Positions 1 through 64,000 of a stretch of 64,000 nucleotides of DNA are shown here, one piece after another (within the stretch, counting starts at the first letter, position 1; each line of letters begins with the position of its first letter). This DNA comes from Verrucomicrobiales bacterium (GTDB lineage Bacteria > Verrucomicrobiota > Verrucomicrobiia > Verrucomicrobiales > DEV007): contig JARGOP010000001.1 of the NCBI GenBank assembly GCA_029233965.1, forward strand, positions 144,598 through 208,597, in the 5' to 3' direction. The notes below the pieces were generated by a model. The model did no database searches. It was not told where the DNA came from and worked only from the letters and a program-made list of their open reading frames with translations. The translations under genes were made by a program, and so were the position numbers.

Positions 1-88
1 CCATCAGGACACCTTAAATGAACCATCAGGACACCTTAAATGAACCATCAGGACACCTTAAATGAACCATCAGGACATCTTAATTGAC
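1..88. repeat. 22-bp tandem repeat carrying an RBS and ATG
   Basis: Three identical 22-bp units (1-22, 23-44, 45-66) are followed by a fourth at 67-88 that differs at three positions and lies inside tatD. Each perfect unit contains AGGA followed 8 nt later by ATG, so start-codon modules sit at 18, 40 and 62, in three different frames because 22 is not a multiple of three. The ATG at 62 is the tatD start. The array is cut by the window edge, so its true copy number is unknown. An assembly artefact at a contig end cannot be excluded. Confidence 0.95.
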
Positions 89-865
89 ACGCACACACAC
101 CTCGCCTCGTCCCGCTTTGCCGGCGATGTTTCCAATGTAATTGCCCGTGCTACGGAAGGAGGAGTCTCGCAAATGGTGGCCATTGCCTGCGATATTGAGG
201 ATTCGCTGACGAACGTAAGGTTGGCGGCAGAGCATGATTCCGTGGCCGCGACGGCTGGTATTCATCCTCTCTATGTCCACGAACTGGATAAGTCGACCTG
301 GCTGGATGATCTGACTCGATTGACGAAAGAGGAGAATCTATCCGCGATCGGTGAGATCGGATTGGACTACTATCACCCTCCGCAGGATGGATCGAGCGAG
401 CCGCAATGGCGAAAACTCCAGCGTGTGGTTTTCGAGCAGCAACTTCAGCTGGCCCTGGAGCACGATCTTCCCGTGGTGGTGCATCAGCGCGAGAGCGCGG
501 CGGATGTCACTGAGGTCTTGAAAGGATTCCCCGGGGTGAGAGCGGTTCTTCATTGCTTTTCCGGTTCGGCTGAGGAAGCGGAGGAAGCGCTCTCAATGGG
601 CCACTATTTATCCTTCACCGGGATCCTCACCTTCCCCAGCGCGCAATCCGTCAGGGATGTTGCGGCCGCCGCGCCCCTGGATCGCCTCATGCTGGAAACG
701 GACAGCCCGTATCTTGCCCCGGTTCCTTTCCGCGGAAAACAGTGCGAACCTTTCATGGTAAAACACACCGCTTCGCGACTCGCGGAGTTGCACGGAATGT
801 CAGACCGCGAAATGGCGGAAACCACGACTCGGAATGCGAGGCGGTTTTTTAGACATCTTGAGTAA
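62..865 (+). CDS. tatD: TatD-family metal-dependent hydrolase
   Basis: A 267-residue protein of the TatD family, metal-dependent DNases of the amidohydrolase TIM-barrel fold. The N-terminal DTHTHLA supplies the HxH metal ligands, GEIGLDYY carries the conserved Glu, VVVHQRES and LHCFSG the next His ligands, and LETDSPYLAP the terminal Asp. The length fits the family. The start is the last ATG of the 22-bp repeat array, preceded by AGGA. It converges with ligA, leaving 250 bp in which I see no supported gene. The cellular substrate cannot be told from sequence; 3'-5' exonuclease activity on damaged DNA is known for E. coli TatD. Confidence 0.93.
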   Translation: MNHQDILIDTHTHLASSRFAGDVSNVIARATEGGVSQMVAIACDIEDSLTNVRLAAEHDSVAATAGIHPLYVHELDKSTWLDDLTRLTKEENLSAIGEIGLDYYHPPQDGSSEPQWRKLQRVVFEQQLQLALEHDLPVVVHQRESAADVTEVLKGFPGVRAVLHCFSGSAEEAEEALSMGHYLSFTGILTFPSAQSVRDVAAAAPLDRLMLETDSPYLAPVPFRGKQCEPFMVKHTASRLAELHGMSDREMAETTTRNARRFFRHLE

Positions 866-1115
866 TCCCGTCAAGGTCCGGAACCCCTCTATGCCTTCAC
901 CCGTGGTTGCAAAAATGAGAATCCAGTCGACGACTCTGATGTCGGACTCATCGTTTAACACCCTGTTCCTCATGTTTTCAGACCGTAGCAATTTAGTTCG
1001 TGAAAAAAAATTTCGTCCTGTCGAATACGACACAGGGCGAAAGGGTCACCATTTCCGCGGGACCCTGACAGACGATCACACGCTTTTCCTGCTCAATCAG
1101 CAGCGGGAAAAACGA

Positions 1116-3293
<2,178 letters not shown>

Positions 3294-3593
3294 TCAGTCC
3301 CCTTTGTTTGAGGAGTCGTTCTGTTTCGAAATCTCCTCTTCGAGTCGCTCGCTGAGCCATTGCTTGATCATGCTCTGATAGTTCAGGTAGCGATGACGGG
3401 CGAGTCGCTTGATGCGGCTCAGCATCTGCGGATCAAAGCGCAGGGTGATAGTCGTCGATTCGCGAACGTTCTGCCGGTGCAGAGAAGCGTTCATCAATCG
3501 GGGATCAAGGGTGTGAACAGCCCAGAAGTCGGCCTCTTCTTTCTCGTCCTCAAACTCAGGGATTTCGTTCCAGTTCTCGATCGTTTTCACCAT
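3294..3593 (-). CDS. brnA: BrnA/CopG-like antitoxin
   Basis: A 99-residue protein with an acidic, Trp-containing N-terminus (ENWNEIPEFEDEKEEADFW) and a C-terminal ribbon-helix-helix-like part (STTITLRFDPQMLSRIKRLA, then a helix ending in QWLSERLEEE). This is the arrangement of BrnA and related CopG-type antitoxins, where the RHH binds operator DNA and the other part binds the toxin. It lies 49 bp downstream of a BrnT-like toxin on the same strand, the usual toxin-first order of brnTA. The intervening segment carries two imperfect 22-nt repeat units ending at this start codon. It probably represses its own promoter with the toxin, as in known brnTA systems. Confidence 0.8.
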   Translation of the reverse strand: MVKTIENWNEIPEFEDEKEEADFWAVHTLDPRLMNASLHRQNVRESTTITLRFDPQMLSRIKRLARHRYLNYQSMIKQWLSERLEEEISKQNDSSNKGD

Positions 3594-3642
3594 TCAACAG
3601 GGTTAAGTCCTCAATGTCACAGGGTTGGGTCCAGGCTCAGTC

Positions 3643-3921
3643 CTAGACCCACTCGGCATTCTTGCGCTCGTAGAAAGAGACTTCCTCCTCCACCATTTCC
3701 CTGGCGAAGATAACGCGGTAGTTCTTGCCGTCGGTCCAGAAAAGGGAAAAGAGGAAGCGGTTGTTGATCGTCTTCCCGAGAGCAAAATAGCGGGCTTCCG
3801 CCCCGCTGGAGTCCGTTTCCGGAAGGAGCCGGATTGAAAACGGGTCCTCAAACGCCTCTTCGATTTCGGGAGGGGTGATTTTCTTGAGGTCGAAGTGACA
3901 ACCAATCCAGTCAAATTCCAT
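3643..3921 (-). CDS. brnT: BrnT-like toxin (putative RNase)
   Basis: A 92-residue protein starting at MEFDWI. FDWIGCHFDLKK resembles the BrnT opening (usually W-D-x-x-K-A-x-x-N), EEAFEDPFSI matches the next helix, and FLFSLFWTDGKNYRVIFAREM is the strand-turn-strand core of this RelE-fold RNase family, ending YERKNAEW. The open frame extends 67 codons upstream, but that part has no BrnT character, so the internal ATG is chosen. The GCHFDLKK stretch departs from the common NxxKH pattern, so activity is not assured. The brnA-like antitoxin follows. Chromosomal type II toxin-antitoxin system is the best reading. Confidence 0.75.
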   Translation of the reverse strand: MEFDWIGCHFDLKKITPPEIEEAFEDPFSIRLLPETDSSGAEARYFALGKTINNRFLFSLFWTDGKNYRVIFAREMVEEEVSFYERKNAEWV

Positions 3922-4108
3922 GATGTGCGGTGGGAAAGGAGCCCGGGCGCCGGTAAAGACGCACGATTTCCAATCGTGGGCAGAAACTAGGAGATTTGAG
4001 TAAGGAAAGCAATGAAGCAACCTGCTAATTTGCGTCCCGTCCAAATCCGAAGGAGAATTTCCATAAAATTCAGTTTTATAAATCATTAATTTATGTTTAA
4101 TAAAAGGT
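3922..4108. promoter_or_regulatory. Divergent intergenic region, AT-rich
   Basis: This segment separates the minus-strand brnT-like gene from the plus-strand lipoprotein gene, so it must hold promoters for both if they are independently transcribed. The part at about 4060-4105 is strikingly AT-rich compared with the GC-rich surroundings and contains an imperfect palindrome with ATAAAT/ATTTAT arms. I cannot place -35/-10 boxes with confidence. Confidence 0.4.
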
Positions 4109-4609
4109 GTGAGAATTCTCATTCCAGTTTGCGTGGTGGCATCGTCCCTGACTTCCTGTCAGGTGAAGCCCTATGCGCCCCCTCCTCAGAAGGCTGTGGT
4201 GGAGGCTGTTGACATCAACGTAAAGGAATTCGCGGGACGGCCCGAAGTCTACGCGAGGGTCCAGGGACGACTCACCACCAGTGCCGCGCAGCTGGTCGAT
4301 TCTCCCCAGCGGAGAGAAGAGGGAAGGATTTATCTCGACGTCATGGAGCAGACTCCGCGCAGCGGTGACCTCACTCTTGATCTCGCGCAATCCCCGAGTT
4401 TTGAGCGAATCGTTCAGATCGATACGTTAGGCCTCGTCCCGGGGACTTACATCCTTTCAGTGAACGGCATCGAGACTCTTTTGGAAATTCCGGTGACTCA
4501 GGCCGAAGTCGTCAGTTCCGGCGAGATTCCCGTTTCCAGTCATCTGAAAGATGAAATGGTGGCGATCGAGGACATGATCCTCGTCGATCCCGTTCCTTCC
4601 AACCCCTGA
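4109..4609 (+). CDS. Putative lipoprotein of unknown function
   Basis: A 166-residue protein with a short hydrophobic signal and lipobox (MRILIPVCVVASSLTSC, modified Cys near residue 17), so it is probably an outer- or inner-membrane lipoprotein. The mature part is beta-rich, with no motif I recognise; it mentions PGTYILSVNG-like strands compatible with a small beta-sandwich. The start is a GTG, with only a poorly spaced AAGG before it; no in-frame ATG gives a better signal peptide. The stop lies 1 bp before the thioredoxin-family gene, suggesting one transcript and a shared envelope role. Confidence 0.7.
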   Translation: MRILIPVCVVASSLTSCQVKPYAPPPQKAVVEAVDINVKEFAGRPEVYARVQGRLTTSAAQLVDSPQRREEGRIYLDVMEQTPRSGDLTLDLAQSPSFERIVQIDTLGLVPGTYILSVNGIETLLEIPVTQAEVVSSGEIPVSSHLKDEMVAIEDMILVDPVPSNP

Positions 4610-4610
4610 C

Positions 4611-5474
4611 ATGATACGACAGATTTTCACCGGAATCCTCGCGATGACGTCCCTCGGCGCGGTCGCCGAAGACGCCATTGAGATTGCCACGAAGTTCGAG
4701 CAGAAGAAGATTGAAGCTCTGCAATCCTATCTCGACGCCAATCCGGACTCCGGGGATCGCGATATAGCGTTGAAGATCCTTGTTTCCTCCTATTCAGAAC
4801 TGGGCGACTACGAGCCGGTTCCGGATTTGCTTCTCCAGCGCTATGAGTTGATGCCGGAAACGGAGACTCCGAACCTGCAGGTTCTTATCGCGGAGATTGC
4901 CCGGCCTCTTGTGGAAGCCAGTATCTCCTCAGACCAGAGGGACAAGGCCAAGGCTTTCATCACCCGGGTGAAGTCAGATTTTGCGGATACCGCGGCAGAG
5001 CCTCAGATTACAAACATTCTCGATCAGCTCGGTTCCGATCTTTACCTTCCGGGAGTTGGCGATGAAATGGAGTTCGCTTTCACCGGTCTCAATGGCGAAG
5101 AAATCGATCTCGCGATGATGAAGGACAAGGTGATCCTCGTCGACTTCTGGGCGACCTGGTGCGCGCCGTGCATCGCGGCACTTCCTCATCTTCTCTCCAC
5201 CTATGAGCGTTTTCATGAAGAGGGCTTCGAAGTCATCGGAATCTCGCTCGATGAAAACCGTGAGGAGCTGGAGACTTTTCTGAAGGAGAACGAGATGCCC
5301 TGGCCCCAGTATTTTGATGCGCAGGGAGGAGACAACGAACTGGCCCAGCGCTATGGGATCCGGAGGATTCCGGCCACCTTTCTCGTCGGACGCGGCGGGC
5401 GTATCGTCGCGGCGGATCTCCATGGGGAGGAATTGGCGAGCGCAATCGAGAAGGAACTCGCCCGTGAACCGTAA
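4611..5474 (+). CDS. TlpA/ResA-like periplasmic thioredoxin
   Basis: A 287-residue exported protein: signal peptide (to about residue 19, ending AVAED), a helical region of about 130 residues that may be a TPR-like module, then a thioredoxin fold with the redox motif WATWCAPC and the cis-Pro segment IRRIPATFLV. The insertion EGFEVIGISLDENREELETF is typical of TlpA/ResA-type thiol-disulfide oxidoreductases, which act in the periplasm, often as reductants for cytochrome or metalloenzyme maturation. It follows the lipoprotein gene by 1 bp and precedes trpA by 57 bp. The specific partner is unknown. Confidence 0.9.
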   Translation: MIRQIFTGILAMTSLGAVAEDAIEIATKFEQKKIEALQSYLDANPDSGDRDIALKILVSSYSELGDYEPVPDLLLQRYELMPETETPNLQVLIAEIARPLVEASISSDQRDKAKAFITRVKSDFADTAAEPQITNILDQLGSDLYLPGVGDEMEFAFTGLNGEEIDLAMMKDKVILVDFWATWCAPCIAALPHLLSTYERFHEEGFEVIGISLDENREELETFLKENEMPWPQYFDAQGGDNELAQRYGIRRIPATFLVGRGGRIVAADLHGEELASAIEKELAREP

Positions 5475-5531
5475 TTTTCGGGGTTTTCCGGTTTCACTGA
5501 CTGCAAATGAAGCGATAATGGCCCGTTTTCT

Positions 5532-6341
5532 ATGAGCCAGCCGAATCGAATTGATCAATGCTTTGCCAGTCTTCGCGACGAAGGAAAGGCCGCCTTCGTT
5601 GCCTACATCTGCGCCGGTGACCCAACGATGGATAAGTCCCTTGAGGTCATGCATGCCCTCGAGCGTGCCGGAGTCGACATTATCGAGTTGGGAGTCCCCT
5701 TCTCTGATCCGATGGCCGACGGGATCGTCAATCAGATGGCGGCCCACCGGGCTCTTGAGGCCGGTGGAAATGTCCCCGGACTCTTGAAGCTCATCAGGCA
5801 GTTTCGTGAGACCTCGGAGCTTCCTGTCGTCCTCTTCACCTATTTGAATCCGGTGTATACCTATGGCTTCGAGCGTTTTCACCTCGATGCCGCCGCCGCC
5901 GGTGCCGACGGGATTCTGCTTCTCGACCTTCCGCCTGAAGAGGCTGCCCTGAACGCGGAGTTGGTTCAGAATAACTCGCTGAAGCACATTCGTCTCATCG
6001 CGCCGACAACGCCTGAGGCGCGGGTCCCGCAGTTGGCGGCCGCCAGTGAGGGCTTCATTTACTATGTCTCCCGCGAAGGCGTTACCGGCGCGCAGCAGAG
6101 CCTTGCCGAGGGAATCGAAGAGAATGTCAAAGCGATCAAGTCGTTTACAGAGGTACCTGTCGTAGTGGGTTTCGGCATTTCCACGCCTGAGCAATCGGCG
6201 GAAGTGGCAAAGTCCTCCGACGGCGTCGTCGTGGGCAGTGCGATTGTTCGTCAGATCGAGGCGGCAGGCGCGTCTGAGGACCTCGCGGAGCGCATCGAGG
6301 CCTTCGTCAAACCGCTTGTCGATGGTGCCAAGTCGGTCTAA
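5532..6341 (+). CDS. trpA: Tryptophan synthase alpha chain
   Basis: A 269-residue TIM-barrel protein that cleaves indole-3-glycerol phosphate to indole and glyceraldehyde 3-phosphate in the TrpAB complex. Catalytic Glu (about residue 52) and Asp (about 59) lie in ELGVPFSDPMADG, the YLNPVYTYG and YVSREGVTGA segments are family signatures, and GFGISTPEQ with GVVVGSAIV forms the phosphate site. The length is normal. No trpB is in the window; trpA instead leads a run of dap genes, so trp genes are dispersed or trpB lies elsewhere. Confidence 0.97.
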   Translation: MSQPNRIDQCFASLRDEGKAAFVAYICAGDPTMDKSLEVMHALERAGVDIIELGVPFSDPMADGIVNQMAAHRALEAGGNVPGLLKLIRQFRETSELPVVLFTYLNPVYTYGFERFHLDAAAAGADGILLLDLPPEEAALNAELVQNNSLKHIRLIAPTTPEARVPQLAAASEGFIYYVSREGVTGAQQSLAEGIEENVKAIKSFTEVPVVVGFGISTPEQSAEVAKSSDGVVVGSAIVRQIEAAGASEDLAERIEAFVKPLVDGAKSV

Positions 6342-6371
6342 TCTCAATTCTAATCGAGTCCGTTTATCCCC

Positions 6372-7184
6372 ATGTTAGCGTTTTCCAAAATGAACGGTGC
6401 CGGCAACGATTTTGTTGTCGTCGACAACCGTGATCAATCGATCAGCCTGACTCGCGAGCAGATTGAGAAAGTCTGCCAGCGTCAGCGTGGCATCGGAGCG
6501 GATGGGTTTCTCGCAGTTGAGCCTGCTGAGAATGGAGCCGACTATCGCATGCGTTATTACAATGCCGACGGAGGGGAAGCCGAGATGTGCGGCAACGGCG
6601 CGAGATGTTTCGCGCGCTTCGTGAATAAGCTCGAAGGCAATTCGCTTGAGACAACCACCTTCGAAACGATCGCAGGGACGATCAAAGCGGAGTTCTTCGG
6701 GGAAAATGTCCGAATTCAGCTGAGCGAACCCTTTGATCTGAGCCTGAAAACTCCCCTCGAAGTAGCGGGGAATGCTCTTGAGGTCAGTTCCGTCAATACC
6801 GGGGTCCCCCACGCTGTCGTCTTCGTCGGAGATCCCGCCGCAGTTCCGATCCGGGAGTGGGGTTCAGCGATTCGTCATCATGCTCATTTTGCCCCTGCCG
6901 GAACGAACGTGAATTTTGTCGGCGTCCTCGGGAGCGGGCACATCGCGATTCGGACCTATGAGCGCGGTGTCGAAGACGAAACCCTGGCCTGTGGCACCGG
7001 CATGGTCGCCTGCGCGATCATTCATCACGAATTGACCGGTGAGGCATCTCCGATTCAGGTCGATGTCGCCGGCGGCGATACCCTTGAGGTGGCGTTTGAA
7101 AAAGACGCTGATGGCACCTACCGGAACGTCACCCTTCTCGGTCCTGCGGATTTCACCTTCGACGGCACCCTTCATTTTCTCTAA
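6372..7184 (+). CDS. dapF: Diaminopimelate epimerase
   Basis: A 270-residue PLP-independent epimerase that converts LL- to meso-diaminopimelate for lysine and peptidoglycan. Both catalytic cysteines are present: Cys73 in EMCGNGARC and Cys207 in LACGTGMVA. The opening FSKMNGAGNDFVVVDNR is the family hallmark. It sits 30 bp after trpA and 27 bp before dapA, so trpA-dapF-dapA-dapB is likely co-transcribed. The presence of meso-DAP synthesis agrees with the wall genes at 27-32 kb. Confidence 0.97.
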   Translation: MLAFSKMNGAGNDFVVVDNRDQSISLTREQIEKVCQRQRGIGADGFLAVEPAENGADYRMRYYNADGGEAEMCGNGARCFARFVNKLEGNSLETTTFETIAGTIKAEFFGENVRIQLSEPFDLSLKTPLEVAGNALEVSSVNTGVPHAVVFVGDPAAVPIREWGSAIRHHAHFAPAGTNVNFVGVLGSGHIAIRTYERGVEDETLACGTGMVACAIIHHELTGEASPIQVDVAGGDTLEVAFEKDADGTYRNVTLLGPADFTFDGTLHFL

Positions 7185-7211
7185 TCCAACCATTTTCCCC
7201 TTTCGTCCCAC

Positions 7212-8093
7212 ATGTTTGCCGGCGCCCACACAGCCCTAGTCACCCCTTTCGCCAAAGAGGGAACGATCGACACCGAATCCTTCCGAAAGATCATCGACGA
7301 GCAGTTTGCTGCCGGAATCACCGGAGTCGTGCCCGTCGGGACCACCGGTGAGTCAGCGACGCTTTCCACCGAAGAGCATCGCCGCGTCATCGAGCTGGCG
7401 GTGAAGCAAACCGCGAAACGCGGGCTGGTGATCGCCGGAACCGGTTCCAACTCGACCCGTGAAGCGGTTGATCTGACTCAGGCGGCCGAACTCGCCGGCG
7501 CGGATGCAGCGCTCCTTGTGACGCCCTACTACAACAAGCCTTCCCAGGAGGGGCTCTTTCAGCACTACCGTGCCGTGGCCGAGTCAACCGAACTTCCCCT
7601 GATGCTGTATTCGATCCCGGGACGATGCCACATTCATCTCGAAGTCGAAACGGTAGCGAGACTTGCCGATTGCTGTTCCAATATTCGCGCGATCAAAGAA
7701 GCCGGGGGTGTCACCGAACGGGTCCGCCAGCTTAAGTCCGGCCTCCCTGATGATTTTGAAGTTCTCTGCGGTGATGACGCCCTGACCCTCGATTTCATGA
7801 AGGCAGGCGCGGTGGGCGTTGTCTCGGTAGCCTCCAATCTCATTCCCGGCCCGATTGCAAAGCTTGCCGCTGCGATGCTCAACGGTGAGCCCGGTGAAGC
7901 GGAAGCGATTCACGAAAAGTATTCCGGCCTCTTTGCTGATTTTCTCAAGCTCGACACGAACCCCGTGCCAATCAAAGCCGCGATGGGACTGGCCGGGAAG
8001 TGCCTTCCCAAGCTTCGACTTCCGATGGTTGAAATGCCTGACGAAAAGGTCGCCGAATTGAAAACGACGCTATCCTCTCTCGGGCTAGTGTAA
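7212..8093 (+). CDS. dapA: 4-Hydroxy-tetrahydrodipicolinate synthase
   Basis: A 293-residue class I aldolase-type enzyme condensing pyruvate with aspartate semialdehyde, the first committed step to DAP and lysine. Thr44-Thr45 (VGTTGES), Tyr133 (MLYSIPGR) and the Schiff-base Lys162 (IKEAGG) are in place, as is PYYNKPSQEG. The length matches the family. Downstream, before dapB, a short hairpin AGGCA/TGCCT (about 8098-8111) followed by TTTCT could attenuate but is weak. Confidence 0.97.
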   Translation: MFAGAHTALVTPFAKEGTIDTESFRKIIDEQFAAGITGVVPVGTTGESATLSTEEHRRVIELAVKQTAKRGLVIAGTGSNSTREAVDLTQAAELAGADAALLVTPYYNKPSQEGLFQHYRAVAESTELPLMLYSIPGRCHIHLEVETVARLADCCSNIRAIKEAGGVTERVRQLKSGLPDDFEVLCGDDALTLDFMKAGAVGVVSVASNLIPGPIAKLAAAMLNGEPGEAEAIHEKYSGLFADFLKLDTNPVPIKAAMGLAGKCLPKLRLPMVEMPDEKVAELKTTLSSLGLV

Positions 8094-8136
8094 GTCAGGC
8101 AGACTTGCCTTTCTCCACCCTTCCCCCCTATTAGCT

Positions 8137-8877
8137 ATGTTGAATATTCTCGTCACCGGATGCCGCGGCCGTATGGGTCAGGCCGTCTCCACCGCTGCCA
8201 GCGAAGACTCTGAGACTCGTGTTTCCGCGGGAATCGATCTTGGCGATTCGCTGGAGGAGGCCCTCGCCAAGAGTGACCTCGTTATTGACTTCACTCTCCC
8301 CTCTTTCACCAATGAGTTGATCGAAGGAGCGGTGGAAGCGGGGAAAGCAATCGTCATGGGAACGACCGGACACGACGATTCTCAGCTTGCTCTCATCGCG
8401 GAGGCGTCAAAAACGATTCCGATTGTTCATGCTCCGAACTACTCCGTCGGCGTGAACACGCTTTTCTGGCTTACCCGGAAGGCCACTGAGGTTCTCGGTA
8501 AGGATTTCGACCTTGAGGTGGTCGAGATGCATCACCGTCACAAGAAAGACTCCCCCAGTGGCACCGCCCGACGTTTGGCGGAGATTCTTGCCGATGTTCG
8601 TGGCCTTTCCTATGATGACGACTGTCGGCACGGACGCTTCGGCGATGTCGGAGCCCGGACCACCGATGAGATCGGCGTTCACGCCCTTCGTGGCGGGGAC
8701 GTTGTCGGCGATCACACCGTTGTCTATGCCGGTGACGGTGAACGCGTTGAGCTCACTCACAAGGCATCAAGCCGTCTCACTTTCGCAATAGGAGCGGTTC
8801 GCGCTGCCAAGTGGGTTGCCTCAGAGAAACTCAGAAGCGGCCTTTATGACATGCAGGATGTCCTTGGCCTGAAATAG
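8137..8877 (+). CDS. dapB: 4-Hydroxy-tetrahydrodipicolinate reductase
   Basis: A 246-residue NAD(P)H-dependent reductase for the second DAP-pathway step. The Rossmann start ILVTGCRGRMG is followed by MGTTGH and by the catalytic EMHHRHKKDSPSGTA block at about residues 130-144, holding the proton-donor His and the substrate-binding Lys. It is slightly shorter than E. coli DapB (273), as in many bacteria. It is third in the dapF-dapA-dapB run, 43 bp after dapA. Confidence 0.97.
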   Translation: MLNILVTGCRGRMGQAVSTAASEDSETRVSAGIDLGDSLEEALAKSDLVIDFTLPSFTNELIEGAVEAGKAIVMGTTGHDDSQLALIAEASKTIPIVHAPNYSVGVNTLFWLTRKATEVLGKDFDLEVVEMHHRHKKDSPSGTARRLAEILADVRGLSYDDDCRHGRFGDVGARTTDEIGVHALRGGDVVGDHTVVYAGDGERVELTHKASSRLTFAIGAVRAAKWVASEKLRSGLYDMQDVLGLK

Positions 8878-8908
8878 AGCCTCTTCAGGAGTCGTTTTTG
8901 AATTCGCG

Positions 8909-9388
8909 ATGCCTGCATTCGTCCTAAGCATCGGCTCGAACCTGGGGAATCGGGCTCAGAACCTTCGTGATGCAGTGATTCGACTGGAGACGGCGATGAT
9001 TCCGGACAGCCTCCAGGTGTCCGGCCTCTATGAGACAGAGCCGATTGGTTGTCCTCCAGGTTCCCCGTCATTCCTGAATGCCGTCATCGCCTTCGAGGCT
9101 GACCTTGAGCCGGAGGCATTACTCGATGTCATGCAAAAGGTGGAGGGAGATCTTGGACGTCCTCTCGAACGCGAAGACAATTCGCCGAGAACAGTCGATC
9201 TCGATATTCTTCTCGTCGAAGAACTCGAAATCATGACGGACCGCCTCACGGTTCCGCATCCGCGAATGATGGAAAGAGCCTTCGTCCTCTGCCCGCTCGC
9301 GGAACTGCATGACGAGTTTGCAGGTCCGGCCGGGAATTCCGACCGGCGTGGGGTCGTCCGTTTGTCAGAGCCTCTATTCAGCGACTGA
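8909..9388 (+). CDS. folK: 6-hydroxymethyl-7,8-dihydropterin pyrophosphokinase
   Basis: A 159-residue HPPK of folate synthesis. The N-terminal LSIGSNLGNRAQNL, the GxPSFLNAV block and the signature EDNSPRTVDLDIL with Mg-binding aspartates are all present, as is VPHPRMMERAFVLCPL. The gene follows dapB by 31 bp on the same strand. Its last 15 bp overlap the 3' end of the convergent large gene on the minus strand. Confidence 0.95.
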   Translation: MPAFVLSIGSNLGNRAQNLRDAVIRLETAMIPDSLQVSGLYETEPIGCPPGSPSFLNAVIAFEADLEPEALLDVMQKVEGDLGRPLEREDNSPRTVDLDILLVEELEIMTDRLTVPHPRMMERAFVLCPLAELHDEFAGPAGNSDRRGVVRLSEPLFSD

Positions 9389-12300
9389 AGGCCGGGCGAG
9401 TTTTCTCAGAAAGCGGATCAGGGCATTCATTTCCGTTCTTGAAATCAGCGCTTCAGAATAGGCCGGCATGAGGGAGCCCTCCGCCATCCTCCGGGATTGA
9501 ACTTCGTCAGCGGACACCGTCACGATATTTCCGGCACGATCGGCGATGCGGATCGCATTTTCCCCTTCGGATTTCACGAGCCCTTTCAGGCGTATCCCGT
9601 TATTCAGTTCAATGATCTCAGGGCGGTAGGTCTTCGCGATCTTCGCGTCGGGATTTCTCACCGCAGCTTCAAAAGCCCCGTCATTCGACCGGGCGATCAA
9701 GGCCACTAAATCCGGACCGACAGACGAACCCTCTCCGTGAATGTTGTGGCACTGGTGGCACTGCTGACGATGAAAAACATCGAATCCCGGTTCGTATTCG
9801 TCAGGTTCGCTTCCTACGGTCGTCACCGGATCAACCTCTGGCACTCCGATCACTTCAAGGCTGAGTCGGGCAAGCCGGGATTGGCCCGGTGCCGGGGCAG
9901 TCAAATATCGCCGAAACGAATCCTCGTTTTGTTGCAGATCAGTCCTCCCTTTCCAGCTCGAAAGGAGCGCCTCCTTTGAGGGTTGAACCAATGCCTCCCC
10001 GAGCAGCTCGCCCGTCTTTCGAAAAGCGGTTTTGAAGTCCATTTTCTGAACGGTGAGAGCAAGCGCACCCGCTCTCAAGTTGGGATCATGGCTTGGCTCG
10101 CTGATGATGGCATCCACCCAGCTGTTTGCCGGTTCGGGGACCGTTCCCTCTTTCAACATGAGAGCAACCGTGGCCGCCTGCAAAGGCATCTGCTTTTTCG
10201 CGGCGATCGCCAGTTCCTCAAGGTCACGAATCGGAATTTCACTCAAAAGCATCTCATCGAGGAGCCAGGCGGGGTCAACCCGCCGGTCCGTCAGCGAGGC
10301 TCTGAGAAAGCTGTCGATCAATGGCGTTCCCTTCCAGGGCAGGCCCTTCGCAAAATACAAATCACAGAGTGCGGCAAGGCCCTCGCGACGAAACTCATGA
10401 TCACCGGTTTGCTCCAGTCGCAGGACAAGACCCTCGGCAACCGTGGCTTTGGGGATTTTGGAGAGAACCAACAGCGCGGCGCGCCGTTTTCCCGCGTCTT
10501 CTCCCTCATCAATCGCTTCAAAACACACCGCAGTGGCATCGCGCTGGATGAGCCATTCCGTGGCGGTTCCCGAAAGTTCGCTGTCATCGACCGAGGCAAA
10601 ACCGAGGACGAGATCATCCAGGCCCTCGATGGTCGAGCCGGAACGGGCGATCGCGGCGAGAATCTCAGTGGTAACGTCAGGATCCGTTGCCTTCGTGATT
10701 TCCCCGAGAACCCGATGATTCTCGGCCTCCTTCCGATCCCCCAACAGTCGATACGCGCCCGCCTGATGAGACAGTCTTGCGGCATCTACGAGCAATTCGA
10801 AAGTCTTCTCTCCCTTCATCTGGCTGAGCAAAGCAAGCGAGGGAAGATACGAAGAAGACTTCCGTTCCTGCAATAGGGTCTCCGCTTCGTTTCTCCAATC
10901 GCGTTTTCTCCGGAGAATTTCGAAAACGGCTTCTTTTCTGACGAGATGAGAAGGTGAACTGAGGAGAGGAAAAAGCTCCAGGCCATTCAAAGAATCGAGG
11001 ACGACGGCTCCTTCTCTGTTTGTCTCCGACCCTTTGGGGCCAAAATGAAACACGGTCGTGCCCGTCTTTTCTGCAATTACAGCGACGAAGTCGCCGTAAC
11101 CATGGAAGACCGAGCGAAGATCCTCAAATTGCCCCACCAGGAGTGGAGCCCGTTCTAAACCGGTTGCATAGACAAAATCACCTTTGGAATGTAATTGGAT
11201 ATGTTCCGGCGAGAGGCGGGGAAACGACTCGAGGGGACGCCCCGGGAAGACGCCGTATTGCAGAAACTTCGACACCGGCCCGCCCTCCTCCGATTCGGTC
11301 ACTACGGCAAAGCTGAGATGCCCCGGTGACCTCAAAGCGAGCACGGGCTGAAGCGAGGAAACGAAGAGCTGAAACGCTGAGCCATTGCGCAGAAATCGAA
11401 CAATGCCGTTGGCCGGAAGAGTCACAGGGCGACCGGTAAGATCGGTTCCCATGACTTCTTCGCTGGATTCAAAAATCGCGTAAATCCACCCGTCGATGGC
11501 CAACTCCATATCCCGGATGCGAAGCTTCCCTTTCTCCGGATTCAAGATTGTACCGAGTCGATGTCGCTCATCGGCGACCCCGTCACCGCTCGTGTCACGC
11601 AGTTTGGTGAGTTGTAAATTCTCGAGGACGTAGAGCCATTCGCCATCCCATGCGATCGAGCTTTCCGTTGCCAGGCCGGTAACGAAGCGTTCGCTCTCCG
11701 CAACCGCTGCTCCAGGTTCGGAGAGTCGGAAAACCGTCCTGCTCCCCTTGTCCGTCTCTGCGAGAAGAAAGGAACTTTGGTCGGCGCACTCGATGAACTC
11801 TACCGGATCCAACCCCGGTGGGAGGAGATGCACTCCGGAGTAAACACTCCAGTCCGGGTGAATCCGCATGAGAGAAGAAAGCCCGCCAGGGGTGGTTGCC
11901 CTCAGCCCGTCACTGAGACCGGCTTCGTAAACCAGAGCGGCCGGTATTTGGTTTCGTTCGGCGTACGCGGAGACTTCGCGGATTCCGGGATGTTCCCCCG
12001 GTCTCGTCATCGGAAAGCTGATTCGAACCGCTCTGACTGCGCTGGCTGGAAAACGGTAGAGGCTCCGGCCGGTCTTGAGTTCCTCGGCTCCCCCCTGCGC
12101 GAGGGTCGACCATTCAAGGAGGTCGAGGCTTCCTTCAATATGATAGGATCCCGGCTGAAATTCGTGCCATTCGATGGCGAGAGCTGAAATTTCGACCGGC
12201 TTGTTCAAAGTGACTTCCCAGACCGAGGGACCGGGGCTGCCGGATCGCCAGAAGGAATCCCATTGTCCATCGATTGCGTTCCGTGCAGGGCTCCCGTTGG

Positions 12301-13207
12301 CCAAGTCTTCGCTCATCGCGTCTGCGGTCCCGCCACTGATGAGCGATCTTCCCGGATAACGAAACGGTTGCGCTTCACTTTCGATGGAGAGCTGAGACAG
12401 GGAATCCGCCGGATCGATTTCCCGATGATCGGCCTCCGGAGATCGTCCAAGAGCCCAGAGGAAGCCGCGTGAGACCGCGTCAAGATAGGCGGGCACCCGC
12501 AGGCCTGCGGCATCATTTCCCAGCGAAGTCGCAAACACCCGGACATCAGCTGCGCCGAACTGATGAGTCCACATGGACGGTTGCGGCTCCGCGTCACCCA
12601 CAATGCCCGATGCGGCGAGCACTTCGACCTCGGGATCAATCCTCTCAAGCACGTAGAGTTCTTCTTCCGGTGATTCCCAGCCGCTCAGACCTGCCGTGAT
12701 CGCATGCCGGGGCTCAACCAGCCCGACGCTCACCTTTGCTTCCGGGAAATGAGAGACCGCTTTCATTCCGCAGAACGCCTCCCAGCGAGGGTCGTTCGTC
12801 GGGAAGGAAAAGAGCGAGCTGTGAATAATCACTGCAGGAACACCCTCGCGATGAGGTTTCAGAATTTGATCGATGTATCCCGGATCGACGACCCTCGTGA
12901 AGCAGTGGTGGTGAATGACGATGTCAAACGGCGTCGCCCACGTTTCATTTTTCAGCGATGGGATTTCGACATCGCTGCGACCTGATTCATCAAGGTAGAC
13001 CGTCCATTTGATTTGCGGTTTTGTCCTCTCCTGAATCCCTGCCTTGAGAATCTCAAGCTGTGTCGGGAAATCGTGAGAGCCGCCCCCCGAGACGATCAGG
13101 GCGCGGATTGGATCGGGAGTTTCGTTGTCCTCCTGAGCAATCGACGCGGCTGCCGTCCAGACCAGGCATGTGATAATTCCGGAAAATACGAGGAAACTCT
13201 GCTGCAT
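9374..13207 (-). CDS. ThuA/discoidin/HEAT/cytochrome c multidomain protein
   Basis: A 1277-residue exported protein of the kind expanded in Planctomycetes and Verrucomicrobia. A signal peptide (to about residue 25) is followed by a ThuA-like glutamine-amidotransferase fold (about 33-260), an F5/8 type C-like carbohydrate-binding region (about 305-420), a beta-propeller-like stretch resembling PVC membrane-bound dehydrogenase domains (about 440-740), HEAT-like helices (about 760-1080) and a C-terminal cytochrome c with CHQCH at 1150-1154 and a candidate distal Met near 1247 (SLMPAY). A role in extracytoplasmic sugar oxidation or binding is an inference. It overlaps folK by 15 bp at the 3' ends. 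No partner gene adjoins it. Confidence 0.85.
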   Translation of the reverse strand: MQQSFLVFSGIITCLVWTAAASIAQEDNETPDPIRALIVSGGGSHDFPTQLEILKAGIQERTKPQIKWTVYLDESGRSDVEIPSLKNETWATPFDIVIHHHCFTRVVDPGYIDQILKPHREGVPAVIIHSSLFSFPTNDPRWEAFCGMKAVSHFPEAKVSVGLVEPRHAITAGLSGWESPEEELYVLERIDPEVEVLAASGIVGDAEPQPSMWTHQFGAADVRVFATSLGNDAAGLRVPAYLDAVSRGFLWALGRSPEADHREIDPADSLSQLSIESEAQPFRYPGRSLISGGTADAMSEDLANGSPARNAIDGQWDSFWRSGSPGPSVWEVTLNKPVEISALAIEWHEFQPGSYHIEGSLDLLEWSTLAQGGAEELKTGRSLYRFPASAVRAVRISFPMTRPGEHPGIREVSAYAERNQIPAALVYEAGLSDGLRATTPGGLSSLMRIHPDWSVYSGVHLLPPGLDPVEFIECADQSSFLLAETDKGSRTVFRLSEPGAAVAESERFVTGLATESSIAWDGEWLYVLENLQLTKLRDTSGDGVADERHRLGTILNPEKGKLRIRDMELAIDGWIYAIFESSEEVMGTDLTGRPVTLPANGIVRFLRNGSAFQLFVSSLQPVLALRSPGHLSFAVVTESEEGGPVSKFLQYGVFPGRPLESFPRLSPEHIQLHSKGDFVYATGLERAPLLVGQFEDLRSVFHGYGDFVAVIAEKTGTTVFHFGPKGSETNREGAVVLDSLNGLELFPLLSSPSHLVRKEAVFEILRRKRDWRNEAETLLQERKSSSYLPSLALLSQMKGEKTFELLVDAARLSHQAGAYRLLGDRKEAENHRVLGEITKATDPDVTTEILAAIARSGSTIEGLDDLVLGFASVDDSELSGTATEWLIQRDATAVCFEAIDEGEDAGKRRAALLVLSKIPKATVAEGLVLRLEQTGDHEFRREGLAALCDLYFAKGLPWKGTPLIDSFLRASLTDRRVDPAWLLDEMLLSEIPIRDLEELAIAAKKQMPLQAATVALMLKEGTVPEPANSWVDAIISEPSHDPNLRAGALALTVQKMDFKTAFRKTGELLGEALVQPSKEALLSSWKGRTDLQQNEDSFRRYLTAPAPGQSRLARLSLEVIGVPEVDPVTTVGSEPDEYEPGFDVFHRQQCHQCHNIHGEGSSVGPDLVALIARSNDGAFEAAVRNPDAKIAKTYRPEIIELNNGIRLKGLVKSEGENAIRIADRAGNIVTVSADEVQSRRMAEGSLMPAYSEALISRTEMNALIRFLRKLARPSVAE

Positions 13208-13276
13208 CGATTGGTTCCACTGAACCGGTTCGAATCACAGATCGCAAGAAAAGAATGCCGTCCCGCGCGAGGGGAT

Positions 13277-14557
13277 TCAGGCCGGGGCAAGAGCCTCTTC
13301 CTGTGTCTTCACCTGAAAGCCATAGGGAAGCTCACCGGGAAGTTCGCAGATTTCGTTGATCCCTTCGAACAACTCATCGAACTGGTCGATGAAAATGTTG
13401 CCGACCAACAGATCCGTCAGCGCGGGGCGGAGATGCGGGTGCCGTTTCACCAACTTCCCGAAGCTGAAGTCTTCGTGGTAGAAAGCATAAACAACCTTCC
13501 GCATGCGCTCGATGGCGACGCAGAGGCTCTTTCCGTAGTCCTCGAACCGGGCGGCCGAAGTGTCGCCCTTGCTCAACGCCGTCTCAATCGCATCGGCCGC
13601 CAGCTCCCCGGATTTCAGGGCCAGAAAAACGCCGGACGAAAAGACCGGGTCCAGAAAAGCAAACGCATCCCCGACGAGGAGAACGCCATCCTCGGCGCAG
13701 TAGTTGGAGCGATAGCTGTATTCGCCGGTGACCCAGTATTCACCCGTCTGCCTGCCGGTGGCGAGGTGCTCCTTGATCCACTTGTTCTCTTCAATCTCCC
13801 GCTCGAAAATCTCAGCCGGATCGCGGCTGTCGCGATAGAGATAGTCGCGTTCCGCAACAATCCCGACGCTGACTTTGTTGTTCCGCATTGGAATGTACCA
13901 AAACCAGCCCTTCTCCGGCACATAGGCCACCGTGGTTGAACCTGCGTCGAGCCCGGGATCACGCATTGCCCCTTCGAAGTAGGTCCAGATCGCGATTTTG
14001 TTGAGCTTCGGATCGCGGTTTCTCCACTTGTTCTTGCTCGCGACCAGGCAGTCTCTGCCCGATGCATCGACCACCAGCGGAGCATGGAATTCATTGCGAT
14101 CACCGGATGCGTTCTCCGCGAGAACACCGGTAACACGGCCCGAATCATCGCGAATAATATCGACAACCTTCTGCTCTTCAAGGATTTCTGCGCCGTTTTC
14201 ACGAGCTTTATCGACAAGCATTTGATCAAACTCCTGACGCTCCACCTGCCAGGTCACGGCAGAGGCATGCTCATCGTGCTGAAAGAAATAGAAGGGCTTG
14301 GAAACCTGACCGTCCGTGGTCACAAACTGGACGCTGTGCTTCTGCTGAAATCCGATCTCGTCCATTTTTGAGGCCAGGCCCAGCTTGTCGAGAGTATGCC
14401 AGCAGAAGGGCATCATGGACTCGCCGACATGGTAGCGGGGAAACTTCTCCTTCTCGAGAACCAATACTTTTCTCCCTTTCCCGCCCAGGAGTGCTGCGGT
14501 TGTTGCACCGGCGGGACCAGCTCCGATGATGATGAGATCCCAGGATGAATGATTCAT
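13277..14557 (-). CDS. FAD-dependent halogenase-like oxidoreductase
   Basis: A 426-residue flavoprotein. The GxGxxG dinucleotide site is IGAGPAG (11-17), and FPRYHVGESMMP (39-50) is typical of the flavin-dependent halogenase and geranylgeranyl-reductase group. GFQQK places Lys73 where phenolic halogenases carry their catalytic Lys, and GWFWYIP (217-223) matches the WxWxIP motif of halogenases. GDAFAFLDPVFSSGV is the second FAD signature. Related proteins annotated as tryptophan halogenases are common in PVC genomes, mostly without tested activity, so a plain monooxygenase or reductase is also possible. It is the last gene of a compact run with a chorismate-lyase-like protein (18 bp upstream) and a radical SAM enzyme. 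Confidence 0.8.
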   Translation of the reverse strand: MNHSSWDLIIIGAGPAGATTAALLGGKGRKVLVLEKEKFPRYHVGESMMPFCWHTLDKLGLASKMDEIGFQQKHSVQFVTTDGQVSKPFYFFQHDEHASAVTWQVERQEFDQMLVDKARENGAEILEEQKVVDIIRDDSGRVTGVLAENASGDRNEFHAPLVVDASGRDCLVASKNKWRNRDPKLNKIAIWTYFEGAMRDPGLDAGSTTVAYVPEKGWFWYIPMRNNKVSVGIVAERDYLYRDSRDPAEIFEREIEENKWIKEHLATGRQTGEYWVTGEYSYRSNYCAEDGVLLVGDAFAFLDPVFSSGVFLALKSGELAADAIETALSKGDTSAARFEDYGKSLCVAIERMRKVVYAFYHEDFSFGKLVKRHPHLRPALTDLLVGNIFIDQFDELFEGINEICELPGELPYGFQVKTQEEALAPA

Positions 14558-14575
14558 GCGAAAAGATGGTGAATT

Positions 14576-15193
14576 TCAGTTAGGAGTTACGCTTTGTACC
14601 CAGTTTTCGGACTCGTTACTTCGGGGCAGGATTTCCACGATATCAGCAAAAACCATCCCCTCTCCGTCGATGAGCTGATTGCATCTACCGTAGAGAACTT
14701 CGCCGGGCGCCTGCCCGAGGGCAGCCGAAATCAAAGAGTCTGACGGAACGGAAAAGTAAGCGGTCGGACTTCCCCGATGAACGACGGAGTATTCACCGAG
14801 GATCGCTCCAAGCGGGATCTCACCGGCAACGACGAGCTCCTTCACTTTCGCTTCCAGTCCCCCCAGCTGGATCGCAATGGCTCCATACTCGACCGCCTTG
14901 TCGGACGCTTTCGAATGGAGACTCACGAGGCGCATCACGAATTCATCGGTCGATTCATGAGCATGCACCTTCAGGTAGAGCTTGGAATGATGAAAGGCCG
15001 CAAGTGTCGGCGTCATGTCGTTTTCGTGCACGAGGAGAGATCGATACGGATACGGAACCTCATTTCCCTCAAGGAAATGAAAATCAGGGAGATCCACGTC
15101 CTCCTTCTCGTAGAAAAAGTGGAGCGGCAGGAGGCGGTGAATCGCCTCCGCATAGGCTTGTGAGGCCTCGGAACGATCAGGTGTAACGGGCAT
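14576..15193 (-). CDS. Chorismate-lyase-like (UbiC/DUF98-fold) protein
   Basis: A 205-residue protein starting MPVTPDRSEA; the open frame runs 26 codons further but that part lies inside the preceding gene. PYRSLLVHENDMT near residue 50 resembles the DUF98/Ycf21 opening. RLVSLHS...VEYGAI (Arg88), PLGAIL (127-132), LYGRCNQL (Arg170) and VEILP (Glu187) line up with UbiC positions including the chorismate-binding Arg and the catalytic Glu. Chorismate lyases release pyruvate and 4-hydroxybenzoate. The assignment is by remembered motif spacing, so moderate. The start overlaps the radical SAM gene by 17 bp, indicating translational coupling. Confidence 0.6.
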   Translation of the reverse strand: MPVTPDRSEASQAYAEAIHRLLPLHFFYEKEDVDLPDFHFLEGNEVPYPYRSLLVHENDMTPTLAAFHHSKLYLKVHAHESTDEFVMRLVSLHSKASDKAVEYGAIAIQLGGLEAKVKELVVAGEIPLGAILGEYSVVHRGSPTAYFSVPSDSLISAALGQAPGEVLYGRCNQLIDGEGMVFADIVEILPRSNESENWVQSVTPN

Positions 15194-16550
15194 CGCGGTG
15201 TTGTTCGAGGAAAAACCCATGAAGGAGGCGATCGATCTGCAGCATCCCCTCCCGGGAAACCCGGATCTCATCGTCGCCGAAGGAGAAAAAGCCTTCGTCT
15301 TCGAGTTTCTTCAATTCCGCCGGAAAACGGGCCATGACGTCTTCGCCGTATTTTTCCTGAAAGTAACTGGGATGGACCATCCCGAGCTTCAACTGCAGAA
15401 CAAACTCGCGGATGAAGCGCTCCTCGTGATTCGTTTTGTAAGCCCGGTAGATCGGGAGCTCGCCGGAATCCAGCTCGGTCATGTAAGGACCGACGTCGGC
15501 CTGGTTCTGGTAATGCACGCCCCCGAAGTGGCCGAAGCTGGCAACCCCGGCAGAGAGAAGATCGGCGCCTTCCCAGAGGCTGTCGCGATAGACAAACTTC
15601 GTCGTCTCGGGATTCTTCACCACGGTGTAGGCACTGTTGACGGTGTATCCGGCCTGCTCGAATTGATCGAAGGCCCAGTCCACCCAGGCACGCTTCGTGG
15701 GCCAGTTCGCCACGGGAGCTGAGATGCGGCCCGATTCCTTCATCTCCTTGAAAATCGTCGTGTTGTACGGGATTTCCATCTGATAGATCGTGACGCAATC
15801 AGGCTCCTGCTCGATCGCCGTCTCGACGCACTTCTGCCAGTTTTCCGGCGTTTCATCCATCATCCCGGCAATGAGGTCGATATTGACCTGATCAAACCCG
15901 AGGGTTTTGGCATACTTGAGAGCGCGGAAAGCTTCCCTGGAGCGGTGGGCGCGACCGTTGACTTCGAGGATGTGGTCGTCAAAGTTTTCGATCCCGAGAC
16001 TCAGGCGGGTCACCCCGATTTCTTTCAGTGCCTCCAGCTTTTTCTCGGTGAGCGTTCCCGGTTCGCACTCAAAGGCGACCTCTTCCGTCTCATCCCAGGG
16101 GAAAAGATCCTTCATCCGGTTCGTGAGATCGGTCAGCTGATTGACGGAAAGATAACTCGGCGTTCCCCCTCCGAAGTAAACGAACTGGGGCTTGCGGCCC
16201 GCGAGGTAGGAGGTCTGCGCGTAGCGTTCAAACTCCCGGATCCCCGCATCAAGGTAGGCATTGATCTCGTTTGCGTTTTTGTCGGTGTAGACCCGGAAGT
16301 AGCAGAAATGGCAGCGCTTCCGGCAGAACGGGATGTGAAAATAGACTCCGAGGTTGGTGTCTTCGGGCCGGGGGGAGTTCAGAACTTCGTAGACGGCATC
16401 CTTGTTGTCCGGACTCCAGAATGAAAACGGCGGATAGTTGGCGACAAAGTAATTTCCCACCTCGGTCTGTTCCGCTCCGTCAGAGTCGAGCGGTAGTTTC
16501 AGTTTATCGATGACTCCGGGGGAGTCACTGGATGAGAGGTTGGAAGACAT
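15177..16550 (-). CDS. HemN-like radical SAM protein
   Basis: A 457-residue radical SAM enzyme of the HemN/HemW-like group. FHIPFCRKRCHFCYF carries the [4Fe-4S] cysteines 76, 80 and 83, preceded by the Tyr-x-His-x-Pro-Phe motif, and FGGGTPSYL is the SAM-contact Gly motif. The C-terminal winged-helix-like region is present. The sequence CYF differs from the CDF of HemW and the CGC of HemN, so coproporphyrinogen oxidase activity is not assured; class C radical SAM methyltransferases and heme chaperones share this architecture. The start is MSSNLSSS; 32 upstream codons are not convincing and no strong RBS is seen. It leads into the overlapping chorismate-lyase-like gene. Confidence 0.85.
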   Translation of the reverse strand: MSSNLSSSDSPGVIDKLKLPLDSDGAEQTEVGNYFVANYPPFSFWSPDNKDAVYEVLNSPRPEDTNLGVYFHIPFCRKRCHFCYFRVYTDKNANEINAYLDAGIREFERYAQTSYLAGRKPQFVYFGGGTPSYLSVNQLTDLTNRMKDLFPWDETEEVAFECEPGTLTEKKLEALKEIGVTRLSLGIENFDDHILEVNGRAHRSREAFRALKYAKTLGFDQVNIDLIAGMMDETPENWQKCVETAIEQEPDCVTIYQMEIPYNTTIFKEMKESGRISAPVANWPTKRAWVDWAFDQFEQAGYTVNSAYTVVKNPETTKFVYRDSLWEGADLLSAGVASFGHFGGVHYQNQADVGPYMTELDSGELPIYRAYKTNHEERFIREFVLQLKLGMVHPSYFQEKYGEDVMARFPAELKKLEDEGFFSFGDDEIRVSREGMLQIDRLLHGFFLEQHRDARYT

Positions 16551-16600
16551 AACGGAGGTGAGAGTAGTGGAATGGACTGTATCTGCTGCAGCGAAGGCAG

Positions 16601-17836
16601 TTATTCCGGATTTCTGAAAGCATACACCACCCCGTCCGCCCCGCAAAGGACCAGCATCCCGCGCGATACCGCCGGGGATGCCTTGATCTGAGCTCCCAGC
16701 TCAAATTGCCAGAGTTCAGTACCTTCATCTTTATTCACGGCATAGAGCCGTCCGTCCATGCCACCCTGCCATACGATATCGCCGCTCACGACCGGACTGC
16801 TGTCGAGTCCCCTCCTCGCGAGGAACGACCAGACCTCCTCTCCTGTAACCCGGTCTATCGCCACGAGTCGCTTGTCAGGACCGGCGACAAAGAGGTGGGT
16901 TTCATTGACCGCCGGCGAAGCAGTGTACTCGACCCCGTTCTCAAGACGCCAGACTTCCTCCCCGGAGGCGATATCAATCGCGATCACCTCTCCCCCGTTG
17001 TGTGCCACGTAGGCTATTCCGTCGCGAACCGCAGAGGTATTGGCAATGTAGGAACCAATTTCGATTTCCCTGGATTCGCCGGTGCCGTCCGCAGCAATGA
17101 GATAAAGGAGTCCATCGCAGCCTCCGAAGGAAACGGATCGGTCATCCCCCGTGTGGATCACCGACGGAGTTGCGACGACATAGTTTCCGGTCTCGTGTTT
17201 CCAGATCACTTCCCCGGAAGCGGCATCGAGGCAGTAAAGAAAGTAGTCGTGGCTCCCGACGAAAACTCCCGTCTTGCCCTGGATATCCGGCAGCACATTG
17301 ATCCCGCCCTCAATCTTCCCCTCGGTTTCAAAGCGCCAAAGCTCTTTTCCTGTCTCCGCTTCGAGAGCGTAGATAAACCCATAGGTGTCCCCGAAAAAGA
17401 CCTGCCCCCCGTAGGCGGCCCCCGGGGCGCTGATCGGACCCTCGGCATCGAAAGTCCATTTCAGTTCACCGGTTTCCAGTTCGATCGCGAGAAAATCACC
17501 GGACTGACTGCCGACAAAGACCACACCGTCACTGATTACGGGAGAGGCTTCGATGGGCGGACGCCGCTTTCCCTCTTCGACTGGAGGTTCGTAGGACCAG
17601 GCCAGTTCAAGAGGGGGCGCAATACGTTCACGCGCCACGCCCTGCATTTCGGCGTCCCCACGGAAAAGCGGCCAGTCGAAAACTTCGGCGACTTGAGACT
17701 CCGTTGTCTTCGTCGAACCTTCATCGCCGCCATCCCCCCCGCCGCAACCGACCAATGAAAGCGATGCACCCAGTGCCAACACCAATCTGGAATGTTGCAA
17801 GAACTTCAAAAACTTTAGCTGGTTTACTCCTCCCAT
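16601..17836 (-). CDS. PQQ-repeat beta-propeller lipoprotein (BamB-like fold)
   Basis: A 411-residue lipoprotein: signal with lipobox LSLVGC about 31 residues in, Gly/Asp-rich linker, then repeated blades of the form ..SGEVIWKHET, ..GKELWRFET, ..GEEVWSFLA, ..GTELWQFEL, each with an AxdG-Lyal pattern typical of PQQ-like/BamB propellers of seven or eight blades. No catalytic residues of quinoprotein dehydrogenases are obvious, so a scaffold role at the membrane is likelier. The start chosen is MGGVNQ; the frame runs 21 codons further. It ends 50 bp before the radical SAM gene on the same strand and diverges from the DUF3108 gene. Confidence 0.85.
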   Translation of the reverse strand: MGGVNQLKFLKFLQHSRLVLALGASLSLVGCGGGDGGDEGSTKTTESQVAEVFDWPLFRGDAEMQGVARERIAPPLELAWSYEPPVEEGKRRPPIEASPVISDGVVFVGSQSGDFLAIELETGELKWTFDAEGPISAPGAAYGGQVFFGDTYGFIYALEAETGKELWRFETEGKIEGGINVLPDIQGKTGVFVGSHDYFLYCLDAASGEVIWKHETGNYVVATPSVIHTGDDRSVSFGGCDGLLYLIAADGTGESREIEIGSYIANTSAVRDGIAYVAHNGGEVIAIDIASGEEVWRLENGVEYTASPAVNETHLFVAGPDKRLVAIDRVTGEEVWSFLARRGLDSSPVVSGDIVWQGGMDGRLYAVNKDEGTELWQFELGAQIKASPAVSRGMLVLCGADGVVYAFRNPE

Positions 17837-17931
17837 ATGAGTATGATTATCTTGGGTTTCCGGAATATCAACGCCTCCATTGCGTGAAGACGGAAACAAT
17901 CCACCGTGACGCTTAAACGTTTGCCTCTCTG

Positions 17932-18756
17932 ATGACGTTTCGAGTAATTTTCTTCATGCCCCTGATTCTCGCCCCGGCGATGCGGGCGGAATCACAGACC
18001 AATGGTCCGCCTGAATGGATGAGCGAGGTGACCCGCCTCCCCCCCGGGGATCACGCGAATCTTCGTCCCGTGAAGCTCGGCTACACGCTTGCCTGGAACA
18101 ATAAGGTCAACGCGGGCGAGTTTGAAATCTCAATCGTTCGAAATGAGGGTGCGGAATCACGCTTCATTGGGGACGCCAAAGGAAAGAGCACGGGATTCGC
18201 CCGGCTCCTCTGGCCCTATGACTTTCGTGCCCGGTCTATCGTCGACGAACATTCTCTCCGTCCCATCACCTTTCAGTTGGCCGAAAAAGAGCGAAATGAA
18301 TCGAGCAATTACGACATCATTTTTGAAGATAAGCGGCAGGTCTATACGACCACATCCAAGAAAGAAAACGAGAAGGCGCGCACCGCGACCACCCGTTTCA
18401 CCTTCGATTTCGGGCAGGATGTCCTGTCCTCCGCCTTCTATCTCCGCAGTCAGAAGCTGAAGCAGGGCGAAGAAGTCACCATGCTGGTGACCCCGTTCAA
18501 CCGCCCTTACGTCGCCCGTCTCGTCGTGACCGGGCGCGAAGATCGTAAAATCAAAGGCCGGAGTTACAGCGCGATCAAACTCGATGCGACGATTGGAAAG
18601 GTGAACGAGGACCTGACCCTGAAGCACTACGACAAAGTCAAAAAGACGACACTTTGGGTTTCCAATGATGAATATCGCATCCCCCTCGAGCTCCAGGCGC
18701 AAATCTCAGTCGGCTTTGTCTCGGCGAGGCTGACGGACCTCGATTGGCTGGAGTGA
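17932..18756 (+). CDS. DUF3108-like exported protein
   Basis: A 274-residue protein with a signal peptide (to about residue 19, ILAPAMRAES). The body matches the DUF3108 pattern as I remember it: LGYTLAWNNKVNAGEFEISI, the FDFGQDVLSSAFYLRSQKLKQGEEV block, and ends with WVSNDEYRIPLELQAQISVGFVSARL. Family members are periplasmic beta-rich proteins of unknown function. It is transcribed away from the PQQ-repeat lipoprotein gene. A UUCG hairpin lies beyond its stop. Confidence 0.8.
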   Translation: MTFRVIFFMPLILAPAMRAESQTNGPPEWMSEVTRLPPGDHANLRPVKLGYTLAWNNKVNAGEFEISIVRNEGAESRFIGDAKGKSTGFARLLWPYDFRARSIVDEHSLRPITFQLAEKERNESSNYDIIFEDKRQVYTTTSKKENEKARTATTRFTFDFGQDVLSSAFYLRSQKLKQGEEVTMLVTPFNRPYVARLVVTGREDRKIKGRSYSAIKLDATIGKVNEDLTLKHYDKVKKTTLWVSNDEYRIPLELQAQISVGFVSARLTDLDWLE

Positions 18757-18812
18757 AACTGCATTTCCCTCCTTGATTTCGCCGACGGAGGATCTAAAAT
18801 CCGGCCCGCGCT

Positions 18813-18828
18813 CACTTCTTCGGAAGTG
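18813..18828 (+). terminator. UUCG-loop hairpin after the DUF3108 gene
   Basis: CACTTC and GAAGTG pair perfectly around a TTCG tetraloop. It lies between the DUF3108 gene and the tRNA. No T-run follows, so it may be a weak terminator or RNA-processing element rather than a full intrinsic terminator. Confidence 0.4.
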
Positions 18829-18844
18829 CTCTTGCTCAACACAT

Positions 18845-18926
18845 GCCGGTGTGGCGGAATTGGTAGACGCGCGCGATTCAAAATCGCGTTCCTTCGGGAG
18901 TGCGGGTTCGATTCCCGCCGCCGGTA
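18845..18926 (+). tRNA. tRNA-Leu (anticodon CAA)
   Basis: The 82-nt sequence folds as a class II tRNA. The acceptor GCCGGTG pairs with CGCCGGT, with two G-T wobbles, and the discriminator is A. The D stem is GCG/CGC and the anticodon stem CGCGA/TCGCG encloses TTCAAAA, giving anticodon CAA for UUG codons. A variable arm near TTCCTTCGGGAGT is followed by the T arm GCGGG-TTCGATT-CCCGC. The 3' CCA is not encoded; TTTT follows at once. It stands alone between the DUF3108 gene and the convergent araB. Confidence 0.96.
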
Positions 18927-18938
18927 TTTTCGACAGAC

Positions 18939-20621
18939 TCAGGCCCGCTGCCTCTGTCGAATTTCGATCAGATCTTTCATGATGGGACCGAGCTGCCCGC
19001 TCCATTCGGAAGTTCCGAAGGCATCGTGAAGGGTCTTGTAGATCTCATAGAGTTCTTTGTAGACCGCGACGTTCTCAGCAATCGGGTGATACTCGAGCTC
19101 CCTCATCCGGCAGCATTTCTCCTGAACTTCAGCGATGGTGACGGACCCGCCTGAAGCCGCGCCGAAGATGGCGGCACCAAGGGCGCAGGTCTGATCGCTC
19201 GCTGCGACCTTGAGGGGGCGGTTCAGAATGTCCGCGTAAATCTGCATCAGGGTCGCATTCTTGGCCGCGAGCCCCCCGGTGTTCACGACTTCCTCGATCG
19301 CAATGCCGTATTCCTCCATCCGGTTGATGATCGTCAACGCCCCGAAGGCCGTCGCTTCGATGAGGGCCCGGTAGATTTCGTGCGCTTCGGTGTGGAGAGT
19401 CTGCCCGAGAATCATTCCACTGAGCCTGACGTCCGTCAGAATCGTGCGGTTTCCGTTGTTCCAGTCCAGAGCCATCAGCCCCGTCGAGCCGGGCTTCGAT
19501 CCCTTGAGACGCTTCTCCATCTCAATGAACTTTTCATCCTGTGTCGCCCCGTAGGAATCGGGAACGAGGTGGTTCACAAACCAGAGGAAGATATCCCCCA
19601 CCGCCGACTGGCCTGCCTCGACTCCATAGTGACCCGGAAGAACCGAGCCGTCGACAACGCCACACACTCCGGGGACATCCGCGAGATCGCGATCTACAGG
19701 CAGCACGGTGATGTCGCAGGTACTCGTCCCGAGAATCTTGACGAGGATTCCGGCTTTCACTCCGGAACCGACCGCACCCATGTGCGCATCAAAGGCCCCT
19801 ACCGCCACCGTGATTCCCGCCTTCAGGCCGAGCTTCTCCGCCCATTCCGCGGTCAGGTTTCCGGCCGAAACATCGGAGGAAAAGGCTTCGTCGTAGAGAC
19901 GGTCGCGAAGGTCCGCGAGTGCCGGATCGAGTGCACTCAAAAACTCCTTGTCCGGCAAGCCTCCCCACGCCTTCGCATACATAGCCTTATGACCGGCTGC
20001 GCAGACGCTCCTTTTCGCCAGCGCCGGCTTTTCATTGCCCGTGAGAACGGCGGGAAGCCAGTCACAGTGTTCGATCCACGACTCTGCGGCCGCAAAGACC
20101 TCCGGCGCCGCGTTTCTGCAGCGAAGGATCTTACTCCACCACCATTCGCTCGAGTAAGTTCCACCGCATTTGGCGAGATACTCCGGACGCATCTCGGACG
20201 CCAGCGCCGTGATCTGTGCCGCCTCTTCATAGGCCGTGTGATCCTTCCAGAGCCAGACGTGGGCATCGAGATTATCAGCAAACTCCGGCGTGAGCGCGAG
20301 CGGCGTTCCCTCCCCGTTCACCGGGATGGGCGTGCTGCCGGTCGTATCGACTCCGATGCCGATCACCTCAGCAGCATCGAAATCACTTCGTTTTTCTGCC
20401 GCCTGCTCGAGAGCCCCGCGAATGATCGTGACCATCCCGTCGAGGTAATCCTGCGGGTTCTGCCGCGCCACATTGGGATCCGCCGGGTCGGTCAAAATCC
20501 CCAGCTTGCCGGAGGGATACGGGAAAACGACAGATCCCAGCTCTTCCCCGGTATCCAGATCCACGAGAAGTGAGCGGCAGGAATTTGTCCCGTAATCCAA
20601 TCCAATAGCATAGCGACTCAT
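18939..20621 (-). CDS. araB: Ribulokinase
   Basis: A 560-residue FGGY-family sugar kinase that phosphorylates ribulose. The opening YAIGLDYGTNSCRSLLVDL, the motif GIGVDTTGSTPIP, GGTYSSEWWWSKI, VAVGAFDAHMGAVG and the C-terminal NTGGLAAKNATLMQIYADIL match AraB in order and length. It is a lone gene here, with no arabinose isomerase or epimerase beside it. A 129-bp gap separates it from the divergent yceD-like gene, where both promoters should lie. Confidence 0.95.
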   Translation of the reverse strand: MSRYAIGLDYGTNSCRSLLVDLDTGEELGSVVFPYPSGKLGILTDPADPNVARQNPQDYLDGMVTIIRGALEQAAEKRSDFDAAEVIGIGVDTTGSTPIPVNGEGTPLALTPEFADNLDAHVWLWKDHTAYEEAAQITALASEMRPEYLAKCGGTYSSEWWWSKILRCRNAAPEVFAAAESWIEHCDWLPAVLTGNEKPALAKRSVCAAGHKAMYAKAWGGLPDKEFLSALDPALADLRDRLYDEAFSSDVSAGNLTAEWAEKLGLKAGITVAVGAFDAHMGAVGSGVKAGILVKILGTSTCDITVLPVDRDLADVPGVCGVVDGSVLPGHYGVEAGQSAVGDIFLWFVNHLVPDSYGATQDEKFIEMEKRLKGSKPGSTGLMALDWNNGNRTILTDVRLSGMILGQTLHTEAHEIYRALIEATAFGALTIINRMEEYGIAIEEVVNTGGLAAKNATLMQIYADILNRPLKVAASDQTCALGAAIFGAASGGSVTIAEVQEKCCRMRELEYHPIAENVAVYKELYEIYKTLHDAFGTSEWSGQLGPIMKDLIEIRQRQRA

Positions 20622-20750
20622 GCGCTTGGTATAGGCGAAGTACAGATCGCTGGCAACTTTCGAATCCTCAGAAAATGCGCCTCATTTTTCGAGTGAGATG
20701 CTCACAGGGCTTGCGCGGCGATTCACTTTCGACGTTGCTGACAATTCACC

Positions 20751-21218
20751 ATGGAAATTTTCATCAAAGACATCCCCGAGGAGGGCCTTCACGAGTCAGG
20801 TCAGTTTCCGGCCTCGATCTTTGACCTCTCACCCGAAGACAGCATCCGCCCGATGGGGGCGGTCTTCTATGATGTCCACATCCACGCCTTTGACGGGATC
20901 ATCTCCTTCTACGGAACGCTTAAAGGCCCCTTTCAACTGAAGTGCGGAACCTGTCTCGAATACAACGATTACGAGGCCGATTTTCCGGAGTGGAATTCCG
21001 ATCTCGATCTCGAGGAGAAGCAACGCTCCTTTCTTCTCGAAGAAGTCATTCGGGAGGAGTTTATCCTGAATCTTCCGGAGCACCTGCGGTGTGACGAACT
21101 GATCGAAAACCACCTTTGCCCGAAAGCCGAACTCGTGGACCGGGTGCTCGGCTCCGCAGAGTCTGACGAGGAACCCGGAGGCAATCCCGATGCGTGGAAA
21201 GCGCTCGATGATTTGTAG
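20751..21218 (+). CDS. YceD-family (DUF177) protein
   Basis: A 155-residue protein with the DUF177 hallmark CGTCLEYNDYEADF, followed by the acidic stretch and a second cysteine pattern ending ENHLCPKAEL. DUF177/YceD proteins are usually encoded directly before rpmF (ribosomal protein L32) and affect 23S rRNA in bacteria and plants. No rpmF reading frame follows; the next 1.6 kb holds unassigned sequence and an insertion-sequence remnant. The start is the ATG at 20751. It is transcribed divergently from araB. Confidence 0.85.
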   Translation: MEIFIKDIPEEGLHESGQFPASIFDLSPEDSIRPMGAVFYDVHIHAFDGIISFYGTLKGPFQLKCGTCLEYNDYEADFPEWNSDLDLEEKQRSFLLEEVIREEFILNLPEHLRCDELIENHLCPKAELVDRVLGSAESDEEPGGNPDAWKALDDL

Positions 21219-21519
21219 GGGAATGACGAAGTCATCGTGGAGTTCAGATCTGACTTCCATGACTGATGATCGTAGAGCGAGGCAGGCAGCGCGCCGGAGG
21301 AGGCGCGGAGAACTCCGAAAAGGCGGCTGGATCGGCCCGGGGGAAAAGAATGAGCTTCTCTCCCGGCCAGACCCGATTGCGTGAATGAGTCCCGCGCCAC
21401 CCCTTTACTCCATCATCCTCCAGGAAGACCATGAACCCGTCAATTCTGTTGAGCCCCGCCATGAACCATGACGGAGACAGCTCCGGGAGATGACGACCGG
21501 GTTCCTGGAACCTGCGTAG
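21219..21519. other. Non-coding region between yceD and the IS remnant
   Basis: About 300 bp in which I find no credible gene on either strand. The short arginine-rich frame at 21190-21384 starts inside yceD and has no family character; in particular it is not ribosomal protein L32. The segment may be host sequence left by the insertion or degraded gene material. Confidence 0.5.
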
Positions 21520-22604
21520 AGAGGCGAGAGACTCTTCCCTGCGACTTCGTCAACGCGGCTGACGTCGCGGCTCGAGCTGACCAATACGAAGACTGGGGCC
21601 GGTGAGGTGGGCGGAACCCACAAAATCCTCGCCAACCACGCCGCCATCGAACGACTCCTCGTGCGCCTTGCCGTGTCCCGGCTCGCCGCTGACACCCGGG
21701 AAATCGTGTTGGATTTTGACGCGACCGACAGTCTCATCCACGGCGGGCAGGAGGGGCGATTTTTCCACGGTTACTACGACTCCTATTGCTTCCCCCCGCT
21801 GTATTGCTTCATCGGTCCGTGGCCGGTATGGGCGCAGTTGCGCACCGGCAATCGCGATGCCAGCGACGGGACCGTGGAAGCACTCGAAAAGATCGTCCCG
21901 GTCATCCGCGAGTGCTTCCCCGAAGCCCGCATCATCCTGCGGGCCGACAGTGGTTTTGCCCGCGAATCGATCTTCGCCTGGTGTGAGAACAACGACCTGT
22001 TCTACGTCACCGGGATGGCAAAGAACGCCGCCCTGCTACGCCATCTCGATCCGACGATGTTCCGGGCCAAGGCGGACGCCTGCGTGCGAGGGGGGTGGAG
22101 CACGTACTTCTGCGAGTTCGAGTATCGCACCGCCAAAAGCTGGAGTTGCGTCTGTCGCGTCATTGGCAAGGCCCAGGTCAATCCGAAACGGGAAAATCCC
22201 CGCTTCGTGGTGACCAATTTGCCGGGAGATCTACCGCAATGGAGACCGGAGCCGCTCTACCGTGAGTTTTACTGCGCACGTGGAGACATGGAAAACCGGA
22301 TCAAGGAGCAGCAACTCGACCTTTTTGCCGACCGGATGAGTTGCGATGCTATGAGCGCGAATCAACTGAGGCTGTGGTTTTCGACCTTCGCCTACGTGTG
22401 GATGATCGATCTGCGCGAAATGGGTTTGAAAGAAAACAAGAACTACGCAAAAGCAACCCCCGCAAGGATCCGTGAACACCTGCTCAAAATCGCGGCAGTG
22501 GTGACGGTGAGCGTCCGGCGCGTCTTCGTGCGCTGGAGCAGCAGCTTTCGCTTCCAGACGGAAGTCGCGGAATGCTGGAACGGTTGCGGTCGGCACCCGC
22601 GTAG
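21520..22604 (+). pseudogene. IS1380-family transposase, truncated and frameshifted
   Basis: The DDE core is intact: VLDFDATDSLIHGGQEGRFF (first Asp), RADSGFARESIFAW (second Asp) and GDMENRIKEQQLDLFADRMS (Glu). Upstream, the same frame continues back to 21520 with SRLEL and HKILANHAAIE, as in full-length members, then meets TAG at 21517; about 90-100 N-terminal residues are missing. Near 22570 the frame is lost: a one-base deletion (GAATG for an expected GAAATG) moves the family's normal ending MLERLRSAPA and its TAG (22602-22604) out of frame, so the open frame runs on meaninglessly to 22845. No transposition activity is expected. Confidence 0.85.
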
Positions 22605-22859
22605 GAGCCTGGTCAGCATCAGCAGGGAAGAATCGAGCGTCTCAGGAAGTGGCGCAACGCGAAACTATGCCCGCAAGGCTCGGGTGAAGACGAAATCAAA
22701 ATGCTTTGATCGTTCTGATGACTCAAAAACCAACCTCACCGTCATCAAAACCGATCCAAGGAAGGTCGAACGGCCTCGCGAGCACCTCATCCGAGGTTCA
22801 GGAGTGAAATCATCCCGAGAACTGCGAAACCGATTCGGCCTATGAGAAATGCGGATTTA
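21520..22859 (+). mobile_element. Remnant of an IS1380-family insertion sequence
   Basis: The block holds a transposase with the IS1380-type core, lacking its N-terminus, and about 250 bp of downstream sequence. The candidate right end TATGAGAAATGCGGATTTAA near 22841-22860 resembles ends I recall from this family. No matching inverted copy is found on the left, where the element appears deleted. Boundaries are therefore approximate. Position between yceD and ftsZ suggests an old insertion next to yceD. Confidence 0.7.
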
Positions 22860-23017
22860 ATGCTGACGAAGTCGAATCCCCGGCACAAATCAAAACATGG
22901 ATTCGTGAAAATCTCGCGAGGGACAAAACCGTGATCGACTTTTTTATAACCGACACGGAGCCGAAGCATCCCGGTCCACCACTGGCGCTTCCAAAGCAGG
23001 CACGCCGGAAACCCGAT
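22605..23017. other. IS tail and gap before ftsZ
   Basis: About 410 bp without a supported gene. The first 250 bp appear to be non-coding insertion-sequence tail. The last 150 bp lead to the ftsZ stop on the minus strand; I see no clear terminator with a T-run there. Confidence 0.5.
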
Positions 23018-24838
23018 TTACTTCTTCTTCCGGAGGAAGGTCGGAACATCGAGATCCTCGCCGTCAACAATCGTCGGGTCGGTCTTGGCAAAACGGCCTT
23101 TTGACTTCACTGGCTCCAGTTGGAGGAGTTCCTGCTGTTGCTTCACATCGTCGGGAATATCCGACTCAAAATGCTCAGCAGGCGCTGCAGGTGGCTTCGT
23201 TGGCGGCATGACAGGCCCCCTAGTGTCTCCCTCACCGGGCGAACGAGTTTTGATTCGTCCCGTATTGCCGCTGCCGACAACCCGGGTAAGGGTAATCTTC
23301 TGAGAACTTTCAGTCACCGCCTCAACGCGCCCGGCCTCTCTGCTGCCTTCGCTTGCGGCAGGCTCGATACCAAGATCAGCCGGTTGGATCGGAGCAATTG
23401 ACCCCGTATCTGCGACTTGAGAATCCTCGATAGCGCGGGCAATCGGATTTCGATCATCAGAAACATCATCGCTATCCTCCTCACTCTCAAAGGCGGAAGG
23501 GAATGAAGGCGGGGAATAGGAAGGGGACTCCTCCTCCTCTTCATCGTCGAGGGGCTCAAAAACCAACGTTTCATCTTCCTCAACTGATTTATCAACCATG
23601 CCTTCTCCGATAGGCCCCGTCATCTCGTCATCATCCGGAACAAATCCATCCACCTCTGCAGGTGCTTCAGGCTCTTCCATGAGCGCAGGAGCTTCCTCTT
23701 CCGAATCTTCAGGCTCTTCAAATCCGGGCTGTGGTTCCGGAGTCTGTATCGAAGCAGGGGCCACCGCAGCCGGTAAAGCAGGCTCTGCCGAAGCCATTCC
23801 AAGACTTACCGGAGCTACCGCCGCCGCGTCATTTCCCGAATCACTCTTCGAAGAAGCACCCGGACCGGCAATCGAACTGATAATGGTCACCGCAAGTGCA
23901 CTTCCCAGACGCTTGTCTGTTCCGGTGCCGAATAGAATCTGAGTGTCCCGACTGACATGCTTCGAAACCTCCTCCATGACCAACTGCACTTCATACAGAG
24001 TCATGTTATCGCCTCCTGAAACCTGAACGAGAACTGCCTTAGCCTCGCTCAGCAGTTTACCGCGGTCGAGGAGCGGGCATTTCATGGCCTGCTCGACCGC
24101 CTCATGCGAGCGGTTATCCCCCTTGGAAACGCCGTATCCGAAAAGACAGCGTGAGTCACTTGATTCAATGGCCGAAAGGAGATCGTCCATCCCGATGTGG
24201 ATAATGCCCGGTCGGAAAACGATATTCATCGTCGCCCGAATGCTCTGACTGATAATCTTATCGGCAGCGGCGAATGCCTGGGAAACTCCGTCCTTCGGAA
24301 CAATCAGCTCCCCCATGCGATCATTGTCGAAAGTGATCACCGCATCGGCATAGCGTCCAATGAGGGAGAGAGACTCTTCCGCCTGGGCCATGCGCCGCTG
24401 ACCCTCAAAAGAAAACGGCATCGTGGCGAAAACCGCCAGGAAAACGCCCTCTTCTTTAGCGACACGGCAAACTTCGGGGGCCGCACCCGATCCTGTTCCA
24501 CCGCCAAGACCGACACAGACAAAAACCATTCCCGCGCCACGAACCGCTTCGCGAATTCCGTCGACCGCTTCAATTGCCGCCTGTTTCCCCAGACCAGGAT
24601 CCCCTCCGGTTCCCATGCCCTTCAGAAGAGTCGAACCAAGTTGAATTTTGTCACTCGAAACCGAGTTCTTGAGCGCTCTCACATCGGTATTCAGCGCAAG
24701 AAGCTCGGCGACATCACTGCCCTCCAGAGCCATTCGGTCAAGAACATTGGCGCCAGCACCGCCAACTCCGATAACTTTCACTCCGAGGTCGGAGTCGAGT
24801 TGGAGTTCGCCGTGAACGGATTCATCGTATTCAATCAT
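23018..24838 (-). CDS. ftsZ: Cell division protein FtsZ (divergent, long linker)
   Basis: A 606-residue FtsZ, the tubulin-like GTPase of the division ring; most FtsZ are near 380. The GTP signature GGGTGSG is at 112-118, and FATMPFSFEGQRRMAQAEE and the C-terminal domain NMTLYEVQLVMEEV are clear. The T7 loop reads IIHIGMDDLL (212-221): relative to E. coli INVDFADV, Asn207 is His and Asp209 is Gly, while the Asp equivalent to 212 remains. Residues about 330-590 form an acidic, Pro/Glu-rich disordered linker, and the protein ends DLDVPTFLRKKK, the FtsA/ZipA-binding tail. It ends the cluster, 61 bp after ftsA. Confidence 0.97.
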   Translation of the reverse strand: MIEYDESVHGELQLDSDLGVKVIGVGGAGANVLDRMALEGSDVAELLALNTDVRALKNSVSSDKIQLGSTLLKGMGTGGDPGLGKQAAIEAVDGIREAVRGAGMVFVCVGLGGGTGSGAAPEVCRVAKEEGVFLAVFATMPFSFEGQRRMAQAEESLSLIGRYADAVITFDNDRMGELIVPKDGVSQAFAAADKIISQSIRATMNIVFRPGIIHIGMDDLLSAIESSDSRCLFGYGVSKGDNRSHEAVEQAMKCPLLDRGKLLSEAKAVLVQVSGGDNMTLYEVQLVMEEVSKHVSRDTQILFGTGTDKRLGSALAVTIISSIAGPGASSKSDSGNDAAAVAPVSLGMASAEPALPAAVAPASIQTPEPQPGFEEPEDSEEEAPALMEEPEAPAEVDGFVPDDDEMTGPIGEGMVDKSVEEDETLVFEPLDDEEEEESPSYSPPSFPSAFESEEDSDDVSDDRNPIARAIEDSQVADTGSIAPIQPADLGIEPAASEGSREAGRVEAVTESSQKITLTRVVGSGNTGRIKTRSPGEGDTRGPVMPPTKPPAAPAEHFESDIPDDVKQQQELLQLEPVKSKGRFAKTDPTIVDGEDLDVPTFLRKKK

Positions 24839-24899
24839 GGGGATCTACACCTTCCTTAACGCAATAATATTGTCAAACAAATTGAGATAAACGCCAGCG

Positions 24900-26108
24900 C
24901 TACCTCTTCCCTCCCAGTATCTTTTCAAAACGCTGCCCAAGCTTCGACAAAGCCCCTTTTCTGGGACGCTGTTCATCGAGAAGCTGCGCATATCGAATCA
25001 AGCCCACAGGCGTTGCATACTGCGGGTTCTCAAAAAGGGCCGACGGCCCGGACATAGCCGCCGAACCCGACTCCTGAACTGGAACTCCAAAAATTTCCGA
25101 AGTTACCTCTCCGATCCCTTTCATCAGACTCGAACCGCCAGTGAGGAAAATCCCCTTACCTAATTTATTCAGAACTCCCTGCTTACGAAGAGGTTCCGCA
25201 ATCACTGCAAGCAATTCCGTTGCCCGCGCGTTCATGATCTGGTTCAGCAATTCCTGCTCGACGGTCTTACCGCTTTCCCCTTCAATCGGAATTTCCCCAT
25301 GAGCAATATTCCTGAGTGAGGCACTGCCGTGAGCAACCTTGAGCTTTTCGGCTCGCGAAAGCGGGATTTTCAAAACAAGGGCAATATCGTTGGTGATATG
25401 ATCACCTCCGATGGCAACGCAACCACTGGCTACCACCGCCCCGTCGACGAAACAGATGTAATCAGTGGTTCCACCACCTATATCAAGCAAAAGAGCCCCT
25501 TCATTTTTCGCCTCACGATTCAAGACAACCTGGGCCGCAGCAACCGGAGAGAAAACGATATCTTCAACCTCCAGCGGGACTTCACGAACACACTTAATCA
25601 CATTCTGAATGCGGGTTTTGGTTCCGTGGATGATGTGATAGTCGGCTTCAAGTTTTTGACCGACCATGCCGAGCGGATTCAACACCTTTTCCTGACCGTC
25701 CACGTAGTAGTGCTGGATAATGGAATGCACGTAGCCATTCTCTTTCGGAATCGGAACGTCTCTGGCGATCTTCTTAACCTCTTCCAGATCCTCCGGCGTG
25801 ATCTCCATCTGCTCGTCAGCCACCCGGATTGTTCCGCGGTTGTTAAGGCTCTCGATATGAGATCCAGTCACCGCAAGAAAGACAGTATTGATCTCCACAT
25901 CACTTCTTTCTTCAGCGCGGGAGAGCGCGTCATGCAAACAAGTCTGGACAGTCTCGGGGTCAACCACCTCACTTTTCCTGACACCGGCGGACGGATGTTG
26001 CCCCACGCCGAGAATTTTGATCGCGCCGTCACTGCGCACTTCTCCGACGACGAGACAAACTTTAGAAGTGCCGATTTCCAGACCGACATAAATATTGGAC
26101 GAGGCCAT
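24900..26108 (-). CDS. ftsA: Cell division protein FtsA
   Basis: A 402-residue actin-fold ATPase that tethers FtsZ to the membrane. YVGLEIGTSKVCLVVGEV is the phosphate-1 motif, LLLDIGGGTTDYICFVDG the phosphate-2 motif, and GIFLTGGSSLMKGIGEV the adenosine motif, with the FtsA-specific 1C insertion between. The C-terminus ends KLGQRFEKILGGKR, a plausible amphipathic membrane-targeting helix. It lies 24 bp after ftsQ and before ftsZ, the usual order. Confidence 0.96.
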   Translation of the reverse strand: MASSNIYVGLEIGTSKVCLVVGEVRSDGAIKILGVGQHPSAGVRKSEVVDPETVQTCLHDALSRAEERSDVEINTVFLAVTGSHIESLNNRGTIRVADEQMEITPEDLEEVKKIARDVPIPKENGYVHSIIQHYYVDGQEKVLNPLGMVGQKLEADYHIIHGTKTRIQNVIKCVREVPLEVEDIVFSPVAAAQVVLNREAKNEGALLLDIGGGTTDYICFVDGAVVASGCVAIGGDHITNDIALVLKIPLSRAEKLKVAHGSASLRNIAHGEIPIEGESGKTVEQELLNQIMNARATELLAVIAEPLRKQGVLNKLGKGIFLTGGSSLMKGIGEVTSEIFGVPVQESGSAAMSGPSALFENPQYATPVGLIRYAQLLDEQRPRKGALSKLGQRFEKILGGKR

Positions 26109-26132
26109 TAAAACTTAGGATCCCCTGACAGT

Positions 26133-27179
26133 TTAGCCGCCATTCAAAATGGAGCGCAAGTGTTTTTCTTTCTCATCAACAGGAGCACCGCCACCCGAAT
26201 AATCGGTCGTGCCAAGCGGTTCTGCAACGGCTGAAATGCTATCGGGGTCCACCGGTCCGGCAAAGGTAGCCGGGATATTTTCACTCATGGAAACGTCCAC
26301 CGTAGCAAGATGCTGCCCTATCTTCTCAGCCTGCTTGAGAACCAATTCGAGATCCTCCAGCCCGCGGTCTACATCATAAAGGGAAAAAACCGTCTGGAGC
26401 CCACTGCGATAGCGGCACTGGAGCGACCACTCATTCCGGACCCTGACAAGTTGCACCTCCATGGAGCCGTCCTCTGACAATTCAGGGGATTTCAGCACAA
26501 GATCAATCGCTCCAAGCATCCCGTCGTCAGTCAACTGAATGCCCTCAACCGGCTCCGCCATCGCAAAATTTTCAATGATCGGAAGCGACTGAATCCCCTC
26601 GGTCAGGTCAAGGCAGCGGAAGAGGTAGCCACCTTCATCAACGAGAAATCCGCGCTCCATGTCGCCGGGACGAACACCAAGCGGCGGGCATGAGATCCAG
26701 GCGACAGGCATGCGCTCCTTCACCATGATGTTCAATCGATCCGGCATTTCCCGTGAAACGACGACTTCCTGCACCACCGGAATCTTCGAAATACGCTCTC
26801 TGATCTTCTCCAAATCGAGCTCGAGAAGTTTCATTCCGGCAGAAACATTGGAAATCTCTGACAGGCTTGCTGCGGTGAGGACACCGTCACTTTGGAAATT
26901 CAACTGCTTGAGAACAAACTCGTCGTTCTCAAAAAAGATCTCGTTGTGCGCCCACTTAGCGCCATAAGGAATACTGACGGAGAGGCAGGCAAGCGCCAAA
27001 CCACGAATCGCCCAGATCTTTGCCCGACTGCGAACCGTCTTATTTATCCTGCCGGTGGAGGAACCGGGGTCGGCCTCAAGCATGATCCATTCGGTCTCAT
27101 CGACACCCTGGTGGCGACGCCGGAAAATCCCCCCTCTCTGTTTCTTTCGCTGATTTAAAATTCCCCGTTTCTTTCGCAT
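26133..27179 (-). CDS. ftsQ: FtsQ/DivIB-like division protein
   Basis: A 348-residue single-pass protein: very basic N-terminus (KKRGILNQRKKQRGGIFRRR), one membrane segment (about residues 55-75), then a POTRA domain (LKQLNFQSDGVLTAASLSEI ... KIPVVQEVVVSREMPDRLNI) and a beta domain with PVAWISC and GFLVDEGGYLF, both typical of FtsQ. FtsQ links early and late divisome proteins in the periplasm. Its start codon overlaps the ddl stop by one base (TAATG), so the two are coupled. Confidence 0.88.
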   Translation of the reverse strand: MRKKRGILNQRKKQRGGIFRRRHQGVDETEWIMLEADPGSSTGRINKTVRSRAKIWAIRGLALACLSVSIPYGAKWAHNEIFFENDEFVLKQLNFQSDGVLTAASLSEISNVSAGMKLLELDLEKIRERISKIPVVQEVVVSREMPDRLNIMVKERMPVAWISCPPLGVRPGDMERGFLVDEGGYLFRCLDLTEGIQSLPIIENFAMAEPVEGIQLTDDGMLGAIDLVLKSPELSEDGSMEVQLVRVRNEWSLQCRYRSGLQTVFSLYDVDRGLEDLELVLKQAEKIGQHLATVDVSMSENIPATFAGPVDPDSISAVAEPLGTTDYSGGGAPVDEKEKHLRSILNGG

Positions 27180-28105
27180 TAGCCGAAATTAAACGAAAGT
27201 TTAATAATTTTCAAACAGAGAGTTGCGTAATCGATGCCTGCCGCTGCAGCCGCTTTGGGCAGCAAACTGCTTTCAGTCATGCCCGGAATCGTATTCACTT
27301 CGAGAACAAACGGTTTTGAATCCTGTTCCCGCAGCAACACGTCGACGCGCGAATAGACTTCCACTCCCAGAGACCGGTGAGCCTTCAGCGCTTCGCCCTG
27401 AACCGTCGCAGTGATTTCCTCCGGCAAATCAGCGGGGCAAAAATAGTCAGTTCCCCCGGCGCCGGTCATCCAGGGATACTTGTTGGAAATGTCGTAGAAC
27501 CCGGAGCGTGGCTGAATATGAACAATCGGAAAGACCTCATCACCCAAGACACCGACGGTCAACTCTTTGCCGGTGATCAATTGCTCGACGAGAACATCCG
27601 GACTGTATTTCGCCGCGTCAGCAATCGCGGTTTTCCATTCCTCCAAATCGTGAACGAGGTGAACCCCGACGCTGGACCCCTCACGCGGAGGCTTCACGAC
27701 ACAGGGAATCCCCACTTCTCCGGGCTCCGCCGTTCCGTCATTGACCACGACCGTCTCGGAGAGCGGAGTGCTGACCCCGGCCTGCAGAAAGCATTTCTTG
27801 CTGAGAATCTTATCAAAGGCGACGCGTGAACTGGATTCACGAGCCCCTGTGTATGGCACCCCTTTCTTTTCCATCAAGGCCTGAAGAGCACCGTCTTCGC
27901 CAAAGGTTCCATGAATGACATTGAAACCGATGTCCGTCCCGACAGGCAGATCGAAGTCCTCTCCCGTGACATCCACGAGGACAACCTCTCTGACCCGACC
28001 TTCCAGCGCACCCAGAACCCCTTTCGCTGAAGCCAGCGAAACTTCCCTCTCAGAACCGGGACCACCGGCAAGGACAGCCACCTTCAAATCTCTCAATTCT
28101 TTCAT
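27179..28105 (-). CDS. ddl: D-alanine--D-alanine ligase
   Basis: A 308-residue ATP-grasp ligase making D-Ala-D-Ala for peptidoglycan. VAVLAGGPGSEREVSLAS is the N-terminal signature, VIHGTFGEDGALQALMEKKGVPYTG the second, and SRVDVLLREQDSKPFVLEVNTIPGMTESSLLPKAA includes the metal-binding Glu/Asn and the omega-loop Tyr region. Length is normal. It overlaps ftsQ by one base. The leader carries the 22-nt-period ACCCTGTT-type repeats near 28129-28162. Confidence 0.96.
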   Translation of the reverse strand: MKELRDLKVAVLAGGPGSEREVSLASAKGVLGALEGRVREVVLVDVTGEDFDLPVGTDIGFNVIHGTFGEDGALQALMEKKGVPYTGARESSSRVAFDKILSKKCFLQAGVSTPLSETVVVNDGTAEPGEVGIPCVVKPPREGSSVGVHLVHDLEEWKTAIADAAKYSPDVLVEQLITGKELTVGVLGDEVFPIVHIQPRSGFYDISNKYPWMTGAGGTDYFCPADLPEEITATVQGEALKAHRSLGVEVYSRVDVLLREQDSKPFVLEVNTIPGMTESSLLPKAAAAAGIDYATLCLKIIKLSFNFG

Positions 28106-28158
28106 AAACTTTTTCTTATCGAAGTATTCAACAGGGTTGAGTCGTCGCCCGGACAGGG

Positions 28159-28638
28159 TTATGCCACTGGCTTTGTCGATGCGCCTTTAATGAATCCGCC
28201 TGCAGGTCCTTCGGGCAGCCGATCAGCGATGGCTCGCGCTATCTTGACCATGGCTTCCGCGCTGAAACCTGACTCCCATTCTCTACAAGAGCCCTCCCAG
28301 GTCACCTGTGGCCACGAAGCGAGCTGATTCGCGACGGGCGCCGGTGCGTGTCGTCGGCATTCACTACCCGAACCGGCGGTTCGCGCCCTCCCGGTGAAAT
28401 CGAGGTATCGACAGGTCTGGCGCGAGATTTCATCCATTCCCAAAGCAGGAGGAGAATTTCCCCGGCGCGCTAATCCTTCGACTTTTTGCCATGGCTTGAA
28501 AACCGGAACTACCTCAACAGACTCCGAATCGGTTTCCGGCTGACCGCCGTCCAGCAAGGGAGCATCAATTCTTCGCGCAACCTCTCCGGATTTCCAGGAT
28601 TCCGGCTCCGGATTTCCGGCCGAGAAGTGATTGTTCAT
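28159..28638 (-). CDS. Hypothetical protein in the division cluster
   Basis: A 159-residue frame between ddl and the murC-murB gene, starting 5 bp after the latter's stop, as expected for an operon member. It has no signal peptide, membrane helix or motif that I recognise; it is rich in Pro, Glu and Trp early on and has an amphipathic helix near the C-terminus (AEAMVKIARAIADRL). No competing frame covers this interval. Real but unassigned is the most likely reading; a non-coding spacer is possible. Confidence 0.5.
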   Translation of the reverse strand: MNNHFSAGNPEPESWKSGEVARRIDAPLLDGGQPETDSESVEVVPVFKPWQKVEGLARRGNSPPALGMDEISRQTCRYLDFTGRARTAGSGSECRRHAPAPVANQLASWPQVTWEGSCREWESGFSAEAMVKIARAIADRLPEGPAGGFIKGASTKPVA

Positions 28639-28643
28639 GATGA

Positions 28644-30959
28644 TTAAATGGGATCGTCCTGGCCAATGACCTGAACCTCAGTCTCCAGTTCGATCCCCCG
28701 TTCATCGAGCGCTTTTTTCTTTATCCCCGCAATCAAATCGAGCACATCTCGAGCCGTTGCGGCGTTTTCGTTCACAATAAAGTTGCCATGGATCGAGCTG
28801 ACCATCGCTCCGCCGACACAGGACTCCTTCAGCCCCATTTCATCGACTAACTGCCCGGCGCCGATTCCCTCCGGGTTCTTGAAGATGCATCCCGCACTGG
28901 CCGCGACGGGCTGGGAGGAACGGCGCTTGTCCTTGGAGGCATCCATACGCTCCGCGATTTCGTGGTCGAGAGCGGGAGTCCCCTGAAACACGGCCGACAC
29001 TGCTACGTTGTGAGCCAACTCGGGAACGTTCCGGTAGTGATGGCGAATCTCCCCGACCGGCTTTTCCAAAACCACTCCCTCGGCATCAATCATCGTAACA
29101 CTGACGACCTGATCAAAAGTTTCCCATCCCATTGCCCCCGCATTCATTCGCAGGCTCCCGCCCACTGCGCCGGGAATACCTTCCATCCACTCGAAATCGC
29201 CGATCCCCGCCGACTGTGCTGCGGCCGCGAGTGCTTTAAACTTTACCCCCGCCCCGGCACGTATCGTGTTTCCGTCGACAGTAATCTGGGCGAACTCACC
29301 GCGAACAGGATTCACCACGACTCCGGGGATTCCACCGTCACGCACTAAGAGATTGGATCCCCTTCCGACAACCCGCAGCGGGGTTCCTGACTCGGCACAA
29401 TAGCGAACAATCCTTGCGAGTCCACTCACTGTCGAAGGCTCGATCCAGAACTGAGCCGGACCTCCCACTTTCATCGTGGTGTGTTTGCGCATCGGCTCAT
29501 AAAGCCTGACTACCCCCTCGTCTTCGCCAAGAATCGTTTTCAGGTGATCCATCCCGGCAAGGTCCCTGGCGAGCCTCGTGCCGACTTCGTGAATATTGCC
29601 GGCGCCGAGGGTCAAGACCCAGTCACCTGCCTTGAGCTTCCGCCCCACCGGAAGGTGAAGAGAACTCAGGTCCGGATGGCTCTGCGCCTGAGCCACCTCG
29701 CCAAGCTCCCGAATCGCTTCCACAATCGTGGCGCCGGTGATGCCGGGAATGGGCTGCTCACTCGCGGGGTAGATGTCCGTGACCCAAAGCTCATCGACTC
29801 CATCAAAGCATTTCCCAAATTCATCGCGCAGAAGCTGCGTGCGGGAGAAGCGGTGAGGTTGAAAGAGGCAAATCAATCGTCCGGCGTGCTGGCTGCGGGC
29901 GGTCTGAATCGTCGCCGCGATCTCGGTGGGATGGTGGCCGTAGTCATCCACCACGGTGACAAAGTCCTCGTTGCGCTTGAGTTCGAAGCGACGGCGGGCG
30001 CCACGAAATGACCCGAGAGCCTCGTCAACCAGGTCAAAAGAAACGCCGGCTTCGTCCGCCAGTGCGATCACGGCGAGCGCATTGAGGACATTGTGGCGCC
30101 CCGGAATCCCGAGCCGGACCCGTCCATGCTCCCCCCCCTTTTTATAGACGGTGAATTCAGTTCCCGCCCCCTTCGGAGCAAGGTCGCCTGCAGAAAAGTC
30201 AAGTTCCCTCCGCCAGCCGTAGCTCACTGCGTTATCTCTCCCGGAACAAACCCCGGAAGCATGATGATCATCGCCACAGTAGAAGATTTTGCCGGAGGTC
30301 TGATCGCAGAACTGACCGAATACCGCGCGGATCTGATCAATTCCGCCCTCGTAAAAATCAAGGTGCTCTTCCTCGACATTCAGAAGGATAGCGTGCTCAG
30401 GATGAAAATTGACGAGCGTTCCATCACTCTCATCCCCCTCCGCGACGAAGAACTCCCCTTTCTCGTCCCAGTTCGCATTCGTGCCCAGGATCGGGATCTC
30501 AGCCCCGACGTAGTGGGAAGGAGCTTTCGCTCCGACCTTGAGAACGTGCGCCGCTAAAGCCGAAGTCGTCGTTTTTCCATGAGTTCCCGCAACAACGATG
30601 CCTTTTTTACTCTGCATGATTGACGCGAGAGCCTCGGCGCGCCGGAGCATGGGAATCCCTTTTTCGACGGCAGCGTCGAAAGCAGCATTCCCCGACTTGA
30701 TTGCGCTGGAATAAATCACCACTTCTGCATCTGCGACCGCTTCCGCAGAGTGTGGCGAGGAGAATTTCAAACCGGCCTTTTCGAGGCGTTCCGTCTCGCG
30801 GGAGGTAACTCGATCCGAACCAGAAACGTGATGCCCGAGCCCCAGCAATAGAGAGGCAAGCCCGCTCATTCCCGAGCCGGCAACCCCGATCAAATGAACT
30901 CGAACGGGAGCATCCCGATTCCCGAACTTCGCCCCCCAGACATCACAAATATTACTCAT
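28644..30959 (-). CDS. murC-murB: MurC-MurB fusion (muramate ligase + MurNAc-forming reductase)
   Basis: A 771-residue fusion of two peptidoglycan precursor enzymes. Residues about 1-480 are MurC: VHLIGVAGSGMSGLASLLL, the P-loop GTHGKTTTSALAAHVL, and DDYGHHPTEI. Residues about 481-771 are MurB, the FAD-dependent UDP-GlcNAc-enolpyruvate reductase: TTMKVGGPAQFW, GRGSNLLVRDGG, GIPGAVGGSLRMNAG and AGCIFKNP, with Cys at the place often occupied by the proton-donating Ser. Both catalytic units look intact. The fusion would couple UDP-MurNAc formation to L-Ala addition. It follows murG by 15 bp. Confidence 0.96.
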   Translation of the reverse strand: MSNICDVWGAKFGNRDAPVRVHLIGVAGSGMSGLASLLLGLGHHVSGSDRVTSRETERLEKAGLKFSSPHSAEAVADAEVVIYSSAIKSGNAAFDAAVEKGIPMLRRAEALASIMQSKKGIVVAGTHGKTTTSALAAHVLKVGAKAPSHYVGAEIPILGTNANWDEKGEFFVAEGDESDGTLVNFHPEHAILLNVEEEHLDFYEGGIDQIRAVFGQFCDQTSGKIFYCGDDHHASGVCSGRDNAVSYGWRRELDFSAGDLAPKGAGTEFTVYKKGGEHGRVRLGIPGRHNVLNALAVIALADEAGVSFDLVDEALGSFRGARRRFELKRNEDFVTVVDDYGHHPTEIAATIQTARSQHAGRLICLFQPHRFSRTQLLRDEFGKCFDGVDELWVTDIYPASEQPIPGITGATIVEAIRELGEVAQAQSHPDLSSLHLPVGRKLKAGDWVLTLGAGNIHEVGTRLARDLAGMDHLKTILGEDEGVVRLYEPMRKHTTMKVGGPAQFWIEPSTVSGLARIVRYCAESGTPLRVVGRGSNLLVRDGGIPGVVVNPVRGEFAQITVDGNTIRAGAGVKFKALAAAAQSAGIGDFEWMEGIPGAVGGSLRMNAGAMGWETFDQVVSVTMIDAEGVVLEKPVGEIRHHYRNVPELAHNVAVSAVFQGTPALDHEIAERMDASKDKRRSSQPVAASAGCIFKNPEGIGAGQLVDEMGLKESCVGGAMVSSIHGNFIVNENAATARDVLDLIAGIKKKALDERGIELETEVQVIGQDDPI

Positions 30960-30974
30960 AAACTCATGAACTAT

Positions 30975-32078
30975 TCACAGCTCCCCGCAGATCACATCGC
31001 ACACCCTGCCGGACGCATCCGGCATCGCCAGTGACTTCATCGCCTCGCTCATCCGGTTCAGCTTTTCCTCATTTCGAATCAATTCAATCATTCGCGGGGC
31101 GAAGTTCTCCCCGCCCAGCTTTCCCTGCGGCCAACTTTCGGCAGCACCAACCTCCTCGAAAATAGCGGCATTCAAGGTCTGGTGATCATCCGCTGCAAAC
31201 GGATACGGGATCAACACCGAGGGTATTTCATAATGAGCCAGTTCCGTCAGAGATGACGCACCGGATCGACACACGGCAAGGTCTGCGACAGCGAGCACTT
31301 TCTGCATTTCGCTGCAGAAGGGGATGAGTTTTCCCGCCTTCGGATGCTCTTCGTAGGCAGGCAGGGCCGCGTCATAGTCTTTCGGTCCGCTGATCTGCAG
31401 AATCTGAATCCCAGCCTCTGCAAACTCCGCAAGACTGCTTGAGACCAGCTCATTGAGACGCCGGGCTCCCTGGCTCCCTCCCATGACAAGGATTGTCTTC
31501 TTCGCCGGATCCAGTCCCCATTCCAGGAGCGTCTCCGTTTTCGGTAACCGGGCTGCAAGCGAAGGCCTCAGAGGCGTTCCGACGACTTTCACCGGCTTTC
31601 CCTCGCCAAAGGGAGCAACACAACGCTCGAATCCGACGAGAATAGTGCGTGCGAATTTCGCGTTCAGTCGATTCGCCCGCCCGGGGATCGCATTCGACTC
31701 GTGAATGAAGGTGGGGAGCCCTTTCGACTGCCCCGCCATGAGCGGTGCGGTCGAGGTAAACCCACCCATCCCGAGCACGGCATCAGCTTGAAATGACTTC
31801 AGGAGCTTTCGACAGGAAAAGAAGGCTCCAACAAAGCGAATCAGAAATCCGGGCATCTTCAGGGATACCAGTTTAGGCATCGCCACCGTCGGCATTTTCT
31901 CAAAGCGAAGATGTCCATATCCCTCCGAAGCGAGCGCATCGATGTGCTTTTCTGAGATGAGGAGCAGAACTTCCCCTCCCCGTCTCGTCCATTCCTCAGC
32001 GACGGCGATTCCCGGAAAAAGATGGCCTCCGGTTCCTCCGCAGGCAATGACAAGACGCTTCTGAGATGAATCGGGCAT
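30975..32078 (-). CDS. murG: UDP-GlcNAc: lipid I GlcNAc transferase MurG
   Basis: A 367-residue GT-B glycosyltransferase that makes lipid II at the inner face of the membrane. LVIACGGTGGHLFPGIAVAEEW is the N-terminal G-loop, GFTSTAPLMAG and FIHESNAIPGRANRL the acceptor region, and ILVMGGSQGARRLNELV with CRSGASSLTELA the nucleotide-sugar site. It is first in the cluster; ftsW, normally just upstream, is not in the window. The 166 bp before it likely carry the cluster promoter. Confidence 0.96.
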   Translation of the reverse strand: MPDSSQKRLVIACGGTGGHLFPGIAVAEEWTRRGGEVLLLISEKHIDALASEGYGHLRFEKMPTVAMPKLVSLKMPGFLIRFVGAFFSCRKLLKSFQADAVLGMGGFTSTAPLMAGQSKGLPTFIHESNAIPGRANRLNAKFARTILVGFERCVAPFGEGKPVKVVGTPLRPSLAARLPKTETLLEWGLDPAKKTILVMGGSQGARRLNELVSSSLAEFAEAGIQILQISGPKDYDAALPAYEEHPKAGKLIPFCSEMQKVLAVADLAVCRSGASSLTELAHYEIPSVLIPYPFAADDHQTLNAAIFEEVGAAESWPQGKLGGENFAPRMIELIRNEEKLNRMSEAMKSLAMPDASGRVCDVICGEL

Positions 32079-32244
32079 GTATAAATTCGGGAAACAGGAT
32101 ATTTAGCACTAATTTCAGAATTACAAGAAAGAATACTCTCTCATTCATTCGAATGCATTCCAAAGAAGCTGACTTAGCACTTTTTGACAGCATTGCACCG
32201 AAGAATACAGGGAGAGGCAATGTCCGGAGAAACCTGGCTATCGA
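32079..32244 (-). promoter_or_regulatory. Likely promoter region of the murG-ftsZ cluster
   Basis: This gap contains two overlapping perfect palindromes, CATTCGAATG (32146-32155) and GAATGCATTC (32151-32160), and two direct copies of TTAGCACT (32103-32110 and 32174-32181) flanking them. AT-rich sequence lies just before murG. These elements look like operator sites, but no regulator can be named from sequence. Confidence 0.45.
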
Positions 32245-33195
32245 TTAAACCACGACCCGAAGTGCGTTCGGGACTGCCTTGATAAGCTGGGGAGTTCGCG
32301 CGGCGACATCTCCATCCACCTGAATATCGATCACCGGATCCGTTTTGATGTCGACAGTCTTCACTCTCCAATGCGTGATCAACTTGGAAGCGTCGAGGTC
32401 TATCTGGTCCGGCTCCGTCTTGCGCATCCGTTCAAGCCCCATCATCTTTCTCGCCAGCTGAACAATGCCCTCAATGTTTGCCTTACGAAGAAGAAATACA
32501 TCGAGCCGACCGTCATTGACATCGACCGAGGGCGCCAGGGTGAGACGACCGATCCCGACGGTGCCGGCATTGGCAACGACGCAGGCGACTCCGGACGCAC
32601 TCACCTTTTCCTCACCATTCATGACCAGCTCGTAGTTTGCTTCCGGTATATCCTGCAGCATCTTGATCGCCGCGAAAACATAGGCCCATTTGCCGAACTG
32701 ATCCTTGAGCTCACGGGTTGCCTCCTGGACGACCCCCACTTCAATGCCGCAACCGATGCGGAGAAGAAACGGCATGTCCCCCATCATCCCGATGTCGATA
32801 TGTTTCGTCCGGTAGGTTTCGCCGCAGATTAAGTCACAGGCCTTTTCGAGATCGCCCGGCAGTCGCAGCTCGGATGCCACGAGGTTCCCCGTACCGCCGC
32901 CGAGGATCAGAAGAGGCACATCCGTTCCGACAAGACCGGAGGCCACCTCCATGACCGTTCCGTCGCCCCCGTAAACGGCAACTACTTCAAAGCCCTTCTC
33001 AGCAGCTTCTTTCGCCAGCGTGCGACCGTCTCCGGTCCCATGGGTGATCGAGATATCCCAGTGAATTCCGGCATCGCGGAATGCCTGATTCAGGATCGCG
33101 AGAAGTGGTATCCTCCGCGAAGGAGCGGGATTCACCACCACCATCACCGACTTGGGCTTACTCAGTGTTTGAAGATTGACCGGCTTAATCGACAT
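32245..33195 (-). CDS. YegS/BmrU-type lipid kinase
   Basis: A 316-residue diacylglycerol-kinase-like protein. VMVVVNPAPSR opens the fold, VAVYGGDGTVMEVASGLVG is the catalytic GGDGT motif, and LLILGGGTGNLVASELRLP is the second nucleotide signature. The C-terminal beta domain contains NDGRLDVFLLRK and DGDVAARTPQLIKAVPNALRVVV, as in the family. Substrate may be diacylglycerol, undecaprenol or a related lipid. Same strand as the wall cluster but 166 bp upstream, so probably separate transcription. Confidence 0.9.
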   Translation of the reverse strand: MSIKPVNLQTLSKPKSVMVVVNPAPSRRIPLLAILNQAFRDAGIHWDISITHGTGDGRTLAKEAAEKGFEVVAVYGGDGTVMEVASGLVGTDVPLLILGGGTGNLVASELRLPGDLEKACDLICGETYRTKHIDIGMMGDMPFLLRIGCGIEVGVVQEATRELKDQFGKWAYVFAAIKMLQDIPEANYELVMNGEEKVSASGVACVVANAGTVGIGRLTLAPSVDVNDGRLDVFLLRKANIEGIVQLARKMMGLERMRKTEPDQIDLDASKLITHWRVKTVDIKTDPVIDIQVDGDVAARTPQLIKAVPNALRVVV

Positions 33196-33290
33196 GCAGT
33201 TCCGGGTTGGCTGGATAGTGTAGAATCAATTGCAAGGAACGTCCATTTCCTTGTAGGCTGCTATTCCGGACGAGTGATAACTACCTCGTA

Positions 33291-33306
33291 GTGACGTAAT
33301 TGTCAC
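33291..33306. promoter_or_regulatory. Palindrome upstream of the response-regulator gene
   Basis: GTGAC and GTCAC flank a 6-bp centre, 72 bp before the start of the PhoB-like gene and within the divergent intergenic region. It could be an operator for that two-component system or for the divergent lipid kinase gene. It does not resemble the E. coli pho box. Confidence 0.3.
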
Positions 33307-33378
33307 GACAGCATTCTTTCGGATCAGTGAAATAGTCGCACCCTTGGCACGTTTCCGTTTCGACACCCCATTCCACTC

Positions 33379-34074
33379 ATGCCCACCATCCTCATCGTTG
33401 ACGACGAAGAAGATATTCGCGAACTCATCGCGATCAACTTGATGCGCGAAGAGAAATATACTCTTCTCGAAGCTATTAACGGCCTTGAAGCGTTGCATCT
33501 CGCCAAGACGAAACGTCCGGATTTGGTCATCCTGGACCTGATGCTTCCGGAGATGGATGGCCTCACGGTTCACAAAAATCTTCGCGAAGATCCCAGGACC
33601 GTGAACATCCCGGTGATCATGTTGACGGCGCGTGGCCGCCTTGAGGAAAAAATCCAGGGCTTGGAAATGGGAGCCGACGACTATCTTTCCAAGCCCTTCA
33701 GCCCGAAGGAGCTCATGCTGCGAGTGAGAAACCTGCTGCGCCGCACCAATCAGAACCAGGGAGGGAGCCTCATCGAGTCAGGTCCGTTCAGTCTCGACAA
33801 GAATGCGCTGAAACTGCATCTCGAAGGGGACGAAATCGAGCTTACTGCTACCGAGTTCAAACTCCTCCTCAGCCTCATCGAATCCCCCGGAATCACCCAG
33901 GAACGGAGCGATCTCCTCAAAAAGGTCTGGGGGTACAGTGATATGATCCAAACCCGCACGCTCGATACTCACATCAAGCGCTTGCGCGAGAAACTCGGCT
34001 CCAACGGAAATTCTATTGAGACAGTGCGCGGCGTCGGTTATCGATTTCTCGAAGAGACCGTCGAAAAGAATTAA
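33379..34074 (+). CDS. OmpR/PhoB-family response regulator
   Basis: A 231-residue regulator: receiver domain (MPTILIVDDEEDI, phospho-acceptor Asp53 in LVILDLML, Lys in LSKPFSPKEL) and a winged-helix DNA-binding domain (about 130-228; LTATEFKLLLSLIESPG, RTLDTHIKRLREKL, IETVRGVGYRF). PhoB-like by the RVRNLLRR linker and partner kinase. The kinase gene starts 3 bp after the stop. No pst or phoU genes accompany it, so a phosphate-starvation role is only suggested. Confidence 0.93.
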   Translation: MPTILIVDDEEDIRELIAINLMREEKYTLLEAINGLEALHLAKTKRPDLVILDLMLPEMDGLTVHKNLREDPRTVNIPVIMLTARGRLEEKIQGLEMGADDYLSKPFSPKELMLRVRNLLRRTNQNQGGSLIESGPFSLDKNALKLHLEGDEIELTATEFKLLLSLIESPGITQERSDLLKKVWGYSDMIQTRTLDTHIKRLREKLGSNGNSIETVRGVGYRFLEETVEKN

Positions 34075-34077
34075 AAC

Positions 34078-35418
34078 TTGGAAACGACCATCATCATCGC
34101 CCTTGCCGCTTTGGCAGGCTGGCTGGGCTGGAGACTCTATCGATTGAGAAAGGGAATCGAAGGCCTCACTGCGGCGATTCAGAAAGATCCGCTTCCGTCC
34201 GTTCGCGAAATCGACGCCGATGTCTACCAGGAACGCCTGAAGGAACTCAGTTCAGCGGCTCTCAACACCGTTGCTGAAGCGACCCTGACAAGAGACTCGG
34301 AACTCAGAAAACGGGAATTCCTCGAAGCACTGCTCAACGAGATCAAAGACGCCATTTTCATTCTCGACAGCAACCGTGAAATCAGGTTCCTCAATGAATC
34401 GGCCCGACAACTCTTCCCGAGCGACCAGCCCTACACCGCGAGGGCCTTCATTGATATCTGTCGCGATCATCGGGTTTTCGACACCCTCGTCCTCGCAGAC
34501 GAAGTCGGAGCAAAAGTCTCCGACAACATCGTCCTGCGAAAAATCAATCCGGAGACCGGCAGAATGCAGGAGATCAACCTCCTCGTGGAAGCCGAGCCGC
34601 TGACGTTTCAACGCAGCGGACCGAGTGCAGACACGGGCGCATGGGTTCTCCTGCGCGACATCACCTCACAGCTTGAGACCGAGCAGATCCGGCGGGACTT
34701 CGTCGCGAACGCTTCCCACGAACTCCGTACTCCGCTTTCCATTATCAATGGCTACCTGGAGTCGATGGATGACTCCGACGTCGATCTCAACCAGGCGCTT
34801 TACCGGCGCGCCATTCGGACAATGAGCAAACACGGCGAACGGATCGCACGGATCATTGATGACATGCTCACGATCTCCAAACTGGAGAATGCAGACAATC
34901 CTCTCCGACATGAAGCTTTCAGCCTGAGGGATTCCGTAGATGAAATGATCTCCCAGCTCATGCCCATCATCGAAGCCAACCATGCGCGTGTCAGCATCAA
35001 GTCGGACCCGGCAAACGCCGAATGGACTCTCATCGGCGATCGCTTTTACTGGGACCAGGTTTTCTTCAACCTCATTGAGAACGCTCTGAAACAGAACCCG
35101 GAGCCGGGTCTGAACATCAAGGTCCGCTTCTATGAAGAGAACGGACGATACGTAATTTCAATCAGCGACGACGGAATCGGGATTCCTTCAGCAGACGTCC
35201 CCCTGGTTTTCAAACGTTTCTATCGAGTCGAGAAACATCACGCGCAGCACAAAACCCCCGGAACAGGGCTCGGGCTCTCCATTGTGAAGCGGGCGATAGA
35301 AGCTCATCACGGAACTATTTCCCTGACCAGCGAGCCGGGCAGGAAAACCGAATTCATCATTTCCATTCCCGCGACCCGACTTGTGGGGAGCAGTCAGCCG
35401 GCGGACCGGAACCGCTAG
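34078..35418 (+). CDS. PhoR-like sensor histidine kinase
   Basis: A 446-residue kinase: one N-terminal membrane helix (about 4-20), a coil, a PAS-like domain (about 85-195), HisKA with His214 in NASHELRTPLSIINGYLE, and HATPase with N box (FFNLIENALKQ), G1 (ISDDGIGIP) and G2 (GTGLGLSIVKR). The single short membrane anchor without periplasmic domain suits PhoR-type kinases. The start is TTG at 34078; the hydrophobic anchor begins immediately after, leaving no later start. Coupled to the regulator gene. Confidence 0.9.
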   Translation: METTIIIALAALAGWLGWRLYRLRKGIEGLTAAIQKDPLPSVREIDADVYQERLKELSSAALNTVAEATLTRDSELRKREFLEALLNEIKDAIFILDSNREIRFLNESARQLFPSDQPYTARAFIDICRDHRVFDTLVLADEVGAKVSDNIVLRKINPETGRMQEINLLVEAEPLTFQRSGPSADTGAWVLLRDITSQLETEQIRRDFVANASHELRTPLSIINGYLESMDDSDVDLNQALYRRAIRTMSKHGERIARIIDDMLTISKLENADNPLRHEAFSLRDSVDEMISQLMPIIEANHARVSIKSDPANAEWTLIGDRFYWDQVFFNLIENALKQNPEPGLNIKVRFYEENGRYVISISDDGIGIPSADVPLVFKRFYRVEKHHAQHKTPGTGLGLSIVKRAIEAHHGTISLTSEPGRKTEFIISIPATRLVGSSQPADRNR

Positions 35419-35474
35419 AGAATCCTCCTCAGGCAAAAATTCCGTGATCTCAAGTAGCGGTCCAGCCGAAGAGC

Positions 35475-36170
35475 TTAGCGGCGTGCCGCAAGGAGACGCA
35501 TCACGAAGTAGAGAAGCTGGCCCAGGGATGCAATCGCCGCGACCGTGTAGGTCATCGCGGCCCAGAACAAGGCATTCTTCGCCTTATCGTGATCGAGACT
35601 CCCCATCGCGTGAGAAGTGTCCAACCAGGCAAGGGCACGGTTGCTGGCATCGAATTCCACCGGAAGAGTGATGAACGAAAACAAAGTCGTTGCGGCGAAC
35701 ATGATCACCCCGATCAGCAGCACCGTAGTATTTCCTGAAGCCGCCATGAAAAGGCCTGCCATCAAAACATACATCATGAATTTGTTGGAAAGGTTGACGA
35801 CAGGAACCAGCGCTGAACGCATCTTGAGCGGACCGTAGGCCCGCGCATGCTGAACCGCGTGGCCGCACTCGTGAGCGGCCACGGCCGCAGCGGCAACATT
35901 CCTCTGGCTGTAGACGACATCGCTCAGATTAACTGTCTTGTTGAGCGGATTGTAGTGATCCGTCAGTTGGCCGGGAGTCGAAATAATCTGAACATCAGAG
36001 ATTCCCTCATCCTGCAGCATTTTGGCTGCAATTTCCGCACCGGACATCGCGATGGGCCGCTCAGAATACTCCCGGAAACGTTTCTTCAGTATCGAACCGA
36101 CCCAAGTGCTGACAAGCATGGTCGCAATGGTAATGACGTAGTATATGATATCGATTCCCCCGAAAGACAT
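35475..36170 (-). CDS. YugP-type zinc metallopeptidase (membrane)
   Basis: A 231-residue membrane protein with an N-terminal helix, the zinc motif AAHECGHAVQHA (HExxH variant with HECGH), and about three further membrane segments, ending at MRLLAARR. QIISTPGQLTDHYNPLNKTVNLS and FDASNRALAWL are YugP-family features. These proteins are predicted intramembrane zinc peptidases of unknown target. It converges with the histidine kinase gene. Confidence 0.88.
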   Translation of the reverse strand: MSFGGIDIIYYVITIATMLVSTWVGSILKKRFREYSERPIAMSGAEIAAKMLQDEGISDVQIISTPGQLTDHYNPLNKTVNLSDVVYSQRNVAAAAVAAHECGHAVQHARAYGPLKMRSALVPVVNLSNKFMMYVLMAGLFMAASGNTTVLLIGVIMFAATTLFSFITLPVEFDASNRALAWLDTSHAMGSLDHDKAKNALFWAAMTYTVAAIASLGQLLYFVMRLLAARR

Positions 36171-36260
36171 GATGATGGATAATTGTTCGCTCGAATACTT
36201 TACGAATATCCCGCAGAAAGGAAATGAGAATTCGCCCTTTCCGAAGTCTGCGGGGGGCGC

Positions 36261-36303
36261 AAAAAAGCGACCCCGTCCGGACTACCACTGCCCGAACAGG
36301 GTC
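36261..36303 (-). terminator. Intrinsic terminator downstream of the rlpA pseudogene
   Basis: On the minus strand GACCCTGTTCGG pairs over 12 bp, with two G-T wobbles, with CCGGACGGGGTC across an 11-nt loop, followed by GC and six T. It separates the rlpA pseudogene from the YugP gene downstream. Confidence 0.88.
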
Positions 36304-36387
36304 ACCACTACCTGAGCCTCTGAAACTCAGAAATTTCGGTTATCGAATCACAACAGGTCGCTCACACAACCACCTTCTTGTACCTTC

Positions 36388-37326
36388 TCAGTGAATCAAG
36401 CGCTGCGCCTCCTCGGCAGTCCGGAAGCCGCCGGACGTCACCACGAGATAGAGCGTATTCGCAGGAGATTGAATCACCGCGGTCCCGATTCCGGAACGAA
36501 GCAGTGCATCATTCATCTCAGACGCATTCGATCCGCGGCGAAACGCCCCGAATTACACCCGATAAGGAGCCACTGCCGCGGACGACGAACTCCGCGGAGG
36601 CAGTGCCGCGGGCGCAGACCGGGCAGGAATCTGTGCGCCGGCGCTCAGCGGAACCAGCTCCCACTGCCCGCCAACCGAACGGTTGGCCGTGTTGTGAGCG
36701 ATTGCCGGCGGCGCATACTGTTCCGCCGGAATTCCGTACTGGACGTCTTTCCTCCTTCCAACAAGGACGCGCTTTTCGGAAGGAACCGTCGACTGCTCAT
36801 TCCCGGCAAGTCGGGCCGCGTCCTCCGGTTCATTCCCGGCTTCAGGGAGAGGGTCCTTTTTAAAGGCTTGAGACGGGGCGAATCGCTTTTGTGCAGGCGC
36901 ATCAGTGGAGTTCGGGACCAGCAACGGCGCCGATCGCTCCTTACTTACCGCAGATGAAAGCGGCGGCATCGTTCCAATCACCATCATCGAACCACGGGCA
37001 GCCCGCTCCGGCGGCAGGCCAGTGTGCCTTGCAGCCGCCCGCGACAAATGAATCAAGGTGGAATCTGATCGCTTTCGATCATTGATCCGGACATCAACCA
37101 TTTTTCCGCTCTCGAAGTTCGCCACCCTCCCCATCGTCCCCAGAGGCAGGGATGAATGAGCGCCGGTCAGGGCCGACACTTCGTACAATTCTCCGCTTGC
37201 GGTTACTCTTCCCTGCAACTGATCGCTGTAGATTCGAATCATGCCGCCCTACGCCCCCGCCGATTGGGCACGTAAACCTCCACACGACAGCACAAAAATC
37301 AGAAACGGTGTGAAACGGGCAATCAT
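36388..37326 (-). pseudogene. rlpA: RlpA-like protein with SPOR domain, two in-frame stops
   Basis: One continuous frame of 313 codons is broken only by TAG at codon 26 (37249-37251) and TAA at 36553-36555. Codons 1-25 give a signal peptide (MIARFTPFLIFVLSCGGLRA) behind a good GAGGAG site at proper spacing. Between the stops lies the RlpA double-psi barrel: GRVTASGELYEVSALTGAH, PLGTMGRVAN, VRINDRK and LIHLSRAAA, then a long Pro/Ala/Ser linker. After the TAA the frame continues directly into a SPOR-like domain (FGAFRRGSNASEMNDALLR ... LYLVVTSGGFRTAEEAQRL), ending at TGA. RlpA is a septal lytic transglycosylase or lipoprotein targeted by SPOR. Both stops could come from one C-to-T change each (CAG, CAA). 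Recent decay or sequence error are the main readings. Confidence 0.85.
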
Positions 37327-37687
37327 AGAATCTCCTCGCTTAGCTCAGTAAGATTTTAATAAAAATTAAGCCATTATTTTAAATTTTATTAATTTTTAAT
37401 CTATGCATTTCTTTTCGCTTTCCGCTCTTATTTTTCCCCGACGGTTCCTCGTCCTCATTCTGCATTTTCCCCTCTCGCTCTACCCAAATAGTGCGCCGGA
37501 CGGGCATCTGCGAAGCCGCGGCCGATTTGGGTTATGACCCGGGAAGGGGAGCCTTTCCGCCAACAATTTTGTGAGCAAGCCCGTTCCGGGGAGGAGATGA
37601 TTGTTCTCGCATCAGTTGCAACGAGAACCTTACTTTTTCCCCGAGAAGCTATCCCTGATCAGAATCCACCGTCCTGAACGGGGACCA
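37327..37687. other. AT-rich intergenic region upstream of rlpA
   Basis: About 360 bp without a supported gene. The first 90 bp (37340-37430) are extremely AT-rich, with inverted-repeat-like runs such as TTTTAATAAAAATTAA and TTAATAAAATTTAAAAT, and probably hold the rlpA promoter. The rest has normal composition and no recognisable feature. Confidence 0.5.
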
Positions 37688-37725
37688 CAAAAAGGCCGCC
37701 TGTAGATTTCCAGCAGGCAGCCTTT
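37688..37725 (-). terminator. Intrinsic terminator of the DUF1501 gene
   Basis: On the minus strand AAAGGCTGCCTG pairs with CAGGCGGCCTTT (12 bp, one G-T) across an 11-nt loop and is followed by T residues. It lies 34 bp past the DUF1501 stop and would end the DUF1549/1553-DUF1501 transcript. Confidence 0.88.
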
Positions 37726-37758
37726 CCCAATGTCGTTGATTCAAGCGAGGTCGCAGGA

Positions 37759-39054
37759 TCAGGTCAAGAGATCCAGAACCGGCACTCCCTTGTGCGCCAC
37801 CGTGAAGGGCCGCTTACTCGGGCTATAGAGAACTTGATCGAGAGGAAGCCCCAACGCGTGAGCAATCGTCGCGTTGAAGTCAGGAATCTTGATGGCATTC
37901 TCGATCACCGTCTCACCACCTTCATCAGTCTTCCCATAAACGGTGCCTCCTTTGACCCCGCCACCGGCCAGCACTGAGCTGAAAGCCTTCGGATAATGGT
38001 CGCGACCGGCATTCTGGTTGACCCGGGGAGTTCTGCCGAACTCGGTCGTGAGAACCACGATCGTGTCCTTCAGTTTTCCACGGGCTTCGAGATCTTCGAG
38101 AAGAGCACCCATTGCCTGGTCCAGAATTGCGCACTTTTCCGGAGCTTCCACAAAGACGTTATTGTGCATGTCCCATCCATTCAGGGACACTTCGACGGCC
38201 CGGACATCATTTTCCACGAGTCGTCTCGCAAGGAGACAGCCCTGACCGAATGAGTTGTCGCCATAGCGTTCCCGCGTCGCTTCGTTTTCGTCCTTGAGGT
38301 CGAACGCTTTCAGATCTTCGCTTTTCATGAGGCGAACGGCGTCTTCATACATCTGTGTGTAGGCCCGGACCTGCTTCACGTCGTAGCGCTGATGAAACTC
38401 AGCATCAAACTCCTTCGCCAGCCCTAGTCGTTCCTCAAAAATCTCCTCCTTCACGCCGCGAAGCTTTGAGTTCCTCAAACCGGATTCCGGATCGTTGATC
38501 GCGAGCGGCTCATACTGAGGCTCAAAAAAACCGCCACCACCATTGATGCGACTGCTTCCGCCAACGTAAACGGAGCCCGGAAGATTTTCGTTCAACTTTC
38601 CTTTGAACTTCAGGGCCCATGCGCCGATTCCCGGGTGCTTGATCGTAGCCCGCTCCTCGTAGCTGGTGTGCATGAGATAATTTCCCTGCGCGTGGGCTCC
38701 CGCCGTTGAAGTCAATGATCTCACAATTGCCAACTTGTCGGCCTGCCCCGCCAACGCCGGGAGATATTCGGAAATCTGAATACCATCGACATTGGTCTGA
38801 ATCGTTTTCGTCACTCCCTGATTCTCATGCCCCGGCTTGGTATCGAAGGTATCGAGGTGAGTCATCCCCCCGCTCATGTAAAGGTAAATGACATGCTTGG
38901 CCGCATTCTCCCGGGGAGTTAGCCCGAGATTTGGCCCAAGGGCACTATGACTGCGGGTTGTCATCCCGAGAGCACCAACTCCGAGGAAAGTTTTTGCGGT
39001 TCCTTCCATGAAGCGCCTGCGGCTCCATTCGTCGGATTTGAGTGCGGATTTCAT
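37759..39054 (-). CDS. DUF1501 protein with Tat signal
   Basis: A 431-residue protein with a twin-arginine signal (SRRRFMEGTAKTFLGVGALG), so exported folded. The body matches DUF1501: HVIYLYMSGGMTHLDTFDTKPG, GSVYVGGSSRINGGGGFF, TIVVLTTEFGRTPRVNQNAGRDHY and the C-terminal IKIPDFNATIAHALGLPLDQV, an alkaline-phosphatase/sulfatase-like fold. In PVC bacteria such genes adjoin DUF1549/1553 genes, as here (44 bp from that gene). Function unproven, presumably periplasmic polysaccharide-related. Confidence 0.92.
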   Translation of the reverse strand: MKSALKSDEWSRRRFMEGTAKTFLGVGALGMTTRSHSALGPNLGLTPRENAAKHVIYLYMSGGMTHLDTFDTKPGHENQGVTKTIQTNVDGIQISEYLPALAGQADKLAIVRSLTSTAGAHAQGNYLMHTSYEERATIKHPGIGAWALKFKGKLNENLPGSVYVGGSSRINGGGGFFEPQYEPLAINDPESGLRNSKLRGVKEEIFEERLGLAKEFDAEFHQRYDVKQVRAYTQMYEDAVRLMKSEDLKAFDLKDENEATRERYGDNSFGQGCLLARRLVENDVRAVEVSLNGWDMHNNVFVEAPEKCAILDQAMGALLEDLEARGKLKDTIVVLTTEFGRTPRVNQNAGRDHYPKAFSSVLAGGGVKGGTVYGKTDEGGETVIENAIKIPDFNATIAHALGLPLDQVLYSPSKRPFTVAHKGVPVLDLLT

Positions 39055-39098
39055 ATCGTGAATTTTTTGGGTGGGCGGATGATTGGGTTGGACTGAAA

Positions 39099-41459
39099 TT
39101 ATTGGACAAACATGAACTGTTGCGTGTTGAGGAGCGCCCAGACGAGTCCTTCGTAGGCGGAGTCTCCGTTTTTCCCGATCTGGTTGAGAGCGATCTCCAT
39201 CTCGCGATCTGTTGGCTCGCGCGTCAGCATCGCCTGAAAGATCATCCTGGTCTTCTCTTTCGTGTCCCCAGCGGAGTGAATGCGGCGACCGAAGACAGCA
39301 AACTGATTCGTCAATGCCTCGGAAATGGTGCCATTGAGAAGGTTGAGCGCTTGAGGAACTGACGCTGAGTAGGAAGCATTTTCGATCACCTCCCGATCAG
39401 ACTGTCCAAATTCACGGAGAAAATGCCCCCGTCTTGCCGGCGACTCCAGTTCAGATGCCCGTGCCATTTGCGACACCAGTGATGTGTAAACCCGATACTC
39501 CCCTTTCAGGCGATCTTTCCAGACCTTCTCCTGTTTCCGGTCGAGACCTTCGGGAGGGTCCGGATAGGCAGGCTTGGGAAGCTTGGTGAGGACCGCGCCT
39601 TCGTCTCCGGAAGCCATCATTTCTCCGCCCTGCATTGTCATGCTCATTTCGCTCATGCCCATCGCCGCGAGAAGGTCATCGCCATCCACTTTCTTTCCGA
39701 TGTGGTTGTAGCCAATGCTCTCGACCACGTTTCTTGCCTCCCGACGAAGGCCGTTCAGCTCGTTCTGCAGTTTCCTGTATTTCACCTCATCGCCCGATTC
39801 ACGAGCGGTATACATCTGCTCTCTGATCTTGTCCTGTTGAGGCCTACTCTTATCGTAGGTGGAAGCCACTTCCTTGACCATGGCGATAAAATCCTCCTCG
39901 CTGCGACCTTCGAGGGCATTGTAAACCTGGCGAACTCTCTCGACGGACTCAAGCTGTGCCTTCAGGCGTGGTCGGTATCCATCGGCCTCCGGAAGGGCAA
40001 GCGCCACGATCGAATCCCAGATCTGCTCTGCGGTCATGCGACGAAGGACCGGTCCCTCGAAATAATAGGGCATGCCGAGAACCAACTCCTCGCGATTCAC
40101 TTCGCGCTGGTAGGCATTCGTGCGATAGAGAACCTCCTGGAATGCCCTCATATCGTAGTCGAGATCCCGCATGAGACCTTCGAGGTAGGCAAGCAGGTCC
40201 GGATTGGTCACTGCCGTGTTATCAGTCAATTCATCCACCGGCTCAAAAATCCCGTGCCCGAAAACCCGCTTCCAGAGACGGTTCGCAATGACTCGGGTAA
40301 AAGTGGGATTCTCCGATGAAGTGATCCACCCGGCATAGGCATCAATCATGCTGTCATCAATGCTCTCAAGGTCGATATCCGCACCAAACATCGTCCGCGG
40401 CTTCACCGGGTCATTCGGCTTCGCATCATCATACTGATAGTCGTGAGGAAGCTTGAGCGTCTTCTCCACCTCGCTGGTTTGAATATACTGAAGAGGATTG
40501 TAGAGTTCGTTAATCGCATCGCGCATGCCCCGATTTTCGTGTTCGTAGGCGGCATAAGCATCGATGGAACGTTTTGCGTGCTTCCTGAACTGGGCATCCG
40601 TAATCCCAAGCCGTTCAAGAGATCTCTCGTAATTCTTATTCGAAACAAAGGACTTCAGAGTTCTCTCATTGGTTATTTGAGGAAATTTTTCGATCTTCAC
40701 TGCATTCTCCAGCACAGCCTTTCGCTCATTGCGCTGATATTCCGCCAGAGCCTTCCGGTTCTCCGAATCGTAGCGTCTCGCATCCATCCCGTAGGAAAAG
40801 GCAGCCATGTGGAAATAATCCATCTGCGTCCAGTCATCAAAAGGGTGATTATGACACTGCGCGCACTCAAGACGCGTCCCGAGAAAGACACGGACGGTGT
40901 TCGACATGTTGTCGAGGGGCATCCCGCGGTCACGAATGTAGTATCCCACTGCTCCATTGTCCCAGATTTGACCCCGCGCTGCGATCAACTCCCTCACAAA
41001 ATCGTCATAGGGCATGTTCTTCTCGATCGCATCCCGCACCCAGAGCTGGTAGGCAGCCTCCGCCTGTCGGGCGTTGTTTCCGAGGCCGGAATTGATCCGC
41101 AGGATATCCGCCCAGAAGTTAAAGGCATGGCTGACATGACCATCGCTCTCCAGAAGATCCCGAATGAGCTGCTCCCGCTTCCGCTCGTAGGTCGATCCGT
41201 GAAAGTTTTCGGCTTCTTCGATCGTCGGGATCCGTCCGGCAATATCGAGATAGGCCCGCCGGACAAATGTCGCATCATCAATCGGAGGATTCGGCGCAAC
41301 ACCATTTTCCTTCAGCACTGCATTCACAAGGCGATCCACCTCCTTCGCGGCGGCGTTCAGATCGACAGTCTCTGCCGACCCTTTTGCAGCAGGATTGGCA
41401 GCATTGATGGAGGCCGCCAGAAATGGCATGATCCAGAAGATAGAACGGAGGATGTGCAT
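39099..41459 (-). CDS. DUF1549/DUF1553 cytochrome-containing protein
   Basis: A 786-residue exported protein (signal MHILRSIFWIMPFLAASINA). It has an N-terminal DUF1549 part (DDATFVRRAYLDIAGRIPT), a heme-type CAQCHNHPFDDWTQMDYF motif, and a C-terminal DUF1553 part (TFTRVIANRLWKRVFGHGI, ending in ALLNTQQFMFVQ). Nearly always paired with a DUF1501 protein in PVC genomes; the pair may work together in the periplasm. The frame extends 26 codons upstream but the signal peptide fixes this start. The C-terminal half has a coiled Lys/Glu-rich insertion near residues 530-600. Confidence 0.92.
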   Translation of the reverse strand: MHILRSIFWIMPFLAASINAANPAAKGSAETVDLNAAAKEVDRLVNAVLKENGVAPNPPIDDATFVRRAYLDIAGRIPTIEEAENFHGSTYERKREQLIRDLLESDGHVSHAFNFWADILRINSGLGNNARQAEAAYQLWVRDAIEKNMPYDDFVRELIAARGQIWDNGAVGYYIRDRGMPLDNMSNTVRVFLGTRLECAQCHNHPFDDWTQMDYFHMAAFSYGMDARRYDSENRKALAEYQRNERKAVLENAVKIEKFPQITNERTLKSFVSNKNYERSLERLGITDAQFRKHAKRSIDAYAAYEHENRGMRDAINELYNPLQYIQTSEVEKTLKLPHDYQYDDAKPNDPVKPRTMFGADIDLESIDDSMIDAYAGWITSSENPTFTRVIANRLWKRVFGHGIFEPVDELTDNTAVTNPDLLAYLEGLMRDLDYDMRAFQEVLYRTNAYQREVNREELVLGMPYYFEGPVLRRMTAEQIWDSIVALALPEADGYRPRLKAQLESVERVRQVYNALEGRSEEDFIAMVKEVASTYDKSRPQQDKIREQMYTARESGDEVKYRKLQNELNGLRREARNVVESIGYNHIGKKVDGDDLLAAMGMSEMSMTMQGGEMMASGDEGAVLTKLPKPAYPDPPEGLDRKQEKVWKDRLKGEYRVYTSLVSQMARASELESPARRGHFLREFGQSDREVIENASYSASVPQALNLLNGTISEALTNQFAVFGRRIHSAGDTKEKTRMIFQAMLTREPTDREMEIALNQIGKNGDSAYEGLVWALLNTQQFMFVQ

Positions 41460-41615
41460 AGTCACGAGCAGGTTGCAAACAGAATACCCCGACAATTGGA
41501 AAACGTTGCAGCTCTTTATGAGACCTGATGACGCCACCCTGTTGACCTGAAAGAGCCCTCCCTGCAGGATGTCCGACCGAATCCAGACGGCGCCGGGATT
41601 GAGGTTTTCTCTCAG

Positions 41616-41900
41616 TCAGCCTTCGGGGAATTCCTCAACCTCAGCTTGTTGCGTCCGTAGCTCTTCAATCATCTTATCGATCTGATCGACATGCTTCAGA
41701 GGGGCCCGGCGGCGCAGATGCTTGTTCCAGAGAACCTCGCGGAACGCCTCCATTTCTTCGAGCGAAAGCATTTCCTTCTGCTCCCACTCGGGGTCTGATT
41801 TGCGGGTGAAGAAGAACTCCCACCGACCGGCAAAATGCTGGGCCCGGTAAAATACCTGCTCACCGTCTTTCGCCCGGTCACGCCATTCGTGTTTGGTCAT
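41616..41900 (-). CDS. Small hypothetical protein coupled to hisC
   Basis: A 94-residue protein starting MTKHEWRDRAKDGEQ; the ATG overlaps the hisC stop as ATGA, so it is translationally coupled to hisC. Contents: an aromatic-rich strand region (YRAQHFAGRWEFFF) and a charged helical C-terminus (EEMEAFREVLWNKHLRRRAPLKHVDQ). I do not recognise the family; it has no signal or membrane segment. The coupling and absence of competing frames make it a probable real gene. Confidence 0.75.
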   Translation of the reverse strand: MTKHEWRDRAKDGEQVFYRAQHFAGRWEFFFTRKSDPEWEQKEMLSLEEMEAFREVLWNKHLRRRAPLKHVDQIDKMIEELRTQQAEVEEFPEG

Positions 41901-42997
41901 GACGGAGCGAGGACTTCTTTCAGGGTTGCGATGCAGCGGCGATTCTGATCCATCGTCCCGACTGAAATCCGCACCCATTCCGGCAGTTTGTAGCCGCTCA
42001 TGGCACGGATGATAACTCCCTTTTGAAGCATGGCTTTGAACACTGCATCGCCGTCTCCCACCTTCACGAGAACGAAGTTCGCGACGCTGGGAACATACTC
42101 AAGCCCCATCTCGTCGAAAGACGCGTGGAGAAAGGCGAGACCTTCGTCGTTTACGTCACGGGTGCGCTGCTGATGATCCCCGTCGGCGAGCCCGGCAATC
42201 GCACCGGCCTGGGCGATCATGTTCGTGTTGAAAGGCTGACGGCATTTCTGAAGAACCGTCGCGATTTCCGGCGTCGTGATCCCGTATCCGATCCGCAACC
42301 CGGCAAGACCCTGAATCTTGGAAAAGGTGCGCATGATGACAACGTTCCGCCCCTCGCGAACATACTTGAGGGTGTCGGGGGCATCGTGCAGGAACTCATG
42401 ATACGCCTCGTCAAAAATGACCATGACGTGGTCCGGGACTTTCGCCATGAAGCGATCAATCTCCTCCTGCCCGACCATAGTTCCGGTCGGATTGTTAGGA
42501 TTGGCGATGAAAACCTTTCTCGTCTTCGGGGTGATCGCCGCCGCCATCGCATCGAGATCGTGCACGTAGCCCGGATCCGGCACTTCGATCGTCTCCGCAC
42601 CGAAGAGGGTCGCCATCAGTTTATAGACCACGAAGGCATGCTCCGCCGCAATGACGTTGTCGCCGGGATTCAGAAATCCGTGACCGATCAGTTCGATGAT
42701 TTCGTTCGAGCCGTTCCCGAGAATGATATTCTCGCGCCCGAGTCCGAACTTCTCGGCAATGGCCGTGCGAAGCTTATAACCGCCGCCATCAGGATATACG
42801 TGCACGCCCTCCGCGGCTTCTTTCATCGCCTCAATCGCTTTGGGCGACGGTCCGAGTGGATTTTCATTGGAAGCTACCTTGATGATGTCCTCCGGGTTGA
42901 GTCCAAGTTCGCGGGCGGTCTCCTCGATCGGCTTACCGGGATCGTAGGCGACGAGATTCTCGAGCCAGGGGTGGGCTTGTTGGGTAATGTTCGACAT
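41897..42997 (-). CDS. hisC: Histidinol-phosphate aminotransferase
   Basis: A 366-residue fold-type I PLP enzyme. FIANPNNPTGTMV, FDEAYHEF and the PLP Lys227 in RTFSKIQGLAGLRIGYG are in order, with the HisC-like opening (LENLVAYDPGKPIEETARE) and YPDGGGYKLRTAIAEKFG. It transfers an amino group between imidazole-acetol phosphate and glutamate in histidine synthesis; homologues may also serve aromatic transamination. It lies 11 bp after purT and overlaps the small gene downstream. Confidence 0.95.
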   Translation of the reverse strand: MSNITQQAHPWLENLVAYDPGKPIEETARELGLNPEDIIKVASNENPLGPSPKAIEAMKEAAEGVHVYPDGGGYKLRTAIAEKFGLGRENIILGNGSNEIIELIGHGFLNPGDNVIAAEHAFVVYKLMATLFGAETIEVPDPGYVHDLDAMAAAITPKTRKVFIANPNNPTGTMVGQEEIDRFMAKVPDHVMVIFDEAYHEFLHDAPDTLKYVREGRNVVIMRTFSKIQGLAGLRIGYGITTPEIATVLQKCRQPFNTNMIAQAGAIAGLADGDHQQRTRDVNDEGLAFLHASFDEMGLEYVPSVANFVLVKVGDGDAVFKAMLQKGVIIRAMSGYKLPEWVRISVGTMDQNRRCIATLKEVLAPS

Positions 42998-43008
42998 GAA
43001 GAAAGGTT

Positions 43009-44193
43009 TTAGAGAGAAACGTTGATCGCCGCGCTGGCGTTGCGGGCTTTTTCGCGGGCTTCATCGATCGTGGCTCCACGAGCCACCGCAACGCCCATAC
43101 GGCGTTTGCCGGCGACCTTCGGCTTTCCGAAAAGACGGATCTGGGTATCGGGCTCGACGAGCGCGGCTTCAAGGTTACCGTAGGATACGCTCTGCGACTC
43201 GCCCTCGACGAGAAGGACCGCGGAAGCGGAAGGGCCATGTTGTTGAATGTTAGGAATCGGCAACCCGAGAATAGCGCGGGCGTGAATCGCGAACTGGGAG
43301 AGATCCTGCGAAATCATCGTGACCATGCCGGTATCGTGCGGTCGCGGGGAAACTTCGGAAAAAATGACCTCGTCCCCTTTGACAAAAAGTTCGACACCAA
43401 AGATCCCGCTGCCGCCCAGCTCATCGGTGATCTTCTTTGCATACTCCTGAGCCTCTGCCCTGGCTGCGGCGCTCATCGGCTGCGGCTGCCAGCTTTCCCG
43501 GTAATCGCCATCGACCTGAATGTGGCCAATCGGCTCGCAATAAGACGTCCCGCCGACATGCCGAACCGTGAGCTGGGTGATTTCGTAGTCGAATTCGACA
43601 AAGCCCTCAACGATGACCTTTCCCTTCCCCGCTCGTCCACCTTCCTGGGCATACTGCCACGCCGCATCCACTTCTTCAGCGGAGCGCACGGTGCTCTGCC
43701 CTTTGCCGGAAGAGCTCATGATCGGCTTGATCACGAAAGGCAGGCCGATTGCCTTCACGGCTTCGCGATATTCCTCCTCCGTCGACGCAAACCGGTAGGG
43801 CGAAGTCCGGAGCCCGAGATCCTCGGCAGCAAGTCGTCTGATCCCCTCGCGATTCATCGTCAGCTGCGTCGCCCGTGCCGTGGGGATTACCGTCGTGGTT
43901 CCGGCCGCTTCCAGTTCTGCAAGCGTGTCTGTCGCAATCGCTTCCACTTCAGGAACGACGAGATGGGGCTTTTCCTTCTCAATGATCCGCTTCAGCGCTT
44001 CCCCATCGAGCATCGAAACGACGTAGGACCGGTCCGCGACCTGCATCGCCGGGGCATTTTCGTAGGCGTCCACCGCGATCACCTCAACGCCGTAGCGCTG
44101 AAGTTCGATGACGACTTCCTTGCCCAGTTCGCCGGACCCGCAAAGCATGACGCGGGTGGCTTCTGACGTAAACGGGGTTCCTATGCTTGCCAT
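43009..44193 (-). CDS. purT: Formate-dependent GAR transformylase
   Basis: A 394-residue ATP-grasp enzyme that formylates glycinamide ribonucleotide with formate and ATP in purine synthesis. [21 protein letters not shown], the [13 protein letters not shown] loop, [18 protein letters not shown] and [16 protein letters not shown] are PurT signatures, and the C-terminus resembles the family closely. The frame extends 49 codons upstream, but length and the conserved opening set the start at MASIGTP. Same strand as hisC; divergent from the permease gene. Confidence 0.95.
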
Positions 44194-44268
44194 GGTCGCT
44201 ACCTTAGAGATAAACTCGAAATACCAAAGGAATTTTCCCGCTCCAGCAGGAAGATTCTTTCCGTTCCC

Positions 44269-46014
44269 ATGTCGACCGCTTCTCAATGGCTTCTTCTCCT
44301 CCGCGTTCATGCACGCATGGCCGGCGTCAAAGCGACCCACTCCGTGAAGAACGCACGTCTCATGACGGCGACGATTCTTCTCTTCCTGCTCGCCTACACA
44401 CTGTCGGCCTACTGGCTCTTCAGCGAGGGGCTTGCCTATGTGGCGCGACTCCCCGGCGCGGGGGCCCTCCTCAGCGACCGGCTCATCTACGTGATGTTTT
44501 TTTGCTTCATGATGATGCTGATCTTCTCAGTCGCGGTCACGAGCTACATTTCCCTCTATCGGAATCGGGATACGAGGTGGCTTCTGACGCTGCCGATTTC
44601 TCATCGCACCATCTTTCTCTGGAAATGCTTTGAGTCGGCGATGTTTTCGGGCTGGGGTTTGATCTTCATCCTTTTTCCCCTCCTCCTCGCCTTCGCGCAG
44701 ATTCGCGATGTCCCTTTCGGCTTTTTTCTGAAAGTGCTCTTCGTTCTCATTCCCTTTCTGATTCTTGCGAGCACTCTGGGATCGCTCATTCTCGTGACCG
44801 CCGTCCGCTTTCTTTCCCGTCGACAGATTCTCTTCGTGACCGCCCTCGTTGGTCTGATCCTCGTTGCTTCAGCCATCCAAACCGCCCTCCTCAATCGGGA
44901 AGTGATTCAAAAAGAGGAATTGAGTTCAGCCTTCACCTTTCAGCGGGTCCTTCACCACACCAATATCTCAGTCAACCGGGCCCTCCCCAGCACCTGGCTC
45001 TCAGGGGCGATCATCAACTGGACGCGGCCCTACCGACACTTTGGGAACTTCCTCTACCCCACCCTACTCTTCAGCAACGCCCTCATGGGCCTGATGCTGG
45101 TTCATCGGGCCGGCGGGGCCTGGTTTTACCGATCATGGAATCGATCTCTGCAACATTCCGCTTATTCCGCGATTCGCCGGGAATCCTACCACAACGCCCC
45201 GTCCGTGGAGCAGTTTGTCAAAAAGCGGACGACCAACCCTTTGATCCGGGCACTCATCGGGCGCCCCAATGCCGCAATCTCGAGAAAGGACTTCCTCACC
45301 TTTTTCCGTGACCCGGCTCAATGGGTGCAGTTCTCCCTCGTCTTCGGGCTCCTCGCAATCTACGCAAGCGGGCTGCGGCAGATGAACGGAAACATCGACA
45401 TGCCGAAAGACCTCTATCTCGTCGCCTTCCTGAACCTCGCCGTTTGTGCCCTCGCCCTGTCCACCCTGACAACCCGCTTCGTTTTTCCCCAGTTCAGTCT
45501 CGAAGGCCGGAAACTCTGGATCCTCGCAATGTCGCCACTCAAGCTTTCGTCGCTGGTCATCCAGAAATTTGTCACCAGCACCCTCTTCAGTGGATTCATT
45601 ATCGTGATGATCCTCCTGATCGGTGGATACAACCTGCAACTGGGTTGGGCCGACTCTCTCTTCTTCGCCTTTGCGATCGGATTTCTGGCAATCGGATTGA
45701 ACGCCCTCGCGGTCGGCCTCGGCGTAATCTTCCCCAATCTGGAAGAATCCAACGCCGCCAAAATTGTCAGCGGATTCGGCGGAACTCTCTGTCTCATCGG
45801 CAGTTTTATCTACATTCTCCTCTTCATTCTCCTCCTCGCGTGGGCCCGATGGGACGTATTTCAATCGAATGAGATCAATTCCAACTGGCTCTACAACCCG
45901 CAAAGTCAGGCCGCGATCGCTGGAGCGCTGTTCATAAATACTGTGGTAAGCGTGGTTCCTCTAATTTTTTCACAGAAAAAGCTAAAAAGACTGGAAATTA
46001 TAAGCAATTTATAA
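44269..46014 (+). CDS. Polytopic permease-like membrane protein
   Basis: A 581-residue protein with about 12 hydrophobic segments in two blocks (about 30-280 and 350-575), separated by a basic cytoplasmic stretch (about 300-350). The arrangement is that of large ABC-2-type permeases, with [22 protein letters not shown] resembling coupling-helix sequence in such permeases. No ATP-binding gene is near, so transport function is inference. It begins divergently from purT. The function and substrate are unknown. Confidence 0.7.
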
Positions 46015-46057
46015 TATTAATGGTTTGTTAACTAAATTTAACCAATCATTTCTTCCC

Positions 46058-46726
46058 ATGTCTGCTGCTGCTGAAATCCAACCGATGTTTTTTGATGAAG
46101 AAGGTGGAAACGATCTTGAGATCCAGTTCGATCCCAGGCAGTTCGAAGCAGTGACACCGTACAGCGAAGATCTCAACGATGAGTACCAGCAGGCACAGGA
46201 TCAACTGCGCCAGCTTCGCCAGCAGGAAGAGCAGATCCGCCGACAGGCTGAGGAACTCGAAGAGCTCACGCAAAAGGAAGAGCAGTTCAAAGAAGGTCGT
46301 TCCTCAGTGACCGAGCAGCTCAGCAAGTACCTTTCCATCCTGGATCAGGAAGCAACTGAGGCGCAACGTCTTGCCGAAGACTGCGGCGCAGCCCATGAGC
46401 GTCTCGAGAGTCACCTTTCACACATCAACGCACTTCGTCCGGAGACCTGGAGCCGCGCCGACCGCAAGGCGGAAATCGCCCGCGCCCTGAGCTACGTTGA
46501 GGCCGCCGAAGAGGAACTCGAAGATGTCACCTCTCTGGTAAACAGTTTTGGTAAAAAAAGCCCGGGACTCTTTCAGCTTAAAGCACATCACCGTCGCCCT
46601 TCCAGCTCGGGCAACGGCTCCTCGCAGCAGCAGGACTTCGGCTACTGGCTGAAGAGCGGCTTCGCGTTCTCCCTTCCGCTTGTCGGATTTGCGGTGATCG
46701 CGCTCCTCGTCGTTCTCTTTTTCTAA
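46058..46726 (+). CDS. Coiled-coil, C-terminally anchored protein
   Basis: A 222-residue protein from MSAAAEI. Residues about 40-160 form a strongly charged, Gln/Glu-rich coiled coil (DEYQQAQDQLRQLRQQEEQI), then a Ser/Gln linker and a C-terminal membrane helix (FSLPLVGFAVIALLVVLFF). Tail-anchored topology with a cytoplasmic coil is likely. No known family. It follows the permease gene by 43 bp; the intergenic sequence is AT-rich. Confidence 0.75.
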   Translation: MSAAAEIQPMFFDEEGGNDLEIQFDPRQFEAVTPYSEDLNDEYQQAQDQLRQLRQQEEQIRRQAEELEELTQKEEQFKEGRSSVTEQLSKYLSILDQEATEAQRLAEDCGAAHERLESHLSHINALRPETWSRADRKAEIARALSYVEAAEEELEDVTSLVNSFGKKSPGLFQLKAHHRRPSSSGNGSSQQQDFGYWLKSGFAFSLPLVGFAVIALLVVLFF

Positions 46727-46800
46727 AAAGACCGTTTTTCTGCAGCTGACCACTCAGAGTGTAACCACCCTGCCCCGGGCTCATTCAAAGACAGCAAGTT

Positions 46801-47208
46801 ATGGGAATGTTTTCATCCTCTCCATCCAATCGTCGTCGCCGTAGCAAGAAGAAAGCGGATCGATCCTGGATCGATGAACCGGCTTCAACAAGAGTCAAGC
46901 CCCGAACCGCACGGAAGGCCGGGCCGACCCATCCCCGTGAGAAAGCGCACCAGCTTCACGCGCAGATCGGAGCGATTGAGAATTTCCTCGCCAAACATCA
47001 TCAGGCGGAAATTCAGCGGATGAAGATGAAAGAAGAGAACATCCTTCCTCCTCCGGATCGCTCCCGGCATCGCAAAGCCCGAAAGTCGGTGACCATGGCA
47101 GCCCGCCGTCGTGAGGATGCAGAGCGGAACCGCACGAGTCTTAAATTCCTCGTCATGTTCTGCACAGCCTGTGGGCTCGGCTGGTGGCTGATCTTTGCGG
47201 GGGTTTAG
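46801..47208 (+). CDS. Small basic protein with C-terminal membrane helix
   Basis: A 135-residue protein, very basic (SNRRRRSKKKADRSW; RSRHRKARKSV), with one C-terminal hydrophobic helix (FLVMFCTACGLGWWLIFAG). The positive region could bind nucleic acid or phospholipid head groups. I know no family for it. It lies 74 bp after another tail-anchored protein gene, and both may be functionally linked. Confidence 0.65.
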   Translation: MGMFSSSPSNRRRRSKKKADRSWIDEPASTRVKPRTARKAGPTHPREKAHQLHAQIGAIENFLAKHHQAEIQRMKMKEENILPPPDRSRHRKARKSVTMAARRREDAERNRTSLKFLVMFCTACGLGWWLIFAGV

Positions 47209-47291
47209 GCCTCGTAAGTCACGGGACGGACTGCGCAGTCTGTCTTCATCAAGAGCAGCGGGAGACGGAGTAGGCAATACGTCCCACACTG

Positions 47292-47315
47292 GTCCCCGGG
47301 GAAGTCTCCGGGGAC
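47292..47315. terminator. GC-rich hairpin between convergent genes
   Basis: GTCCCCGG and CCGGGGAC form a perfect 8-bp stem around an 8-nt loop, between the ends of the plus-strand small gene and the minus-strand prenyl synthetase gene. No T-run follows on either strand, so it may be a Rho-independent-like block or a stability element. Confidence 0.45.
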
Positions 47316-47346
47316 AAAGATCACTGATCAAAGCAAGCAAGCGGCA

Positions 47347-49095
47347 TCACTCCGCAGCTTCAGTCTCCTCTTCGCGAACTCCATTCTTCACCTCGAATTC
47401 ACGGCACCAGCCCTTGATTTCGAGATCATTGAAGATCTTGCCCATGACGCGACGAAGAAGTCCCTTAAGATTGGGATTCTCCAACCCGGCAAGACTGCGC
47501 ACCGCGGCATCTTTGTAGGTTTCCAGAAGGAGGAGGCACTTTTCATCCGCCTCGACTTCGTGGGCCAGGGTGCGGATTTTATGAATCGCGATGTCCTTGA
47601 GGTCTTCGTGGCTCCAGAGTGACTCCATCAGTGCCTTGTCGTCCCCCCTTGCCCGCTCACGAGCGAGAGCGAGGAGAACACTCGGACGCATTTTCTCGAG
47701 TTCATTGTCGCCGGCATCGGCTCCCAGGTCGTCCATGTCATCGCGGATCTGGTAGGCGATCCCGAGATTTTCGGAATACTCCTTGAGCACATCCCCGACT
47801 TCATCGAGCTTGCCTGCGTAGCTGGCTCCGAGCTTCAGAGCGACCTCAAAGGCCGGTGCTGTCTTTTGTCTGAAAATCTCGAGCACCTGCTTGGATTTCA
47901 ACGGCTTGGGATCCTGAGCCCAAACGAGCTCAGCGCCCTGACCACGACACAATTCACGCTGTCCGCGGGATGAAACGAGAAGCATTTCGGTCTTCTGTGC
48001 ATCGGAAATTTCACTCTCGCCAATGAGGCGATAGCCCTCACCGATCAGCAAGTCCCCGGCGTTGAGTGCAACCGGAATGCTGTGCTCAACATGAAGCGTG
48101 GGCTGATCGTAGCGACCGTGATCCTCGTCTTCGATATCGTCGTGGATGAGTGACGCTTTGTGGAAGAGCTCGGTCGCGACGGCGATCTTCTTGAGATCCT
48201 CCGGGATCGGTTCTCCGCGATCATCGCGCAACGCTTCAAACGCGGCGGCGGTCAGGAAAGGACGCCAGCGCTTGCCGTCACGGGCCAGCCATTCGCGGGC
48301 GATTTCCTCCTGGCGACCTTCGGCAGGCCCCATGATCGTCTCGATCGACTCAGCGGTGAACCACTCCTTCACCTCTTCGTGCAGAGCGTTGAGATCAAGA
48401 CGGCGGGTTTTGTCGTCGCTCGTGAGATGGATGTATTCCCAGACCCAGTCAATGTCGACGGTGGTGTTGATGCAGTCGTCCTGCAGAAGGGGCACAGCGA
48501 TGGAGGGAATCGCGGCCGCTTCGACATAGGGAAACGTGCGTTCGAGAACGGGCAGGCAGGAGATCCCGACGATGGCCTCAATCTGGCCGGTCTGAATCAG
48601 AGACATCACAATTGCCGATCCCTCCGCGACCAGAACAGCATATCCGAGACGCTCCGCCTCGTTCTGGAAATCCTGGATCGAGCAGAGCCCGCACTGTTTG
48701 CAGAGAAGGCCAAATTCATCGAATGGCGCGGGGCACTTGTCCTCGACGCGAAGGCACTTCGGCATGAGGAGCAGTCTACGCTCGTAGGGAATCTCGGCGA
48801 GTGTTTCCCGCCACATCTCATTGTTCAGACAGACCGCCGTGTAGTGGAGATACGTCTCGTCGCCTTCGTAGCCAAGTTCCTTGAGAATGACGCGGGCGTG
48901 AACATCCAGTTCGTCCAGAGGCATCGGCGGAACCGGATTCACCTTTTCGATGTAGGCACGGATCGAAGCGAGAAAGTGATCCCGTTCGATCTTGGTCTGC
49001 GGAATGTATTTCTTCGGCGGACGAAAACGGGTCGTGGTAACGGGAACCGGCTTCGGAATCTTGATGGTTTGGATGGAGTCGACGGGTGAGGACAT
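47347..49095 (-). CDS. DUF116-prenyl synthetase fusion
   Basis: A 582-residue protein. The N-terminal half (about 35-235) has DUF116-like features: MPKCLRVEDKCPAPFDEFG, CKQCGLCSI and VGISCLPVLE, i.e. Cys114, 121, 132, 135, 138 and 180. The second half is a trans-prenyl diphosphate synthase: GKRWRP (274-279), first Asp-rich motif HDDIEDED (about 318-325) and second RDDMDD. Small residues before the first motif suggest a long-chain product, by family rules. It could make the quinone side chain or carrier-lipid precursor; the Cys-rich domain may bind a metal or cluster. Precedes the SGNH gene's 3' end by 168 bp, in which a GGACTC-type repeat lies. Confidence 0.9.
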   Translation of the reverse strand: MSSPVDSIQTIKIPKPVPVTTTRFRPPKKYIPQTKIERDHFLASIRAYIEKVNPVPPMPLDELDVHARVILKELGYEGDETYLHYTAVCLNNEMWRETLAEIPYERRLLLMPKCLRVEDKCPAPFDEFGLLCKQCGLCSIQDFQNEAERLGYAVLVAEGSAIVMSLIQTGQIEAIVGISCLPVLERTFPYVEAAAIPSIAVPLLQDDCINTTVDIDWVWEYIHLTSDDKTRRLDLNALHEEVKEWFTAESIETIMGPAEGRQEEIAREWLARDGKRWRPFLTAAAFEALRDDRGEPIPEDLKKIAVATELFHKASLIHDDIEDEDHGRYDQPTLHVEHSIPVALNAGDLLIGEGYRLIGESEISDAQKTEMLLVSSRGQRELCRGQGAELVWAQDPKPLKSKQVLEIFRQKTAPAFEVALKLGASYAGKLDEVGDVLKEYSENLGIAYQIRDDMDDLGADAGDNELEKMRPSVLLALARERARGDDKALMESLWSHEDLKDIAIHKIRTLAHEVEADEKCLLLLETYKDAAVRSLAGLENPNLKGLLRRVMGKIFNDLEIKGWCREFEVKNGVREEETEAAE

Positions 49096-49263
49096 AGAAA
49101 GGAGGTCGATTCAAGAGGGTCAGCTTATGGACTCAACCCTGTTCAGTGGACTCTAACATGAGACAGAGTCTCGAAAAGCACAATTCATTCAATGAATAGC
49201 GTCCTGCGCAATTAAGGGAACATTTTCGGCAACGTTTTGTAACGTTTGGGTTCGCAGTGTTGT

Positions 49264-50448
49264 CTACCGATTCACCGCGATGTTCAGAATGGTCGCGGCA
49301 TGGCCCTCACTCAGCTCGTTTTTCGTCTCCGCAACGCGGATTGCAGCAGTGTGAAAGGCATTACCAAGTCCCTGAGCGAGAATAACACTGCGAGGATAGT
49401 TGAGACCCTTGCTGTAGTGGTGATAGAGATCGATGGGCTCCCAGTCGCCGCCATCGATGCTGACCTCGAGGATTCCGGCATCCGGTCCCGCAAGCACGAA
49501 CGCTCCCAGCATGTTCCCGGAAAAGGTGAAATAAAGGTAGTTCCCCGCCTCGTCAGAGCGAAGCGCCTCATACACTTTGTAGTCGTTCCGGATCTGCCCG
49601 ACCGGGAGCAACGATTCTGAGACCGGCTCAAACTTCCATCCGCCGAGCCAGTTGAGCTTTTGAGGATCAACGAGTTCGATGGCATCATAGGCACCGGAGT
49701 CCAGCCGCTCCGGAATTGCGACCAACTGCGGAGTCTCCCCGGAAACCGTCTCGTCGATGACTTTTGTAATGAGACCGGTGGCGAAACGGTACCCGGCTTC
49801 GTTCGGATGAGTCTCATGGTAGTCCTCTTCCCAGGTCATCGTCCCTGCCTCGATCTCATTTGCAAGCGCCTGACCGATATCGACGATGGGAATATCGTAG
49901 TGCCGTGCGACATCCTTGTGCGCGGAGATGCTCACGGCTTCTTCACCCGCCTGCTTCTTCTCAAGGATCTGTGGATTCACGAACTGAACCGAAATGACGT
50001 CGCCTTTCGGGTTGGCTTCAAAATATTGACGGACAATCCCCTCAAGCCCCCGAACCGCAGTCTCGTAGTCGTGAGCGGCATCCTGATCGTCATTCACCGC
50101 AAATTCGACGATGAGAAGATCGATTTCGCCCTGCGAAAGCACGTCGCGTTCGACACGAAAAGCACCGCTCAGCGAACAGGTGGAACTCAGCCCCGCATTC
50201 GTGAAGGTAAAATCCACATCGGACCAGTTCTCCTTCAACCAGTCAGCGACCATTTTGCTGTGGCCTGTCGCCTTTTGCGTGATCGATCCCCCGAGAAAGG
50301 CCACGTGAGCCTTTCGTTCCTTCTCCATCTTTGCGATAAAATTGGAAACCCCGCGCGATCCCATCTCGATCACAGGAACCTCATCGGCTCCGATGGCAGG
50401 ATTCGAAAAAAGAATGGCGAAAACAGGGATCAAAAAAAGCGGCCTCAT
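49264..50448 (-). CDS. SGNH/GDSL-type hydrolase
   Basis: A 394-residue exported protein (signal MRPLFLIPVFAILFSNPAIGA). HVAFLGGSITQ supplies the Ser of block I, FAVNDD the Asn block, and DYHETHPNEAGYRF the Asp-x-x-His block, so it is an esterase or acetylhydrolase of the SGNH fold. A C-terminal beta domain (about 265-390) resembles a carbohydrate-binding sandwich. It is divergent from the sulfatase gene with only 39 bp between, so they may be co-regulated and act on the same polysaccharide. Confidence 0.88.
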   Translation of the reverse strand: MRPLFLIPVFAILFSNPAIGADEVPVIEMGSRGVSNFIAKMEKERKAHVAFLGGSITQKATGHSKMVADWLKENWSDVDFTFTNAGLSSTCSLSGAFRVERDVLSQGEIDLLIVEFAVNDDQDAAHDYETAVRGLEGIVRQYFEANPKGDVISVQFVNPQILEKKQAGEEAVSISAHKDVARHYDIPIVDIGQALANEIEAGTMTWEEDYHETHPNEAGYRFATGLITKVIDETVSGETPQLVAIPERLDSGAYDAIELVDPQKLNWLGGWKFEPVSESLLPVGQIRNDYKVYEALRSDEAGNYLYFTFSGNMLGAFVLAGPDAGILEVSIDGGDWEPIDLYHHYSKGLNYPRSVILAQGLGNAFHTAAIRVAETKNELSEGHAATILNIAVNR

Positions 50449-50487
50449 GACTTGTCTTCCTGCAGTAAACGCGACAAGACTGGGGAG

Positions 50488-51846
50488 ATGAAACTCTTTT
50501 CCGCCCTTTTCGCGCTAACGACCCTGATCACCGTTCAGGCTTTCCCGGCTGAAAAACCCAATCTCCTCGTCATCATGGTCGATGATCTCGGCTACGGGGA
50601 TCTCTCCGTCTATGGAGCGCCCGATCTGAAGTCACCTCATATCGACGCACTCATGAATGACGGCATGCGCTTCGATGCCTTCTACGCCAACTGCCCTGTT
50701 TGCTCCCCCACCCGCGCCTCGTTTCTGACCGGCCTTTATCCTGACATGGCGGGCGTCCCCGGCGTCATTCGAACCCCTCTCCCTGAGCGACCGACGAGCT
50801 GGGGCAATCTGCGAAACGACGTTACGACCCTGCCGGGCCACTTGAAAACAGCAGGATACGACACCGCCCTCATCGGAAAATGGCATCTCGGACTTGAGGC
50901 GCCGGATCGACCCAACGATGTCGGGTTCGATTTCTTCCATGGGTTCCTCGGGGACATGATGGATGACTACTACGATCACCTCCGTCACGGCGAGCACTAC
51001 ATGCGTCGCAACGAGGAAGCGATCCACCCGGAGGGACACGCCACCGATCTCTTCACGGACTGGACCGTCGATTACCTGAAAGAGAGGAAGGACCAGGAAA
51101 ACCCGTTCTTTATCTTCCTGGCCTACAACGCACCGCACACCCCGATCCAGCCGCCTCAGGACTGGCTTGAAAAGGTCAAAGCCCGGGAAGCGGGGATCGA
51201 TGAAAAGCGTGCCGCTCTTGTCGCCCTGATCGAACATCTCGACGACGGCGTCGGTCGTGTCGTGCAGACACTCAAAGAGGAAGGGCTCTGGGAGAACACT
51301 GTGACCATTTTCACGAGTGATAATGGTGGTCAGTCCAGCGTCGGAGCCCGCAACGAGCCCTGGCGGGGAGGAAAGCAGGAAATGTGGGAAGGCGGTATCC
51401 GCGTCGGAACCTCTGTGACCTGGCCGGGAACGATCGAGGCCGGCACAGTGCAACCCGATCACGTCTCACTCACGATGGATCTCTTCCCCACCCTTGCCGA
51501 AATCGCCGGTATCCCCGTCGATTTTCATCTTGATGGCCGAAGCTTTCTCCCTGTACTGAGGGGGGAAGCGTTCGAAGAGGAGCCTCGCCCTCTTTTCTGG
51601 GTTCGACTCGAAGGGAATCCGAGATACGGCGGCCTCGCCTATCATGCTGCGAGGATGGGCGATTGGAAAATTCTTCGCAACACACCCTACGAGCCCTATC
51701 AGATGTTCAATCTCGATCAGGATTCAGGCGAAGAAAGACCGGTGGATCGTTCCAAGGCTCCTAAAAAATTCGATGAGCTCTACAACGCGCTCATGATGCA
51801 TCACAACCATGCCGGGAAGATCCCCTGGCAGCGGGAAAACCCCTGA
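50488..51846 (+). CDS. Type I sulfatase
   Basis: A 452-residue exported sulfatase (signal to about residue 19). PNLLVIMVDDLGYGDLSVYG supplies the metal aspartates; CSPTR at 72-76 is the formylglycine motif C-x-P-x-R, with Cys72 to be oxidised by an FGE-type enzyme not in this window; TALIGKWHLG and FTSDNGGQSS are further active-site segments. Likely substrates are sulfated polysaccharides, as in marine PVC bacteria. The start is the ATG after GGGGAG; the frame runs much further upstream but that part is antisense to the SGNH gene. Confidence 0.95.
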   Translation: MKLFSALFALTTLITVQAFPAEKPNLLVIMVDDLGYGDLSVYGAPDLKSPHIDALMNDGMRFDAFYANCPVCSPTRASFLTGLYPDMAGVPGVIRTPLPERPTSWGNLRNDVTTLPGHLKTAGYDTALIGKWHLGLEAPDRPNDVGFDFFHGFLGDMMDDYYDHLRHGEHYMRRNEEAIHPEGHATDLFTDWTVDYLKERKDQENPFFIFLAYNAPHTPIQPPQDWLEKVKAREAGIDEKRAALVALIEHLDDGVGRVVQTLKEEGLWENTVTIFTSDNGGQSSVGARNEPWRGGKQEMWEGGIRVGTSVTWPGTIEAGTVQPDHVSLTMDLFPTLAEIAGIPVDFHLDGRSFLPVLRGEAFEEEPRPLFWVRLEGNPRYGGLAYHAARMGDWKILRNTPYEPYQMFNLDQDSGEERPVDRSKAPKKFDELYNALMMHHNHAGKIPWQRENP

Positions 51847-51847
51847 G

Positions 51848-52540
51848 ATGTCCCGCCGCACCGTTCTTGATCTTCCTCTGGCCCGCTACGGCAGGTCGGA
51901 ACGTGGCGTTTCATTGGACTACCTTGAAGCGGGCGATGCCTGCGATCTCCTCATTGTTGCAGGTATTCACGGAGAGGAATCAGACGGAGTCATCGCCCTG
52001 TCGCGGGCCTTTCGATCCGTTTCTTTGGAAAATATCGCGCCTTCCGTTGCCGCCGTGTTCTGCGCGAATCCGGACGGGGTTCTCCTCGGAACCCGGGGAA
52101 ACGCGAACGGAGTCGACCTCAACCGGAACTTTCCCGCCTCAAACTGGTCACCCGATGCCACCACGTGCCGCTGGCATGCCGATGAAGACGATACCATTCC
52201 AATTCTCACCGGCGGAGAACCGGGCTCGGAAGCCGAGACGAAAGCGCTCATTTCATTGATCGGGTCACTTAAACCAAAGCAAATCCTGACACTGCACGGA
52301 CCACTCGCCTGCATTGATGATCCGGAGGCAAGCTCTCTCGGGTGCTGGATCGCAGATCGCACCGGCCTGCCCCTTGTGAAGGACATCGGATACCCGACGC
52401 CGGGCTCCATGGGAACCTGGGCCGCTGAAGCCGGAATCCCGATCATCACCTGGGAGTTTCCTCCGGACGGAGTGGAGACCCTGAGCCGCTCGCAGGTGCC
52501 CGTCCTCGTCGATATTATTTCCGGAAACTTTCCAGGCTGA
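51848..52540 (+). CDS. MpaA-like M14 peptidase
   Basis: A 230-residue zinc carboxypeptidase-fold protein without a signal peptide. AGIHGEES gives the HxxE zinc ligands (His41, Glu44), NGVDLNRNFPASNW the substrate Arg/Asn, and TLHGPLACID the third zinc His; TWEFP carries the catalytic Glu. MpaA cleaves gamma-D-Glu-DAP bonds of recycled murein peptides in the cytoplasm, which fits a meso-DAP wall. Starts 1 bp after the sulfatase stop, so on the same transcript despite differing roles. Confidence 0.85.
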   Translation: MSRRTVLDLPLARYGRSERGVSLDYLEAGDACDLLIVAGIHGEESDGVIALSRAFRSVSLENIAPSVAAVFCANPDGVLLGTRGNANGVDLNRNFPASNWSPDATTCRWHADEDDTIPILTGGEPGSEAETKALISLIGSLKPKQILTLHGPLACIDDPEASSLGCWIADRTGLPLVKDIGYPTPGSMGTWAAEAGIPIITWEFPPDGVETLSRSQVPVLVDIISGNFPG

Positions 52541-52586
52541 GCCGTGTTGTAACCGGGAGAACCTCCACCACGTCTTTTTCTGCAAC

Positions 52587-54101
52587 ATGGCCTCCAGAAT
52601 CTCCACCGCCCTTCTTCTGCTCGTTCCCTGTTCCGGTGCTGCTGAAGTCACCTATCATCAGGACATCGCCCCTATCGTCTATCAGAACTGCACGAGCTGT
52701 CATCGCGAAGGCGAAAGCGCTCCCTTCTCGCTGAGCAACTACGAAGAAGTTTCCCGGAAAGCAAAAACGATCGCCCGGGTCATGGATGGTCGCTACATGC
52801 CCCCGTGGCACGCCTCGATCGATCACCTCCCTTTTCGGGACATGCGCCGACTCAGCGATGAGGAAATTGCCCGCTTCGCGTCCTGGATCGAGGCGGGAAA
52901 ACCGGAGGGGGATCCCGCCACGGCTCCTTCTCTGCCGGATTTCCCGAAAGGGTGGCAACTTGGCGAACCAGATCTCGTCGTCACCATGGCCTCGGCCTAC
53001 GAGGTCCCTGCGGATGGTCCTGACATTTATCGAAATTTCGTCCTCCCGCTCGACCTTCCCGAAGACAAATGGGTCAAGGCAGTCGAGCTTCGCCCCTCCG
53101 CCCGCTCCGTCCTTCACCACAGCCTCTTCTTTCTCGATGACAGCGGGACAGCCCGATCCCTCGATGGAAAAGACGGAAAGCCCGGCTTTTCAGGGATGGG
53201 ATTTCGAAAAAGCGGATCACTGGGAGGCTACGTCCCCGGGGTCACTGCTCAAAAGCTTCCCGGAGACCTTGCCCGCCCGCTTCCCAAAGGATCCGACATC
53301 GTGCTTGCCACCCACTTTCATCCCTCGGGAAAGGTGGAGAATGAGCAAACCACGATTGGTCTCTATTTTGCCGATGCTCCCCCAAGCCGACAGTTGCAGG
53401 AAGTGCAGGTCCCGCCCGGTTTCGGTCGCGGCGCCGGAATCGACATCCCGGCCGGGGAATCGAACTACGTCATCGAAGACACCTTCACCCTTCCCGTCGA
53501 TTATGAAGCCATCTCCGTGGGTGGCCATGCCCACTACATCTGCGAAACGATGAAGATGACGGCGACGCTGCCGGATGGTGAGGAGAAGGTTCTCCTCGAA
53601 ATCACGGACTGGGACATGGACTGGCAGGACACCTACTACTTTACTGAACCGGTCATTCTCCCGGCAGGGACCGTGATCAAATCCGTCATCAGTTACGACA
53701 ACTCCGCCAACAATCCCGACAACCCTCACACCCCGCCACAGCGAATCAAGTGGGGACGCGAGTCCACCGATGAGATGGGGAGCCTTACTCTCGTCGGGGT
53801 GCCGGTCGAGGCCGACGACTTCACCCGATTGAGCCGGGCCACCAAAGTCGAACGCGCCAAAATTCTCTCCAACCTTGGACGGGAACTGATCAATTCACGG
53901 GTCGCAAGCCGGCTTCCGCAGATCATGAAGTCCCTCGACAAGAACCGTGACGGCAACCTCGATGCTTCCGAGTTGCCGGAGCGGATGAGAGGCGCCCTCC
54001 TTTTGAAGCTCGATACAGATGGCGACAAATCACTCAACCCGTCCGAGTTGCAGGCACTGAAAGACTGGCTTGAGAATCTGCAGGCCGGGGAAAACGTATG
54101 A
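52587..54101 (+). CDS. Cytochrome c / copper monooxygenase-like protein with EF-hands
   Basis: A 504-residue exported protein (signal to about residue 19). NCTSCH (34-39) is a c-type heme site, followed by MPPWHAS and the DEEIARFASWIEAG segment of the monoheme domain. The middle resembles copper type II ascorbate-dependent monooxygenase repeats: RSVLHHSLFF, ATHFHPSG and GGHAHYICETMKM with clustered His and Met. Two EF-hand loops follow (DKNRDGNLDASE, DTDGDKSLNPSE). Common in Planctomycetes and Verrucomicrobia; substrate unknown. Overlaps the next gene by 4 bp. Confidence 0.85.
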   Translation: MASRISTALLLLVPCSGAAEVTYHQDIAPIVYQNCTSCHREGESAPFSLSNYEEVSRKAKTIARVMDGRYMPPWHASIDHLPFRDMRRLSDEEIARFASWIEAGKPEGDPATAPSLPDFPKGWQLGEPDLVVTMASAYEVPADGPDIYRNFVLPLDLPEDKWVKAVELRPSARSVLHHSLFFLDDSGTARSLDGKDGKPGFSGMGFRKSGSLGGYVPGVTAQKLPGDLARPLPKGSDIVLATHFHPSGKVENEQTTIGLYFADAPPSRQLQEVQVPPGFGRGAGIDIPAGESNYVIEDTFTLPVDYEAISVGGHAHYICETMKMTATLPDGEEKVLLEITDWDMDWQDTYYFTEPVILPAGTVIKSVISYDNSANNPDNPHTPPQRIKWGRESTDEMGSLTLVGVPVEADDFTRLSRATKVERAKILSNLGRELINSRVASRLPQIMKSLDKNRDGNLDASELPERMRGALLLKLDTDGDKSLNPSELQALKDWLENLQAGENV

Positions 54102-54616
54102 CACTCATCCGACTCATTCTCAGCCTTGTTTTCCTGGTTCCCTCTCTCTCCTCAGCAGAGGAAAAAGAGAAGGCAAGCGTCTGGATCTTCGTGGCGGTCG
54201 ATTGCCCGATTGCAAACGGTTATGCCCCGGAAATGATTCGCCTCCAGGATGATTTCGAGAGTCGAGGAGTTGCCTTCACGCTCATCTATCCGGAACCGGC
54301 CTTGAGCGAATCAGCGATCTCTTCACACCTGAAGGATTATGCACTCGACCTTGATTATCATCACGACAGGGACCATTCCTACGTGAAAAAGAGCGGCGTC
54401 ACGACCACTCCTGAAGTGGCCGTTTTTGATGCGAATGATCAGTTGGTCTACCGGGGAAAAATCGATAATCGCTACACGGAATTCGGCGACCGCCGCAACA
54501 CCGCGACTGAGACCTATCTCCGCGATGTGCTTTCCGATCTCCTCGCCGGTAACCCCGTCGAATTTCGTGAGACCGAGGCGATCGGGTGCTTCATCGAAGC
54601 GCTCGCTGGAAACTGA
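54098..54616 (+). CDS. Thioredoxin-fold periplasmic protein
   Basis: A 172-residue protein with signal peptide (to about residue 20). VWIFVAVDCPIANGYAPEM places a single Cys in the usual redox spot, with no CxxC; VTTTPEVAVFDANDQLVYRGKIDNRY is the cis-Pro strand. This is the pattern of redoxin-domain proteins often found with heme/copper monooxygenase-like genes in PVC bacteria. It overlaps that gene as ATGA and so is translationally coupled to it. It likely keeps the partner's copper or thiols in the right state (inference). Confidence 0.85.
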   Translation: MTLIRLILSLVFLVPSLSSAEEKEKASVWIFVAVDCPIANGYAPEMIRLQDDFESRGVAFTLIYPEPALSESAISSHLKDYALDLDYHHDRDHSYVKKSGVTTTPEVAVFDANDQLVYRGKIDNRYTEFGDRRNTATETYLRDVLSDLLAGNPVEFRETEAIGCFIEALAGN

Positions 54617-54669
54617 GCGCTTTTCAGCTCCTCAGCATTTTGCTACAACTCCGTAAATCACCGGATCTT

Positions 54670-55905
54670 ATGGAGCCCCTCACTCTCGTCGAGTCCGTCC
54701 TCGACAACCTCCCCGTGGCCGTCTTTGCCAAAGACGCGAATGATGATTTTCGCTTTGTCCTCTGGAACAAAAAGCAGGAACAAATTACAACCGTCAAAGC
54801 ATCCAAGGCTGTTGGCCGCGATGACTACGACCTCTTCTCGGAGGAATCGGCGGACTATTTCCGCAGTGTCGACAAAGCAGTCTTAAAACGGGGAAAGCTC
54901 CTCGAAGTGCCCGAGGAAATCATCGAAGGGAAAGACGGACAGGATATCCATCTTCGCACTGTGAAAATCCCTGTCATCGAGGAGGAAACCGGCCGCCGCC
55001 TCGTTGTCGGGATCAGTGAGGACATTACCGAGCAGGTCCAGTCCCGCGCAAAGCTTGAGAGCCTGAACAAGAACCTTCTGGAAACCAATCAGGAGCTTCA
55101 GGAAACGCAACTGCAACTCATCCAGGCGGAGAAACTCGAATCGATCGGGCGACTCGCCGCCGGGGTTGCGCATGAGGTCAAGAACCCGCTCGCGCTGCTT
55201 CTCCTCGGGGTTGACTACCTCTCCGGCGGGATTGATCCGGCTGATCCCAACGTGGAAACGATTCTCACGCAGATGCGCGAAGCCGTAGACCGCGCCGACC
55301 GGATTGTTCGCGGTCTTGTCGACTTCTCTTCGCAGCGGGCCCTCACACGCGAGCCGGTTCAGTTGCATGCCGTCATCGATGAAGTCCTGCTTCTCGTGAA
55401 GCATGAGCTTACCCGTTCCAACACAAAGGTTTCCGTTTCAATTCCGGCTGACCTCCCCCACGTCTTTCTCGACCTTTCCAAGTTCGAGCAGGTTGTCATC
55501 AACCTCGTCATCAACGCCGTTCACGCCATGTCCGAATCAAAGAGTCCCCGCCTTGAAATCATGGCCCGTGCTGAAAAGCTTTCGGATGTGATCAAAAATC
55601 AGGGAGCCCGCAAATACGAGGTCTTTCGCAGCGGCGATAATGTCGTCACTCTCGAGCTGATCGACAACGGCTGTGGTATCGACAGCGGAGATGCTTCGAG
55701 GCTTTTCGACCCGTTCTTCACGACGAAAGCGACCGGTGTCGGGACCGGACTTGGCCTTTCGGTCGCAAGAAAAATTGTGCAGCTCCATGGCGGGGAACTT
55801 CACGTGAGCGACCGGCCTGACAAGAAAGGTGCCATCGCAAAGTTAATCCTCCCGACCAAAGTCGACACCGGAAAGGTGGCACTGACCTCGAATTTCCCGA
55901 AATAG
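54670..55905 (+). CDS. PAS-domain histidine kinase (soluble)
   Basis: A 411-residue kinase: PAS domain (about 1-125; VLDNLPVAVFAKDAN ... GISEDITEQ), a coiled coil, a His-kinase dimerisation domain (His168 in GVAHEVKNPLALL) and HATPase with NLVINAVHAM, LIDNGCGID and GTGLGLSVARKI. No membrane segment, so a cytoplasmic sensor. The start MEPLTLVE is chosen because the upstream 28 codons overlap the preceding gene and lack PAS character. A lone receiver gene follows 70 bp later. Confidence 0.9.
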   Translation: MEPLTLVESVLDNLPVAVFAKDANDDFRFVLWNKKQEQITTVKASKAVGRDDYDLFSEESADYFRSVDKAVLKRGKLLEVPEEIIEGKDGQDIHLRTVKIPVIEEETGRRLVVGISEDITEQVQSRAKLESLNKNLLETNQELQETQLQLIQAEKLESIGRLAAGVAHEVKNPLALLLLGVDYLSGGIDPADPNVETILTQMREAVDRADRIVRGLVDFSSQRALTREPVQLHAVIDEVLLLVKHELTRSNTKVSVSIPADLPHVFLDLSKFEQVVINLVINAVHAMSESKSPRLEIMARAEKLSDVIKNQGARKYEVFRSGDNVVTLELIDNGCGIDSGDASRLFDPFFTTKATGVGTGLGLSVARKIVQLHGGELHVSDRPDKKGAIAKLILPTKVDTGKVALTSNFPK

Positions 55906-55975
55906 GTTGACAGTGACGCGCTTATCTTGAGACGCTGTGCCCATCTGTCAGGACATTTCAATTCCCCCCCTCTCG

Positions 55976-56356
55976 ATGGCTCGCAAAATTCTTCTCGTTG
56001 ATGACGAAGCCGGTTTCACCCAGCTTCTCAAAATGAACCTCGAAAAGTCGGGCGATTTTGAAGTCACGATTGAGAATGATTCGACGAAAGCGATCGCCAC
56101 GGCGAGATCGTTTCAGCCCGACGTCGTCCTCCTCGATGTGGTCATGCCGGGCATGGACGGGGGCGATGTTCAAGCCCAGTTCCAGTCCGACTCCATTCTG
56201 AATCGTGTGCCTGTTATCATGCTGACAGCGCTGGTGGATTCCGCTGAACTCTCCGCCGGGGCCGTAGCCCAAAGCGGCTCCTCGATCGTGCTTCCCAAGC
56301 CGGTCGACCTCTCTCTTCTCCTGCGCGTCATCGACGAGGCAACCGGCGCAGCGTGA
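55976..56356 (+). CDS. Single-domain response regulator
   Basis: A 126-residue receiver without output domain: KILLVDDEAGF, phospho-acceptor Asp54 in VVLLDVVMPGMDGG, Thr in MLTAL and Lys in VLPKPVDL. Such regulators act by protein contact or within a phosphorelay. It likely serves the kinase encoded 70 bp upstream. Start ATG fixed by the conserved receiver opening. Confidence 0.92.
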   Translation: MARKILLVDDEAGFTQLLKMNLEKSGDFEVTIENDSTKAIATARSFQPDVVLLDVVMPGMDGGDVQAQFQSDSILNRVPVIMLTALVDSAELSAGAVAQSGSSIVLPKPVDLSLLLRVIDEATGAA

Positions 56357-56431
56357 TTCGGCTTTCGGGTCGAAAACTTAACAAACCCTAAGTGGTTTTT
56401 GCGGATCGGCGCGGCCTACGGTGGCACCGTG

Positions 56432-56905
56432 ATGAATGAACAGATCGTCCTTTTCCTGTGCACCGGAAATTTCTACCGCAGCCGCTACGCTGAAGCTCTT
56501 TTCAACGATCAGGCAAGCCGGGTCGGCTTAAACTGGCGGGCAAGGTCAAAGGGGTTTCGTCCACACCTCGCGAACGAAGATCTTTCCCACTGGGTGGTCG
56601 AACGTCTTGAGGAGCACCATGTCCCTCTTTCCTGCACGGCAACGAAGCCGGCAAAGCTCAACGCACTCGACCTCGCTGAGTCTTCGCTCGTGATTGCGCT
56701 CGACGAGGCCGAGCACGCCCCCATGGTTAAAGAACAGTTTCCACGATGGATCGAGCGGATCCGCTACTGGCAGGTTCCTGACATTGATGTCACTACCCCC
56801 GCCCTCGCATTGGCAAAAATCGAACACGAAGTCGATGCTCTGGTACGCCAACTCGCCGCCGGTCATGCCCCGGGGCGGACGAAGGATTGCGTGGTGGAAT
56901 TTTAG
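56432..56905 (+). CDS. Low-molecular-weight phosphatase-like protein
   Basis: A 157-residue protein whose N-terminal VLFLCTGNFYRSRYAEALF has the C-x5-R P-loop (Cys10, Arg16) of low-molecular-weight protein tyrosine phosphatases and arsenate reductases. The distal Asp is likely in WQVPDIDV. The LMW-PTP form usually has DP; here D and V, so specificity is uncertain. It lies 75 bp after the receiver gene and may act in the same signalling path, or be independent. Confidence 0.82.
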   Translation: MNEQIVLFLCTGNFYRSRYAEALFNDQASRVGLNWRARSKGFRPHLANEDLSHWVVERLEEHHVPLSCTATKPAKLNALDLAESSLVIALDEAEHAPMVKEQFPRWIERIRYWQVPDIDVTTPALALAKIEHEVDALVRQLAAGHAPGRTKDCVVEF

Positions 56906-57001
56906 TTCTCCTAATTTTTTGACAACACAAAGTAAAGTGTCCATGCTGTGTTTCATACACGTTCGTTTTCACGGATACTCCGTTGGGACCGAATCGATAC
57001 T

Positions 57002-58555
57002 ATGAGTGATCTGCAATCTGAAACGGGGGCGGGTGGAACATCTTCAGAAGGGACTGTTCAAGTCGAGATGTTCAAAGGAAGCGCGACGGGAAAGCAACGC
57101 CGTGCAAAGGGGCGAATTTACGGAGACGGTTTAAAGGCCCCCTCGGCGCTCGGGAAAAATTTCGTTCTCGATACCAATGTCCTCCTTCATGACCCGGACT
57201 GTCTGGACCGGTTCGGCGACAACCATATTTGTATTCCGTTAGAGGTTCTCTGTGAACTGGACCGCTTCAAAACGGAACAGACCGAGCGGGGTGCCAATGC
57301 GAGAGCCGCCCACCGGAAGCTGGCGGCGCACTTTTCCTGTCATCCGGGTAATTCCACTTCAGGCATTGCCCTTTCTGAAGGAGGATCGATTCGCCTCGTT
57401 CCCGGTCAACTCCCGGGCGGAACCCGCGGTGCCGCCGCCGATGAACTCCTCTCGCTCTTTCGGGGACAGGACACGAACGACAACCGGATTCTTGTCACGA
57501 CCCGGCTCATCGCTTCAAAGAATTCCGCTCCCACTGTGCTCGTGACGAAGGATCTCAACATGCAGCTCAAGGCGCATGCGATCGGGCTGCCCTGTGAAGA
57601 CTATCAAAACGACAAAGTCGACAGCAATCTTGTCAAAGAGACGGGCCCAACGATCATTGACCTCCGGCCCAGTGACCTGCAGCGGTTCGCAAGTTCCGGC
57701 ACGATCGAGCTTCCCTCCCATGTGAAGAAAATCTATCCGAACGAGTATGTTCTCCTCAAAGCGGGGGAAAAAAGAACGATGCCGGCAAGGATGGGAAGCG
57801 ACGGGCTTTTCCACAAGCTTTTCATCCCGGACCAGATCCGCATTCAACAAGGCAAGCCGCTTCGCCCCCTCAATCTCGGGCAGCAGTGTTTCATTGACGC
57901 CCTGCTCAATCCGGAGGCGACCCTCGTGACCTGCTATGGCCAGGCCGGAACGGGGAAGACTCTCCTCGCTGTGGCTTCCGCCCTTCACGCGACTTTTGGA
58001 GGCGAATACAACGGGGTCACGGTGAGCCGTCCCGTCATTCCTCTCGGAGACACCCTCGGCTTTCTCCCCGGCTCCCTCGAAGAGAAGCTCGATCCCTGGT
58101 TGAAACCCATCTTCGATGCTCTCGAATTCCTCCTCACTCCCGAGCAGAATCCGGCGAAGCGGAAACAGCCCCGCGGCCGCAAAGGAGCGACTGACGGACC
58201 ATTCAACCCGCCCGGGAAAAAGGTCTACGACTCAATGCTCGACTCCGGGCTCGTCGAAATCGAGGCACTCTGCTACATCAGGGGTCGCTCGATCCCCAAC
58301 CGCTATTTCATTCTCGACGAAGCCCAGCAGTTGACGCCGCTCGAAGCGAAGACCATCGTCACCCGGATGGCGCGCGGCTCGAAGCTCGTTCTCATTGGCG
58401 ACCCCGCCCAAATTGATAATCCTTATGTGGATCGACTTAGCAATGGTCTGGTTTACACTCGCGACCGTCTTCGCGACGAGGCCTGTAGTTCGCACGTTAC
58501 CCTGGAACGTGGCGAACGGAGCCAGTTGGCGGAAGCAGCCGCGAAGAAAATGTAA
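57002..58555 (+). CDS. phoH: PIN-PhoH protein (YlaK type)
   Basis: A 517-residue fusion. N-terminal PIN nuclease domain (about 50-190; NFVLDTNVLLHD with Asp57, then ELDRFK and TNDNRILVTT). C-terminal PhoH ATPase: Walker A CYGQAGTGKTLLAVA (about 311-325), Walker B-like FILDEAQQLTPLEAKTIVTR, and IGDPAQID. Known for RNA helicase or RNase function in related PIN-PhoH proteins. The start is the ATG preceding SDLQSE; the frame continues 18 codons upstream without family character. Confidence 0.93.
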   Translation: MSDLQSETGAGGTSSEGTVQVEMFKGSATGKQRRAKGRIYGDGLKAPSALGKNFVLDTNVLLHDPDCLDRFGDNHICIPLEVLCELDRFKTEQTERGANARAAHRKLAAHFSCHPGNSTSGIALSEGGSIRLVPGQLPGGTRGAAADELLSLFRGQDTNDNRILVTTRLIASKNSAPTVLVTKDLNMQLKAHAIGLPCEDYQNDKVDSNLVKETGPTIIDLRPSDLQRFASSGTIELPSHVKKIYPNEYVLLKAGEKRTMPARMGSDGLFHKLFIPDQIRIQQGKPLRPLNLGQQCFIDALLNPEATLVTCYGQAGTGKTLLAVASALHATFGGEYNGVTVSRPVIPLGDTLGFLPGSLEEKLDPWLKPIFDALEFLLTPEQNPAKRKQPRGRKGATDGPFNPPGKKVYDSMLDSGLVEIEALCYIRGRSIPNRYFILDEAQQLTPLEAKTIVTRMARGSKLVLIGDPAQIDNPYVDRLSNGLVYTRDRLRDEACSSHVTLERGERSQLAEAAAKKM

Positions 58556-58620
58556 ATCCGGAGAACCTACCGCATTTTATTTGCGCAAAGGGCAGCAACG
58601 GGGAATAAGGTTCCCCGAGG

Positions 58621-60645
58621 ATGGCTCGTGACTACACAATCAATCGTGTTCCGAAAGGCGCGAAATCGGAAATCGATTACCGGAAGGAACTGAATGATGC
58701 TCAGTTCGCCGCCGTGACGGCACCTCCCGGCCCTTCTCTCGTCATTGCCGGAGCCGGAAGCGGCAAAACGAGGACACTGACCTACCGCGTCGCCTACCTT
58801 CTCGACAACGGGGTTGCACCGAAAAATATCCTCCTCCTCACCTTCACGAACAAGGCGGCCCGGGAGATGTTGCAGCGCGTCGAAGAGCTCGTCCCCTACG
58901 AGACACAGGACATCTGGGGCGGCACTTTTCACTCCATCGGAAACAAGATTCTCCGTCGCCACGCCACCGAGCTGGGTTGGGAGCGGAGTTTCTCGATCAT
59001 GGACCGGGAGGATCAGAAAGAAATCATGAACGCCGTCATCGGCGAGAGTGAGTTCGACACCAAGGCGACCCGTTTCCCGAAGCCGGACGTTCTCCTCGAT
59101 ATTTTCAGCCTCGCCAAGAACACGGGGGAGGAGATTGCCGATATTCTGCATTCCCGGTACTCCTACTTTCACCACCTCGCCGAGCCCATCATCGCCCTGC
59201 AGGATGACTACGAGACGAAGAAGAAGCAGACCAACTCGATGGATTTCGATGATCTCCTGGAGAAAGTGCTCCGTCTCTTCCACGAGAATCCGGGAATTCT
59301 CGAACACTACCAGCGACAGTTCGAATGGGTTCTCGTCGATGAGTATCAGGACACCAATTCCCTCCAGGCCGAGCTGATTGACTTTCTCGCCGCTCCGCAG
59401 AAAAATGTCATGGTCGTGGGTGATGACGCTCAGTCGATCTACTCGTGGCGCGGCGCCGATTTTCGGAACATCCTTGAATTTCCGGACCGCTATGAGGGCG
59501 CGAAACGCTATGTGATCGAGACGAACTACCGTTCTGTCCCTGAAATCCTCACGCTGGCTAACGCCGCGATCGCCCCGAATACGAAGCAGTTTCGCAAAGA
59601 CCTCGCTCCGGCCCGCCCTGACCGCCGGGAACTCCCCGCGCTGATCCCCTTGCAGGACACTCAGACTCAGGCGGCGTTCGTGGCTCAGCGCATTCTCGAG
59701 CTGCGAGATGAAGGCATCGAGCTGAATGAGATTGCGGTGCTCTATCGTGCGCATTTTCATGCCATGGAAATCCAGTTGGAGCTGACGAATCGCGGGATTC
59801 CCTTTGTCATCACAAGTGGGCTTCGCTTCTTCGAGCAGGCTCACATCAAGGACGTCGCCGCGTTCATGAAATTCGTCTACAACCGCCGCGACGAAGTTTC
59901 CTTCAAACGGATTGTGAAAATGCTGCCGGGAATCGGGGCCAAAAGCGCCGACAACCTCTGGCGCGAATGGCTCTCCTGTGAGGAAACGACGTCGGAAACG
60001 GTGAAGTCATTCTCAGATGTCATGCTCGGTTTCAAACTGCCGGCCAAGGCAAAGAGCAGCTTCGAGCAGCTCGTTTTCACCCTCGACGAACTGGTCGATC
60101 ACGAAGGCAGGCCTAAGCCCCCCGCCCCGATGATGCCATCCATTCTCGGCGGCGTTTACGAGGACTACATGCGCAGCAAATTCTCGAACTTCGACAACCG
60201 TCGTCAGGATCTGCTTCAGCTCCAGAAATACTCTGAAAAATTCGAAGACCTTGAAGAATTCCTCAGCCAGCTCAGCCTTCTCGCGGGACAGGACGCCGTC
60301 AACGCGACGCAGGACGAACCGGACTCGGAGTCCGTCTGCCTCAGCTCGGTGCATCAGGCCAAAGGCCTTGAGTGGCGCGTCGTCTTCGCGGTCTGGCTTG
60401 CCGACGGCATGTTTCCAAACAACCGCGTCATCGATGAAGACAACGACGATCAGACTGGACTCGAGGAGGAGCGGCGCCTCTTCTACGTCGCCGTAACCCG
60501 GGCAAAGGATGAACTCTACCTGACCTATCCGCTGATGTGGCACGGCTCCTTCAACGGCGAAGTCATTCAGCGCCCCTCCCGCTTTCTGGATGACATCCCG
60601 ACCGAACTCACGGAAGAGTGGAACGTCGGAACTTCCATGTGGTGA
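58621..60645 (+). CDS. UvrD/Rep/PcrA-type DNA helicase
   Basis: A 674-residue superfamily 1A helicase. Walker A AGAGSGKTRTLTYR (about 42-55), motif Ia LLTFTNKAAREML, motif II VDEYQDTN, motif III GDDAQSIYSWRGAD, motif IV ETNYRS, and motifs V/VI SSVHQAKGLEWRVVF and FYVAVTRAKDELY. It ends soon after motif VI, lacking the basic tail of UvrD, and resembles the shorter Rep-like helicases. Repair or replication-restart role. It ends 4 bp from the convergent kbl stop. Confidence 0.94.
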   Translation: MARDYTINRVPKGAKSEIDYRKELNDAQFAAVTAPPGPSLVIAGAGSGKTRTLTYRVAYLLDNGVAPKNILLLTFTNKAAREMLQRVEELVPYETQDIWGGTFHSIGNKILRRHATELGWERSFSIMDREDQKEIMNAVIGESEFDTKATRFPKPDVLLDIFSLAKNTGEEIADILHSRYSYFHHLAEPIIALQDDYETKKKQTNSMDFDDLLEKVLRLFHENPGILEHYQRQFEWVLVDEYQDTNSLQAELIDFLAAPQKNVMVVGDDAQSIYSWRGADFRNILEFPDRYEGAKRYVIETNYRSVPEILTLANAAIAPNTKQFRKDLAPARPDRRELPALIPLQDTQTQAAFVAQRILELRDEGIELNEIAVLYRAHFHAMEIQLELTNRGIPFVITSGLRFFEQAHIKDVAAFMKFVYNRRDEVSFKRIVKMLPGIGAKSADNLWREWLSCEETTSETVKSFSDVMLGFKLPAKAKSSFEQLVFTLDELVDHEGRPKPPAPMMPSILGGVYEDYMRSKFSNFDNRRQDLLQLQKYSEKFEDLEEFLSQLSLLAGQDAVNATQDEPDSESVCLSSVHQAKGLEWRVVFAVWLADGMFPNNRVIDEDNDDQTGLEEERRLFYVAVTRAKDELYLTYPLMWHGSFNGEVIQRPSRFLDDIPTELTEEWNVGTSMW

Positions 60646-60649
60646 CCGG

Positions 60650-61831
60650 TTAGAGGTAAGACTGCGCCACTTCCCCGAATTGCCCGGCGGCAAAGATCAG
60701 GTCATCGTCCGTGTGGGCTGCTGAGATTTGCGTCCGGATTCGGGCTTTCCCCTTCGGCACGACCGGAAAGAAGAAACCGATCACGTAGATGCCGCGGTCC
60801 AGCAAATCTCCGGACATCCGCGCAGCGAGATCCGCGTCACCGAGCATCACCGGAACAATGGGATGCTCACCCGGCAGCAAGGCGAGTCCGGTTTTCTCCA
60901 TCTCCGTGCGAAAGAGCCGCGTGTTCTCACGGAGGGTTACAAGCAGTTCCGGTGAGTCGCGCAGCAGTTCGAGGGCTTTCAGAGACGCCGCCACGATCGC
61001 CGGGGCGAGCGAATTTGAGAAAAGGTAAGGCCGCGAACGTTGCCGGAGAAGCTCAATGATCTCACGGCGCCCGCTCGTATATCCCCCGCTCGCTCCTCCC
61101 AGCGCCTTGCCAAGCGTGCCGGTAATGATGTCAACACGATCCATGACCCCGCAATGTTCATGGGAACCCCGACCGTGTTCTCCGATGACCCCGACCGCAT
61201 GAGAATCATCGACCATGACGAGCGCATTATATTTCTCCGCGAGATCGCAGATGGAGCGCAGATCGGCAATCGAACCATCCATCGAAAAGACACCGTCTGT
61301 TGCGATGAGTCGAAATCGCGATTCCTGCGCCTCGACGAGCCGGGCTTCGAGATCCGCCATATTATTGTTCTCATAACGATAGCGCCTCGCTTTGCAAAGC
61401 CGGATCCCGTCGATAATCGAGGCATGATTCAGGGAATCGGAAATCACCGCGTCTTCCTCCTCAAGAATCGTCTCAAAGAGGCCACCGTTCGCATCGAAAC
61501 AGGAGGAGTAGAGAATGGTGTCATCGGTTTGGAGAAAATCGCTGAGGGACTCTTCCAGCTCCCGGTGAATCACCTGGGTTCCACAGATGAAGCGCACCGA
61601 AGAAAGACCATAGCCCCATCGGTCAATCGCCTCCTTTGCGGCCGCCTCCACCTCAGGATGGCTCGCCAGTCCCAGGTAGTTATTCGCGCAGAGATTCAAA
61701 ACCTCTCTACCCGACTGAACCGCGATATGGGGGGACTGCGAAGTCGTGATGATCCGCTCGGTCTTGTAGAGACCGGCGCTCCGGATTTCACTGAGAGTCT
61801 CCTCTAATTTGAGTCTGAATGATTCCTGCAT
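60650..61831 (-). CDS. kbl: Glycine C-acetyltransferase (2-amino-3-ketobutyrate CoA ligase)
   Basis: A 393-residue fold-type I PLP enzyme. [17 protein letters not shown], the Lys242 PLP site [35 protein letters not shown] and [28 protein letters not shown] match Kbl. It splits 2-amino-3-ketobutyrate with CoA into glycine and acetyl-CoA. It is 9 bp downstream of tdh, whose product makes its substrate, forming the standard two-gene threonine catabolic operon. Confidence 0.97.
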
Positions 61832-61840
61832 GAGATCGCG

Positions 61841-62863
61841 TCACCATTGTAAAATCACCTTGCCACTCTCTCCGCTTTTCATCACTTCAAAACCTTTTTC
61901 AAATTCAGTGTGGTCAAAATGGTGGGTGATGACCGGCCGGATCTCGAGGCCGCCCTGAAGCATCACTGTCATCGTGTACCAGGTTTCATACATGCGGCGT
62001 CCATAGATTCCGGAGATCGTCAGCATGTTAAACACGACCGTGTTCCAGTCGATCGCAATCTCTTCGGAGGGGATTCCGAGGAGGGCAATCTTTCCTCCAT
62101 GAGACATGTTGGAAATCATCTCACGAAAAGCGGATGGATTGCCTGACATCTCCAGCCCCACGTCGAAACCCTCTTTCATGCCCAGTTCCTTCTGGACATC
62201 GCCAAGGCTCTCGCTCCGCACATCCACGACCCGGGTCGCGCCGAGTCTGGAAGCCAGCTCAAGTCGCCAGGGATTGACATCCGTAACCACAACATAGCGC
62301 GCCCCGGCGTATTGAGCCACCGCAGCGGCCATGCAGCCGATCGGGCCCGCTCCCGTGATGAGGACATCCTCACCAAGCAGATCAAACGTCAGCGCGGTGT
62401 GAACCGCGTTGCCGAAAGGATCAAAAATGGCGGCGAGATCCCGATCGATGCCATCGGCATGATGCCAGACGTTCGCCATTGGCAAGACGATATACTCCGC
62501 AAACGCCCCGGGACGGTTCACCCCGATCCCCTTGGTATCTGCACAGAGATGTCGCCGCCCCGCCATGCAATTCCGGCAGCGGCCGCAAACGACATGCCCC
62601 TCGCCCGAGACAACATCGCCGGCATGGAAATCAGCCACGTTCGAACCGACCTCAACAATCTCGCCGACAAACTCATGCCCCACCACCATCGGAACCGGCA
62701 CCGCTTTTTGCGCCCATGAATCCCAGTTGTGAATATGTACATCGGTGCCGCAAATACCAGTCCGATCCACCTTGATGAGGACATCGTTGATTCCCATCTC
62801 CGGGTCCGGCACCTCGTCGAGCCAAAGGCCCGGCTCGGCGTATCGTTTCACGAGGGCTTTCAT
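61841..62863 (-). CDS. tdh: L-threonine 3-dehydrogenase
   Basis: A 340-residue medium-chain zinc dehydrogenase. [17 protein letters not shown] carries Cys38 and the catalytic-site His, GHEFVGEI the next ligand, and [15 protein letters not shown] (93-107) the four structural-zinc cysteines; [25 protein letters not shown] is the NAD site. It oxidises threonine to 2-amino-3-ketobutyrate for Kbl. Length and all motifs normal. Confidence 0.97.
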
Positions 62864-63326
62864 GAGGAAAGCGTGTCCGAATCCAGCCGCTCAGTCGAGC
62901 TTTGAGTTTATAATACCACCGACCTACCGGATCATAATGCGTAGGTGACCGGAACAGCTGCCACCGCGTCCGTAGATCTTCAACCGCGTGGGACAACTCC
63001 GCGAGATGAAATTGGAAACACGGAACTCATCAGTCCCCGTCTTCCCGAGAGGAAACCACAGCAGGAAAGAGGAGTAAAAAGAACCCTGACCGTAGGAAAC
63101 CGGATTCCCTTCCTGAACCGGGCTCTGACAGCCACTCAAAAGCGGGCCGAACAAGACAGCGAACGCCGGAGGGAAGCGACGGGGAATCACCATGGAAGAG
63201 TGCCGTGAGAGACCTTCAGGAAGGTCAACCGTTCGAAAACTCAGGAGGTCCCTCAGCAGGTAAGTTTACGGAGAGGCGCCGGATTTGGTCTTGCCGTAAT
63301 CGCAGCACTCCTTCTAGCCTCTTCGA
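62864..63326. other. Intergenic region with a possible small lipoprotein frame
   Basis: About 460 bp between tdh and the esterase-like gene. The minus-strand frame 62924-63193 (89 codons) opens with MVIPRRFPPAFAVLFGPLLSGC, which looks like a lipoprotein signal, but the rest has no family character and no clear RBS precedes it. The plus-strand frames look spurious. The promoters of tdh and of the esterase-like gene should lie here. Confidence 0.35.
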
Positions 63327-64000
63327 ATGCGAATCTTTTTCTGCCTTACCCTCGCCCTGCTTTTCACAGCCCCTCCGAAAAGCGAAGCAGCTGAGTTCAG
63401 TGACATTCCGACCGAACCCACCGCAGGAGATGCCATGTTGGAAGACTACTTTGAGAGGGAAACCCGAAAACTTTCCGCCCGCACGGAGTCGCTTCTCACC
63501 GACGTCGAAGACTGGCCCCGCCTCAAAGCGGACCTTCGCCGCCAGCTCTTCGAAATGCTTGGTCTGCAACCGCTGCCGGCGCGTTCCGATCTCAAAGCTG
63601 AAATCACCGGCAGCACGGAACGGGACGGCATCATCGTAGAGAACATTGTCTTCCAGTCCCGCCCCGGGCTCTACGTGACCGCAAACTTTTACCGCCCCGC
63701 GGAGCAGGATGGCCCCCTGCCGACGATCCTCTATCAATGCGGCCACGGAAAAGTGAAGATCGACGATGTCAGCTACGGAAACAAAACGCACTACCAGCAT
63801 CACGGAACCTGGTTCGCCAAAAACGGTTACACCTGCCTCACGATCGACACCCTCCAGCTCGGGGAGATTGAGGGACACCATCACGGAACGCATCGTCTCA
63901 ATCGCTGGTGGTGGAATTCGCGCGGCTACACCCCGGCCGGAGTCGAAGCCTGGAACGCAATCCGCGCCCTCGACTATCTGGAATCACGGAAAGAGGTCGA
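63327..64000 (+). CDS. Exported alpha/beta hydrolase-like esterase (5' part)
   Basis: The frame opens at MRIFFCLTLALLFTAPPKSEAA, a signal peptide, and stays open for 224 codons to the window edge, so the gene is truncated by the window and not by mutation. GLYVTANFYRP, DGPLPTILYQCGHGK and YTPAGVEAWNAIRALDYLESR are typical of PVC-type acetyl-xylan-esterase-like or prolyl-oligopeptidase-like hydrolases. The nucleophile Ser region lies beyond the window. Function beyond 'exported hydrolase' is inference. Confidence 0.8.
   Translation, partial: MRIFFCLTLALLFTAPPKSEAAEFSDIPTEPTAGDAMLEDYFERETRKLSARTESLLTDVEDWPRLKADLRRQLFEMLGLQPLPARSDLKAEITGSTERDGIIVENIVFQSRPGLYVTANFYRPAEQDGPLPTILYQCGHGKVKIDDVSYGNKTHYQHHGTWFAKNGYTCLTIDTLQLGEIEGHHHGTHRLNRWWWNSRGYTPAGVEAWNAIRALDYLESRKEV

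Follow-up and report, generated by a model that had tools for sequence, protein, structure and literature searches.

Several described systems resemble, each in some respects, the repeats that we report here from a 64,000-nucleotide stretch of a Verrucomicrobiales genome (the window) and from its relatives. REP/BIME elements, which go with RAYT transposases, are described as short, palindrome-like intergenic repeats of high copy number, possibly in tandem and differing between species, and the REP/RAYT elements as palindromes bearing a GTAG or CGTC tag (PMC3733652). The parC sites bound by ParR are tandem direct repeats that vary in sequence and spacing from family to family, and they offer a model for stacking; ParR proteins of the ribbon-helix-helix (RHH) type are reported there to bind repeats of 10, 11, 17 or 20 bp and, in one case, 8-bp repeats set 3 bp apart (PMC9426499). 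At type II toxin-antitoxin operators an RHH antitoxin is described as binding adjacent sites cooperatively (PMC11980606), and integrons carry the core sites GTTRRRY/RYYYAAC, attC sites being palindromes of 57-141 bp bounded by RYYYAAC and GTTRRRY (PMC3053210).

The arrays described here share with REP elements a mostly intergenic position, a high copy number and differences between species, but they run mainly head to tail at exactly 21 or 22 bp, and they are without a GTAG/CGTC tag (by eye), shared flanks or a link to counts of the Y1_Tnp transposase family. They share tandem direct repetition with parC, but the parC of PMC9426499 is a plasmid site upstream of parM, whereas here many small arrays are spread across the chromosome. 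One array lies in a brnTA operon, yet between the toxin and the antitoxin genes, and the family as a whole is found mostly at unrelated genes. The integron core strings are matched by the arms of the common unit, but this unit measures 19 bp, and the presence of an integrase does not track the arrays. Among the papers listed from open PubMed Central, none was found to describe these repeats, as judged by titles and the opening lines of abstracts.

At the brnT-brnA locus, on the minus strand, the CopG/RHH antitoxin gene brnA (3294..3593) is preceded by the array and, upstream of it, by the toxin gene brnT (3643..3921, with its stop near 3643 and its start taken from a custom script). BrnA reaches 45.8 bits with Pfam CopG_antitoxin (cut-off 28), and BrnT narrowly passes BrnT_toxin (35.4 bits, cut-off 34.5). 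The array spans 3591-3631 and consists of two 19-bp units, GACCCAACCCTGTGACATT at 3631-3613 and GACTTAACCCTGTTGAATG at 3609-3591, with cores AACCCTGT exactly 22 nt apart. The sequence-only reading had proposed two minus-strand units spaced 22 nt before brnA, and the repeat is real, but the stated span of 3594-3640 deviates from it by a few bases. Unit 2 abuts the likely GTG start at 3590, and the ATG at 3593-3591 falls within it. In 29 of 30 genomes the codon aligned with 3590-3588, immediately after the array, reads GTG or TTG (ATG in G009), which makes the GTG the likelier start. Of the 33 genus genomes, 30 have the gene (loci L394-L423), the other copies being 62-92% identical to the BrnA of the window, with an RHH segment that hardly varies; BrnA is unusually steady for an antitoxin. 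Scoring of the gap before brnA in these 30 genomes gave a clear pair (score of at least 25) in 13, an intermediate score of 20.5-24 in seven and no array in nine, and in G029 the gap contains three units of the type peculiar to that genome; among 400 random stretches of the window's own genome, one scored at least 25 and eight at least 20. In 11 of the 13 clear cases the scored pair ends no more than 1 nt from the brnA start codon. Upstream of the called brnT start, the window has no further AACCCTGT until 28131.

The half-motif had been claimed to recur in the window with a similar period, and it does so at two further sites. A two-unit minus-strand array of period 22 (28125-28165) lies 19 nt before ddl (27179-28105, named by eye), and in the genome G024 a three-unit array occupies the gap before a ddl-like gene. 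The other (49108-49148, centre spacing 22) has a flipped and imperfect left unit and a plus-strand right unit, and its neighbours are a minus-strand reading frame (47347-49095) and a weak plus-strand one at 49300; the orthologous gap in locus L187 also holds an array. Five copies of AACCCTGT occur in the window, against a shuffle mean of 0.94 (five reached in 0 of 100 shuffles), and two pairs were observed against none in 300 first-order Markov resamples. In the entire own genome, AACCCTGT-N(12-16)-AACCCTGT is found 20 times, with a spacer of 14 (period 22) in all 20, and AACCCTGTTGA 51 times; the reversed-pattern controls gave zero for both. A repeat of the same period, different sequence and near-identical units stands at window 1-80 (also in L269, from 4464 to the end), where at least four 22-nt copies, of which the final one is somewhat altered, extend into the beginning of a TatD-like gene (ATGAACCATCAGGACA...) beside a run of Ns.

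The common unit, GAYYYAACCCTGTTRRRTC, is 19 bp long and is followed by three free bases. A scan of species genomes returned at least 119 matching stretches, the listed titles of which all name Verrucomicrobia, Verrucomicrobiia or Verrucomicrobiales. We profiled 115 first and 116 last units of the exact arrays among these stretches and obtained a conserved sequence GA-YYY-AACCCTGTT-RRN-TC, then the three free bases, with almost no conservation outside. The core and the TT, TC and GA between cores were set by the search pattern and the outer letters were not; information climbs sharply at the GA and stops at the TC. Arrays comprise two to five units and rarely one: in the samples that were not chosen by motif, single-unit clusters number 0 of 17 (G007) and 2 of 36 (G024), and they number 4 of 58 in the own genome (G000) and 2 of 131 among the MAG loci, sets that mostly were so chosen. 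Exact cores in the same direction are separated by 22, 44 and 66 nt in 150, 31 and 3 pairs, and off-phase pairs occur once each at 43, 65 and 116 nt. A flipped left neighbour was seen six times at 22 nt and four times at 44 nt, a flipped right neighbour never among exact cores; in the two samples not chosen by motif, flipped-left pairs occur in 10 of 17 clusters (G007) and 3 of 36 (G024).

Pairing between the arms of the unit is partial. Among the six arm pairs examined, the excess is clear in one (positions -3/11, pairing in 121 of 290 against 97.3 expected, 0 of 1000 shuffles) and slight in another (-4/12, 245 against 239.4, p = 0.017), while positions 11/19 of adjoining units pair in 68 of 143 cases (56.2 expected, p = 0.005). 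By eye the arms of the G024 and G029 units do not pair and could not form the stem; on these two grounds an RNA hairpin was judged a less likely reading. That the arms are mirror images in the common unit, and not in those of G024 and G029, would fit the finding of flipped units mainly in the common type.

A sequence-only model built from 40 two-unit elements gave 146 matches in the own genome at E<=1 after scoring of 150 out of 1492 candidates, each flipped pair being counted once per strand. It found matches in 29 of the 33 genus genomes, the own one included, and in none of 23 others; exact pairs were seen in 23 genomes out of 56, each of these 23 a member of the genus, with strict pair counts that range from 0 to 137 among genus genomes. 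As the model and the 22-nt search both missed the 21-nt TGTACCCTATT arrays of G029, the lack of a model match in G003, G016, G018 and the 23 other genomes may be a miss. Four scans of viral sequences yielded 0, 4, 0 and 0 matching stretches, of which two bear one and the same array-like stretch and two do not fit the unit. The shared stretch, on viral contigs L445 (488-518) and L446 (4591-4621), has two units at a period of 22 nt and ends at an ATG.

Core and period are specific to species. In 400-kb samples, G024 has its own core TGTACCCTGTT (unit GAYTGTACCCTGTTRRRTC) with a period of 22, and G029 its own core TGTACCCTATT (unit AYTGTACCCTATTGAAT) with a period of 21; the letter N in ACCCTNTT pairs is G in 72 of 72 G024 units and A in 46 of 46 G029 units, and the core letters of each are also seen in its orthologous brnA gap. 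When periods were counted by an open seed, with the variable letters left free, 36 of 36 pairs in G024 stood at 22 and 23 of 24 in G029 at 21. The same seed placed all pairs of G007 (7/7) and G015 (3/3) at 22, and the own-genome sample gave too few, a single pair at each of 22 and 21. An unsupervised count of all 8-mers at spacings of 15-60 put the array family first in four of five sampled genomes (3 places in G000, 4 in G007, 33 in G024 and 18 in G029; it was not first in G015). A putative GATACTATT family in G026 was rejected, with three matches.

We then consider placement, using genes from a custom gene caller; most of the G000 and MAG material had been retrieved through the motif, that of G007 and G024 had not. 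Only 55 of 242 clusters fall within predicted genes (19/58 in G000, 7/36 in G024, 5/17 in G007 and 24/131 among MAG loci), though such genes make up 90-92% of the DNA; in G029 the count is 2 of 18 arrays. The 173 intergenic clusters with both neighbours known lie in 115 tandem, 32 divergent and 26 convergent gaps and so follow gap types in background proportion (858, 258 and 161 of 1277). Within tandem gaps, 51 of 115 arrays are closer to the start than to the upstream stop (p = 0.26). The arrays are thus not specific to start codons, and the refuting condition that the sequence-only reading had named goes against a general leader element. Orientation is the one polar signal left: in tandem gaps, 69 arrays point with the genes and 30 against (p = 1e-4); by set, the ratio is 15:4 in G000, 42:17 among MAG loci and 10:9 in G024, and 5:5 in G029, which was counted apart. 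The 176 downstream genes are diverse, many of them housekeeping genes by eye. In L173, L180 and L081 the array upstream of a citramalate-synthase-like gene (by eye) is preceded by a conserved block, CGAATCGGGATCACC, possibly another leader element.

Arrays recur in orthologous gaps of different species with their free letters changed, at brnA, pyrF, recF, ddl, hisA, secY, nrnA and others (names other than brnA by eye). An array also lies antisense within the coding sequence of dxr, where 13 of 30 loci have both cores exact and 19 have one or more. Synonymous agreement of the dxr codons under the array averages 0.761, against 0.475 at 69 other codons, and was as high in 0 of 58 same-shaped windows (29 of 30 genomes, G029 being left out for register). 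The flanks are not shared: comparison of the array flanks in G000 gave no match, and outside arrays there were none among 69 flanks in G024 and none among 36 in G029. A first comparison, in which further units could lie in the flanks, had given 367 matches among MAG loci and 151 in G024, which we put down to such units. Copies alike at the free positions were found in 9 pairs against 3.7 in G024, and in 110 against 18.3 among MAG loci, a set that mixes species and orthologues. In 13 ortholog rows compared by eye, the relative's gap was empty and shorter in seven, empty and not shorter in two, and held an array or a decayed array in four.

The sequence-only reading had suggested an operator or a translational control element at brnA. 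A real, conserved cis signal is indeed present there, but neither an operator confined to brnTA nor a general leader element describes it; the former was rejected because arrays flank many unrelated genes and one lies within the dxr coding sequence. The repeat at brnA would be one member of a dispersed, genus-wide family of arrays. From their observed units and spacing, their placement in gaps, their recurrence in orthologous gaps, their unshared flanks and their species-specific core and period, we lean, if without great assurance, towards arrays of binding sites for a putative DNA-binding protein, stacked at intervals of two helical turns and varying between species. Each 19-bp unit would be a DNA site built around a constant core and would recur at 22 bp (21 bp in one species), close to two helical turns, and a sequence-specific protein would stack along a single face of the DNA, for the most part head to tail. 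We infer that this protein reads the arrays and co-evolves with them, and that its role may lie at the level of the chromosome, in packing or in insulation between genes, rather than in the control of one regulon. In the best reading, the arrays would also be under selection.

Readings as REP/RAYT elements, integron attC sites, RNA hairpins or minisatellites fit worse than protein-binding arrays. A selfish or mobile intergenic repeat of the REP kind, spread by transposase or slippage and then decaying, would account for the mostly intergenic placement, for the wide range of strict pair counts and for the seven empty and shorter gaps. We nevertheless hold it to be unlikely, since counts of Y1_Tnp (RAYT) do not track arrays (G002, G009 and G014, which are 75%, 69% and 91% complete, have arrays and no match), the flanks are unshared, the period is strict at 21 or 22 and synonymous positions of dxr are conserved under the array; REP/RAYT identity proper was rejected on the missing link to Y1_Tnp, and the unit consensus has, by eye, no GTAG/CGTC tag. 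Minisatellites or VNTRs were set aside because neighbouring units differ at free positions in 40 aligned elements (by eye), and a CRISPR array because there are two to five units, 3-nt spacers and many loci per genome. The match to integron core sites is striking as a string, but the integrase does not follow the arrays: in G012, 93% complete, the model matches 99 times and nothing exceeds the TIGR02249 cut-off, and a rough attC scan of six loci near integrases found none. The TIGR02249 integron integrase exceeds its cut-off in 19 of the 33 genus genomes (for example L372-L377), the own one included (G000, contig C136), and in 0 of 14 control genomes.

An element acting in the mRNA near start codons would explain why the clear brnA arrays end so close to the start and why 69 of 99 oriented arrays in tandem gaps point with the genes; but with 51 of 115 nearer the start than the stop, convergent gaps used as often as the background, an antisense array within dxr, and arm covariation that is partial and, in G024 and G029, without a stem by eye, we regard it as very improbable. 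One might ask instead whether BrnA itself reads the arrays, as an RHH antitoxin turned genus-wide DNA-binding protein, the array at the brnA gene being among its targets. Its presence and near-invariance across the genus would suit such a role, as would the array at its own gene in many genomes, those of the core-switched G024 and G029 included; the 8-bp arms alternating with 3-bp spacers recall the ParR repeats of PMC9426499, and Brucella BrnA is described as controlling its operon (PMC11980606). The RHH segment RESTTITLRFDPQMLSRIKR is, however, identical in G000, G024 and G029 despite three different cores, G026 retains BrnA yet has eight model matches, and nine of 30 brnA gaps have no array, so that we consider BrnA a quite improbable reader.

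The protein-binding reading has its own difficulties. A purely structural role of the DNA does not predict the strand bias in tandem gaps; the alike free positions, the partial arm pairing, the off-phase core pairs and the scarcity of open-seed pairs in the G000 sample also speak against it, and the empty and shorter gaps of relatives fit insertion. It is hard to picture one protein switching its specificity at so many sites, and loss and rebirth of arrays would serve equally well. One might speculate further on a lineage-specific "phased repeat code" across the chromosome, in which hundreds of arrays with two-turn spacing would be read by one protein, possibly a domesticated BrnA or another RHH protein packing or insulating the chromosome, with core and period switching between species; we think this doubtful.

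A repeat at the start of a toxin-antitoxin gene need not be the operator of that system. If a protein does read the arrays, the genus would offer a natural series of species, with the same places carrying different cores and periods (22 and 21 bp), and the co-evolution of that protein with very many sites would become directly testable.

Follow-up and report, generated by a model that had tools for sequence, protein, structure and literature searches.

RlpA and septal glycan cleavage

RlpA has been described as the most widely conserved of the SPOR proteins (PMC6895207). It helps daughter cells to part by cleaving denuded septal glycan, and both lytic transglycosylase activity and septal localisation are known for RlpA of P. 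aeruginosa (PMC9712689). When rlpA is lost, P. aeruginosa grows as chained cells if osmolarity is low; in E. coli the loss has no recognisable phenotype (PMC9712689). In the SPOR domain of the P. aeruginosa protein, the conserved side chain of Q270 touches the denuded glycan (PMC6895207).

The locus considered here lies in a stretch of 64,000 nucleotides (the window; contig JARGOP010000001.1, positions 144,598 to 208,597) of a Verrucomicrobiales genome, G000. This genome is a 96%-complete MAG whose 151 contigs total 4.83 Mb, and it belongs to a genus known chiefly from MAGs. In the window, the gene rlpA, predicted to encode a septal lytic transglycosylase, is very probably a recently inactivated unitary pseudogene. 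No report of rlpA loss in Verrucomicrobia was found in the literature consulted. The kind of event is already known, and this locus is a new example of it.

Structure of the interrupted rlpA frame

All features described in this section lie on the minus strand. From its frame, domains, full-length orthologs and synteny, the putative pseudogene spans 36340..37326, that is, 328 codons plus an ancestral stop, with three internal stops. The order of its parts is signal peptide, DPBB barrel, Pro/Ala-rich linker and SPOR domain, in one frame and with no indel. Codons 1-25 (37252..37326) encode a predicted signal peptide, recognised by its hydrophobic N-terminus MIARFTPFLIFVLSCGGLRAQ and by alignment to G006, one of the two nearest relatives. 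Stop 1, a TAG, follows at codon 26 (37249..37251), a variable site at which relatives have Val, Ala, Glu or Gln. The DPBB (RlpA) barrel occupies codons 28-105 (37012..37245), scores over the PF03330 cut-off (E 9e-11) and retains the TASGE, AH and IND motifs; with the G006 ortholog as query, the barrel matches P. aeruginosa PA4485 (4avr). The SPOR domain, codons 253-311 (36394..36570), is cut by stop 2 and, once read through it, also exceeds the PF05036 cut-off in the genome search (E 1e-4). This second stop, a TAA at codon 258 (36553..36555), falls on the Gln of the SPOR motif YRVQFGAF, which is encoded by CAG or CAA in aligned relatives. The top NCBIfam match of the whole frame is TIGR00413 (RlpA), with E 2e-17 and 64.1 bits, which is below the model cut-off of 82.15.

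The third stop is a TGA at codon 313 (36388..36390), where most relatives have Tyr or Phe and from whose codons it is at least two base changes away. Reading past it yields EGTRRWLCERPVVIR and then TAA at 36342-36340, the ancestral stop (codon 329), which aligns with the ends of the orthologs; the corresponding intact C-terminus of G006 is YEGSRRGWRERPVVIR. The usual C-terminus in the genus is W-I-x-(Y/F)-E-G-x-R-R-G-W-x-E-R-P-V-V-I-R followed by a stop, and that of the window is L-I-H-stop-E-G-T-R-R-W-L-C-E-R-P-V-V-I-R-stop. The conserved tail past stop 3 (36343..36387) is thus damaged as well: Trp320 is replaced by Leu, as is Trp310, both being invariant in the 15 orthologs compared.

Around the frame, little appears to have changed. 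An RBS-like AGGAGA is found at 37331..37336, by sequence and by comparison with G006, and a terminator-like hairpin with a T-run (36261..36303) is kept in G006 and G012, the other nearest relative. Both of these elements, as well as the AT-rich upstream region, remain similar to their counterparts in G006. Both flanking genes are intact, a DUF1501-type gene upstream (37759..39054) and a gene for a YugP-like zinc peptidase downstream (35475..36170).

A preliminary description of the locus had placed signal peptide, RlpA barrel and SPOR domain in a single frame without a frameshift, behind a good RBS and ahead of a strong terminator; the frame is confirmed, and an RBS-like sequence and a terminator-like hairpin are present. 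The strand, which it left unstated, is the minus strand. It had also counted two stops only, in a frame of 313 codons ending at 36388. The TAG at codon 26 and the TAA at codon 258 are where it put them, but the TGA at codon 313 is a third in-frame stop, and the intact orthologs run on to ...RPVVIR, so that the full frame has 328 codons plus stop. Similarly, its derivation of both stops from Gln codons by C-to-T changes suits codon 258 but not the variable codon 26. Both the gene end and the number of stops are therefore corrected here.

Orthologs, synteny and copy number

Intact orthologs of rlpA are present in about 18 genomes of the same genus. In the nearest relatives, G006 (67% identity; JARGOD010000019, 100% identical) and G012 (50% identity; JARGPJ010000003), the gene is open, syntenic and free of all three stops. 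This is the comparison with relatives that had been suggested as a check, and it bears out the earlier view of the gene as an rlpA recently lost. The three genomes share the order ftsZ-, ftsA-, ftsQ- and ddl-like genes, a murC-murB fusion, murG, a diacylglycerol-kinase-like gene, a response regulator, a histidine kinase, the YugP-like peptidase, rlpA, DUF1501 and DUF1549, where all names other than rlpA were read from sequence. The gene is located near the dcw cluster. Across the 96%-complete G000, DPBB and SPOR searches gave a single match each, and no second copy of rlpA was detected.

The fusion of murC and murB (28644-30959) forms one frame of 771 codons. It is found in 31 genomes of the genus, mostly as a full-length fusion and otherwise as fragments at contig ends.

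Origin of the stops

Stop 1 terminates translation directly after the predicted signal peptide, and stop 2 replaces an invariant SPOR Gln that, judging from the motif, is probably equivalent to Q270 of P. aeruginosa. Unless the stops were read through, the cell could make no exported barrel and no enzyme targeted by SPOR, and the locus would be without function. Programmed readthrough or recoding giving a full-length RlpA would be in keeping with a frame whose 328 codons can all be aligned without an indel, yet it would require three different stops to be read, none of which occurs in the orthologs. Each of these codons terminates ordinary genes nearby: TAG ends the ftsA-like and phoR-like genes, TGA ends murG and the DUF1501 gene, and TAA ends most others. 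Since TAA, TAG and TGA all act as normal terminators of adjacent genes, simple reassignment is excluded, and recoding, which had been considered unlikely from the start, or readthrough has a practically negligible probability. It is slightly more plausible, though still very improbable, that the stops were created by assembly or sequencing error, or by a mixed-strain consensus, and that the true gene is intact. The sequence is indeed the consensus of a MAG in 151 contigs, and against the pseudogene itself it may be said that no frameshift or large deletion has occurred so far. However, in comparison with G006, three internal stops are found in the 328 codons of rlpA and none in ten neighbouring genes, which together supply 4,440 codons, so that a generic sequence error is unlikely; the comparison of neighbouring genes with G012 agrees. 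In addition, an error would have to account for the two or more base changes at codon 313 and for further changes at conserved positions of the tail. Stops seen in a few shadow-strand ORFs of the neighbourhood are artefacts of picking ORFs on the wrong strand.

A split of the gene into two or more working pieces, which the preliminary description had offered as an alternative to loss, has an equally slim chance. An ATG 6 bases past stop 1 opens 229 codons up to stop 2, and the barrel residues are retained, so that a barrel might be restarted there, two codons after the stop. Since stop 1 parts the signal peptide from the barrel, this product would have no export signal, yet the substrate is periplasmic. 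The SPOR piece would be deprived by stop 2 of its first strand and its Gln, would itself be cut by stop 3 and would lack the two Trp residues, and no relative has a split rlpA. A less improbable, though still unlikely, alternative is a stepwise shortening, in which stop 2 came first, an exported barrel without SPOR remained useful for a while, and stop 1 killed the gene later. Barrel-only RlpA-like frames do occur elsewhere in the genus, and the distribution of amino-acid changes can be cited for it. When lineage-specific changes were counted in G000 and G006 with G012 as outgroup, stops excluded, 20 were unique to G000 and 17 to G006 before stop 2, versus nine and two past it (one-sided p 0.03, weakly significant). 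However, the two regions do not differ significantly from each other (Fisher p 0.16), and branch dN/dS by a codon model was uninformative because synonymous sites are saturated. The end state is, moreover, the same dead gene.

The overall tally of changes is compatible with a recently inactivated pseudogene and at the same time holds points against one. Over the whole frame there are 29 missense changes in G000 and 19 in G006 (p 0.10), and because change before stop 2 is not faster than in the intact gene of G006, most of the frame shows little decay. For every nonsense change, about 21 missense changes would be expected; three nonsense changes and roughly ten excess missense changes are seen, a tally that fits a young pseudogene, with nonsense changes somewhat above expectation.

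Loss of rlpA elsewhere in the genus

An ortholog profile run on 34 genomes of the genus detected rlpA in the majority, though not in every one. In G024 (L094 3400-4116), the barrel is deleted and frameshifts are present, with the 3' part kept, and the sister G007 is intact. Similarly, rlpA of G002 carries a TAA in frame as well as a frameshift, and its sister G029 is intact; the G002 assembly is fragmented, and the gene is sited at the edge of a contig. In the slot flanked by DUF1501 and YugP, G031 (L092 2897-3142) has a degraded barrel with an in-frame stop, which is an older trace of the same kind of loss. In G021, just about 100 bp separate these two genes and rlpA has been excised. In four further genomes (G023, G014, G022 and G011), rlpA is absent along with more of the segment.

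In G022 (L145) and G011 (L149), the response regulator, histidine kinase, YugP and rlpA genes are all absent and the DUF1501 gene adjoins the diacylglycerol-kinase-like gene; this segment was lost either en bloc or stepwise, gene after gene. Elsewhere, the alignment of the DUF1549 homolog of G014 (L147 1604-4072) contains two in-frame stops, and that of the histidine kinase homolog of G032 (L151 1663-3003) contains one. These are possibly further decaying genes, or alignments that overrun an end.

On a tree of murCB and YugP, losses fall at six places at least, including G000 (hence at least five other lineages), nested among intact sisters. Deep nodes of this tree are poorly supported; most of the sister groups used have bootstrap values of 86-100, and G019 is placed beside G021, G023 and G031 with a value of just 64. 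Estimated genome sizes, rounded and corrected for completeness, are 3.8-5.1 Mb in genomes that have lost rlpA and 4.8-8.4 Mb in those that keep it. The loser side is smaller in all six sister comparisons (one-sided sign test, 1 in 64), a comparison that was not planned beforehand. For G000 the gap is slight, 5.0 versus a mean of 5.3, and G000 is larger than G012.

Because close relatives are intact and other lineages have lost rlpA separately, mostly in smaller genomes, the locus is best read as ordinary gene loss at an early stage. The ancestor would have carried one rlpA copy beside the dcw cluster. Selection on the gene probably lapsed in the G000 lineage, and relaxed selection would be the cause of what followed: three nonsense and several damaging missense changes near the 3' end may then have accumulated, leaving the upstream region, the RBS, the terminator and most of the frame intact-looking. 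The loss in G000 would be one of several independent rlpA losses that accompany genome shrinkage in the genus. As a single event it is ordinary. The genus as a whole is more useful, as it offers a natural series (intact, freshly broken, decayed, excised) in which to ask when septal glycan cleavage becomes dispensable.

Septal enzymes that remain

Denuded glycan is generated by amidases. A loss of amidases together with rlpA does not apply here: Amidase_3 proteins are present in all 34 genomes of the genus, and seven Amidase_3 matches remain in G000. The cells apparently tolerate the loss of rlpA, and presumably separate by means of such other wall hydrolases.

Two replacements for RlpA were considered and rejected. 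SpoIID acts at the chlamydial septum (PMC6635528), and SLT enzymes were the other candidate. Neither PF08486 (SpoIID) nor PF01464 (SLT) has a match in the 34 genomes; control genomes do match both. The lytic transglycosylases of the genus are thus largely unaccounted for by the SLT and SpoIID searches. Because neither family was found in the 34 genomes while amidases are kept in all, it might be supposed that members without rlpA clear denuded septal glycan by an unrecognised enzyme. We consider this improbable, as MltA, MltG or other known families outside the search may hold an ordinary answer.

Comparison with known systems

The RlpA of the genus is built like that of P. aeruginosa: behind the signal peptide come a DPBB barrel, whose IND motif bears the Asp, a linker and a C-terminal SPOR domain; the glycan-binding Gln is there in intact orthologs, and the gene sits near division genes (PMC6895207, PMC9712689). 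In contrast to the P. aeruginosa gene, the window copy has three stops, one of which replaces the SPOR Gln, and its tail is damaged. In addition, the SPOR domain of the genus runs straight into a short conserved RPVVIR end, and NDRK stands in place of the P. aeruginosa NDRG/PF context.

As an instance of gene loss, the genus resembles the pseudogenes of genome reduction, such as those of Serratia symbiotica (PMC5013485). The resemblance is that a single gene at a conserved site appears with stops or frameshifts, as a relic or cleanly deleted, in lineages with smaller genomes. The setting differs: the bacteria of that account are insect endosymbionts (PMC5013485), whereas those described here are uncultured Verrucomicrobiales whose genomes are estimated at 3.8-5.1 Mb.
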